From assembly GCF_026151205.1 (NCBI RefSeq), contig NC_087072.1, positions 22,523,603 to 22,587,602 of the forward strand: a stretch of DNA of 64,000 nt, read 5' to 3'. Position numbers and translations under genes: made by a program. Position 1 is the first letter of the stretch. Each line of letters begins with the position of its first letter. Shown here in pieces: positions 1-64,000 of the stretch. The notes under the pieces were generated by a model. That model was not told the DNA's origin. It worked only from the letters and a program-made list of their open reading frames with translations, and made no database searches. This DNA comes from Bolinopsis microptera. Lineage: Eukaryota; Ctenophora; Tentaculata; Lobata; Bolinopsidae.

Positions 1-549
1 GTTGAAATAAACGGATAATTTTCAAACCCCCCGCTCAGCAGTGCTCTTCATCACCTCAAACCTATTATGATTGATTTATTTGATTATGCTAGGACTAACT
101 TTTGACTGCACTAGTTGCATATTTTAAGATTGTGGACTATGATCATACAAATGATATCATATCGATTCTTTTGTTTAAATTTATTTGGTGGGTGTAAAAT
201 AAGTCATTAACATTTAACACAAAACAGTTCAATTTGAAACAAGTCGTCAATTCTTCTATTACGTTTTATTGATTTATCTTTCCACAAACTATTTACCTTC
301 CTCTAATTCTGTTTGACCCAATTACTGTAGTTGAAAGTAATTACTTTAATTTCATCAGATTGAACATATCTGATTACAAGATGAACTTATCTTTAGTAGG
401 CAGTAATCATTAGCTGTTCATTAAACGGTCTGAAAAATCTAAAATAAGAACTTGCATTACGTTATAAATATGAGTGATGAAACAGTGCAAGCTACTAACA
501 TTACCCAACCCCCCTCCTCCTAACTCCACCTCTTCTAGCTCGAATTCGA
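1..549. other. 5' flank of the ZBED-like gene, no coding feature
   Basis: AT-rich sequence with no convincing coding exon. A short ATG frame at 471 stops after 17 codons. The ATG at 474 opens a proline/serine-rich frame that does not join in frame to the next exon. The region probably contains the promoter and 5' UTR of the gene that starts near 550, but no specific element is recognisable. Confidence 0.4.
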
Positions 550-3500
550 ATGATGGATGTTATCAAGAAAGAAGTGGTCCTGCCAACTTCCCTGACTCAG
601 TTGCCTGTCTCTCTCGCTCAGTTCCCGATGGTCTCCGCCAGCTCACCAGCCAGAACCAAGTCATCTCCCGTCAGGACCTCGCCTTCTAGGAGAAACAGCA
701 TGGCTCTACCTGACACTGTAAACCCCGCAAGCAGGGTAGGTTAAACAGGTTACACGTGTAGATTTACAGGTTGCACGTGTAGATTTACAGGTTGCACGTG
801 TAGATTTAAGGTGGAAACTGGATCTTGATGTAACCACTTGGGTGGTTTTACAAACTTGTAATTAAATTGTCGGGTGGGGTTTTGTTTTCTACGTGGGGGC
901 TTGATGTGTGATTGAATGTGTAGTTTTACATGAACAATACAATCTATTATCATTGAGATCGGGGGTTTCATATGGTCATGATAGTAATTGTCATTAGCGT
1001 GTTTTTTGCGCGGCAACAAAATACAGAAATTTTCGCCGTTGGGCATTTTAGAAAATTATTGATCACTTTTCCTGACACGGAAATTATGTGAAGCGAGTAA
1101 TAATTCTCCGTATTTAAACCAGTTTCACTATTTTTAGCCATCAGCGAAGAGTGATGAACAATAAAGAATCATTGGAATATCAAATTTGTGTTAGGGGTCG
1201 TTCACATATTACGTAATCACCTCAAGGATTTGGGGTGTTCAACATCTTGACTATTGGCAGCGGCTCAAAGCACTAAATCTAATGTCGATGCAAAGGAGGA
1301 GAGAGCGTTATATTATCATCCACATGTGGAAAATCTTACATCAACGCTGCCCAAATGACCTTGGGATTCTTTTTTCTACTCCATTAAGACACGGAATCAA
1401 GGCCACCATTCCAAGTCTCAGCAAGAGCAGTACTCAACGTCAACAGTCATTGTATGATGGTTCATTTGCAGTAATGGAACACCATTCCATCAGATCTTCA
1501 CCTCATTGAAGACCCACTGCTGTTCAAAGCAAAACTATCAGCATTTCTTAAACCGTTTCCAGATAACCCACCTGTGAGCAATTACAGCTGCCCTAATGGA
1601 AATTCTTTGCTGGACTGGAGTATGAATAAGGCAGCAGCGATGCTGCAAGGGCGGTCGAACTATTCGATGACCCAGTAGAGGAATCTACGAATCTCTCCAA
1701 AGTATCCAAAGTAAGGGAGAGGAAGGGGTTTCTAAATAATAACACTATACTAGTGTAGCACAATAACTATGTGTAAAACTGATCACGGAGGGGGGGGGGG
1801 GGGGTTGGGGGTTTAAAAATCGGACAAAAAGTAAGTAACATGTGAACAACCCCTTAGTGATTAGCTCAAGAGATATAACTTATAAGTTGAATTACTTCGG
1901 GAAGGACTTCTTACATATTGAGTAGTGGCGGTAATGTTATTATATTCGTAAACTTTGTTTCCTTCGGTTGACAAGTTATCATTCGATTACTCATTACTAG
2001 TTACTAAGTTATAGAAACCCAAGGATTTTAGCTAGCGGCGGTTAAGAAAGGTAATGATATTATGTTATTATAAAAACGCCATAAATTCATTGCTGCTTAT
2101 TAGTTATTTATTTATGCACAGTTTCTCACATATTTGGATAAAAGGACCATGGGACTGTATAGGAATATTTAGTAGTTAGTGGGAAATCGATGACGGTCGA
2201 ATTTTTATAACCCAGTGCCAGGACATACGAAGTTTTGAAATCCGCAGTTATTTTGATATGTCGGCCAAACGAAAGCCAACCAATGTTCTTCGATTCCTGA
2301 CGAGGCTCAGAATCATCATAACTTATAACTATTATAATTGTAACTGGCTATCTCTGTAACTGTAATCCTGGTAAGATCCTAAATTAAACCCCTTCTGAAT
2401 TTAAAACACAGTCTACTCTCTGCAGGTAGTCCACTACACTCCTAAAGCTGCAATATTTGACTTCTACACAGAGGTAAAGATGGTCGTGGAGCCCAATGGT
2501 CACGAGGTCGTGATCGGGAAGTGTGGCACCTGCTCTCAGACTATACGGGGATCCAGGAATGTTACCTCCAACTTTGTCACCCATGTCAAGGTATGTTGTT
2601 TTTTTGTAGCTGCTGTTTTTACCTTCACTTTGCATAATTTTTATATTTTATAAACTGTATAAAATTACCCCTAATTATTGTTATTTGCATATGTAGTAGT
2701 AGTAGTAAACCCGCGATGGGGTGGCATGTGCCTCAATAAAAATATTACAATCATTTATTATTATATCAATGTATCATTAAATATTTCAAAAATATCAATA
2801 ACGTACGGTTGATCCTTCACACTTGGTAAAATATATAAAAATAAAGTTAATCTACACTAAAGAATAAATAATCTATATTATATAAATCAACAATATTAAC
2901 TCCCCATCTTCATGTAGTCATTTATCAAAGCGGTAGAAATCCAAGTAATTTTAGTACGCGGTGCGCAAGGAATTTCGTTTTTTTTTTAAATGTGTAGGCA
3001 AGATAAGCCTAAGTGTGGCAGTGAAAATTGAAAAATAAGTTGCAGAATAAATTGCAGTGACTGACTGTCAAATGCATTATCGCAGTTCATTTATTTGACT
3101 GCACAGTGCACTAACGTTTAGGATTCTTACAGCTGTTATATTTTGCTAATATTTTGTTTAAAAGTTGTAAAGGACAAAGTTCTTGTCCGTCCACGAAAGG
3201 TTTTCTAGGTCAAGTTTTTGTTTGTCCAGTAAGTAACGTACAATGTTGTCCTTGTATGAATTAATAAACTTATCTTGTAACTTAGGTACATTGAAGGGAA
3301 GGATTTTGTTTATTTCGTTTATCGTGTTGTTATATAATCGTGGTCCTACGTTAGAGATGCTATAATCGGTGATCCGTAATCTGTTGAACTTAATTTCAAA
3401 ATACTTTGGATTTCTCCTTTCCGTTTGTCTAAGCGGTGATTTTTCAAATATACTACAATATATTTAAGCGTCAAGTATCATTGTCGCGAGTGCCAATCTG

Positions 3501-6500
3501 TTCGAATTAGCATTGCGCTTGTTCAATGTTGAATTTTTCTTCTCTTATGTCCACACATGCTGTATGCTACACGTGTCATGGAGAATGTTGAATATTTACT
3601 CTTTTTAGTCGTCATGGAAATACGTGCGCGAAACTTTTACTTTGCTTGAATTGTTGGATTCGTCTGTGAGACTAAAGGATTGTACCGAGTAGGCAGTGCA
3701 TGTGTTAGATTCTGGAATCTGGAGGGGGCGAGGCTGCTGCTGTTACAAATTGTAACTATTTGGAAAGTCGCCAAGTAACATTATAGTTCAACACGGGGAA
3801 TATTTTGGCTAAGTTCATTGTCCATCGTAAATTGTTGATTTGTTTAAACTATTTTACTATGGAAATGACCTTTGGGTTTTTAATGCTGTTTTATGCGCAT
3901 GATCTATAACTTTTTGATGTTGATTCGAGTTTAGAACGTCATTGGGCAGCATTATTCGCTCTAAATTTACAAGGAGAGACAACAATCTCGTTTACAATAA
4001 TTGTGCGGATTAAAACAATTTGGCTGTCACTGTCAAATCGTTTACAGGCAGCAATTATAGCCGAAGGGAGACAAGTCAAATCATAAGGATCGCACCTGCT
4101 CAACATCCGATAATCTTCTGCCACTAAACAATCTATAGATTACTCTGTCCCGTCGGCTCTCCCCTCCGCATGCAATAACATAATCACTATCAACATCCAC
4201 ATCACTTGAAATTTCTCTTTCTGGACAGCAATTTCAAAATTACTGGAGCTGTAAGATTGGTAATGGGGTCGCTAAATGCCCTACCCTGAAGGGTTCAACA
4301 TTTCACGTGTTTCACGTGGTCGCTTAGCAACCAATGAAATTGTGACATCAGATCACGGGATTTAACTTAATTACTAATTGATTTCATTCATTATACCCTT
4401 TATAGAGGTATATTTATGAAGGAGACCAATTTAGGAGGTACACGGTAAATTGCTTTGCAGCTCAAGCCGCGTTAAAGAGTTCTGATTATTGCATGTTAAT
4501 GTTTAACAGCCCTGCCCCCTGCCGTCTCTAAAACTAATTGTCAGGCCTAAACTAATTGTCTTGCTTAAATACCACGTTATCAAACCCTTCCAATTATTCG
4601 GCTCTCCAAATTGAACCTACCCAGCCAGTAATTCCGATAATTTCACGGAGCTGGACTAAAATTGCAGGAACTTGTTTCTCAAATAAAGAAACCATTTTGA
4701 GAATAGGCGCCAGTTTGAACTGGCTTCTCAAATAAAGAAACCATTTTGAGGATAGGCGCCAGTTTGGTAAAAATAGTGCCAACATCCAACAAGATACGAT
4801 ATTAGAAACAATACCTGCTCATCTTATCGTATGGGGCCTACATTGGGGCCTAGATTGGCTCTTAATGTTAAAGTTGAGCTGTATCATACTAGAGTAAGGA
4901 TTTTAATATGAACTACTGAAAAACTAACACCCATATTTCACCCCAGAGGTTGCATCCTGAGCAGCAGAGTAATTGGGAGCGCAAGAAAGCAGAACGACAC
5001 GGTTACTTTACCAAGAACTACAGTGCCCCTTCCAACTTATCCAGCTTTAGCAACCTTTACAGCACTTTCACCATACCCACTGTAAGTTTGCACTGTAAGT
5101 TTGTACTGTAAGTTTGTCAGAGAACCGAACCTTTTACTATGTATTGGCCATTTCAATCTATATAATAGATGGGTTGTAATTGAAGACAAATAAATGTTCC
5201 AGAAATGTGCGCCATGAGTACCTACCTGAAATGAAAACAGACGCCACTGCCAGTACCAGTCCATTATTGTGTGACTGACAACAACAAACGTTAACAGGGG
5301 GGGGGTTAATGTTAACAGCATCACACTAATATTATTTACCCCAGCAGGTGAAGATGGAAACAACCCCCACAACTATGCTGTGTTATGATACCCACAACAT
5401 GGTCACAACCCAGCCCATCGTCACCACACAGAACACCCACCCCACCTCCTACACCAAGAATATCGTCACCCAGGACAACTTCCTTGTCACTCAGGACTCG
5501 ACCCTTACCACCACCGTCAAACAGGTGAGATTTTTGGTCCGAGGCCTGTAAACGTGTGGGTGCCTTAAGATGTAACTTTACAAGGTTCCAACATTTACCC
5601 AGCTTTAGAACACCTTACTTAATTTCGTGGTCAGGCGAATCACGATCGTATCTCGTTACGAGCTGTTTCGAATAATTTCTTATATATTTATTTAGTGTCT
5701 TCGTGGTTATCATTCTTGCTCAACCTAGATTCCAGATATCAATTTAACAACTATTCTCCTCTCAAAGGAGCAAAACGAAACGAGTAGGAAGTACTCTGGA
5801 ACCAGCCCGGCAACCATGACAACCACAGCAACACGTGTCGTGTCACCTGACTCAGTTACCGATAACGAGATGTGGGCACTGCTCCAGGCTAAACAGATGT
5901 TATCTTTCCTCGTGGAACAGTTCCTGCCACTAGAAACTGCAGATAGTCCCTCGCTCACCACCCTCTTGTCCGTAAGTTTATTAACTGCTGGTCGGAGCAT
6001 CAAAAGCTACTCTCGAGGAACATTTTGATTATCTGAAACAATGAGTTCAGTCTATATATAGATCTACCGTAAAATTACTGCAATAAAATGACAGCCGAAT
6101 TTTTGGCTAAAGTCAGAACACAGTGTCTTGTAAAAATAATGTGACAGGTACCAGGGTACCAGGGTTACCTGCAGGGTAATTTGCCCCTGTTACCAGGATA
6201 ATTTGCCTCTGTTAGCACGCGGAGACTTGATTGCTTTTCTTTGCACTCAGGGTTACACGTCACAGCGCAGCTTGCGCAGCTTGCGCACAGTTCGTTTTTG
6301 TATAATTGAGTTTATTTTAGCACATTTATATGAAATTGCAATATTTTTGAAATGACCGTCCATTGAATAAATTGGAGGGTTCACGTGGACAGACCTTTTA
6401 AAATTGCTTCCTTTGAGGGTTTATTATAAATGTAACGGTTAAATGATCTTGATCCGACTAAATACACGTGCTGCTTGCAGTTTTAATAGAAGTTTTGTTT

Positions 6501-9500
6501 CAGAGAGCACCTCAGAAACCGTATTCAAGTGCTGTTCTCCAGAACGTTCTAGTGCCCACATGCGTTAGTCACGTGACCTCCAGCATCACTTGCTCGTTAC
6601 AGGTAAGACCTTTTTAAACAGTCTGCCGTCAAGGTCTTACAGGTTTAAGGTCTTACGAAAATATGCAAGCTCTGAATCATCTCCATTAACGATAATCTTA
6701 AGTCTCAATCTTATTTTAGGTTCTGAAAATAATAATAATCAACTGTTCAAATGTTTACAACTGAAGCTTTAAAACAGTCTTAATAAAAAGCTTCAGGTTT
6801 TAAAACTCCACAATCAAGCTCTAGTAGCGATTCAATTATTGTTTTTTCTTTTATTTGACTTCATTAGTCCTAACAGGAAACATCCTGCACTACAATCTAG
6901 CAGAACCCCCTTTTCTAAAACTGTAAACCCTCAGACAGCAAGCAGCGTGAGTATTGTGGTTACGACACAACGCAAGAAAGGATCCCTGATTCTGTTTGCT
7001 GTTTCACTTCACTTCGTGGACATGAGCTGGAAACACGACAGTCACCTCCTGAGTGTCAAGTACTATACCTCCGTATCTCAGTTTGAACGCTCCTTCCTTG
7101 ATCTCCTTGTCAAACACAATATACAGAACAAGGTTCTTATCTTGTTTTTTGGAGTTAAAAACTAGGAGAATTTCCAATTATGGTTCATTTTATTGACGTT
7201 TTCCCGCGTTGGAGTATAAGAATAATTACATCCGTTTTCACCCTTTCCGATTTCAACCGCAACCTGACTCTACTCCCACAAAGTTAATTAGTCCCCTCCG
7301 GCTAGGTGTATCGGTATTTAATTTGGCGACTCTCTTACGAATCAATTTAATTATATGGGTTAATCAGATAATTGACCTAGATTAATTATTACTCTCAAAT
7401 TATCAGGTGTTCAGAATTCTGGGAACCGACATGACGAATAACACCAACTTCTCACTGTTGAACATGCCTGAGCAAGACTCCCCACTACTTGAGCCGGTCA
7501 TCCTTCCCTCTACTCTCGCTGGTTGGTCTACTTTTTCTTTTATGCAATCGGGTTTTTAACAGGGAGAGGGAGGGGGACACCGGTTAGTGGTCAAAGTAGC
7601 AAAACTAGCATTCGCTGAATGATATATCATTCACAATCTTGTGTTTCTCAGTGTAATGGGATAATTCATAATTTTGTATCCCAAAATTATTGTCAATTGC
7701 GTTAATATTGAGCGCTATTCGTTCTGAAAATGTTAGTAATTACAATTATTAGAAAGCTTCTTTCCGAACAACAACTTTTGCTAGCAAATATCACAATGAT
7801 CAGCTCTACTTATTTTATTAAAAATTTAGATAATCATGACTATGAGTACCTGCAGTCAGGAAATACAATAATAAATATTATTTATTATTTGAACATGCAA
7901 TTAAGTGCTCATTCTCGAGTAAGTTTTTAACTATACAGTTCGAGTATTGACATTTAATATTCATAGGTCCTAATTAGTAATTACGGCTCATTAAAAAAAA
8001 ACATATAATAAGTTAGTTACACAACTAAAAAGCAACGTTAAAACAAATCCTGGCAACCTTTCTATTCTGAAATATTTTTCTGTTGCGTAATTCGGATTCT
8101 AGGATAACTAGGATAAATTTCATGATTTGCCACCACTCTCTCCCTCTGAGCTGAAATATTGTAGTTTTAATGAAGATCACGTTATTTAACTTACACTTTT
8201 GTTCAGGTATAACAGTAGATAAATGTGATCCCTTGCCGGAAGTAACCAATTCCTTGATATCTGCCGCTCTAAGTAAATCAGACTTGGGCTCTAAACTAAG
8301 AACTGAGTTGAAGACCTCTCCCCAAACATTCAACCTCAAATACGATCCTGGTAAGTGCAGAGTTTCAAACTGCCTGAAATAGTCCAATATATTTCATATC
8401 TTTACACTCTTCACATTATTTCGCTGAAAGATATTTCATCATGCTCTTATGACCAGCTGGCTCATATTTTTAAAAAGGTAATGAAAGTTTCCTTCAGATA
8501 TGCCCAAATGGTCAAGTGAACAGAGCCAGATCAGTCCAAAACCAGACTCGATTCTCTCCGAAACATTATCCACTCTAGAGCCCTTCAAGGAGATATTTGA
8601 ACTGTTAAAGACAGACCAACTCCTGGTGTCAGTTGCAATCCCCTCCATCTTATCCCTGATAAAGTTGTTCGATCAGAAGCCAAGATCTGAACTAACGAGC
8701 GTGTTGTTGGAGCAGTTAAGAAACTATTTGAAGAAGATCAACTGTAATCCTCTCTTCAGAGCAGCTACCTTTCTCGACCCAAGGTATGTTAGTCTGTTAT
8801 TTTTACTTTTTAATCCCTTTCCTGTCACTTGATCCTCCAGCGGGTGTGTATCTTGTTAAATTTGCAGTTTTTTGTCGTATTAAGTTTTGCCATCACTTTA
8901 TTCTGTTACTAACAGTGATGTATAAATTCAGGTTTAAACTAGTTTGGTGTAAAGATAAGGACGAAGAGTTGAAAGTTGTATCCGAACTAAGATCCTTTTG
9001 TGCTCTTAATTTGGATGGTCAGGAGAAGGAGAAGTAAGCTCCAAGTTTTAAAATTTTATTTTTAATAGTCGATATAATATATATTCCTACGAAGTTTTTC
9101 TACCCAGGTCCCAGTGTCAGAGCAAGCTTTTTATCTTGTGTTTTTCTTAGTTTTGTTTATGTTATGTAAATGTAGTCAATTGTTGTAACAGTCAAAATTC
9201 AATAGACACTAATTCTAGTAATTATGTCCCATGATTGAGATACAATTATCGTTATCAATGTTTAAAAAATGACTAATTTAAAAAATTGCAGCACTGAAAT
9301 GAAGATCAAATCAGAGGACTGTTCACTGCAACCGGAGAGTAAACGCATCAAGCTCTTTACCTACTTCTCCAGTGCGGAGACCGACGAAATGGATCACTTC
9401 AGAACAGTATCTCCCCTGGACCGAGAGATAAAGGAATACCTTCACTCACCTGTCGCAGAGGAAACAACCAACCCTTTCGACTACTGGAAGGACAATCACG

Positions 9501-9676
9501 GAACCTTCAAACAGTTGAGCAGAGTCGCGGGCAAACTATTGACAGTCCCGATCGTACAAACTAAAGTGCAGTGCCATCTCAGTAAGTTCGAAAAACGGAT
9601 CGAAAGTCTGGAAGACATTTCACTGGCACAGACTGAAGAATATTTATATCTCAAGGTTAACAAAATTCTGTGGTGA
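550..9676 (+). CDS. Domesticated hAT transposase gene with BED zinc finger (ZBED-like), 12 exons
   Basis: Exons by splice consensus and phase: 550-735, 2426-2590, 4947-5081, 5348-5524, 5729-5971, 6504-6602, 6935-7132, 7407-7521, 8207-8350, 8498-8783, 8932-9033, 9292-9676 (stop TGA). Joined they give an open frame of about 740 residues. Exons 2-3 encode a BED finger: CGTC, then H-x4-H split by intron 2 (THVK/RLHPE). Exons 7-8 resemble the hAT RNase-H fold, with a D in TDMTNNTNF. Exon 10 carries the hAT signature FLDPR. Exon 12 carries the C-terminal hAT dimerisation domain (PLDREIKEYL, then DYWKDN). The first catalytic Asp region reads SIVVTT, and the usual Trp-Cys insertion region with the Glu is not recognisable, so the protein is probably not an active transposase. 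Inference: a host DNA-binding regulator of the ZBED/DREF kind. Start choice (550 or 553) and the exon 7 acceptor are the weakest points. Confidence 0.87.
745..807 (+). repeat. Tandem repeat, 3 x 21 bp with a CACGTG core
   Basis: Three near-identical 21-bp units starting at 745, 766 and 787, each containing acgtgtagattt. The array lies just inside intron 1 of the ZBED-like gene. Each unit carries CACGTG, an E-box palindrome, so it could be a cluster of bHLH sites, but a neutral minisatellite is equally possible. Confidence 0.8.
1194..1853. mobile_element. Non-autonomous DNA element with TTA target duplication (Harbinger-like) in intron 1
   Basis: The left end GGGGTCGTTCACATATTACG is mirrored by the right end ...AACATGTGAACAACCCC. 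TTA flanks both sides (1191-1193 and 1854-1856). A 3-bp TTA duplication with G-rich inverted ends fits PIF/Harbinger. It has no transposase ORF; its interior is largely a LINE reverse-transcriptase fragment plus a G homopolymer near 1791. Confidence 0.65.
1249..1679 (+). pseudogene. LINE reverse-transcriptase C-terminal fragment inside the Harbinger-like element
   Basis: The frame entering at about 1249 reads DYWQRLKALNLMSMQRRRER and continues with MWKILH and PNDLGI. This is the typical post-RT C-terminal region of CR1/Jockey-type LINE ORF2 proteins. After about codon 85 a frame change is needed to follow the rest, which ends near 1677. No upstream RT core is present, so this is a captured 3' piece and not functional. 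Confidence 0.65.
2426..2590 (+). CDS. Exon 2 of the ZBED-like gene: first half of the BED zinc finger
   Basis: The acceptor ctgcag precedes GTA GTC and the donor gtatgt follows AAG, both in phase 0. The 55 codons include the zinc-binding pair CGTC and the first zinc-binding His (FVTHVK). The second His lies in the first codons of the exon at 4947 (RLHPEQ). Splitting the finger by an intron is what is expected of a host gene rather than of a transposon ORF. Confidence 0.85.
2697..3470 (-). mobile_element. LINE 3' fragment in intron 2 of the ZBED-like gene
   Basis: On the minus strand an open frame from about 3470 to a TAA at 3158-3160 contains RNPKYFEIKFNRL and SISNVGPRLYN. This resembles the C-terminal tail of LINE reverse transcriptases, as seen in element X further right. 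An AT-rich 3' UTR follows, and the element ends at 2697 in an (ACT)n-type tail, as CR1-like elements often do. It is 5'-truncated. Confidence 0.55.
4675..4767 (+). repeat. Direct duplication of ~43 bp
   Basis: Two copies (4675-4717 and 4725-4767) of the sequence containing aaagaaaccattttgag and ggcgccagtttg, separated by 7 bases. The copies differ at one or two positions, so the duplication is recent. It lies in intron 2 of the ZBED-like gene. Confidence 0.85.
9292..9676 (+). CDS. Exon 12 of the ZBED-like gene: hAT C-terminal dimerisation domain
   Basis: Last exon, entered from the donor at 9033 with two leftover bases. It begins with a short acidic/basic linker (a KIKSED-like motif). From PLDREIKEYLHS through NPFDYWKDNHGTFKQLSRVA to the C-terminus it follows the Dimer_Tnp_hAT pattern: conserved Leu-x-E-x2-Y-L, then D-x-W and F-x-L-S-x-x-A. 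The stop is at 9674-9676. Confidence 0.88.
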
Positions 9677-11381
9677 GTGTAGTAGATGGATTGTGGTGCA
9701 TTTTTAAGGGTTGTGTAAATTTATTTGTGTCTGTATACTTTGTAATTGTTTTTTGCTGACGCATTCCTTTGAATGCGTCGTTCTTTAAACTCAAAGTCAA
9801 AGCATTTGGTGAGTAAAGCGATTCTAAGACTAAAGAAACATTAAACCCTCGCTGTTTAAGTTACTGATTTAGATAATAACGTAAACAAACTGGTAAATTC
9901 TTTTCGCTTTACGTTATGAAAACTACGAACGAGACGTTTACTAGTTATTTTGAACACAAATTGGCATGGCTTTCACAATTCTGATATTGTTGTCAGATTC
10001 GATAATTTTATTTTTAAATTTTATAGTGATTTAAATTATAATCCAATTTGGAGTTGATTTAATTTAATTCTTACTGACTATCACAAGGCGATTAGTACTG
10101 AATATATTGACAGATATCAAATCCAAATTATACTTACTGATATCTATTTTATGAGTTATTTAGTGCTTGTTGACCGTAGTTTAATGATAAACTACATGAT
10201 TTGTACAGCAATATATTTGTCATGAATCTATATTGTGTGATTTGTTCACCTAGAATTTATATAAGAAACTACAAATTACGATTAGAAATTAAAACAATGT
10301 TGGATATCAAGATAATTATCTTTTTAGACTATTAAATTGGGGTTACCTTTGATCACACTGGAAACACGAAATTACATTTTTTGATTTCAGTCCAATTTAA
10401 GAGTCTTGCTTTAGTCAAGTAAGAGCCATGCTCAATTAGTGTTCTCAGTAACGCCGCTCCCAATAATTCTTTCGCCCATTTTTTAATCTCGCGGAAAAGC
10501 CCTGAGGGTATGACAGACAGTTCGATCGATGTGTTTTTGGACGGTAACCATGGCGACGACACTCGGAGATTCTGGATCACCTGGTCACGTGACAGGCTAG
10601 TAAAACACGAATTTGATTGTTAAAGTAATTAGTAATGACCAATGACAGTGTTGATTCGCTGTACTTCAGTGATTTGCTGCGTATATATAACTTAACCAAC
10701 GCGCAGTTTAAAGAAATTCACTTTCATTTTTACATTTTAAAAGCTTTCACTTTTACAAAACATAACTCGCCACCAATGAAGTCAAATTTCAGTTTCAAAA
10801 TATCAAAAGAAAGTTAAGAATTTCATAAACACAAAAGGGTCCTAGATGAGGTTGTGAAAGCTCGATCTTCACCTTCAAAGTTCAAAATCGACTATTAAAA
10901 CTTCATGCTTGTTCCATAAAAGTAAACCTTATATCAAAACACCTCCAACCGCAGCTTTTCTGATCAGCTCTCGGCTCTCTCATACCCAGCAATCGTTACT
11001 GGCTGGGCGTATTAATAATAATACAGGTGATTGCGTCTTCACAGCATGTTCAAGCTCGCGCTCGCTCGTATGTCGTAAGTTTATTGCACGCTTCGAACAT
11101 CCCAAGAATGCGATTGCAATTTGCATCACGTGATACAATTCAGCCAATCAGAAGACAAGAATCCGCAAAGTTAAAGCTGCGCACTATAATTATTAGGCCC
11201 AAAATAAGACTTTTTGGGATAACTCTAAAACTACAATGTCCCTAATTTTCCTCTTGGGGAGGAAACGTTACTTTTACAAGGCGAACAATTTGCAAAAAAC
11301 CGGAATTGAAGTCTCTATCTCTTTCACTTTCGAAGTTAGGCCCCAGCCAGTAAGGTTTCATGAGAGGGGCTCTGGATAAAG
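9677..11381. other. Intergenic region after the ZBED-like gene
   Basis: AT-rich, with no gene I can support. It includes a short island (10530-10600) with an RFX-like site and an E-box palindrome. An open minus-strand frame of 75 codons at 10353-10580 lacks an ATG and has no recognisable domain, so I do not call it a gene. Confidence 0.5.
10544..10593. promoter_or_regulatory. RFX X-box-like site with adjacent GTCACGTGAC palindrome
   Basis: GTAACCATGGCGAC at 10544-10557 matches the RFX X-box half-site layout (GTNRCC, 2-base spacer, RGYNAC). GTCACGTGAC at 10584-10593 is a perfect 10-bp palindrome with an E-box core. Two such sites 27 bp apart in an otherwise AT-rich stretch suggest a promoter or enhancer, but no transcript start is visible. 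Confidence 0.3.
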
Positions 11382-11481
11382 TTGTCATACGTTGTATGAC
11401 CCGCCGCGCACGAAGTGCGCGGCTCCCCCTGTATCGTCAGGACTATAGTGAAACGACCGTGGGGGTCGCAACGTGATACAA
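11382..11481 (+). mobile_element. Fold-back MITE family M1, copy 1
   Basis: 100 bp beginning TTGTCATACGTTGTATGAC and ending ...CACGTTG-like inverted end (ACGTGATACAA), with a central GCGCAC/GTGCGC hairpin. Flanked by GGATAAAG and GGATAGAG, an 8-bp target duplication with one mismatch. Confidence 0.85.
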
Positions 11482-11614
11482 GGATAGAGCAAGTCGGTGA
11501 GAGTGCAGAGGCCGTGAGGGTGAGAGCTGTCCCATTGAATGACCATCTAGAAAGGTCACTGAGGATGGCACAAGAAACTACTAACGTATTCAAAGTTTTA
11601 TTCCCAAAGATAGC

Positions 11615-11710
11615 TTGTCATACGTTGTATGACCCACCGCGCACGAAGTGCGCGGCTCCCCTCGTATCGTCACATAGTGAAACGACCGTGGGGGTCGCAA
11701 CGTGATACAA
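11615..11710 (+). mobile_element. Fold-back MITE family M1, copy 2
   Basis: Same termini and central hairpin as the copy at 11382. The flanks carry the exact 8-bp duplication AAGATAGC on both sides. About 90% identical to copy 1. Confidence 0.88.
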
Positions 11711-11983
11711 AAGATAGCTTTGATAAACGGAAAATCATGTCAGAATATAATAAACAGAGATTTTGGATGATTTTTGGAAAAAATAAGTTTTTCTGCCATC
11801 CCCTTGACCGCATCGCGGTTTTGACTAAAATTTTGACCAGTGACCAATTTAATCAGCGAGGTCGGTAAGAGTGCCACAAGTCACCATCAAGGTACTGGAA
11901 GCAGTATGTCCGGAGAAAACTTTGGTGCAATGAAAATTTTGAATATGTCCTACTGGTAGCGACCCAAATTTTATTGTTTTGAC

Positions 11984-12079
11984 TTGTATCACGTTGCGAC
12001 CCCACGGTCGTTTCACTATGGTTACGATACAGGGGGAGCCGCGCACTTCGTGCGCGGCGGGTCATACAACGTACGACAA
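11984..12079 (-). mobile_element. Fold-back MITE family M1, copy 3 (inverted)
   Basis: Reverse-oriented copy beginning TTGTATCACGTTGCGACC and ending GTACGACAA. Flanked by the exact 8-bp duplication GTTTTGAC. Internally it retains the GCGCACTTCGTGCGC hairpin. Confidence 0.88.
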
Positions 12080-12589
12080 GTTTTGACTGAATTTTTCTTG
12101 AATGACCATCTTAAAGGGTCACTGAGGATGGCACAAGACACGATTAAGCTAGGTACTCAAAATCCTATTCCCAACGAAAGCTATGATAAACGGAAAATCA
12201 TCAGAATATAAAAAGAGATTTTGGTAGATTTTGGAAGCCTTAAATAGGCTTAAAATGAGGCAGGAGGCTGGATATAACCTGAGGCAGCATTAGCGAGAAT
12301 TGGAGGGTACTTGCTCTGAGGATATCTGAATAGAGCAGGAGGTAGTATAGTCTGTATTATATTGCAGTTAACGGGTAAAATGTTTGTTTCAAATCCAACT
12401 CGGCGCGCGTCTTGGTAGATTATAAACCTACAATAATGCAGTCTTTCACAATGATTAGCTGAGCTGCAGTTTTTGATATAATAAATAATAAATGAAAGTT
12501 CTTTTTTTCTTATTGACAATTTGGGAAATCATAAATATGAATATGGGTTTTATTTATTTCTACAACAAGTATTTACTCTACAAGTTTAT
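12080..12589. other. Intergenic, no feature
   Basis: No coding exon or recognisable element. Sequence just right of MITE copies 1 and 3 shares short blocks (AATGACCATCT, GGTCACTGAGGATGGCACAA), so the MITEs appear to have landed in two copies of an older local repeat (near 11538-11570 and 12101-12140). Confidence 0.4.
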
Positions 12590-12830
12590 TCCTACAACAA
12601 TAATTAATATTATTCATCATCTGAACATGCAATAACTTGCTCAAGCTCGGGGCAGTGTATAACTATATTTATACAATTTGAATTTTGACAGCTAATAATT
12701 ATGGACCCTTACGGCACTTTATACTACTTACCAAAACAGTCTTGAAACAATTCTCGACAACCTTTCTGGTTTTGTATGTTGCAAAATTCGAGTTCTGGAT
12801 TCTGTGATCGTTACTTTGTACCTATGATAA
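12590..12830 (+). pseudogene. Duplicated intron 8 segment of the ZBED-like gene (left half)
   Basis: Diverged copy of roughly 7870-8110. Shared blocks include gaacatgcaat, ttttgaca and acaacctttct in the same order and orientation. It is the 5' half of a partial duplicate whose 3' half lies at 18650-18815, on the far side of the LDLa-GPCR gene. Confidence 0.6.
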
Positions 12831-15800
12831 CAAAATCGTAACCCGGTAGCATAACTCATAAGCATGATCATTAATCACATTCGATTTTAACGAGAGAATC
12901 TTCCTTCATGTCAGTGTCTTCGATTTCAACTTGAGAGTTCTCAACATTATATCTCACTACGGTTGAGACCAAATGAGGATCAACTCTTTTTAAAATCGGT
13001 TGGATCGTGGATGGGATTTCATAACCCGATAATAAAGTTACGGTGCTGGTGAGAAGTTCAGATAGGAAGAAAACGGAGCCCAAATAACAATCACTGGAAG
13101 TGGAACGGACCCTCGCCAAGACCTCCCTGCCCTTCTGTTTGACGTATGAATGGTTGTAGTGGTAGATGATTGGGTTGACAACTGAGTTTACAGGTAGAAG
13201 GATGACGGAGAAGAAGAGATAGTGCTTCTCTGCATTTTCAACCTCGGTGTAGTGAAGAAAAGCGTAGGTAATGAAAGGCAGCCAGCATACTGCATCTGAG
13301 AAGATTATCATCGATATCTTTGTCTGGAAGTGGAGCAAAATGGATTTGTTGGCCCTGGCTCCGGCTACAGCTTGACTAGACTTGGTGGTCTGGTGCAGAA
13401 TTTTCAAGTAGGATGCTGTGATGATCACGAAACAAGCCAAATTCAGCCCCAATATTGCTATCGAGAACATATGCTGAGGATCATCTTTGGTGACGAAGTA
13501 TTTAAAGAGACAGACTGCACTGCTTCCATAACATCCAACTCTTCCAAAGGGGATTCCAGAAATCTCACTATCTTTATTCCTCCAAAATCCTGTAAACATG
13601 CCTTCAAAGAGACGCCTGATTTCAGTCCATCTTAAGCCTTCTCCATTTTCGAGTAGTTTCTTTTGGATTGTTGAGCCGTAATGAGCATCAATAACACTGA
13701 CAAGGTCCCGCTTGGTTTGCCGTCCAAGGAGAAAAGATATTTTTATTTGCTCTTCCGGATGCTGGTATGAATCTCCAAGTCCATACACTTGTCCGTTCAA
13801 GAAGTAATCTTCGAAAATATCCAGGAGAGGTGTTACCGCTATTGCAACAGACAGAATTACAACTGCCAATGCCAAAATGATGTAGACTGCCAAAAGTCGT
13901 CTCGAAAAACGAAACGAAAGTGATTTGGAGAGATTTCTTGCTCGCAAAATACTCATGACAGTCATCGAGAGCAGTGAAATCTGCGAACCAAAAGTGCTAA
14001 GGGCTCCCAAGAAATTACATGTGTTCGATGAGAGCCAGCGAAAATTTTCAGAACAGTATTTAGGTCCGAAACTCGAGTGGTTCTTTATTAACAATAAAAG
14101 ATAGACACCTATGCAAAAGTCCCCAACAGATATCATGAGAATATATATAGTGTCTCCAAATAACACCGACTTCATCGTGGTTTTCTGCAAAGACCAAATA
14201 TTCTTCGCTATGACAAAAGAATTTATAGCTGTTGCCAGCACACCGAAGGCAATCGCAAATGTGTAGGTGTTTCCCGTGTATTCACCCAGAAGAAAAGAAA
14301 GCCATGAAGAGGTACACTCGTCATTCATCGTATAACTATAATCATTTACTATTTTGCAATCGACTTTTCCATCATGGATCGATGATAGTGGTATTCTTGA
14401 TACTTCTGAGAAATCCGAATCATAATTATAACCAGTTGTAATTGGGCAGCTTACTGAATTAGAGCAGTACAATTCGTCAGAGTTATCTCCGCAATCGTTT
14501 ACCAAATTACAAACTTCGTTCAAAAGAACCACTCTGCCATTATCACATCCAAACCATTTTAGCTGATAACCGTCCTTAATTTTAGCAACCAATCTCAATT
14601 TAATATCTCCACTTTTAAACTCGCTTTCAACTGTAATTCTTGCTACTGGATACGTTTCTCTAGAGTCTCTAAAGAGATCATCTTGGTATTTTGGTTGTTT
14701 AAAAGGACATTTACGAGGTTGAATATATGGCCGATTATAGTACCAATAACGGCCATATTCTTCCCTTGAAAAACAAAGATCGTTGCATGTCAGGAAAAGA
14801 AACGTCTCTCCGAAGTAATAAGAACAATCACGCACCTTGTCATCATAGACCCAAGTTGTGTTCATTATTCCAGAGGTCCTATTCTTAGATCCAAAGATAT
14901 GCTGATCACTGGTCGTGCAGTTGAACTGTCTATATTTCATCAAACCAGGTAAACAAGGGGCCACATATTTAGTGGCGATGATACCTTCTACTTCTACCCT
15001 TGAAGTTTTGATTGGCGTTGTTTCTATGGATGGTCTTGTCTTAGCTGCCTGACAGATTCTGTTTTGGCGTTCACAAGTGTCTAGACTTGACTGGCATAGG
15101 TCAAAGATTTCAACGTAGCTGTCCCGATTCTCCATTTCATCTGTACATTTGTACACTTCGGGACATTCGCCTTTGAAACTCCTTAGCTGCCAGTCTCCAT
15201 TCATAAAATTCACCGGACAAATCTGTGTTCTATCTTCTTCGTCTACTCCATTTCTGCAATCTGTGATAGTATCCTTGATCCAATCTACATGAATCAAACT
15301 TGTTTTGGTGCTATCCGCGAAGTCCCTGGCTCCTACTCTCACACACCCAGGCAGCTTCTGCCAATCGTCAGTCTCGCAAATACTGTCTAGTTCATCTTCT
15401 CCTTCTAGGCATACAATCTCTGTAGCCATCACAAATGTGATGTCTATGTATCAGACACGTTCGAGTGATATTATTCATATCATTTTGGTCGCTAACCTTT
15501 TTGTTTTTATTATCAATCATTTCATTTGGGTCTTGACATTTCTCATCGATACCATTTTCACAATCTCTATCACCGTCACAGAGCAGGTATTTTGATATTA
15601 TGGTTTCTTCTCGTTCTTCGTTATAGGTATTATTTGACAGTCTGTTTCGTAACTCATGGTCAAAAAACTCGTGTGTGTTCTCTGTTACGTATTTTTCCGA
15701 ATAATATTCGAGAAGACATCTTAAGCCATGAACACTTGTATGTTCTTTGTTGCAATGTATTTGATCAAGCTTTTTTACCCTAGGATTACCACAGATCTGC

Positions 15801-16265
15801 TCAGGATAAAGATATCTGATATCACCTGTCACATTGTCCTGACACAGCCTGCCACCATCAGCATTCAGATAAGACTCATTTTGGGTAGAATTGCATCTTA
15901 ACTCATCATAAGGACCATCATCAGAATTATAAGGATCTCCACAGTCGTTATTACCATCACAGAACTTTGCTGGATGTAAGAAACCTTCCATGTTTTGGCA
16001 TTTTAACCAACGGACCGCACCAGGCCTATTATCATTTCTGTTGCACCACCAGTCCGATTCATCTTTTATCTCTGGCCTGTCTTTTACGCAATAATGTACA
16101 GACCCATCACACAGGTACTCCTTTGGAATCTGTTGACTTCTATCTTCATCACAGAATGCATAAGAGATTCCACCACAATCCGAACCATCCTGACAGTCCT
16201 CTACGCCATCACACATTGTCTCTGGGGGTAAAACTACTGGCCATACCAAGTTATTCTCATTATAA

Positions 16266-17017
16266 ACCCCTCCGGGATAGAATAAGATTCTGATAATCCC
16301 GGCTCCCGCTAAATAGATTCTGATAATCCCGGCTCCCGCTGTTAGTTTTTTCCCGCTGAATAAATAACCCCGGCACAGCTTTTATAATCCCGCCCCGCTA
16401 ATTTGGCTCAACAAGATTTGTTTTGTTTTGATATTCCATGAGAATTTCAACCGCGTACTGTCACGTGTTTTGATGACGTGTATCACGTGACTAACTACTA
16501 CGACGCGCATTGGTAAAAAATGTCACGTGACCTATTGGCTTAACGTAAGAACTATAAATACACTCGATCTACGTATCGGTCTAATTGCAGGCGCTGGCAA
16601 AACTCCAGCACACTGCTTACATTACTTAAACTCTTACATTAATTGGACCAGTTCCAAAACTTGTCTCGACGGTTACATTTGATTTTGTCCGGTTCGGTTA
16701 ATTTTGTCGTGTTTGATATAAGCCATGTATTATAGTCGTCTACTTTGAATTTGATGAACTTCATGACACGATATCATTATTAGCTTTTATCGCTTGCCAG
16801 GCTTAACTCGACGCCCCTTATCGATATTCATATTCATTCAACGTTCTGACTGAGGAATAATGTTTAGATATAACGCCAATTTCAAAAGTCATAGTATCTT
16901 AGTTGTATTTATTTGGTAGTCCCCAATTCCATTTCATATTTTCCATAATGATCTCATATAGCTAGAATTAAGAGTAAAATGTCAAATTTGTTGGTCCTAG
17001 CACTAACCCGGAGGGGT
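16266..17017. mobile_element. Inverted-repeat element A inserted in the GPCR coding exon
   Basis: Ends ACCCCTCCGGG (16266) and CCCGGAGGGGT (to 17017) are exact inverted repeats, each bordered by TTATAA (16260-16265 and 17018-17023). The interior has repeated ataatcccggctcccgct blocks and several CACGTG palindromes. No ORF. TTATAA may be the target duplication or part of the TIR. Confidence 0.7.
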
Positions 17018-17023
17018 TTATAA

Positions 17024-17196
17024 CACATAACACCGGCACGCTTAAGTTATATTAAAATAACCCCTCGTGCTAAAGCACGTCGGGGTTATTTTCATAATAA
17101 TCCCTCGTGCTTCGCACTCGAAATTATTATAAATTTTTCCCGCGCGTCGCGGGAAAAATTGAAATATAATCCCTGCGCATGCCAGGGTTATGTGTG
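17024..17196. mobile_element. Short hairpin-rich element B next to element A
   Basis: 173 bp between TTATAA at 17018 and TTATAA at 17197. Imperfect inverted ends: CACATAACACCGGC versus the complement of GCCAGGGTTATGTGTG. It holds four consecutive hairpins (around 17059-17093, 17095-17129, 17131-17160 and 17165-17190), each built on an ATAACCC or TTTCCCGCG stem. Confidence 0.65.
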
Positions 17197-17474
17197 TTAT
17201 AATCAGAACAAACTTTGCCACAGGACCCACCTTTAGTGTAGCCGTTAACAATACACGCCTGATACGACCCAAGCGCAGTTCCGATGTCATTATAACATTT
17301 TTGGCTCACCCGGTGTGCTTTTAAAGGTGTTCCCTGATTGTCCTTGTTTTCAAGTTCATAGCTTGACAGGATCTTGAAGTATTTGTCCTCTTGATAACAT
17401 TTGAATGTTCCATTTTCAGATAGTTCGGTCAGAAATAAGTTGTTCACTTCCATGTACTGGGAATTTCCTGAAAT

Positions 17475-18649
17475 TATTCACTCGGTTAATACATTAGTCT
17501 TAATTATTTTAAATTTGTTTGCATATTGTTAAAATTTAAAACACATTTTGAGTTTTACAAAATCACTTGTACAGCAGTTTACCTAGACCGTGAGTAAGTC
17601 CTTTTGTTGTACAAATCATCATCATTGAACCTGCCCACATTTCCTTTGCTGCCACTCGTCTTTCTTAAGTAAGGTATAAAACATAATTCAACCTGAACTA
17701 GATGCTTGTTTAATGAACTGTTTATTTGAGAAGGAATTTGACCAAACGAAAAACGCACTAGTACAAATAGAAAAGCAGTCGTTAGCAGTAAAAATGGTGA
17801 TATAATTTAGTCCGATGGTAGAAATTGGAATTTACCGAAATTAAAAAGTAGTCATATCCTGGACAGTGGACAATATGCTCGTAGTGGAATACTTTCGGGG
17901 GGAAAATTCAACAGACTTTGACTTGAACGGACCTTATAGTAAACGGACAGACTTTATTTTAACGGACATAAAATGGCCGATAAGGTACGTGCTATTTATA
18001 CGCGAACACTCTACACAGGGCTCTCCTCACTCACATATCACTATTGAAATTGCTAGAGGCTTTTCTTGTATCGAGAAATCAAATAATCAGCCAAGATAAA
18101 ACAAAACGTTGAATCGTGCAGTAGGTACTGGTAAAATTTATAAACGTACTGCAATAAATATTATATTGCACACCAAGGTAATTCAGCTTTCACTAATCAT
18201 CAATATTATTATTAACCTAAGAAAATAGACCAGAAGGTGGTGCAGCAGCTGGTAAAAAGACCTGGAGCAACAGCTCTTTTATATTGAGATAATGCACGTG
18301 CGTATAATAGTGATCTGGAACCGCACGTGGTGATCTCTAACTCCAGATCATATTATTTTTTAACTGAAATTTCTGATAATAATTCTCGTGAAACAATCAC
18401 ACCAGACTTCAAACTTGGCAGAACTTAATTATAAAAAACAAGAGGCACATGAGGTCACAGAATTCATGTGATAAAATGCAATGGTAGATTTTATTGAAAA
18501 CTATCCTCGTGTAGTAAAGATGACTTTGTAATTAGTATTACACGTATTTACGGTGGATGATCAATGTAATGGGAAAATGATCCGCGGTCAATACTTGTGG
18601 GTTCTTTAGATACACATTAAGCAGCTGCACGAACTCTGCGAGCAATGAC
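17475..18649. other. Intergenic region upstream of the GPCR
   Basis: AT-rich. A plus-strand frame of 77 codons at 17866-18099 starts with ATG (MDNMLVVEYFRGENS) but has no recognisable domain or splice context; I leave it unassigned. The missing 5' exon of the GPCR should lie here or beyond, but I could not identify it. Confidence 0.4.
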
Positions 18650-18815
18650 TATGATCAATTTCATAATCGACTTCTACTCTCCCTGCCTTCCCTGAGTTGG
18701 ACTATTGTGGTTTCAATATAGATCATGTTTTTCAGGTGTAACAGTGGATAAATGTGATCATTTGACGGTATTACCCTAAACTAAGAACTGAGTTGAAGAC
18801 CTCTCCCCATGCAAG
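18650..18815 (+). pseudogene. Duplicated exon 9 of the ZBED-like gene (right half), broken
   Basis: Matches 8110-8323. The acceptor and first codons (ttcaggtgtaacagtggat) are nearly identical. After a deletion of about 55 bases comes a 33-bp exact match (18778-18810 to the exon 9 segment ending cctctcccc at 8323). The reading frame hits a stop (TAA at 18776) and no donor follows. Confidence 0.8.
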
Positions 18816-19915
18816 CATTAAACCCCGTCTGGAAAATGCTAACGAATTGACACCGTCAATTAATCGTGAGTAAATTACCAAAATGTAAAACATATAAAAA
18901 GAATTTGTTTGCAGTTTGTGAAGTCACCGCTATTGCTTTCCCAATTGTTTACAGTTTACATTTATTAATCGAATCACCAATTCTGAAAAAAAAACTATGA
19001 TTTGCCTAATATTGTCTAAAATTGAATCATTAATGTAGACTAAATAATACATAGGACATAATCACCTACAATGTTAAAATGTGTTTATCTTACTATATAT
19101 AAAGCGAGACGATATATATATATATATCTGTGCCATTTTACTGACACCACGGCATCAACTTTAACGCGACTTTCCGCAAAAACCGTAAAAGATATACAAC
19201 TGAAACTTTTTTGACTGGGTCAAATGCTTTTATGCTTTTCAAATCAGCATGAAAAAATAAAAAATTGGCCAAGGAATAAGAGTTTTAGAGCCCAAAATTT
19301 GGACCCCCAAGTGGTGTCAAAAACGCGAATTAAATAGGTAATAATTATTTTAGTCTCTTGAGTCTTGACACCATTTTAGGATTATACGGGTTCCTGCTAG
19401 TATTTATAACTTGTAATTGCATTGCATATTTAATTTTGAGATTGTGTTGAATTATGTCACGGAAAACGGTTACTGGGCCGGCCGCGCCCAGCCTGTCATT
19501 CCGCCAGGTAAGGAAAACGGCTAAAAGTGCGAGACAGCTCAAAAGCGAGCAGTGAATTAAAAAATAATTGGCAAGCGCACAGCGGTGCTTGTATCACGTA
19601 CCACTGGATCATTGCATGCATTGTATTTATTTAGTGTATATTCGGGGAAAAATTCACGATACAGCCTAAGTAATAACTAGTATAAGTATGCTCTTTGAAA
19701 AACTATGAACATGCTAGCTTTTTTATTCTGTTAGTCGGCCGACATTTTGGATTGTACTGGACATAACAAGTTTGTTATCGGATGTCTACTTATATTTATT
19801 GTGATATCTATATCATTATTCATTGTAATGGCAATAAAATTTAAATTTTGTTTTACTAAAAAAAGTCGTGCGTCACTTGCACCAGTACGCGTCACGCGAC
19901 GCGCGACAGGCCTAC
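18816..19915. other. Intergenic, no gene seen
   Basis: AT-rich stretch with a (TA)n tract near 19114. A reversed fragment of dispersed repeat R3 (19471-19508) contains the complement of GGAATGACAGGCTG. Confidence 0.4.
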
Positions 19916-20016
19916 TTGTCATACGTTGTATGACCCGCCGCGCACGAGTGCGCGGCTCCCCCTGTATCGTCGAAACTCTATAGTGAAGCGACCGTTGGGG
20001 TCACCACGTGATACAA
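19916..20016 (+). mobile_element. Fold-back MITE family M1, copy 4
   Basis: Termini TTGTCATACGTTG and ACGTGATACAA, central CGCGCACGAGTGCGCG hairpin. Flanked by the exact 8-bp duplication AGGCCTAC on both sides. Confidence 0.9.
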
Positions 20017-20192
20017 AGGCCTACGCTACAACTGACAAGGTTAATTAAGTTAGGCTGTAAGCAACTCTGATCTCATTGCTAATGCAACTCCAATGACACT
20101 ATATTGATTGTAACAATGTCAACCCTTCCAAATCGTTGTTCACATACTAATTTCATGTCGCCATTTACAAGGAGACCCCAGACTTCACCTAA

Positions 20193-20270
20193 CCATGTGC
20201 TTTCGCGCCACTTCGGGCGCCACTTCGGGCGCGCTACTGCAAGCGCAAGGGCTCTGGATAGAGCAAACCC
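20193..20270 (+). repeat. Dispersed repeat R2
   Basis: Contains gtgctttcgcgcc and ctactgcaagcgcaagggct, then ggatagagcaa. Related copies lie at 20548-20610, 21362-21472, 46500-46560 (reversed) and 46771-46863. CpG-rich compared with the surrounding DNA. No coding content. Confidence 0.65.
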
Positions 20271-20336
20271 CAGACTATCATGTTCATAAATAATAATTTG
20301 TCGGAATGACAGGCTGAGCGCCGCCGCGCCCAGTTA
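20264..20336 (+). repeat. Dispersed repeat R3, copy 1
   Basis: Shares ccccagactat, tgttcataaa and cggaatgacaggctgagcgc with copies at 35700-35775 and 49796-49873, in the same order; a reversed fragment is at 19471. About 75 bp and not coding. No target duplication identified. Confidence 0.7.
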
Positions 20337-20462
20337 GTTTGCGCTGCGCATCGAAGCGGCTAAGTCCATCAAACACTATTACATATTATATTACTCATCG
20401 ACAATCGAAAGCACATTCAATGTTACACGCGCGTTTCACATAGCCATGTGTATACGCATATA

Positions 20463-20538
20463 CTTGTGATACAAGCGCGTCACGCCGTACGCGTAATGCG
20501 CGCATTACGCGTACAGCGTGACGCGCTTGTATCACAAG
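20463..20538. repeat. 76-bp near-perfect palindrome
   Basis: The two 38-base arms are reverse complements with a single mismatch and no loop. Each arm contains CTTGTGATACAAGCGCGTC and CGTACGCGTAATGCGC. Rich in CpG, inside the 20-21 kb repeat patchwork. Such a sequence can form a cruciform; it may be a minimal fold-back element. Confidence 0.9.
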
Positions 20539-20547
20539 TTGAATATA

Positions 20548-20610
20548 TCCTTTGCCGCTTTCGGCGGTCGCGCGCTACTGCAAGCGAGAAGGCCCTGGTT
20601 AGAGCAACAC
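20548..20610 (+). repeat. Dispersed repeat R2, second copy
   Basis: Contains gccgctttcggcggtcgcgc and ctactgcaagcgagaaggcc, followed by agagcaaca. Closest to the copy at 46771. Confidence 0.6.
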
Positions 20611-20777
20611 GCGCGTATAAAATATGTTTATAACTTGCTTGATTCTAGTTTGCATTACTAAGTCTAGTTGGCGTTCAGGCGTTCTGCGACCAATGCAAAA
20701 TTGAACGGCGAATATGAATCCTTTAAAATCGTTTTCGAGGCACCTTAACAAAATTTATTCATGTAATTGTGTTTTTA

Positions 20778-20897
20778 TGATCTGGCCCGGCGCGCGCTAC
20801 TTCGTAGCTCGTGCCGTCATTTACAGAAGAAAGCGGCGCGCGAGAAGAAAGCGGCGCGCGCTACTTCGAAGAAATTTAGACGAGTAACATCCGTCAA
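20778..20897 (+). repeat. Dispersed repeat R4, paired with an inverted copy at 51295
   Basis: Reads tctggcccggcgcgcgctac ... gaaagcggcgcgcgctac ... gacgagtaacatccgtcaa. The same blocks appear reverse-complemented at 51295-51392. No coding content. Confidence 0.7.
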
Positions 20898-21061
20898 CGG
20901 AAAAATACATCATTAGCATTTTTGAGACTGTCATTTTTTATTCTCTTTCAAAAGTGTTCTTTTATTGATTATTGAATAAGTAAATCAAAATGCTTGATTG
21001 ACGATGTCAACCCTTCCAGATCGTTGCTTTGCTCGTTCACCTAACCAGGCCATGTGCTTTT

Positions 21062-21361
21062 TTGTATCACGTGGTGACCCCACGGTCGATTCACTATAGT
21101 ATCGTCTTTTGTAGCGCGATGCACTACTGGGTCGCGCGCGCATCAAATAATGCTTCTCGCAACCACTTAAGCAGATCGGCGAGATGCGAAGGATTGACAT
21201 CGTCAATCAATATCGTCTTCGACTATAGTATCGTCTTCGACTATAGTATCGTCTATAGTATCGACTATAGTATCGACTATAATATCGACTATAGTATCGT
21301 CTTCGACAATACAGGGGGAGCCGCGCACTTCGTGTGCGGCGGGTCATACAACGTATGACAA
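21062..21361 (-). mobile_element. Fold-back MITE family M1, copy 5, internally expanded
   Basis: Ends TTGTATCACGTGGTGACC and GTATGACAA as in other M1 copies. Flanks GTGCTTTT and GTGCTTTC are an 8-bp duplication with one mismatch. The element is 300 bp rather than 100. The extra length is unrelated sequence plus a tandem array of tatagtatcgac/tatagtatcgtcttcgac units at about 21206-21305. Confidence 0.85.
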
Positions 21362-21472
21362 GTGCTTTCGCGCCGCTGCGGGCGCGCTTGTTTCACTAGT
21401 CAAGAAAAGACTTTTATCGCCGTGAGGCGGGCGCGCGCTACTGCAAGCACAAGGACTCTGGATAGAGCAACT
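21362..21472 (+). repeat. Dispersed repeat R2, third copy
   Basis: Continues the block interrupted by MITE copy 5: gtgctttcgcgccgctgcgg, then gcgcgcgctactgcaagcac and ggatagagcaa. The left part, ending at 21061, matches the sequence near 20116-20192. Confidence 0.6.
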
Positions 21473-21481
21473 TTGCTCGTT

Positions 21482-22776
21482 ACTTCGATGCGAAACAAAA
21501 ATGATAGTTTGCGCGGCGCGGCGAAGTCCTCCAAGTAAATACATATATTTGATAATCAATAATAATTATGCAATTCTGAATATATTTGATATTATGTAAA
21601 ATATTTTGTCTCGATTCATGAAGTTTAAAGGTAGTTACAGCAATGCGCAATTTGGGGAGTGTGCTTTCGGGGGAAATGTTACCAGCACCATAATTTTTTG
21701 GTGTAAGGCAAAAATTAGCTAAGCCCAGACTCTCCGCGAATGAGCAGCTAGCACCAATTGTTTTATAGGCAAATTCGGAAGTGGTGATTCAAGTTTTAAG
21801 GCTACAGAGCTAAAGGTGCATGCAGGAGTCAACACACATTTACTGTGATAAAATTTTTATAAAAGGAGGCTGCGAGTTGCGGATGTAGTACTGCATTTTT
21901 TTGAAGAGGTAGTTATCGTGACGGAGACCGGTGTCCATACTAAACTTTTACTAGATTGCCGTTTGGTGTGAGCAATAGCGAACAGAACGCACACTCCTTT
22001 GGCCTGCCAACCTATATCTAATCTATATTCAAAGAGTGACAACCATACTACACATTGAATTAGGACTCCTTTAAATATCAAATTGATTTATTGTAAACTT
22101 GTTTATTTTGTAATAAATGGCATAAAATTGAAATTTTTGTTTAACTGAAATTTTTGTTTAACTGATTGACAATTTTGGTCATGATCACTGGAGGTATTAT
22201 TGGAAGCATGTTTTAGGAGTGCCTTCTTTAGGCGACTTTTAACGAGGCTAATTTTATACAGTCAAGAAGCTTGAATTTTAGTGATATGGTTAAGTAAACT
22301 AGTTGTTATTAGGTCCCGAATTGTACAATATTGTTATTTGATTATATTAACTGACTAGAAAGCCCGTGGTCACATGATGTGAGGGAAAAAGGTTATAATA
22401 TTCTTTGGTGGTCAGTTTTTGCTATATTTTAAAATGTCCATTCCAACCGAAATTACAGTCAATTTAAATGTTAAACACTGTTACTATGCAACCTTGAACC
22501 TTCTGCTTTTTACCTAATTTGCATGTGGGCGGTCAAACAGACAAAGAGACACCTTCGAATTTTAGTATTGATTGTGTGATAAATACTAGAATTGTCTTTT
22601 CTCTAAAAAAATGTTCTTTTCTCAGTAGTGTCCCCTATTGGGGTATTCATATAACAACAGGGTCTGCTTGAAGTTCGAATGTTAGAATGTTGCAGCTGTG
22701 TCATGATTTAGCATCCAGGTTCATTGTAGCCTTTTCGAAATTTTATGATAACTTTACTCCTAAATTAGATCAGTTC
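21482..22776. other. Intergenic region and probable copine promoter/5' UTR
   Basis: No coding exon recognised. The last few hundred bases before 22777 are AT-rich and contain a frame open upstream of the copine ATG (22687-22776). That frame is probably 5' UTR because it does not resemble a copine N-terminus. Confidence 0.4.
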
Positions 22777-34547
<11,771 letters not shown>

Positions 34548-35699
34548 TAGAGCTACAGTCAGCAGTTTAGCCCTGTTTGTGGGTGACTCCTTCTAGTATT
34601 TCACGTCTGTGTGTAATGACTGAACCGCAAAGACTCTTAGTAAATGCATCTGGTCTTGTTAGTGAAATAACGAGTGAAAATGAAATATATTGTGTCCGTG
34701 ATTTATCATTATACAGCCTATGATACCAAGGTTCAAGTGCTCTTGTTACAAGTTACAACTGAAATGATACTCCCACTCAACAAAAGAATTGGGGGTTTGC
34801 AACGGCTTTTCCCCTGTTTGTGGACATTTGTGCCAAAAATGTGATCCGTTTTTAGAAATGTTCATTAGCGTGGCAATAGGATGAATTGGTGAGAGATATG
34901 AGATCTGTCGAATTGGATTAGGAGTGTCTGCTACATTTTCAGATAAACAGTCTGTGTCCATAATTAACCCCATGTTACTTGTTAGATGTTTTTTAATGAT
35001 TGTGTTAGGTTATTTTCTCTTTTACCGTCTAGGTTTTTGCTGTAGTTGTACCGCAGTCCGCAAGATGCACGCAGTTAGGATATTAATATTATTGTTGGGT
35101 TGAGTTCTAGTAATATATATCATAATTTTTGATATCTTAACAAGCAAGGGTTTTTATTGGTAATCTTAGGGGGGCGCAAAATCGTCTTTTGAATGAAGGA
35201 CAATTTATTCTCCAAAATCACCTAAATTGTTCAATTTTAGGGAGAGGCGCCAACAGCTGGGGGGGGGGGGGGGGGGGGGTGCGTATTTTCGGCGAGGGGT
35301 CAGTGTGGGACATGTCAGTGTGGGACATGTCAGTGTGTCACGAATCTGTTTGGTCCAATGTATTATTTTTTTACCTTTAGTTGCTGATGTAATCGGCTTT
35401 TATTCTTCGATTTAACATTATTCGCTGTATGTCGTTTTCTGAAAATGCCTACGTTATCTTTGACAGCAAGGCAAGAACTGATAGGAAGTTTTCAGCCATG
35501 AACAGTCTGAAGACTTCCAAACTCTCAAACAAACTCTCAAACAAACAATACAACCCAAACTAAAAGCCAGACTGAAAGTTCTGAAAGCTAGTACAAGATG
35601 TATAGTGAGTGTATAATATTGATACGCCAGGTCTGCCGTTTTTTGACAAATGTGCTCAAATAACACAAGGTTCATTTTAGTCAGTGTAATAAGCGCCTT

Positions 35700-35775
35700 A
35701 CCTGAGGACCCCAGGCTTTAATGTTGGTAAACAATAGAGATTAGGCGGAATGACAGGCTGAGCGCGGCCCAGTAA
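35700..35775 (+). repeat. Dispersed repeat R3, copy 2
   Basis: Reads acctgaggaccccaggct, then aatagagattaggcggaatg and acaggctgagcg. Colinear with the copies at 20264 and 49796. Confidence 0.7.
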
Positions 35776-36340
35776 TAAGCGCCAAGCGCGAGCACAGAAC
35801 TTTTTTTCTCCGATTTCGATAAATTTGGCACCAAAAGTTGTCTAAAAATGTGAATAAAATAAATCCACCGTGTAGCAATTTTTGCTAAAAATGCTATACG
35901 GCGCTTGTTCGCCGCGCGTGCTTTTTTCGCGCAAATTTTTAGTTTTTGGCCTATAACTTTCACATTTTCAGTTAATATCACGTAATTATTATGGCATCGT
36001 AATAAGCTCATCGAGACAAAACTTTTGGTACTAATATTTTAAGATTTAAAGGAAAATTATTTTCAAAAATTTTAAATCTTAACACAAGGGTCCCTCCTTG
36101 TGTGAAATTTTGACCAAATTTTTGAAAATTTTTGTGCTTCAAACATTATGATTTTGGTACTAAAAGTTGCGTCTGACTAAGCTCATTACGATCCTGTATA
36201 AATTATTTCAAAATATTCAATATGTTAGGAGTTATAGGCATTTTAAGCAATAAATTACCCATTTTTCGTCCTTTGTACACTCTTGCGATGCACAAAAGGC
36301 CCACATACAGCTCGACGTTATCGTGCTACACGGTGAATTG

Positions 36341-36455
36341 TCGACAACTATCGCTGGATATTGTTAACCAGCGCTGGATAGCGACAACTAGCGCTGGATG
36401 GCGACAACTAGCGCTGGGTAGCGCTAGTTGTCGCCATCCAGTGCTAGTTGTCGCG
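36341..36455. repeat. 20-bp tandem repeat followed by its own inversion
   Basis: Four 20-bp units at 36341, 36361, 36381 and 36401 built on gcgacaactagcgctggatg. Immediately after come two units in reverse orientation (gcgctagttgtcgccatcca and gtgctagttgtcgcg). Each unit also contains the palindrome agcgct. Confidence 0.92.
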
Positions 36456-37098
36456 TTTTTACTATATTCGCAAAAGAATCACAAATGCTGTGTATGTCCC
36501 TTCAGTACAAAACAAAAACAAAACTTAGGAGTTAGGTTGCCTTCAGCGGACTCATTCCAGAGAAAAGCCTTATAAGTGTTCTGATTGTTTTCGAAAGCAA
36601 ATTTCCGAAAGACTTTCCAAAGGCCTTCAATTTCCATCCCCTTTTAGTAGCACTTGTTTGTCAAGAATTGCTGCACTGGCAGCTTAATCTCCCCTCTGAA
36701 ACATCCTGTCTACGATGTTGGCGATAAAATAGTAAATATTGCAATATTGGCGATAATTGAACATTTGACAACCTGAATTTACGTGTACACTTTAATCGAT
36801 TTTAATTCTGCTTACTTATTCAAAATTAAGAAACTATAATGAGGAAACTTTTGAACTAAAAATAAAAAAATTTAAGAAACTTGTAACCTAGAGTTTGCTA
36901 TTACATAACAAATGAATTACCCTTTCTGTGAGCTAACAGTAATAACGTAAATATATTTTCCCAACATTTTGAAGGTGGTACAAGAGTACTAGTTAAACGG
37001 CCATGTTTGTTCCGATAAATATAATGATATACAATGAAAAAAAAACAACAGTTATTATTAAAAAGCCAAATTATCACAGGACACACAACAATTAAGTA

Positions 37099-39126
37099 TT
37101 AAATTGGCTGCCCAAAGTCTTGCCATATTTGGATCAGTAATCTTGCAAATATAGGGGCTAGTAACAGTAAAGTTGGCTTCAGATCGTCTACTCCGTCAAC
37201 AGCGTCGTCAAAAATTTCTGAAAAGGATAAATTAATAACTGGAAAATACTTCAAAAATCTTCATATTGTCTTTTAGTTTTAGTTTGTCGCCAATAAAATA
37301 ACGAATATGAAAACTGAGCATGAAATACCCACACATGCATGGATGAAAAATATTGTATTTTCTTTGGTACGATTTGACAATACATAGTAGTAATGGACCT
37401 TGCTGAGAAATGGGTGTTTGATCGAAAGATGATGAGGAGACAGTATCCAACTCAGGCATGTAAGTAGCTGTAGGCTTGACAGTGAGCATATCTAGGAATA
37501 TCTTTGTAAGTTTATATTCAGGATTTTGAAGAAATTACCATTGAGATGAACCGATTTCCTAAATCTGTTTTTGTGAATAATTAAACTGATGCTTCATAAT
37601 AACAATAAAATGAGTAGCACAAGTATAAACCTTCAATCAATTACGAATGACTAACCATCATCAAATTTGTCCTCGACTGGGGCTGGATTTGTCCCCGACT
37701 CACTTTCTGCAGCTGGATCTGCACCCTTGGTAGGTTCTGCAGCTGAACCCGTATCTGCAGACTTATCAGGTTCTGCAGCTGGAGCCGGTGCTGAATCGGC
37801 AGCCTTGGCAGGTTCTGCAGCCGAGTTCGCATTTGCAGCCTTAGTAGGTTCTGCAACTGGAGCCGGTGCTGGATCTGCAGCCTTGGCAGGATCTGCAGCT
37901 GAACCCGTATCTGCAGACTTATCAGGTTCTGCAGCTGGAGCTGGTGCTGAATCTCCAGCCTTGGCAGGTTCTGCAGCTGGAGCTGGTGCTGAATCGGCAG
38001 CCTTGGCAGGTTCTGCAGCCGAGTTCGCATTTGCAGCCTTAGTAGGTTCTGCAACTGGAGCCGGTGCTGGATCTGCAGCCTTGGCAGGATCTGCAGCTGA
38101 ACCCGTATCTGCAGACTTATCAGGTTCTGCAGCTGGAGCTGGTGCTGAATCTCCAGCATTGGCAGGTTCTGCAGCTGGAGCCGGTGCTGAATCGGCAGCC
38201 TTGGCAGGTTCTGCAGCCGAGTTCGCATTTGCAGCCTTAGTAGGTTCTGCAACTGGAGCCGGTGCTGGATCTGCAGCCTTGGCAGGTTCTGCAGCTGAAC
38301 CCGTATCTGCAACCGGTGCACTTTCAGCCTCTGCCAAATAAAATTGCCTGGTTTCATTTCATTTAACAAACCAATGTTTAATCAAAATGTCTAATCCAAT
38401 GTCTAATCAAGTTTAACCAAACCATGTTTAATAAAATTTTCAAAGTTTAGTGACCACTCGATTGTTTGTTACATTTTATTTCAGGCTAACAATCTTCGTC
38501 TAATTCTGAAAAATGATTATTGAATAACGACCGCAGTTGATTTTTTTAATTTTTAGTCCTACATTTTCCTCAGATCTGATATTTTTCTACTACACCGGAT
38601 CACTCCATTTTCTAAAATTTAATTTTAAATGATACTCAAAAAAACTATTTTACAGTGGATAACTATTTTACAGTTATATATTTTGTTTGAAATAAATTTC
38701 GTCGTCAAATTTTTAATGTAAATATTGATCATTATAATTGAATTAATACTATTTCAGAATATGAGTATGACGTAGAAATGTCGATACGTTATTCAGCTAT
38801 TTATTTCCATTAGAATCTGTCTTCACTGAGTCTATTCAAAAACAATCAGAAATTTGAATGAAAAAACTATTAAATCATGAGACTCAATAACACTACACAA
38901 ATCCACCAGAATAGTACTCAAAAGCTATAAATTCTAATTCGAGCACGTATATAGGCATATTCCTATTTCTTAGGCGTAGAGTTACATAAAAGATACGAGA
39001 TGTTTTTAGTATTTTTGAGACCAAATCATCATATTCAGTACTCTTAAAATGACCAATTTAACAACCTGTTGCTTGTTCGACGAGGAATACCCCTCCAAAA
39101 AGCGCCAATAGGGCAAACAGCTTCAT
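37099..39126 (-). CDS. Secreted Ala/Pro/Glu-repeat protein with hydrophobic tail (paralogue 1)
   Basis: Three exons, all introns in phase 1: 39126-39066 (signal peptide MKLFALLALFGGVFLVEQAT), 38330-37656 (repeat exon, 225 codons) and 37217-37099 (tail). The repeat exon is about three copies of a ~69-residue unit made of short blocks such as AEPAKAADSAPAPA and AEPDKSADTGSAA. The product is rich in Ala, Pro, Glu, Asp and Lys and probably unfolded. The last exon reads GVDDLKPTLLLLAPIFARLL and then IQIWQDFGQPI before the stop. A hydrophobic C-terminal run after an acidic linker is what a GPI-attachment signal or a membrane anchor looks like. Total about 285 residues. The family is not recognised. 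Paralogous to the gene at 41465-42779 in exon order, phases and end sequences. The minus-strand frame was preferred over the plus-strand Ala/Gly frame because it fits both splice sites, the signal exon and the paralogue. Confidence 0.82.
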
Positions 39127-39484
39127 TCTTGATAAGATCGTTTATCAGCACGCTAAGAAAGATGGTACATTGTAGTTCTGGTTAGTGGTACTGAGATTGA
39201 ATTTTTACATGTATGATGTAACTTCATCGATTGATAGGTCGACTATACAGTATACACGTGCATACGTTACAACTATAACAGACATAAACGAAATATTACG
39301 GTAGCAAAATAATTGATAATGATAGTAATTTAATTGAAGTAAATTTTACATAATTGAATTTTGATAAACGTTAAGATTTTAAATTTAATGAACTTATAAT
39401 GAAACAAAATTTTGCGTCAGGTCATCACATCAAGCACGCGTGACCATAATTAATACTTTTAGTTTTAGTTTTACTAGTTATAAT

Positions 39485-39550
39485 TACTGTGAAACCCCGA
39501 TATACTGCGGAGTTTTTGGAAGGGAACAACCGCGATAAATTGGGGTTTAC
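39485..39550. mobile_element. Short palindromic MITE with pogo/Tigger-like ends
   Basis: TACTGTGAAACCCCGATATA at the left is mirrored by gataaattggggttta at the right, with GCGG/CCGC inner stems. AACCCCGAT(A/T)TA-type ends next to TA are typical of Tc1/mariner-pogo derivatives. A relative is at 48180-48244. Confidence 0.5.
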
Positions 39551-39879
39551 AATAAATCGAGGTATTGTTTGTTCACATTAAGAATTTTAAGCTTTTTTGG
39601 GGAAAGGAAATCGTCGCGGTAAATCGTAGTTTTAATGTATATAATAGTTTTTGTTCATAACTATTAACTACATTCAAAATTGATTTTTTTTAAAACTCAA
39701 TCACATACCAACGGATTTCATTTTCATTCACTAGAAAAGAATCGTTCCACCATTACAGTAAACATACAGACAATTGTGCAGTGTTCGAAAAGACTTCTAA
39801 CCTGAGATAGATAGAAGGCCCGACGTTTTTTAGTGTTCTTGGTAAAGTAACATGTTCTTTTTAGAAGGCCTAACCTCTG

Positions 39880-40550
39880 ACTAGCCTTAGAGTATATCAT
39901 ATCACCAATCTAACTTACTATTGATATGTACTCCAAGATCTTTTTCAATGTCTGTGTTTTCGATAGCCGTTTCATTCAAAGAGTAAACAAAATTAACACT
40001 ACGATTCATAGAATATGCTCGGGTAATAGAAAGAACGTGACTTTTTGAGGGGTGAAACACCATCTTATTAATATTATGATGTGCCCAATTTTGAAGACTG
40101 TTAATATCCCGCTATCCCGCTGGAGCAGCCAATGGTCATCCTGAGACGTAATTCTACGCCATATTTTTGTATCATTAGCATACATGGTTATATTTGTTTC
40201 CGGTGACAAATCTTCTGTAATGTCATTAAGAAATAGTATAAATAAAGTTGGCCCTAAATTTAGCCCTGAGGGACACCCGATCTTTCCTGCCAGGGAGCAG
40301 ACATTTTATTTCCAATGACAACCCTTTGGTATTTGTATTCAAGGTAGCACTTGAAGAATCTCAGTAGAGATGCATCAATGTTATATTGTTCTTTGAGCTT
40401 CAACAGAATTATGTCGTGGTTGACAGAATCAAAAGCTTTTTGGAAATCAAAGTATATTATGTCAGTGCGAACATTGTCATTGACAGATAGGGCTAAGCTG
40501 TCACAGAAATTTACTAGCTGAGTTGTACAGGATTTCCTACTCATAAACCC
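39880..40550 (-). mobile_element. LINE reverse-transcriptase remnant (CR1/L2-like, related to element B)
   Basis: The minus-strand frame 40544-40260 contains RKSCTTQLV, DIIYFDFQKAFDSVNHD and RSGVPQG. A further frame at 40209-40006 has YANDTKIWRR where an active enzyme has YADD. At least two frameshifts and a substituted catalytic Asp make it non-functional. It lies between the two paralogous secreted-protein genes and resembles the RT of element B (53.5-57 kb). Confidence 0.85.
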
Positions 40551-40555
40551 ATGTA

Positions 40556-40990
40556 ATGTTGGCGTTGATCGATAAGATGTTCACATCGATTGAGCAATTC
40601 GATCTCTCTCTCTGTTCTGGTCAACGATTTCTCGCCTCCTACTTTAATAGGGAGGTCTTATCGCCGTGCCCACAGAATGCAACTCCTGCTAGCTGCATGC
40701 CAGGACTCCCAAAGTATATACGAAATCATAAAATAATAAATATCAATGCAACAGACCCCTGGAGTCTTGAAGCTGTCGCTACCTGGCTCAGAGCAAACCC
40801 ACTCCGTTGTAGTACTTCTGCGGAGTGCGGGCAGACAAGGGACTTCCGAGCAAGGTCAAAGCCTGGGAGATATGTCTCTATGCAGAGATGGGCCTAGGTT
40901 GAGTTCCTAGTGTGGGATTTAGCGAAAGTTCCTGGTGAAGAATCGAAGGAGGTTACCCAAAAGGGTTTTCCCTATCCAGTCTTTTCGACT
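40556..40990 (+). other. Unassigned block with a 113-codon frame
   Basis: The frame 40556-40897 has moderately protein-like composition (ATPASCMPGLPKYIRN, then a Cys/Arg-rich end) but no family I recognise. It abuts the LINE remnant and may be part of another element. Confidence 0.25.
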
Positions 40991-41464
40991 GTTCCACAAA
41001 TTTGAAGATATGGTTGTATTTTACTGTTGTTAAGGTAGAGTTTATCAATTATCCTCATTCTGAACGTCTTGATCTGGAATCTGGATGCACTTGCAGAGGA
41101 GGTGCTGGAATGGTTATCCAAACTTTTTATAGGCACAGGAGCACAAAGTGAATCACGAGTAATAACATGAAAACAACAGTCATCAAATTGAATTAAAATT
41201 GTAAAAGAATACACGAAAATTAAACATTCAATAGGCAGCCCAAATTCTTTTTATCAAAAAAATCAATAAGATTGGTACGGTAAAATGTACAACTACAAGT
41301 ATTTTGGTTTAAGACGGCTCTTGTTGAATCGCAATAGTCATAACAAAACCCTAACTCTAACCCCATAACAATATCCCATAACCGTAAACAGTCGTGTGAT
41401 CAAAAACATCCATGAAAGGACATTTCATAACCTCAAGGCTCTTCAAAACAATTTAAATACGGCT

Positions 41465-42779
41465 TTAGATCAGTAATCTTGCAAATAGAGGGGCTAGTAA
41501 CAGTAAAGTTGGCTTCAGGTTGTCTACTCCGTCATCAGCTTCATCTGAAAAGTAAATATTTTAACAAGTTGGTATCATGGTGGAGGACAGAAGAGCTCCT
41601 ATTTCTAGTCTAGACTTTAAAACGTCTTCTCTCCTTTCTCACAATATTGATCAAGCGCTTTAAATTAAGAAGTAGATCATCTTCTAGTTATAGAAGATGC
41701 CTTTTCAGAAAAAATTAAATCACCTTCATCATCGTCATCATCTTTATCGTCATCATCATCATCATCTGTGTCATCATCATCATCTTCATCATCATCATCT
41801 GTGTCATCACTATCGTCGTCCTTGTCATCATCATCATCATCATCATCTTCATCGTCATCATCTGTGTCATCACTATCGTCGTCCTTGTCATCATCATCAT
41901 CTGTGGGGAAATGGAGGCTCAATTCAAACAAAAAGAATGTTTGGAGGGTGACATTACGTCGGCGAATTAAAACAATCAAATTGATGTTTCCCAAATTGAT
42001 GTTTCACAATTTCGATAAAATAAATAGCGACGTTTAATTTTCCATATCTCATGACTCACCATCATCAGTATCATCCGAATCTGTATCCTTAGCAGATTCT
42101 ATTGGCTCTGCAGCCGGCTCAGCTACTTTTGCATCCGGAACTGATTCTGCAGGTTTTGCCACAGCAGACGCATCTTCTTCTGCAACCGGAGCTGGATCTA
42201 CAGCCGGAGCTGGATCTTCAGCCGGCTCCGGATCGGCAGCCGGCGCACTTTCTGCTTCTGTAAATAAAATTGCAATTGGTTGCTGTTACGTGGCAGCCTA
42301 ATGGCGAGCAAATTTAATAATTCACCTTTATTGTTCAATCCATATATGACATGATAGAGAGGTCCAGCCATTTTCTTAAATTCTTTCATGAAAATTTTTC
42401 CCCTAACCTCGATTTTAGGTGCTGATTTTAAAGACGCGTTTAAATGTTAATAAGCCATTCAGTCGTCAGGAATCGTCGAGTGGTTTTAAAAATTTCAACT
42501 GTCATGGATTTGATTTTTAAATGTTGATGTGGAGCTGGCTTTTGTTCTCAAATCTCCATTATATTATCCGGAGGCCCCTATTAAGGTTTAAAGGATTTTT
42601 CAGAACCGTGCATAATCTAGCACACATTCAGATCGATTTTTCTGGCGATTAAAACTTTTTAAAGTGATACTCAAAGATTAATGTAGAAGTAATAATCGAC
42701 AAATTTAAGTTTAACAACCTGCTGCTCGTGCGACGACGGCTGACACTGCAAAAATAGTCAATACTACAAACAGCTTCAT
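41465..42779 (-). CDS. Secreted Ala/Pro/Glu and poly-Asp protein with hydrophobic tail (paralogue 2)
   Basis: Four exons, all introns in phase 1: 42779-42719 (signal peptide MKLFVVLTIFAVSAVVARAA), 42257-42060 (AESAPAADPEPAEDPAP-type acidic/Pro-rich exon), 41900-41724 (almost pure Asp with Lys, Ser, Thr, for example DKDDDSDDTDDDDE in two repeats) and 41544-41465 (GVDNLKPTLLLLAPLFARLL, one more residue, stop). About 172 residues. The first exon has the same 61-base length as in paralogue 1, and the tails share KPTLLLLAP. The extra Asp-rich exon sets this copy apart. Extreme Asp content in a secreted protein suggests calcium binding or a role at a mineral or matrix surface (inference only). Phase 1-1 exons can be gained or lost without shifting frame, which explains the difference between the paralogues. 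Confidence 0.82.
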
Positions 42780-43595
42780 TCTCGAGAAAATCCTATATCA
42801 GCACCCTAAGGAAAGTGGTACATGATGATCACTCAAATTATATTTGTATGAAAAGCTTTTATTCTGATTATTTGAGGGATTGAATGGTTAGCTTCATGAA
42901 AATATATGTAATAAATCTACAAAATAAAGACAAATATTAGAGTATCAAGAAAAATGACAATGATCCAAACATAACTGATTTAAGTTTAACACAATCGAAT
43001 TCTGATTAACGATACAATTTTAATGAATCGAAAATGAAAGCGAAATAAAACGTTACAACGTATCACTCATCCTGTAATAATCATATTTGTATTGGATTTT
43101 AATTCATGAAATCAAGCACGTGACTAATTAATAATAAAACTAAATGACCACATTGGTGAAAATGAATTCACGTGACTCTTTCACTTACTAGCAAAGATTC
43201 GTTTCACGATAAAAACTAAATAATGCACTTTGTAAACATATTAATCTAATTACTAATTAATCTAAATCACTTAATATTATCTTTACTGGCAGGAGGCAAC
43301 ATTTACTGCGATCAGAAAATAAAATTGTTATTGGCGAATAAAATAATACCTTGATAATTAAATGGTGATTAATAAAATTACAAGTTATCTTAATACTTAT
43401 CAGACAGAGACTTTCTTTAACGATGACTAATCAAGTTCCCCCAATTATCACGTAGGTTAGTTAAATACTTTAATTGGCAATTAATCGAAAAATACTGAGA
43501 CTTGAGAGGAGTTACACTCGGAAAAATGAGAGATGTCTAAGGTTTTTTATTCCATTCATGTTCAAACAAAACGATATTTTACATGTGTTGTTTAA

Positions 43596-45353
43596 TCAAA
43601 TTCCGAACAGTGCCTTGAACATGTTTCTGATAATTTGCCATACTTTGTCCCGGATGAGTCTGGTAAATAGGATATAGAGCAGAGGAGAAATAGCCACTGA
43701 GCAGAGAAGAAGAGCATTTCCTAAATCCAGCCAAACTCTGCCACTTTCACTTGCTATCATGCCGACAGAATCCTGCGAGACGAGGATGAAGATCCATGGT
43801 ATGCTGGATGTTATGTGGATGAGTGTCAGAAGGACCAAGGACCAAGGTATCTCCTTCTTTCTCAGGAGATCAGTTTGTTCGGTGACAAGAGAGAGGCGTC
43901 TCACTGCTTCTTTAAATAGCGGCTTTATACTCCGAAGATCGTGAGATTTCGCGCTTTCCTTTTGTTTGTGCCAGTCTGTTGATAGCAAATTGGCAGAGCT
44001 TGGACATTGGAGAGAGAATTTCTTTGACTGCCAAGTTTCAACTTCTGATGATGAATGAAGTGGGTTGGTCAAAACAGTTCCATGTGCTGGAGGTTGCGGC
44101 TCCCCGTGCACAGTTAGTGGTAGTGGAGATTTCTCACATGAGCGATATTCCCAAGGTAAGAACCGGAGCAGATCGCCGATTCCATTGGAAGGTTTTCTTT
44201 GTCGCTCTTCGGTACAATGACTTCCTTTATTTGGTGAACCTTCTGTTGCTTTTTTGTGCTCCTTCTCAATAAAAGCTGAAAGTTCTTTTGGTGTAACAAC
44301 AGAGACATTTGTTATCACGACATCAGAATCGCTTTTTGCGCTCTTATCTTCCTTCGTCTGTTCTTCCGGGATGATGCTGTTATTATTGGTAAAGATTAGG
44401 TTTGTTTCAGTGTGAATGGAAATGTTGTTCAGATTGAGAGCATCTTTGTCGATGGTCAGGGAGACCTTATTTACGATTGTGATGCCTGCTTGATTAAGAT
44501 CACAAACTTGCACCCTCGGTTTGTCAGGAGTTGCAGTTCCGGATTTGGAATTTTCAAATTTTCTCCCTCCTGGAGACTGGTCATTGTTCCCTGGCAAGGA
44601 GGTCTTTCTTTTCTGGGCCCTTTCTCGATGTTTCTTCAGCACATTGTATACGTAGATATAGATTCCTATTACGATGAGCGTAGGAAGAAGAATCCCCAGG
44701 GTAACATAAACTGATATATATCCGTAGCATATAGAGTTGCATTCCAAGTGGCAAAGTCCGAGGATAGTGTCGTAATACGGCTGACAGGTCCCCAGAGCAG
44801 GCCAGAGAGCAATCAGTAGTGCGAATATAACAGCTACCACACATGCTACTACTTGATACTTTATGAGTAGGATATTCCGGTAACGGAGAGGATACTTGAT
44901 GAATATTAGTCGTGATATTGTGATGAGAAGTATTGCCAAAATGGGTAGTGTCATGGTGAAGAGGGTGAGAGACTTTGTTACCCCACAAGGCAGGGCCTCA
45001 GAGAGAAGATAAACGAGGAGGATTCTCAGAAAGAGGAGAACTTCTGTGACTGAGTAAAACACCAAACCTATGTAGAGTTTTATGACTCGTTTGAAGTAGG
45101 TGAAAATAGTGAAGATAAGCATGGAACAGGAGATGAGAAGAATCAGTGCTGATGGAATGATGGCAACTTTGGTTGTGTACATTTCAGCAATCTGGTTCGG
45201 CAGGATCTCTATACCGTCAGGGCCTGGTGTTGTGCTGCTTCCAACGATAATAACTTTTGCAAGATGAGAGAGGTCATGGTGCGTATGATGGTCCTTGTGA
45301 CCCATGAAAGTCAGCAAATCAGTCAGCGGCGGAGAGGTAGTGTAATCCGACAT
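43596..45353 (-). CDS. Class A (rhodopsin-like) GPCR, single exon, long third intracellular loop
   Basis: 585 residues from ATG at 45353. N-terminus of about 60 residues without a signal peptide. Seven hydrophobic segments: TM1 around residue 62 (VAIIPSALILLISC), TM2 ~92, TM3 ~125 ending ISRLIFIKYPLRY (in place of DRY), TM4 ~167, TM5 ~210 (VTLGILLPTLIVIGIYI), TM6 ~500 and TM7 ~545 ending SPLLYILF in place of NPxxY. Extracellular Cys residues suit the TM3-ECL2 disulphide. The third intracellular loop is about 260 residues, polar, with many Ser, Thr and Lys, so it is probably a phosphorylation and G-protein/arrestin contact region. An orphan receptor; the ligand cannot be inferred. The intronless form is common among invertebrate class A receptors. 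Confidence 0.88.
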   Translation of the reverse strand: MSDYTTSPPLTDLLTFMGHKDHHTHHDLSHLAKVIIVGSSTTPGPDGIEILPNQIAEMYTTKVAIIPSALILLISCSMLIFTIFTYFKRVIKLYIGLVFYSVTEVLLFLRILLVYLLSEALPCGVTKSLTLFTMTLPILAILLITISRLIFIKYPLRYRNILLIKYQVVACVVAVIFALLIALWPALGTCQPYYDTILGLCHLECNSICYGYISVYVTLGILLPTLIVIGIYIYVYNVLKKHRERAQKRKTSLPGNNDQSPGGRKFENSKSGTATPDKPRVQVCDLNQAGITIVNKVSLTIDKDALNLNNISIHTETNLIFTNNNSIIPEEQTKEDKSAKSDSDVVITNVSVVTPKELSAFIEKEHKKATEGSPNKGSHCTEERQRKPSNGIGDLLRFLPWEYRSCEKSPLPLTVHGEPQPPAHGTVLTNPLHSSSEVETWQSKKFSLQCPSSANLLSTDWHKQKESAKSHDLRSIKPLFKEAVRRLSLVTEQTDLLRKKEIPWSLVLLTLIHITSSIPWIFILVSQDSVGMIASESGRVWLDLGNALLLCSVAISPLLYILFTRLIRDKVWQIIRNMFKALFGI

Positions 45354-45749
45354 TTCCTGAGTGTTTTATTTATCAGTTTCAGCAAATATTGACTTCCTCG
45401 GATAGAAAATTATGCTACTCTATGGTTTAAGAAATAGTTTCAGACTCTTTCCATTAAATTCCAGGATCAAACAAATGTTGCACAAATTCACTAAATCTAC
45501 ATCAGCTAAAAATCTACTCTGACGTAAAATTAAGCCCAGAATGGGAGTATCACTTTATAGTCTCCATTTCTCTTTACACGCTACTACTCACTATCAACAT
45601 TCAACGAGCCTCTTAGCAGATTATTTAATCATTCACTGCCAAATTTAATTGGTAAATAATTAAATCTTTGTTAACTGTTCGTCACAGTAACTAAGTAAGC
45701 TTGTTTTTCAACAGAGAAGCAGTGAGAGAAAAACTGAAAAGCAAATAAT
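45354..45749. other. Upstream region of the single-exon GPCR
   Basis: AT-rich sequence between the receptor start and the fold-back element. Presumably it holds the receptor's promoter or 5' UTR exon; no clear motif. Confidence 0.35.
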
Positions 45750-46499
45750 GGCACTATCCGTCGCGGAGTAGAGTCCGCGGCGGAGCCGCCGGACTCCGAG
45801 CGGACTCCGAGCGGACTCCGGCGGTGCTCCGCCAAAATGTATTTACACTGGACTCGAGTACATTTTGGCGGACTCCGAGCGGAGCCGAGCGGACTCCGAG
45901 CGGACTTTAAAGTCCGCCGCGGACTCCGAGCGGCTCCGCGGCGGCTCGGCGGAGTGTCCGCCGCGGACTAAGCCACTAGGCGGACTCCGGTCCGCCGCGG
46001 ACTCCGGCGGAGTGCTTGGCGGACTCCGCCGGACCTCTCCGCCAGACTTGAATCCGGCGGAGTCCGGCGGAGCTTGGACTCCGCTCGGAGTCCGCCGGAC
46101 TCCAACAGAGTCCACTGACTTCCGACTTCCGACTTCCGACCCTCGGCTAAATTTGTCACGTGACATACAACATAGCCAATAGCATTTTGCGATATTGTGG
46201 TCAGATGAAAAGGTCGCTAGTGATAAACCTTAACCATTACCCTCACAATGTCAATAGTGTACAACTCTAGTCCTAACTTTGACCCTATAATGTATAAACG
46301 TTGACCCTAACCCTCCACCAAACCGCCAGCAGCGAAATATCAATGTCATTGACTGGTCACGTGACCAAAACAATTTTTGTCATATTATCTCATATAGGGA
46401 AGCGCTTTTAGTTTTACCCTACACGTTGCATGTGGCGTCATTCGGCCGGATCCCAGCAAGCAAAAATACGTCGACCATCACAGGACGACGCCAGCACTC

Positions 46500-46560
46500 T
46501 CTACGCTTTGCTCTAACCAGAGCCCTCTCACTTGCAGTAGCGCGCGACCGCAGTACGCGT
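46500..46560 (-). repeat. Dispersed repeat R2, reversed copy inside F1
   Basis: The reverse complement contains gcgcgctactgcaagtga, gagggctctggttagagcaa. Part of the composite core of the fold-back element. Confidence 0.55.
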
Positions 46561-46770
46561 AGGCACATGTGACATGGCTATGTGAATTCGTCGACGTGCG
46601 ACGAGCAACGAGAAAAATTGCGTGGCGCGTCGGGTGGCACATCTTAAGGGGTGATACGAGTATAAATTTCGATCGCTGACGTACAGCGAACATCACAGCT
46701 GCGAGTGGCGTCAGCTAGTAGGATTTCATCCTACAATGCAAGGCACATCGCGTTCATCTAGCTAACCAGG

Positions 46771-46863
46771 TGCTTTCGCGCCGCTGCGGGCGCGCTTGTT
46801 CCACAAGTCATTTCCGGCGGTCGCACGCTACTGCAAGCGAGAGGGCTATACTTAGAGCAACAC
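46771..46863 (+). repeat. Dispersed repeat R2, copy inside F1
   Basis: Contains gtgctttcgcgccgctgcgg and cgctactgcaagcgagaggg, then agagcaacac, colinear with the copies at 20193 and 21362. Confidence 0.6.
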
Positions 46864-48179
46864 ATCGCGCCACAAGCCAAATATTTATCAACATCTAGAC
46901 TAGCTACGCGGTCCTTTTCCGCATGCGCTCGCGCTGTGCTCAAAAATTGACGTCGTCAATCAATCAACATCAAGATTTTAGTTTTACATTTGACCTTTAT
47001 GTCAAAAAATCTCTGAATTTTCAATCGGTGGTCGATGTTACCTGAGGACCTCAGGCTTCGTCCTTACTTCGTCACAGGACGATCGGAGCTCGAAGAGCGT
47101 AGAGAGTGCTGGCTGGCGTCGTCCTGTGATGGTCGACGTATTTTTGCTTGCTGGGACCCGGCCGAATGACGCCACATGCAACGTGTAGGGTAAAACTAAA
47201 AACGCTTCCCTATATGAGATAATATGACAAAAATTGTTTTGGTCACGTGACCAGTCAATGACATTGATATTTCGCTGCAGACGGTTTGGTGGAGGGTTAG
47301 GGTCAACGTTTATACATTATAGGGTCAAAGTTAGGACTAGAGTTGTACACTATAAAGTCCGCTCGGAGTCCGCTCGGAGTCCGCCAAAATGTACTCGAGT
47401 CCAGTGTAAATACATTTTGGCGGAGCACCGCCGGAGTCCGCTCGGAGTCCGGCGGCTCCGCTGCGGACTCTACTCCGCGACGGATAGTGCCCAAATAATA
47501 GTAATCGAATGTCATAATTTCGATTTCATTCGCTACGGCTCCATGTAGCCTGGCAAATTAACATCCAAAGAGAGCTTTGCATGCCAAACATTAGTTTCAT
47601 TCGACAATTTGGAAAATATCCTCAGGAAATCGCAGAGATAAATTAGATATATTAGATATATGTGCTAATACTATGTACAATTTGAAAGTTGAAACAATGA
47701 GGACGACAAAGTTTTTACTGATAGTGATAACTACTGAGTTTAGTAAATATTTAAGACGGGATATTAATTTTCAAGTATTCCGAGCCATAGCAAAATTGGC
47801 GAAATCTGTTCTGTGAATTTGATTACTGAGATGGATGTTAATAAAAGCATATAAAAATTATTAAACGATCAAATGGTTGATTCAAGAACATCAATGAATA
47901 ACTTGATATGTTATAATATGACCAATGATCTACAATTGACATTAAATTATCGGTATCAAGCGTGCAGCAACCGTCAAATTAAAGTTAAATGTCCACGTTA
48001 AAGTATGTATAATTATACTTATAGTCATACATTTTATATTCATATGTATTTATACAATATACATATTACTTAGTACTTACAGTAATAATTATTAATTTTC
48101 TATAAAATGTGGAACTCTACTTGTGCAAACATAATTCATGTAACCACGTTTTAGCCACAGTAAAACACTGACTGATCGC

Positions 48180-48244
48180 AAACCCCGATTTATCGCGGAT
48201 GTTTCCTTTCCCCAAACTCCGCAGTAAATCGGGGTTATACTGTA
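48180..48244. mobile_element. Short palindromic MITE with pogo/Tigger-like ends, second copy
   Basis: AAACCCCGATTTATCGCGG at the left and CCGCAGTAAATCGGGGTTAT at the right form an inverted repeat around a pyrimidine-rich core, followed by ACTGTA. Same design as 39485-39550. Confidence 0.5.
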
Positions 48245-49795
48245 TTTTGTACTGATATCACTATAGCAGTATAGGAGTAAGAAGTAAAGTATAGGAGTAT
48301 AGTAAGGTGGGTGGTGATCACAGCATGTTTAAGCAAAGAAAACAAAGATTCCCTTCACTAATGTTCAACTGTTGATTATACTCATATAGAGTAGTGGTAC
48401 TGGTGTCATCTGATTAGTATATTAGGAGAAACTGCACTTTTAAGGATATTTTCAATCGTTTTCCTTGCTAATGAGATATATCGGGCTTCATTATCGGATT
48501 AATCCGACATAGAAGATGGATTTTTGTAAATATCTTATCATACTAAACAACGTGATGTTTTGTGGAAACAAGTAAATATCGTGGTGCTCACTGCTGAGAA
48601 CCTTAAAATCCTTGATCCTATATTGTTTGATCCGGATTAAAACGGGAAAATAAGTTTGTGAAAATAATTGATTCAACTAAAGATGCGAAAATGGGTCCCG
48701 GCAAAAAATGATTGTTTCACAGTTTACAGGTTACAGTAAGGAGAGAGCATCAAATTTGAAGCATGATGTATTATTTAGTATTAAAAATTATTGGCACAGC
48801 TTCTTTAAAAAAGAACAATTTATTGAAGGGGTTTATGAAAAGGCTGTCGAATGTTGATGATAATGACGAAGAAAGGGAAAACATCCTTATATGATGTTTT
48901 GGTTATGATTTCATAGAAAATTCAAAATCTAAGTCTAACGGCGATGATCAAGGGTCATGTGCACAACAACTTCCTCAACAGTTTATCAACCCATCATATT
49001 TAGGCGAACTGTTTAACAACTAGCGTCAGCGAATATGTGTTTACTAAAATTAGGAAGTAGTCAGTAGGCACATGGTTTGATTCAGTCAGGTGGTTAAATT
49101 ATTAACAATATTCTTCCCGTACGAGTGTCCAATTCCATAACATCGACCAGATGATATTGTCCGTCGGCATTGATGGTTTAAATTTGGTCATCAGATACCA
49201 TGGTTACATGTTATGTTCATATGACGCAACCAATTCGACTACCGGGGTATTTGTAAAAGATTAAAATGGAAATCGTCACGTATCAACAACCAAATTTATT
49301 AGACTGGACAGTGTATAATAGTTTGGGAAGGTTCGAGATTGGTCGAAATGCACACAAGTCACAATAATATTCACCTCCAAGTCCAGACAATACTCATATG
49401 AAAACTTTGAAAAAAAGGAGGAGGGAGGGTTAAAATGGAAAGAACGGCTTGTCTGAACAACCCGATCTCTTGTTGACCACTCGCAGCTCACAGCTCTGCT
49501 TACGATCTCACGTTGCCAACAATGTTTATGTATAAAAGTTGTTTTGAGCGTGCACGCCAGCGTCAAGATCAGTAGTCGAAATTTCACAATCGAGTGAGGT
49601 ATGAATTTATGCACGGCGCGGCCCAGTAAAGCAACGTCTTACAACCACTATCGTTGCAGTTGCAGTTGCACCATACATCTACTCATGGTAGTCAGTAGTC
49701 TCTTTTACTATTAGCAAGTCGAACCAACCCTCACTTCACCAAATCTCTTATCACAGTGCTGGCAAGCACGACCGTTGCTCTTATACATCCTATAT

Positions 49796-49873
49796 TACCT
49801 GGGGACCCCAGACTATAATGTTCATAAACATATAGAGATTCGGCGGAATGACAGGCTGAGCGCCGCACAGTAA
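49796..49873 (+). repeat. Dispersed repeat R3, copy 3
   Basis: Reads tacctggggaccccagacta, tgttcataaaca and ggcggaatgacaggctgagc, then cagtaa. Best-preserved copy. Confidence 0.72.
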
Positions 49874-51294
49874 CCTCCTATACTATTATACCCCCATACT
49901 ATAATTATACCTCCTTTACTGTTTTTCCAGGCATTTATAAGACTCATCGGAAGTCGTTCAGCAGGTTTATTTTAAGTTCAAAACATCTGATTTCATTCTC
50001 GGTATCATTTTGCATTTGAGAACGGTCATTCAAATTAATATCATTTCCTTTTGTTTGGGAAAGGGAGAAACTGGCAGCCGTCCACTCTACCCAATTGTGG
50101 GTTTTGGTAAAATTGTACAACAGCAAATTCTAGGACCATTTTATTCTCAATCTCATCACAAGCGTAATTAGCAAATATAATATTATCGCTATTATATAAA
50201 CAAAACGTGGTTTTTTGGGCAAATTGTTTTGAACACAGCAACTGCAAGATACAAGGAAAGGTCACTCCCAGAGTTGAGATAGTAATATGTAAAGTAATAC
50301 TGCAGTAGTATGGTACATAAATTGAAAATGCACCCATGTGCAACATGCATTTTTAAACGACAAAGCTCTTCGGCCAGTATAAAAGAGCATTGAGCAGTAT
50401 AGTAAGTGTAGTAAGTATAGTAAGTGAACGCACTTATGCAATATGCACCAAACACTGACGTATCACTTTGCAGAACTGCTGTGAGTTTAGAAACTTACTG
50501 GTAAACATTAACTCTTGCAGGATTTAGTTTAAGGTTTCGTTCACACGTGATTGAGCTTTGATACTGCTAATGATGTGATGATACTATTGATAAATGATAG
50601 CACTCTGAAACAGTTACCAAACAGTATCTGAGAAGATTTGAGAGCATTTGACATCATATACAGGGTGGGCCAAAAGTCAGTACCCATATGTTGGGTCTTA
50701 TGGGAACCGGATACGAGGGCGGAGGACACAAGGGTGGCACATTCCTGTTGCAGGTTGTAGGCTGATATTGATATATGTTTTAATTGTATTTGAGCTCCCG
50801 TCTCTTACGTTAGGAGAGAGCTGCCTGCGAGCCTGTGAGTGCCTTGTAACATCACGTGATCTCATATCACATCACGTGATTCCGTGGCGTTGCTTGACAC
50901 GCGCAACGTAGTCCTTTTCTGGGGTAAGAGAAAGGGCCGGGAGTCCTGTTCTTGAGTTTTCGAAGTCCTTTCTTGATCAGTTTTTTGATTTACATTTTAT
51001 CAGTTCATCGGTTATTAGTTCAATTGTATTCCTTGTTCTCTGTTCCTAATAAATATGACTTTTACTAATTCGCAGATTCGCTCGCCCAAAAATTTCACGT
51101 GACTTTGGTTTTTATGGTTTTGCATTGCAGCCGTACAAAACGATTTTATATAAACCTTAATTGACGATGTCAATTCATGCCTCATGGCAGCTCGGCGCGG
51201 CACAGTAACGCATCGCGCTACAACATAAAACCTAATCCCAACCCTAACCCTAACCATAACTCCGAAGCAAACTATAACCTTTACCACAACCCTT

Positions 51295-51392
51295 GACGGA
51301 TGTTACTCGTCTAAATTTCTTCAAAGTAGCGCGCGCCGCTTTCTTCTCGAAATGGAAAGTGCTACGAAGTAGCGAGCGCCGGGCCAGATCAT
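51295..51392 (-). repeat. Dispersed repeat R4, inverted copy
   Basis: Contains gacggatgttactcgtctaa, tagcgcgcgccgctttcttc and gcgccgggccaga, the reverse complement of the 20778-20897 block. Confidence 0.7.
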
Positions 51393-51439
51393 TAACAATG
51401 GTCAACCACAACCCAAACCCTAACCCGAGCCCTAAACAA

Positions 51440-51680
51440 TCGAATTCATGGTTTACTAGCCTGTCACGTGACCAAAACGGTTTTTGCCCATAACTCTCCT
51501 TGTCATACGTTGTATGACCCGCCGCGCACGAGTGCGCGGCTCCCCCTGTATCGTCGAAACTCTACAGTGAAGCGACAGTGGGGGTCACCACGTGATACAA
51601 AACTCTCCGTGGAAGCATTTTACCCTACGTCATGTGGGGTGATTTGGAATCAGGGTCCAAAAATACACCGATTTAGATAA
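51440..51680 (+). repeat. Diverged relative of the F1 fold-back arm, split by MITE copy 6
   Basis: Blocks gtcacgtgaccaaaacggtt before the MITE, and gcattttaccctacgtca with aatcagggtccaaaaatac after it, match the F1 arm at 46355-46470. The MITE interrupts the block at AACTCTCC. No F1 terminus is present here. Confidence 0.6.
51500..51600 (+). mobile_element. Fold-back MITE family M1, copy 6
   Basis: Standard M1 termini and GC-rich hairpin. Exact 8-bp target duplication AACTCTCC on both sides. Confidence 0.9.
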
Positions 51681-51987
51681 ATTTCACACTCAAAGGGCCA
51701 TTTCACAAGAATTTTCTTAAAATTTGGGCGAGCGATTTAGTAGGAGCGATCCATAACAAAAGCATATGCTGAAACCCTAACCCTAACGAGAAATCCGACC
51801 AACATGGGGGTGCCGGGTGCAGATTCTGAATCAGCGTCCGAAATTACATCGATTCAAGCTGGTTTCAACTGTCTGGGGTCTTTTTAGAACAGTCTCGCGT
51901 CGAAGATCGACTGTAGAGTGATTTAGCAAACTCGAATCCAAGTACTGTCCCATTTCTGGTCTCAGAACATGCGCAACTAAAATTTTC

Positions 51988-52060
51988 TTGTCATACGTTG
52001 TATGACCCGCCGCGCACGAAGTGCGCGGCTCCCCCTGTATCGTCGAAGACGATACACTAT
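51988..52060 (+). mobile_element. Fold-back MITE family M1, copy 7 (truncated)
   Basis: Left end TTGTCATACGTTGTATGAC and the central GC-rich hairpin are present, but the right end is missing. The sequence runs from actatag into the tail of LINE X, so X's insertion or a deletion removed it. Confidence 0.8.
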
Positions 52061-52063
52061 AGT

Positions 52064-53107
52064 AATAAAACAAATATTTTAATAAAACAAATATTTATTT
52101 TTACGGCACAATCAAACAATATCAATAATAAATAAATCAGGGGAGGTTTGAAGAGGTTTCAAGTGCCGAAGGCCACTGCTTATCTTTAGGATTTGAAAGT
52201 GACCTGTGCTTGAAACCCCCTCGACCATCCACTACGTCAATATAATACTTATTATACAAATATAGAAAAATATAATTATCTAAGCTAAAATTGCTTATTG
52301 GTCTAGTTTGGTGACATAGGAGAGCCCAGTTGAGTTTTAGTTTAGGTTTATGTTTTAAATCATAGTTTGAAAGGTTAGCCATGTTTCATGGCAGAGAGAG
52401 ATATCATGTGTGCAGAGCCGTACCAGATGTAGAATTTGAGATATAATATAGATTAGTTACCATATATTAGGGTCACCTCGATTTTGGAGGGATAGCAAGT
52501 GCTTTTTAAGGTTAGATTTAATAATACCTGACGAGGCTGATAAGTCTGAATTTTTGGAAGAACCCGGGATTATTATCCCATCTACATTAGCATCACATAT
52601 TTCGAATACATAGGGGATGAGATCATTCCATATTTTCGTAGAGGTGTACAAAAAGTTCTGTTGGGAGATATCTAACCTCAGTAATGGGACAATCAGACGA
52701 AGTTTTTCATTTCTAGGACAGAACTTGAAAAGATCTTTAATCGACTGGGGGACATCAAATTTAAGAATTTTGAATAGCTCCATAAATGTATGGTACATGT
52801 GCAGATTCTCCAGGTTCATAATTTTCTGCTCAGTGAATAGCGGTTTAGTGTGTTCAAGACAGTAGTTCTTTTTAGCCATATGTTCGTTATAAGTTCTTGA
52901 ACGTGCACAGGTTAAGTAGTATTCTTTATGATCAAAATTGGGAATGTTACCAAATAGCAGTCGTATACATCGTTTTTGAATAGCAAAGATTTTATTCAGC
53001 TTATGTTTAGGGATCCCACCCCAGCAACTTATGCAATAGCTAAGATGTGACATAAAAAGAGCATTGTATAGTTTCAAATATTCAGATTTGGGAATGAATT
53101 TGCAAAT
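52064..53107 (-). mobile_element. LINE X, 3' part (separated from its 5' part by LINE B)
   Basis: A minus-strand frame from about 53107 to the stop at 52457 encodes the C-terminal domain of a LINE reverse transcriptase: FIPKSEYLKLYNALF, then HLSYCISCWGG, then RCIRLLF. A ~390-bp 3' UTR follows, ending in two copies of aataaaacaaatattt, a short tandem tail as in CR1-type elements. The matching RT core is at 59567-60562; the frame ends there at SSIVSIN and resumes here at RICKFIPK. Confidence 0.8.
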
Positions 53108-53537
53108 TCTCTTTTTTTTTTTATTTGAAAATTCAATTAATCATTATATATATAAATCAAGCGTTACATTTCAGCCATGCAAAGTTACAATGACATATTT
53201 TGATGTACTAAATGATAAATGGCACTGCAATATAAGTTGCTTAATGTTTGGCCGGATGACAACTAACGAGAAAAATAAACTTGATTATATAATAATTAAT
53301 TCGGCTGAACCAACACATAGCAAGAGCCACATTAACGTTGGGGCCGTCTACCAAATTTGAATGACAAACATTAACAAGTAATCAAGCATATCATAAATAA
53401 TTATAAGGATTTTGTTCATTACAATTCCGTCACAACTGATAAGAAAAAGAAAAGGACAAGCAGATAGGAAATTGGACGGACAGAATTGTAACCAACAAAA
53501 ACAAATTTCTTAGACTCATAAGACTGCAACTGATGAG

Positions 53538-56500
53538 CTAATCTGGCCAGACTGTATCGGCAGCCCAGAGGTACTTGATCAGTTTGGCCTTAAAAGTAGA
53601 AATCCGCTCTGACTGCCGGATACATACTGGTAGACTATTCCATTTCAGCATAGATCTATGAAAAAAGCTATTTCGGAAGGCATCCGAGCAGGGCACAGTG
53701 GTACTCATGTAAGTTGAAGTATCCGACCTATCAATTATTTGAGCATTGTGTCTAGTGTATCGGGTGCCCTCTGGACGGCATAGGACTATATATGTAGGGA
53801 GCGAAACTGGAATTATGCTATTCACTATTTTATAGAAGGTCATAAGATCGTTATAAATAAACTTCTGTTCAACAGGGAGAATATTTAGTTTCTTTTGCTC
53901 TGTAGCAAGTTTATCGTCATTATAACTGGAGTAAGGTTCACCATTGATCCATTTAATAGCCCTCTTTTGGATAGCAACAAACTGTTGAAGATGAGTTGCA
54001 GATTGAGGGGACCATATGACAGAACAATGTTCAAATATAGACCTAATTAACGCTAAATAGAACGATCTTTTCTGCCTTTTATCAGTAGTGAAATGACATG
54101 TTCTCTTAAGTAGTCCAAGTCTAGAGGTAGCTTTGGAAACAAGCGCTTTACATTGTGCACCCCAATTAAACCTGGAGTTTATTGCGACTCCTAAATCTGA
54201 CTGAGAGGGCACAAAGTCAATATCACTTCCAGAAAGTTTATAAAAGAAGGTATTGAATGGCAAGTTATCCAGCACGTTTCTTTGCAGGGACACAGAGAGG
54301 GCTTTGCACTTTTGTGGGTGGAACTTCATTCGATTTCTCACTGACCAATCATATAATCTATTGATGTCATTTTGGATTATGTGATGGTCAGGGTAACCAA
54401 GAATCTCCCTCCAAATTTTAGTGTCATCTGCATAAAGGGCAATATTGGTGCCTTCAGAGACACAGGAGAACATGTCATTTATAAATATTACAAACAATAA
54501 AGGGCCAAGTATAGAACCTTGAGGGACACCAGACCGAACTGGTAGAGAAGAAGACGTTTGGCCTCCTATCACTACTTGTTGTTGTCGCCCCTCAAGATAG
54601 GACTTAATAAATTTAAGCATTAGTCCATCGACATTAAAAATATTCTTTAATTTACTTAAAATAAGGTCATGAGAAACGCTATCAAAAGCTTTCGCAAAAT
54701 CAAAATATATTATATCAGTCCTGGACCTGTTAGGTATTCAATGCAAGTGCAAGATTGTCCGTGAAAGGTATCATTTGGGTTGTGCATGAACGTTCATTAA
54801 CAAAACCGTGTTGTCGGTCATCCAACAGATCAGAGCATGCAGCGTATAATGCAGTCTTTATGCACCTTTCAAAGACTTTCATTACAAGAGATGTTAACGA
54901 GATAGGCCTGTAGTTCTCAACCGAAGACTTATCGCCCTTTTTGTGCACTGGTACTACAAGTGCCAGCTTCCAATCAGGGGGTATGCATCCGCTCGAGAAA
55001 GACAGGTTAAATAAAACACTAAGTGGGTATGCAAGGCTTTGGGCACAGTTTTTGAGGACTCTCCCATGAATCCCATCAGGGCCAGGGGCCTTGTTAGGAT
55101 TTAACTTTTTAAGAATCAACAGAACATCTTCTCTACTAAACACAAGACTTGAAAAACAATCATCACGAAAATCTATGTCAATGCCATAATCGCTCTCTTG
55201 AGAAAACTGCTCATAAAAATAGTCGTTAAAAAGGGCAGCTTGATCAGATGGATTGTTTCGAAAGCGATTATGATATTTGACAGTTTCAGGGATCCTGGTT
55301 GACTTTGATTTAGATTTAACGTAGGTCCAGAATTTCTTGGAGATAAGAGCATCATCGGAGTCATCCTCAACACTGAGTCTCATTCTTTCGTCCATCAAAT
55401 TTTTAAATTTTGTGCGAAATGCACGAAACTTTTGTTTATGAGACTCAGAGTTGCTCCCCTTATGCCTTATTCTCCATTTCTCCTTATTTCGTAGGAGACG
55501 ATCACATTCGGAGTCATACCATGGGGGCTGGAACTGAGACTTAATGGTCTTTTTAGGGATCCATCGGTCACAGGCTGCACCGAGAACTCCTCTGAATCGA
55601 CTCCAGGCAAGATAAGGATCATTACACTCAAATATACTATCCCAATCGATGCTAAATAACTCAGAATTCAGGCCCCTAAAATTACCTTTACTATAATTAA
55701 AGATCTTTCTTTTAGGCTGCTTAATATACTTGGTCTTAATATCAATGTCAAATGTGATACAAAAGTGGTCGGACATACACATTTCGTTTTGATCTAAAAC
55801 TTTAACATTCTTAATAAGGTTTTGAATGTTAGTGAACACAAGATCTAAGGTGTTGCCTGACTTGTGAGTAGGGGAGCTAATAAGTTGTGTATGTCCGAGG
55901 TCATCAGTGAGAAAATTTACAAAGCTAGAATGTAGCTGGCAAGATGACTGACCATCTGGCCAGGAAATCGAAGCCAAATTAAAGTCACCTACCAGAATGT
56001 GCCTTTGCAATTTTCTGGCAGATGCTAAAGTAACAAAATGTTTCTTGAAAGATTCAAAATTGTCTAAGCCAAGCGTTCCTACTCTATAAAATGTTGATAT
56101 ACAAAAGTTTCTTCCACACTGAGTCTTAATTATGATGGATAATAATTCAGCTTGAACACTAACTTTAGAGAACTTTAGACTCGAGATATCAATGTCTGTT
56201 CTATGGGCAATTAGAACACCACCACCGTTTTTTCTGAATTTCTTGGGCTGGGTTGCATCCACTGGATGCGATCTTAAGGATCGGTCAAGCCTAAATACTT
56301 TGTATTTGTCAGGGAGCACCTCATTACTGAGAATGGAATTTTTCAGCCATGTCTCGTTTAGAATAATGATGTGAGGCTTATGTTTGTAGATATAACCATG
56401 GAATTCATGTATCTTGGTCATATTTAGTGGTGGTGTTCCTGATGCTAAATCACGTGTATTTAGGAACCCATGGACATTATTGTAAACAACGGACAAATTT

Positions 56501-57051
56501 GGTCCAGGGTTCAGTAAGGAACAATTACAAATTACTATCAGGGAAATATTAAGGAGAGATAGAAAAACCAGACCACACCTAGACATGACCCCAAGCCAGC
56601 TGCTGGTTATACCGAAAAGTAACTTAACAGTCTGTTTCGGTGACATGGTAGGTGACAGTTCGGTTTTTGTGGTAGATAGCAATTTTACAGAAATTGCAGC
56701 TAAGGCTGTCCCAATGCCCCTCTCCCCCCTATACACAAGTTTAAAGTGTCTGAGAAAAATGGTACAAAATATTACCATAAAGTAAAGATTTATGGACGAC
56801 CTCAAACATGGTACAGAGTGTATTTTAGGTTGTAGGGGAGCACCAGGGAGTATATAATTAGCATCGATAGTCAAAGAAAATATATACAAAATAACATAAA
56901 AATAAAATATACCCAATAGAGCACATAACATATGACGAGACAGAAGACAGGACAACAAATTTTCCCCGTTACCTCTATTACTTTTGCTGATGATAACATA
57001 CCTAGAAAATATACCAGTTGCAACACGGTGTTGTTGAGCCGATATTCCCAT
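53538..57051 (-). pseudogene. LINE B ORF2: endonuclease-reverse transcriptase with one frameshift
   Basis: The first block (57051-54730) has a hydrophobic leader, then an APE-type endonuclease with its key motifs: YNNVHGF, NETWL, GDFN, MSDHF. The reverse-transcriptase fingers and palm follow (NPNKAPGPDG, YRPISLTS, ERSCTTQ). The second block, open from about 54740 to 53538, continues with DIIYFDFAKAFDS, RSGVPQGSILGP, the catalytic YADD, and the C-terminal domain with HCSVIWSP. A single-base slip near 54735, between LALALN and RSRTDII, separates them. In life it nicks target DNA and copies its own RNA at the nick. This copy needs the frame restored to be active, so it is scored as broken. Confidence 0.9.
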
Positions 57052-57247
57052 GGAACTTTAAAGTATATTATTAACAGAATTGTGTCTCGCCGTTGTGTTT
57101 TGTTAGGTATTGTGCTATAATATGAAGTAACATACATTATGTTATCACTTCGTTTGAATACATATATAAATAACATCCAAATGATCAGATCCAATAGGAT
57201 ACTGATGCAGACAATGAAAAATTTAAATATTGAATTGAATTACCACA

Positions 57248-59111
57248 TCAGTATCCCAATGGATTAAACCACTTTGAGTGTATGATTCTGAGATAGAACT
57301 TTGCCAACACTGGCATCCCAGCCTTGGGGCTGGGATGAATATCATAAAAGCCCCTATTGTCACATTTAGGAAATAATCTCTCGTTTCTGTTTCCATAGCG
57401 GTCTAAGAAAGCCCAAAAAACATCAAGGTAAAACAGTTTATGCCTAGAGCAGCGATCAAAGATCAAATTATTCATAGCACAAACATTACCAGGGATTTTA
57501 TCTTGTCCGTTGGGGTGGACTGGTGGAATAGCTTGTACAAAAACATGTGCATTTGGATAAAGTTTTTTTGCTGTTTTCATAAGGTCACTCACAGGGGTCT
57601 TGAGATGATTGACACCCTGGGTACAGTACCGGATGTCGTTGGCACCGAAGCTTAAGAACAGTTTCTTTACCTGCACAAGAGGGTTCTTTGTATGAAAGGC
57701 CTCAATAGATTTCTGTATAGCTGAGATCTTAAGCCCACCCTTAGCTATGTCGGTGACAGTTTCTTTACCTCTACTGAGGCGATCAGCGTCCAATCGAGCA
57801 GCAAAGGAGTCACCAGCAATAAGAATGATAGACTTCTGGTGTTTTTGAGAGTCTGTGATGGGAGCTTTTGGGGATACTTTATTAGGACTGTCGGATGTAG
57901 GAGAGGGAAGAATAGGAGATGAAGGGGAAGAGGAAGGTGTGGTTAACTTTCTGAAGGAGAGACTATACCTCCAACAAATTTCATTGTCAGAAGGTGCAAC
58001 TCCTGGGGCAATCCTGTGCCTCATGACTTGCTGTGCACCAGGCTTCATGATGTTCAGTGTGCCATTGGTGGCAGGAAGGGTGAAGTCTGCGTTAATCAAC
58101 TCATGGGCTGGCCTTGACCTAGAGGCCCTAGTTGTGCGTTGTTCTACTTGGGTTGTATCGAGCACAAACTCAAGTGACCGTGGAGCCCCTATTGAGTAAG
58201 TGCAAATGGAGCTGGACTGTGATATTATTAGGTCTTCATCGTCTTTATGGAGGCTTAACTTAGCTTGCTCAGAGGCACCTATTAGGTGCGATGGGTGCGG
58301 GATCGCACAATTTACCGTTTTCAATAATTTATTGTTTTCCGCACATTTTGTAATTTTCCGCATATTTCCGCATAATCTAGCATTTTTCGCATAATTTTGA
58401 AATTTTCGCGTTAAGATTTTCGAGTGTAAAAACTAAAATATGTTAAAAGTCGGGCCCTTTTAGGAAAACCGCACAATTCCAGCACAAATTTCGAAAAATC
58501 GCCGCATAATTGCAGGTAAAAATTTACCGCACCTTACCGCACATTTTACCTTTATAGTCGAGTGCGGTACCGCATAATTTCGATTTTTTTACCGCACCTA
58601 ATATGTGCCTCTGAGCTTGCTGAGTGTCGTACCTAGTAACAAGGCAAGCATCCATGTTGTTGGTGGTGGAGGGGAGGTCATTAATAAGTCCCATCAACTT
58701 AAAGATGCTAGGGAAGTTGTTGATGGGAGGTGGCTTGTTAACTATGTTACCAAAGCAGTAGTCTTCTGATGAAGGGCTTAGCCATAGGGTGTGGACTTTT
58801 TTAGATTTGCCTTCGAGATTCATTGAATCTAATTCTTCTGTGATTTTCTTGAATAGATTTTCATCCATTCCAGGGAGGACTGGGACGTGTTCTACAAGCG
58901 CATGTGGGCTATACGAGACATTTTGAACAGTAGTTTCCTTCTTCGTTTTCTTTTCCTTCTTCTTTTCATCTATACGTTCTATTTTAGAAGCAAGCTTTTC
59001 CTCTTTCAAACTGTCCAGGATACTCTGAGTGAGGAGGGTATGCATGTGTTGCTTTACTTCAAGAGATAAGTTTTGCAGTAAGGCGAGGAAGTTGGCGGGC
59101 AGTGTTGGCAT
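57248..59111 (-). pseudogene. LINE B ORF1: coiled coil plus SGNH esterase-like domain, split by a MITE
   Basis: The N-terminal block (59111-58622) begins MPTLPANFLALL and has a Lys/Glu-rich coiled-coil stretch (EKLASKIERIDEKKKEKK). The C-terminal block (58261-57248) has the SGNH motifs: AGDSF (nucleophile Ser), FGANDIR and DIHPSP (Asp and His). Across the MITE the frame is continuous (DTQQA before, KLSLHKDDED after) once one copy of the 8-bp duplication is skipped, so the break came after the LINE inserted. Esterase-type ORF1 proteins are known in CR1-group LINEs; they may help RNP-membrane or RNA interaction. Confidence 0.85.
58270..58613. mobile_element. hAT-like MITE inserted in LINE B ORF1
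   Basis: 344 bp with ends CAGAGGCACCTATTAGGTG and the near-perfect complement CACCTAATATGTGCCTCTG. Exact 8-bp target duplication AGCTTGCT at 58262-58269 and 58614-58621. CAGAG-type ends plus an 8-bp duplication are the hAT signature. The interior is a series of ccgca/ataattt motifs that mirror each other. No ORF. Confidence 0.92.
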
Positions 59112-59565
59112 CTTGTTGTGAAGTGTGGGAGGATCGGGAGGAGACTGGGTGATCCGGATAAGAGATCAACAGCAGGATGTTTCAGTGGCACCGTTGTAAA
59201 CCCTAGCAATCTGGATCTGAAACAGTTAATAGGCCAGAGATTTATAGTTCAGAGTGAAAAATTTTGAATTATAATGAACAGAGGTGTTGTAAAGAACTGT
59301 ATAGCAGAAAAAAGAATGCAATACTTATCTAAAGGTGAAGTAGCTAAAAGGAGTTAATAAATTTCAAACATCACTAGATCTCTAACAATAAAACTAACCT
59401 CGTACCAGACCGCACTAGCCCTGGTAGTACAAGACTACCAGGGCAATAGGAAGAAACGATTGCCACCTCCACAACCTGCCATCTAACTCAGATCCATCAC
59501 ACCCAGGACACCGGCAGACTTTACTCCAACGGATTACTCATCGGTAGCCATGCCTAAAATTATTT

Positions 59566-60830
59566 GTTATATAGTAGTGTTGAAAGTATTAAAATTAATC
59601 GATACAATACTGGAGTTCAGCTTTAAAGATAAATGATTAAGATGTGGTTCCCAACATAGCTGTTCGTCTATTATCACCCCAAGAAATTTTGTACATTGAA
59701 CTTTTTCTAGCTTTTTGCCGTCTATTGAAATCGTTAGATTCCAGTTAAAGGGCCGTGTTCTAGCACAGGTCTGTGTTGCTCTTGACAAACCTGGCTGAAA
59801 ATGCATAAAACAACTTTTCCCTGCATTTATATGTAACTTGTTAGACTCCATATAGTTACTGACCTGTTTCATTACATGATTAGCTTTTTCAAAAGCTTCC
59901 TGTGCTGAACGACCTATCACAAAAATATTTGTATCATCAGCAAACAGGACGAATTCAGCCAAACTTGAGGAGCTCACAATATCATTTATATAAATCAGAA
60001 ATAGTAGAGGTCCTAACACTGACCCCTGGGGTACACCATACTCAACTGAACACTTGTCCGATTTTTCAGTTTGAAAAGAAGTTACTTGGCTACGGTTTGT
60101 TAGATAGCTAGCAAGAGTTTTTAGTGCAATACCTCTTACTCCATAGTGTTCAAGTTTATGCAGGAGTTTATCGTGCTCAATTGTGTCAAATGCTTCACTT
60201 AGATCAATAAATATTCCAATTACATGATTTTTCTGTTCAATCTCATTAAGTATTTTATTGACAGAATAGTTTACGGCATGAGATGTTGAGTGTTGTTTTC
60301 TAAAACCAAATTGTCGATCATAAATCACGTTCATAGCACTGTGGTAATTATATAACCTATTATAAATTATTTTTTCAAGTATTTTGCCAAATATCGGTAA
60401 TGTAGAAACAGGTCGATAGTTATCAAGGCATCGTGAGTCTCCTTTTTTATAAATTGGTGTAATAGAGCCCGTTTTAAGCTTGTTTGGAAAAACCCCATTG
60501 TCCAAGAACCAATTAAAGAATCTAGAGATATGACCAGACAGATAATTTACACTCTTTTTCAAGACTTTAACAGAGATATCACTTGCCTTCCCATTTTCAA
60601 GGCTACCAATAATTTTATCTCTTCCTCGTCACAGGGGCTGAGAAAAAAAGAGTTCACTATTCTTTCTCTGCCCTTGAGGTATTGTTTAAACTTCGTTTTA
60701 TTGAAATTGCCATCAGTTACCGTACGAGATGGTACAGAAGATTGAACTTTTGAATTAAGATTACATAGAGGGTGGATCCAGCTGACTTGCACCCTCGAGA
60801 CGTGGAATTAAAGAGGTCCGATCTCCTGTC
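59566..60830 (-). mobile_element. LINE X, 5' part with the reverse-transcriptase core
   Basis: A minus-strand frame 60562-59567 encodes RT motifs: NYRPVSTLPIFGKILEKI, FGFRKQHSTSHAV, FIDLSEAFDTI, YGVPQGSVLGP, FADDTNIF and KFLGVIIDEQL. A further frame (60792-60559) extends it upstream by about 70 residues (LSPCDEEEIKLLVALKMG) across a frameshift. The element seems to start near 60830 and so is 5'-truncated. It belongs to a different LINE lineage from B (FADD, not YADD). Split from its 3' end by LINE B. Confidence 0.85.
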
Positions 60831-61756
60831 GAGTTTCTTGTCGGTCTTTTTCATGATGATAATGGATGCGGAGTACAGGGGTGAGCGGAGGGGGCCAGGG
60901 TCAGACCCATCGAACCAGACCAGTAACCCTGAAACAAGCTAGGCGGCAGAGAGATGAGTAACATAAATTTATCAGTGATCACGTTAAGCTTAGCAGGAAT
61001 CACCAGTATATTTAAGGCTAGTTAATGAGTTATTAAGTACGATTGTTGATTGAAAATGAATAAAGTATATCGAAACGTCAATTGTTTTGGATGAGATGTA
61101 AAATGGAGTGAATGTGCAATGAGGGGGAAGGGGCTGGGGTAAGGATCGGAGGGGTTGGGGTAAGGAAGGGCTATCAATTCAAATTCAATGTAAATTCTCA
61201 ACTTTATCAATAAACAATCCCACACAAATATTAGTTAGAATCTCAAATCTGAATGAATGTACACATATAAAGGGTAAATAGTCTGCGGGTATTATATATA
61301 ATTTTTTTTTTATAAAAAAAATGTGTGGGGAGGCAGATAGCAGGGGAAAAAATGGGGAGAGGGATTTTGCAAGACTGCAGGTGGATATCTTTACTTTTTA
61401 GATTTCCTGATATCTGGATATTATCCGGTTGGAAGAGACAAGGACAAGTGAAACAAGGAAGTTAGGAGTAAGGGCAAATTTTCGGCGTCAACGCCATCTT
61501 CAGGCTAAAATTGTTATAAATGTTAGTATATAATAAATGCTTCTATACTAGTTCAAATGCTAAATTAAAATTACACACACTGAATACAGTGCAGGTTACA
61601 TCATAGTTTTAAACTATTTTCACAACTACAATTAAATACATTTGTTGAGTTCAGGGATAGCATGTACTAGTACCCCCAAAGGGGAGACGTGAGTTATTTG
61701 TTGCTTGATTTGTTTGCTGTGCTGTCTTTATTAGCTGTGTGTTGCTTGGCTGTGCG
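60831..61756. other. Region between LINE X and the AlkB-type LINE; includes the latter's 5' UTR
   Basis: No coding frame supported. The sequence before 61757 is probably the 5' UTR of the retrotransposon that follows; its 5' boundary is not clear. A short inverted motif (ggcgtcaacgcc) lies at about 61479. Confidence 0.4.
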
Positions 61757-63838
61757 ATGTCAGGTACAGGTATAAAAACACCATCTACCGGAAATAGACG
61801 TGGCTCTGTGACAGGAACAGGGCCAACCGCTAAAAAAGAGCATCATAATGTTGATAAATGCCCATGCAGCCAATCGAATGCTGGAAGCTTCAAGCTAATA
61901 TGCACAGGTTGCAAACAGAACTGGCATGCTGATTGTCTGGGACTAAAGGGTATCACGAAGCCGTCAATAATGAAGCTGGAAAAGTGGTTATGTCCATTTT
62001 GCTACGTTGCACCCGTACCAACCACCATCAAAGATATCTCATACGACAACTTCTGCTACAAATGTCGGAACACCTTGAGTCTACAACAGTCCAATAGTGA
62101 TTATGAGGTGCACTCTGCCTGTCAGAATCTCAAGGACATAGAAACCTTGACGAAATCACTATCAACAATTGATGTTGATAAAATGAAAGAGTCGATCCAG
62201 GTGATCCAAAACCTCGACCTTCACATGCAACACCTGCTAACCAATGAACATGGTTTGAAAGACCATCAAAACCGAGTCAAAAACATAGAAGACCATTGTA
62301 AAGGAGAACTAAGTGAAGATGTAAGTGGTGTCAAAAAGGCTATTAAAGACCTTCAGAAACAAATCACAGATCTTTCCACCAAAGGTCTTGTCTCATCTAC
62401 TGCTCCCAAGCTTGACACTGAGAAATTGATACATGATATCATAGACCAGCTTGATGAACATACTCGGCAGGAACCGCATATTTCTCTTGAACTGAAGGAA
62501 ATCAAGCAGTCTCTAGACCAACTATCTTCCCAACAGACGACAATTCCTCATGATCAGCCATCATCTGGTTCTGCATTAAATGATAAGCACCTTCTATCAA
62601 AGACCACCTTTAAACACGAGGAAAAACCTGTGGTAGACACCGTGGAAGAATTCATCAACAGTGATGCTGAATCAGACCTTCTCCAATACTGCGAATCTCT
62701 TCAGTTCAGTCAGGAGAATGGGCATTCAGTATGTTCTTTTGGAGAGAAGTACAAGTATAGCGGATCCAGAGATGAGAATAAGAAAACCGTGGAGATCCCT
62801 GATAAAATTGCTGCACTTGTCCTGAAAATCAATGAGGAGTTCTGTGCAGAAGGAAACCCTGTAATGAATAGCGTGTTGATCAACCGCTATGAAGAAGGCG
62901 AGGGTTATCTGCCTGAACATTCAGACAATGAACCGGTGATACATCCAGAGTCTAGCATATTGACTCTTTCCATTGGAGGTGAATGCAAAGTCCTCTTCAC
63001 TGAAATGAACAACCCAGTTCACACGCACAAGTGTACTCCAAGATCAGTTTACAGGATGACCAGAAGGAGTCAGGCTCACTACAAGCACTCTATCCAGAAG
63101 GGGTCAGTCACTGGTGCAGTACGATATAGTTTCACCTTCAGATCATTAGATGGAAAGAATCGTGCCAGTACTTGTATCTTCTCTGATTCAAATGGAGCAG
63201 GTATGAAATTTGGAGAGGATCACAAAAGGAGCTTTGGTAAGTGGCTGCCTGGTCGGAATGTTTGGACTCCTACAATAGATGACATTAACCCATATCTTGC
63301 ATGTGGATACAAGAACATTGTTATTATGTGTGGTATAAATGATGTTAGAAGACCATCTGTTAAATCTCAGCGTGAAATTTTTGCTATATTTAGTCATCTA
63401 GAATTCAAGATTGAGCAAATTCAAGAGGCCAATCCAACTGCCCAAGTATTTCTTTGTCCTCTTTTACCAACTCGAAATGCTGATTTAAATAGGAAAGTTC
63501 TTTACTTTATAGAGCTTATTCGTCGTGAGCTACTTCCCAAAAACTTTGGTGTCCAGTTCGTTGATGGCTTTGATGACTTCCTGGATAATAACACTGGCTT
63601 ACTTTGCCTAACCTTGTCCAGGGAGTTTGACAAATATGGCCGGACGGATTACCTGCACCTTAATTGGAAGGGAGTGGCCAAACTTGCTACTTTAATCCGT
63701 AATACTGTCCTCGTTAGGATGCATGGAGGGACTGATAGGAGGAAGAGAGGGAGGAGGGACGGTAAGGTTGGTTCAACACTTTATTCTCATGCCGCCGGAG
63801 GACAGCCTCATGTTGAAGGCTATCAGCCTCCAACATGA
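61757..63838 (+). CDS. LINE ORF1 protein with PHD finger, coiled coil, AlkB-type dioxygenase and SGNH hydrolase domains
   Basis: 693 residues from ATG 61757; the frame is open a few codons upstream without another ATG. Residues ~35-85: PHD-type finger (CPC, ICTGCKQNWHADC, LCPFC), with an extra Cys/His set to ~122 (YKCRN, HSAC). Residues ~125-215: heptad-like helix. Residues ~295-465: AlkB-family fold with iron ligands H388 and D390 (PEHSD), H444 (YKHSI), and the 2-oxoglutarate/substrate motif RYSFTFR (R456, R462), which closely matches the RYNLTFR motif of bacterial AlkB. Residues ~475-650: SGNH hydrolase (FSDSN, CGINDVRR, DYLHL with the Asp/His pair). All catalytic positions are intact. AlkB enzymes remove alkyl groups from nucleic-acid bases by oxidation, so the element may repair or modify its own RNA (inference). 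The stop overlaps the next ORF's start (ATGA at 63835-63838), marking it as ORF1 of a two-ORF LINE. Confidence 0.88.
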   Translation: MSGTGIKTPSTGNRRGSVTGTGPTAKKEHHNVDKCPCSQSNAGSFKLICTGCKQNWHADCLGLKGITKPSIMKLEKWLCPFCYVAPVPTTIKDISYDNFCYKCRNTLSLQQSNSDYEVHSACQNLKDIETLTKSLSTIDVDKMKESIQVIQNLDLHMQHLLTNEHGLKDHQNRVKNIEDHCKGELSEDVSGVKKAIKDLQKQITDLSTKGLVSSTAPKLDTEKLIHDIIDQLDEHTRQEPHISLELKEIKQSLDQLSSQQTTIPHDQPSSGSALNDKHLLSKTTFKHEEKPVVDTVEEFINSDAESDLLQYCESLQFSQENGHSVCSFGEKYKYSGSRDENKKTVEIPDKIAALVLKINEEFCAEGNPVMNSVLINRYEEGEGYLPEHSDNEPVIHPESSILTLSIGGECKVLFTEMNNPVHTHKCTPRSVYRMTRRSQAHYKHSIQKGSVTGAVRYSFTFRSLDGKNRASTCIFSDSNGAGMKFGEDHKRSFGKWLPGRNVWTPTIDDINPYLACGYKNIVIMCGINDVRRPSVKSQREIFAIFSHLEFKIEQIQEANPTAQVFLCPLLPTRNADLNRKVLYFIELIRRELLPKNFGVQFVDGFDDFLDNNTGLLCLTLSREFDKYGRTDYLHLNWKGVAKLATLIRNTVLVRMHGGTDRRKRGRRDGKVGSTLYSHAAGGQPHVEGYQPPT

Positions 63839-64000
63839 ATGTTCTTAAAAAAGAGGTCTGTGCCCACTGTTTAAAAAGTATCTATTTAGGTCAATCTATA
63901 TTTGAATGCTACAACTGTAACTGTCCCATTCACTCTAGATGCTATAACACCAGTGACAAACAAAATCAAAAAGTTGACTTGTACTGCAATAATTGTCTCC
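63835..64000 (+). CDS. ORF2 start of the AlkB-type LINE (zinc finger), cut by the window end
   Basis: Begins MNVLKKEVCAHCLKSIYLG at the ATG that overlaps the ORF1 stop by four bases, a layout typical of termination-reinitiation in LINEs. The first 55 residues form a PHD/RING-like Cys-His cluster: CAHC, CYNCNC, HSRC, YCNNC. Endonuclease and reverse transcriptase are expected to follow beyond the window. Partial. Confidence 0.75.
   Translation, partial: MNVLKKEVCAHCLKSIYLGQSIFECYNCNCPIHSRCYNTSDKQNQKVDLYCNNCL

Follow-up and report, generated by a model that had tools for sequence, protein, structure and literature searches.

An AlkB-type dioxygenase domain in the ORF1 protein of a Bolinopsis microptera LINE and related mobile elements

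The final part of a 64,000-nucleotide stretch of Bolinopsis microptera DNA (the window) encodes what is, by its sequence, an apparently complete and young non-LTR retrotransposon with two ORFs. Its ORF1 carries an AlkB-type Fe(II)/2-oxoglutarate (2OG) dioxygenase domain together with a PHD finger and an SGNH hydrolase domain (Table 1). We consider it somewhat more probable than its opposite that the dioxygenase is a working ALKBH3-like oxidative dealkylase and a standing part of the element's replication machinery, both activity and substrate being predicted.

Table 1. Features of the retrotransposon at the end of the window
Feature	Position in window	Strand	Basis or remark
SL2-type spliced-leader exon of 43 nt, forming the 5' end	61607..61649	+	Matches the SL2 RNA gene units except at one position
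5' untranslated region	61650..61756	+	Common to other family copies (by-eye comparison with eight other copies)
ORF1, 693 aa, stop included	61757..63838	+	Open frame
PHD finger, residues 35-82	61859..62002	+	Pfam PHD, 25.8 bits; C4HC3 pattern by eye
AlkB-type 2OG-Fe(II) dioxygenase core, residues 328-462	62738..63142	+	Pfam, alignment, PDB profile search, AlphaFold and Foldseek
SGNH hydrolase (esterase), residues ~473 to 637	63173..63667	+	Lipase_GDSL_2 under cut-off; PDB profile matches including 4c1b
ORF2, first 166 bases (candidate N-terminal zinc finger)	63835..64000	+	Runs on past the window to its stop, near window coordinate 67218

As a preliminary description of this DNA had stated, the 693 codons of ORF1 form one uninterrupted frame, from the ATG at 61757 to the TGA at 63836-63838, and the ATG of ORF2 (63835-63837) overlaps this stop as ATGA. 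That description recognized a LINE ORF1 with AlkB, SGNH and PHD domains, which stands with the dealkylase activity as a prediction, but it began the element at ORF1; the 5' start lies about 150 bases further upstream, at 61607. About 55 ORF2 codons are inside the window. Read past the window end, the full ORF2 (locus L009) encodes 1127 aa with a reverse transcriptase domain (RVT_1, 124.5 bits). The endonuclease match (Exo_endo_phos_2, 21.4 bits) is under the Pfam cut-off here and over it in L047 and L051. ORF2 was found where it had been placed, at the overlap, but its reported zinc finger matches C1_1 at 16.8 bits, which is under the cut-off. No exact repeat of eight or more bases of the 5' flank, as expected of a target-site duplication, occurs in the downstream stretch compared. 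Recent activity is indicated by two copies that have identical ORF1 sequences (2064 bases compared) and unrelated flanks. Other copies are less complete: similarity of L012 to the window copy stops about 760 bases into ORF2, and ORF2 of L053 is split into two frames.

The AlkB assignment held up in a profile search. Pfam 2OG-FeII_Oxy_2 matches the core with 55.9 bits (E 8.6e-15, cut-off 31.2). The iron triad (H388/D390/H444) and the 2OG motif R456-Y-S-F-T-F-R462, in which R456, S458 and R462 are the motif residues, can be read off the sequence as first described. E392 aligns with D135 of AlkB, a residue near N6 of 1-methyladenine (m1A) in that enzyme (PMC7968990). The same source describes AlkB R210 as replaceable, and the second arginine of the motif is therefore weaker evidence for catalysis than it appears.

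Human ALKBH3 and ALKBH2 are the best matches in a PDB profile search (103 and 94 bits), ahead of ALKBH8 (57), AlkB (52) and ALKBH5 (22), and by these scores the domain is closer to ALKBH2/3 than to other ALKBH proteins. The AlkB domains of the transposable elements (TEs) also adjoin ALKBH3 in a tree, which contains ALKBH2/3 references only and so does not test other ALKBH subgroups. The AlphaFold model has intermediate confidence values (mean pLDDT 75.3, pTM 0.56). Searched with Foldseek, it shares the fold of ALKBH6, ALKBH2 and ALKBH3, the leading rows having TM scores by target of about 0.61-0.72; ALKBH6 rather than ALKBH3 is the top match. Further rows are replicases or polyproteins of plant RNA viruses, such as Grapevine virus T and Grapevine berry inner necrosis virus, presumably matched over their AlkB part.

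Across 12 of 12 TE families, whose domains are 23-50% identical to that of the window, HxDxE, the distal histidine and RxSxTxR are invariant. Aligned domains were excised with the patterns HxD and Rx[SN]xTxR, and the invariance of these patterns themselves is partly by construction, although none of the families retrieved with a Pfam AlkB domain lacked them. The E, the distal H, the Q, G and Y positions and the choice of Ser over Asn are free of this effect. All 12 families have RxSxTxR, which differs from the RxNxTxR of ALKBH2/3. Because of this serine, we regard the TE domain as a relative of the ALKBH3/ALKBH2 subgroup and not as an ALKBH3. A further difference from the human enzymes is that the TE domain sits in an ORF1 with SGNH and, in some families, PHD. 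The serine could alter cofactor binding or substrate.

This departure from ALKBH2/3 would also fit an enzyme that erases regulatory N6-methyladenine (m6A), or an m6Am or m1A mark, from the element's own mRNA and thereby escapes host epitranscriptomic control, as proposed for an orchid Ty3/Gypsy AlkB. We consider such an eraser unlikely, since the profile scores place the domain far from the m6A eraser ALKBH5 and the residue corresponding to AlkB D135 is acidic in all 12 families aligned; D135I is the change that gives AlkB m6A activity (PMC7968990). The preliminary description had left template repair and the erasure of host marks side by side as roles for a self-encoded dealkylase. The distance between the ALKBH3/ALKBH2 and ALKBH5 scores favors template repair, with dealkylase function itself still a prediction.

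The other two domains of ORF1 are supported to different degrees. The PHD finger described earlier scores above its Pfam cut-off of 24. The SGNH domain had been described as complete; its catalytic residues are indeed present (S478, G499, N528, D631, H634), but Lipase_GDSL_2 (residues 512-639) reaches 26.6 bits (E 9.6e-6) and does not pass the curated cut-off of 32.9. In every other ORF1 with a reported Lipase_GDSL_2 match it is likewise under the cut-off, and in L044, L047, L048 and L053 no match was reported at E 0.05. In the PDB, a profile of the SGNH part from six families retrieves SGNH enzymes, with 2hsj scoring best (E 1.6e-5) and the esterase of the zebrafish LINE protein ZfL2-1 ORF1p (4c1b, E 1.2e-4) among them; this esterase uses the same catalytic S, G, N, D and H (PMC3905857). 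The S, GxN and H are invariant in 13 sequences, as is the Asp in six PHD-type families.

A PHD finger beside a dioxygenase could also point to host chromatin, with PHD reading histone tails and the dioxygenase removing marks (6mA, alkyl) from DNA, or other marks, at target sites or silenced copies. In other proteins, PHD domains bind modified histones (PMC4120745), and the match in the window element is over the Pfam cut-off. Pfam finds no PHD match in six AlkB-bearing ORF1s (L042, L045, L047, L051, L052 and L054), and AlkB is therefore not dependent on PHD; we hold a chromatin role to be quite improbable. L051 has a PHD match in ORF2 instead (21.2 bits, under the cut-off).

Alternatively, the AlkB fold may mainly be a single-stranded nucleic-acid-binding module that replaces RRM domains or zinc knuckles, with catalysis secondary or lost. 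Esterase-type ORF1 proteins are described as having no defined RNA-binding domains (PMC3905857), and Pfam (E up to 0.05) reports neither RRM nor CCHC in the window ORF1, in a set of nine ORF1s and in four ORF1-bearing frames (L040, L044, L045 and L054). A pure binder need not keep the iron triad, the 2OG arginine motif and the base-contact glutamate, which every one of the 12 families retains, with the excision caveat above. We judge this reading a little less probable still than m6A erasure.

The genome contains at least 151 AlkB matches, 150 of 587 candidates having been scored. Many families combine AlkB with SGNH, and they comprise LINEs of four reverse transcriptase (RT) lineages, defined in a tree of loci from this genome only, as well as a giant Helitron frame. 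This frame (L040, 2339 aa) matches Helitron_like_N (PF14214, 80.0 bits), AlkB (76.3 bits) and, under the cut-off, Lipase_GDSL_2 (26.8 bits). It is assigned to Helitrons on the Helitron_like_N match. The preliminary description missed this spread of the module over many families and the Helitron frame, as well as the host spliced leader on the element. Contamination or misassembly was rejected in view of the many copies on many contigs. Outside the genome, phage records contained no match, and five stretches of viral contigs fitted a pattern, none of them a relative.

Comparison of genomic copies indicates purifying selection of similar strength on the AlkB domain and on ORF2. AlkB dN/dS is 0.051-0.197 in 7 of 13 pairs, with Fisher p values of 2e-28 to 7e-5 in the six pairs tested; ORF2 gives 0.063-0.225 in seven pairs, some ORF2 sequences being partial. 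The remaining AlkB pairs are L013-L017 (0.435, eight changes), four saturated pairs and one without change. The domain is thus not decaying neutrally beside a conserved RT, and a plain pseudogene was rejected on the dN/dS values and the Fisher tests. Selection on the domain shows use, not which use. Host-gene-like AlkB domains are present in the genome, one ALKBH2-like (L001) and two ALKBH3-like (L002, L003), and would accord with the reading that a host ALKBH gene was captured by chance, or is decaying, and does nothing for the element. Given the number of matches, the selection and the same module in diverged LINEs and a Helitron frame, we regard such a capture as extremely unlikely. L023, with eight stops, was considered as a neutral control. 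All of its stops are at residue 458 or later, where divergence jumps; this looks like a frame shift, and the copy was dropped. Its AlkB dN/dS is 0.60 against the window copy (p 0.09; SGNH part 0.63) and 0.165 against L013 (SGNH part 0.575).

Our preferred reading, a dealkylase that tends the element's own template, suggests the following sequence of events. The element transcript would be trans-spliced to a host spliced leader, as read from genomic copies, and ORF1 and ORF2 would be translated from this one mRNA, ORF2 probably by reinitiation at the ATGA overlap. By analogy with known LINE ORF1 proteins, ORF1p may multimerize and coat its own RNA in cis. The AlkB domain, with Fe(II), O2 and 2-oxoglutarate, could then strip adducts of the m1A or m3C type, which impede reverse transcription, and so allow full-length copying. 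SGNH and PHD may help the ribonucleoprotein to assemble on membranes and to contact chromatin, roles that have been suggested for other CR1/L2 elements. m1A and 3-methylcytosine (m3C) are the preferred substrates of wild-type AlkB; reverse transcriptase is disrupted by m1A, and laboratories treat RNA with AlkB to remove these bases ahead of sequencing (PMC7968990). With an ALKBH3-like enzyme in its presumed RNA-coating protein, the element would share the laboratory solution to m1A.

Helitrons pass through single-stranded DNA, and they have drawn the same AlkB and SGNH module. We tentatively propose, at slightly less than even confidence, that this is an exchangeable template-care module of LINEs and Helitrons, selected for lesion removal on single-stranded intermediates, and that the LINEs re-acquire a host leader at each jump. 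If so, a self-encoded nucleic-acid dealkylase would be known for the first time from non-LTR retrotransposons, and template damage or modification would become a testable limit on retrotransposition.

The layout resembles that of CR1/L2 (Jockey superfamily) LINEs with a PHD or type IV esterase ORF1, which have two ORFs and an ORF2 with endonuclease and RT. This likeness is one of ORF layout and domains. PHD and SGNH esterase are known CR1/L2 ORF1 domains, but the table there assigns them to separate subgroups and gives the esterase for just two, both of vertebrates, and AlkB is absent from the ORF1 types described there (PMC4120745). ZfL2-1 ORF1p is likewise described with a coiled coil, an arginine-rich motif and the esterase, and without AlkB or PHD (PMC3905857). 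The matches listed in open-access full texts include no AlkB in LINEs or Helitrons, and the one retrotransposon among them is the Ty3/Gypsy element of the orchid Phalaenopsis. It encodes an AlkB protein with in vitro demethylase activity, but it is an LTR element whose AlkB is an additional 2-ODD ORF near m6A-demethylating AlkBs (PMC9289625). The Bolinopsis elements are non-LTR, and their ALKBH2/3-type AlkB is fused into ORF1 with SGNH in many families. In plant RNA viruses, AlkB domains serve self-encoded RNA repair; these viruses have an RdRp and are not retroelements.

The 5' ends of the LINEs add an unexpected feature. Leaders at the 5' ends of diverged LINEs are alike in the genomic copies, and copies with identical ORF1 bear different leaders, from which LINE mRNAs appear to be trans-spliced to host leaders before being copied. 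A promoter passed between elements was considered for the shared leader and rejected, the SL RNA gene arrays being the better explanation. The spliced-leader 5' ends could serve as a natural DNA record of the leader that each transcript received before copying. The SL RNA genes form two tandem arrays whose units have a GTAAG donor and an Sm-like site (read by eye), and the SL2 array, on C5, has both.

The LINE near the 3' end of the window is recently active, and its ORF1 carries an intact, selected AlkB domain of the ALKBH2/3 type that looks catalytically complete. ORF1 is a single open frame of 693 aa that encodes, in this order (Pfam), a PHD finger, a 2OG-FeII_Oxy_2 domain and a Lipase_GDSL_2 domain. 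The frame, and the ATGA in which its stop overlaps the ORF2 start, are as the preliminary description had read them, and the PHD finger (25.8 bits) and AlkB domain (55.9 bits) that it had proposed are over the Pfam cut-offs. For its SGNH assignment, a profile search provides sequence-based support, including a match to the LINE ORF1 esterase 4c1b; Lipase_GDSL_2 (26.6 bits) is under the Pfam cut-off. ORF2 (1127 aa) continues past the window and encodes a reverse transcriptase (RT, 124.5 bits) with a weak endonuclease match. The main points of the description hold and its extent does not, since the element starts upstream of ORF1 with a spliced-leader exon.

Features of the window and of related loci in the same genome
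Locus	Position	Strand	Feature
Window	61607		Element 5' end
Window	61607-61649	+	SL2 leader of window copy
Window	61757-63838		ORF1
Window	63835-63838		ATGA, ORF1/ORF2 overlap
Window	59554-59590	-	SL1 leader at second LINE piece
Window	58524-60600	-	Nested LINE pieces
L009	8338 (~window coordinate 69335)	-	SL1 leader downstream of element
L040	2883-9899	+	Helitron-type giant frame (Pfam, SGNH under cut-off)
L044	3-3020	+	RT/AlkB-SGNH frame
L045	5053-6705	-	551-aa AlkB+SGNH ORF1
L055	1955-2842	+	ALKBH3-like domain
L055	3554-4411	+	SGNH-like frame
L057, L058 (C3 and C5 arrays)	G000:C3:13511056-13533412		SL array, at least 36 rows, mostly 591-base steps
	C5:1039671-1050567		SL array, at least 20 exact and 2 one-mismatch rows, mostly 428-base steps
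Window, L039, L046/L049, L048, L050, L053/L044			Layout (a): PHD-AlkB-SGNH + ORF2
L042, L045, L051, L052, L054			Layout (b): AlkB-SGNH, ORF1 without PHD match
L041, L043, L047			Layout (c): AlkB first, terminal SGNH-like blocks (by eye only)
L040			Layout (d): SGNH, AlkB, DUF6570, Helitron_like_N in one giant frame

ORF1 types with a PHD finger or an esterase are known from CR1/L2 LINEs, for which the excerpted text of PMC4120745 includes no dioxygenase. The LINE ORF1 esterase is described in PMC3905857. Among the matches listed, the one transposon-encoded AlkB found in the open-access literature is that of an orchid Ty3/Gypsy element (PMC9289625, consulted in part), whereas the window element is a LINE. 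Among the open-access titles and starts of abstracts listed (closed-access papers and Repbase lie outside this scope), none describes AlkB in a LINE or Helitron, and we provisionally regard both as unreported.

Further copies, which the description had proposed to look for, are numerous in the genome (264.65 Mb, 232 contigs, with 97.5% in 13 chromosome-sized contigs). PF13532 has at least 151 matches, a lower bound because 150 of 587 first-look candidates were scored. Every match listed exceeds the Pfam cut-off, and none but the last contains an internal stop, in a list that favours the best-scoring, and with them the intact, candidates. ORF1 as query gave at least 64 matches (64 of 1142 candidates scored); those listed include nine full-length ones (94-100% identity), eight without an inner stop and one with, and a sister family of 35 (44-46% identity), none with an inner stop.

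The AlkB domain evolves under constraint. In seven of 13 pairs, which have members in common and are non-independent, dN/dS is 0.051, 0.065, 0.069, 0.112, 0.129, 0.182 and 0.197; one pair gives 0.435 (8 changes), one is undefined and four are saturated. Fisher tests on six AlkB pairs yield p from 2e-28 to 7e-5. ORF2 values are 0.063-0.225 in seven pairs, with three further pairs saturated, and for the window family cover the first ~500 residues only, RT excluded. A broken copy was dropped as unsuitable for a neutral control. Between L009, which reaches past the downstream end of the window, and the window-family copy L013, dS is 0.46 in AlkB vs 0.17 and 0.13 on either side (~3x), which hints at recombination inside ORF1; single-pair dN/dS values are rough because of this possibility.

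A profile of 12 AlkB domains from mobile-element (TE) families matches the solved structures of ALKBH3 (103 bits) and ALKBH2 (94) best, followed by ALKBH8 (57), E. coli AlkB (52), ALKBH5 (22), ALKBH6 (20) and ALKBH1 (18-20). Activity as an m6A eraser is conceivable and in our view unlikely. An AlphaFold model of ORF1 residues 288-693 (13-sequence alignment, mean pLDDT 75.3, pTM 0.56) has ALKBH6 in the first Foldseek row and also recovers ALKBH2 and ALKBH3 structures. TM-scores by target are ~0.61-0.72 for the top rows, and none of the best 50 matches listed covers the SGNH half.

Fourteen columns, including HxDxE, the distal His and RxSxTxR, are invariant across the 12 families, the HxD and Rx[SN]xTxR positions partly by construction because the same patterns delimited the domains. 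Every fetched family with a Pfam AlkB match passed this filter. The patterns constrained neither the invariant Glu, distal His, Gln, Gly and Tyr columns nor the choice between Ser and Asn in the 2OG motif, where all 12 families have Ser and the ALKBH2 and ALKBH3 chains have Asn. In FTO, a Ser at that position serves 2OG binding. The Glu of HxDxE occupies the position of AlkB D135, which the part of PMC7968990 consulted places near N6 of the m1A base. The domain could instead serve as a nucleic-acid-binding module, to which we give little credence, and a joint action of PHD and AlkB on chromatin seems very improbable. The reading we favour is that the ORF1 AlkB is an active dealkylase, which would act on m1A/m3C-like substrates and benefit the element by keeping its template readable.

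The fetched examples fall into four layouts. Within layout (a), the PHD match is under the Pfam cut-off in L046, L048, L050 and L053, and L039 has no reported PHD match and the same Cys/His pattern by eye. SGNH matches are mostly weak, below the Pfam cut-off wherever reported, and none was reported at E 0.05 (Pfam) in L044, L047, L048 and L053. A second copy of the Helitron-type frame (L005), partly seen, has SGNH-like and AlkB parts.

L045 carries ORF2 as a short stub in the single copy read, and frames of 551-552 aa fill at least 18 rows among the PF13532 matches listed; these may form an ORF1-only family of the HAL1 kind. In L044, AlkB-SGNH continues the frame of what reads by eye as a Penelope-like RT (AlkB is the sole Pfam match), probably a 5'-truncated insertion. 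In L055, an ALKBH3-like domain (RLNLTFR) precedes an SGNH-like frame, under the Pfam cut-off, by ~700 bases in the same direction, possibly a donor or domesticated relic.

A tree of 21 AlkB domains separates the 16 from TEs from host and human ALKBH2/3 domains (84/85, not starred). Once the AlkB-first type is set aside, the remaining 14 TE domains, the Helitron pair among them, make up a starred group (99/97). Of the host-gene-like domains, L001 groups with ALKBH2 (99/97) and L002/L003 with ALKBH3 (80/80). Four lineages appear in the RT tree of 12 ORF2s; the AlkB-first type stands very far from the others, and the tree carries a long-branch warning. The module has therefore either long been present in several LINE lineages or passed from one to another. 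L054 and L042 are 94-100% identical per 150 bases in ORF2 (98% in protein) vs 49-78% in ORF1, and identity changes abruptly where ORF2 begins. In this pair ORF1 was swapped as a block, consistent with a spreading AlkB+SGNH module.

Window-family copies start with one of two leaders, immediately after unrelated flanks. A leader is present in 13 of 29 window-family loci (L010-L038) and in the other LINE loci L007/L054, L039, L041 and L047; in the remaining fetched LINE loci none was found within the bases read. Relative to the window-family form, the first leader has 0 mismatches over 36 bases in L039, 3 in L054/L007 and L047, which makes it the C3 array exon, and 6 in L041, where the first bases differ. 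The RTs of L054 and L047 are far from the window's in the RT tree. Both leaders are exons of host spliced-leader RNA genes, which lie in two tandem arrays, on C3 and C5. In the units read, the exon is followed by GTAAG, and stem-loops as well as an Sm-like site can be made out by eye; they score 26 bits against SmY RNA, below the cut-off of 39. The leader patterns have 948 and 151 matches genome-wide, genes and element copies together, and reversed controls 0. The window-family SL1 form differs from the C3 units read at 3 of 41 bases.

Trans-splicing is known from ctenophores. L013 and L015 have ORF1s without difference over 2064 bases compared and begin with SL2 and SL1, respectively; in L013 the junction follows a second AG and is shifted 5 bases downstream relative to the other copies. 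Judged from these leaders and junctions, each jump would be preceded by the addition of a new leader, as expected from trans-splicing. Among the nested pieces in the window, a piece of ORF2 from the L053/L044 family is interrupted at ~59590 by an SL1-led 5' fragment, whose 195-aa frame resembles an AlkB ORF1 start by eye. The sequence behind the SL1 leader in L009 has no long frame and may have arisen from a host mRNA as a processed copy.
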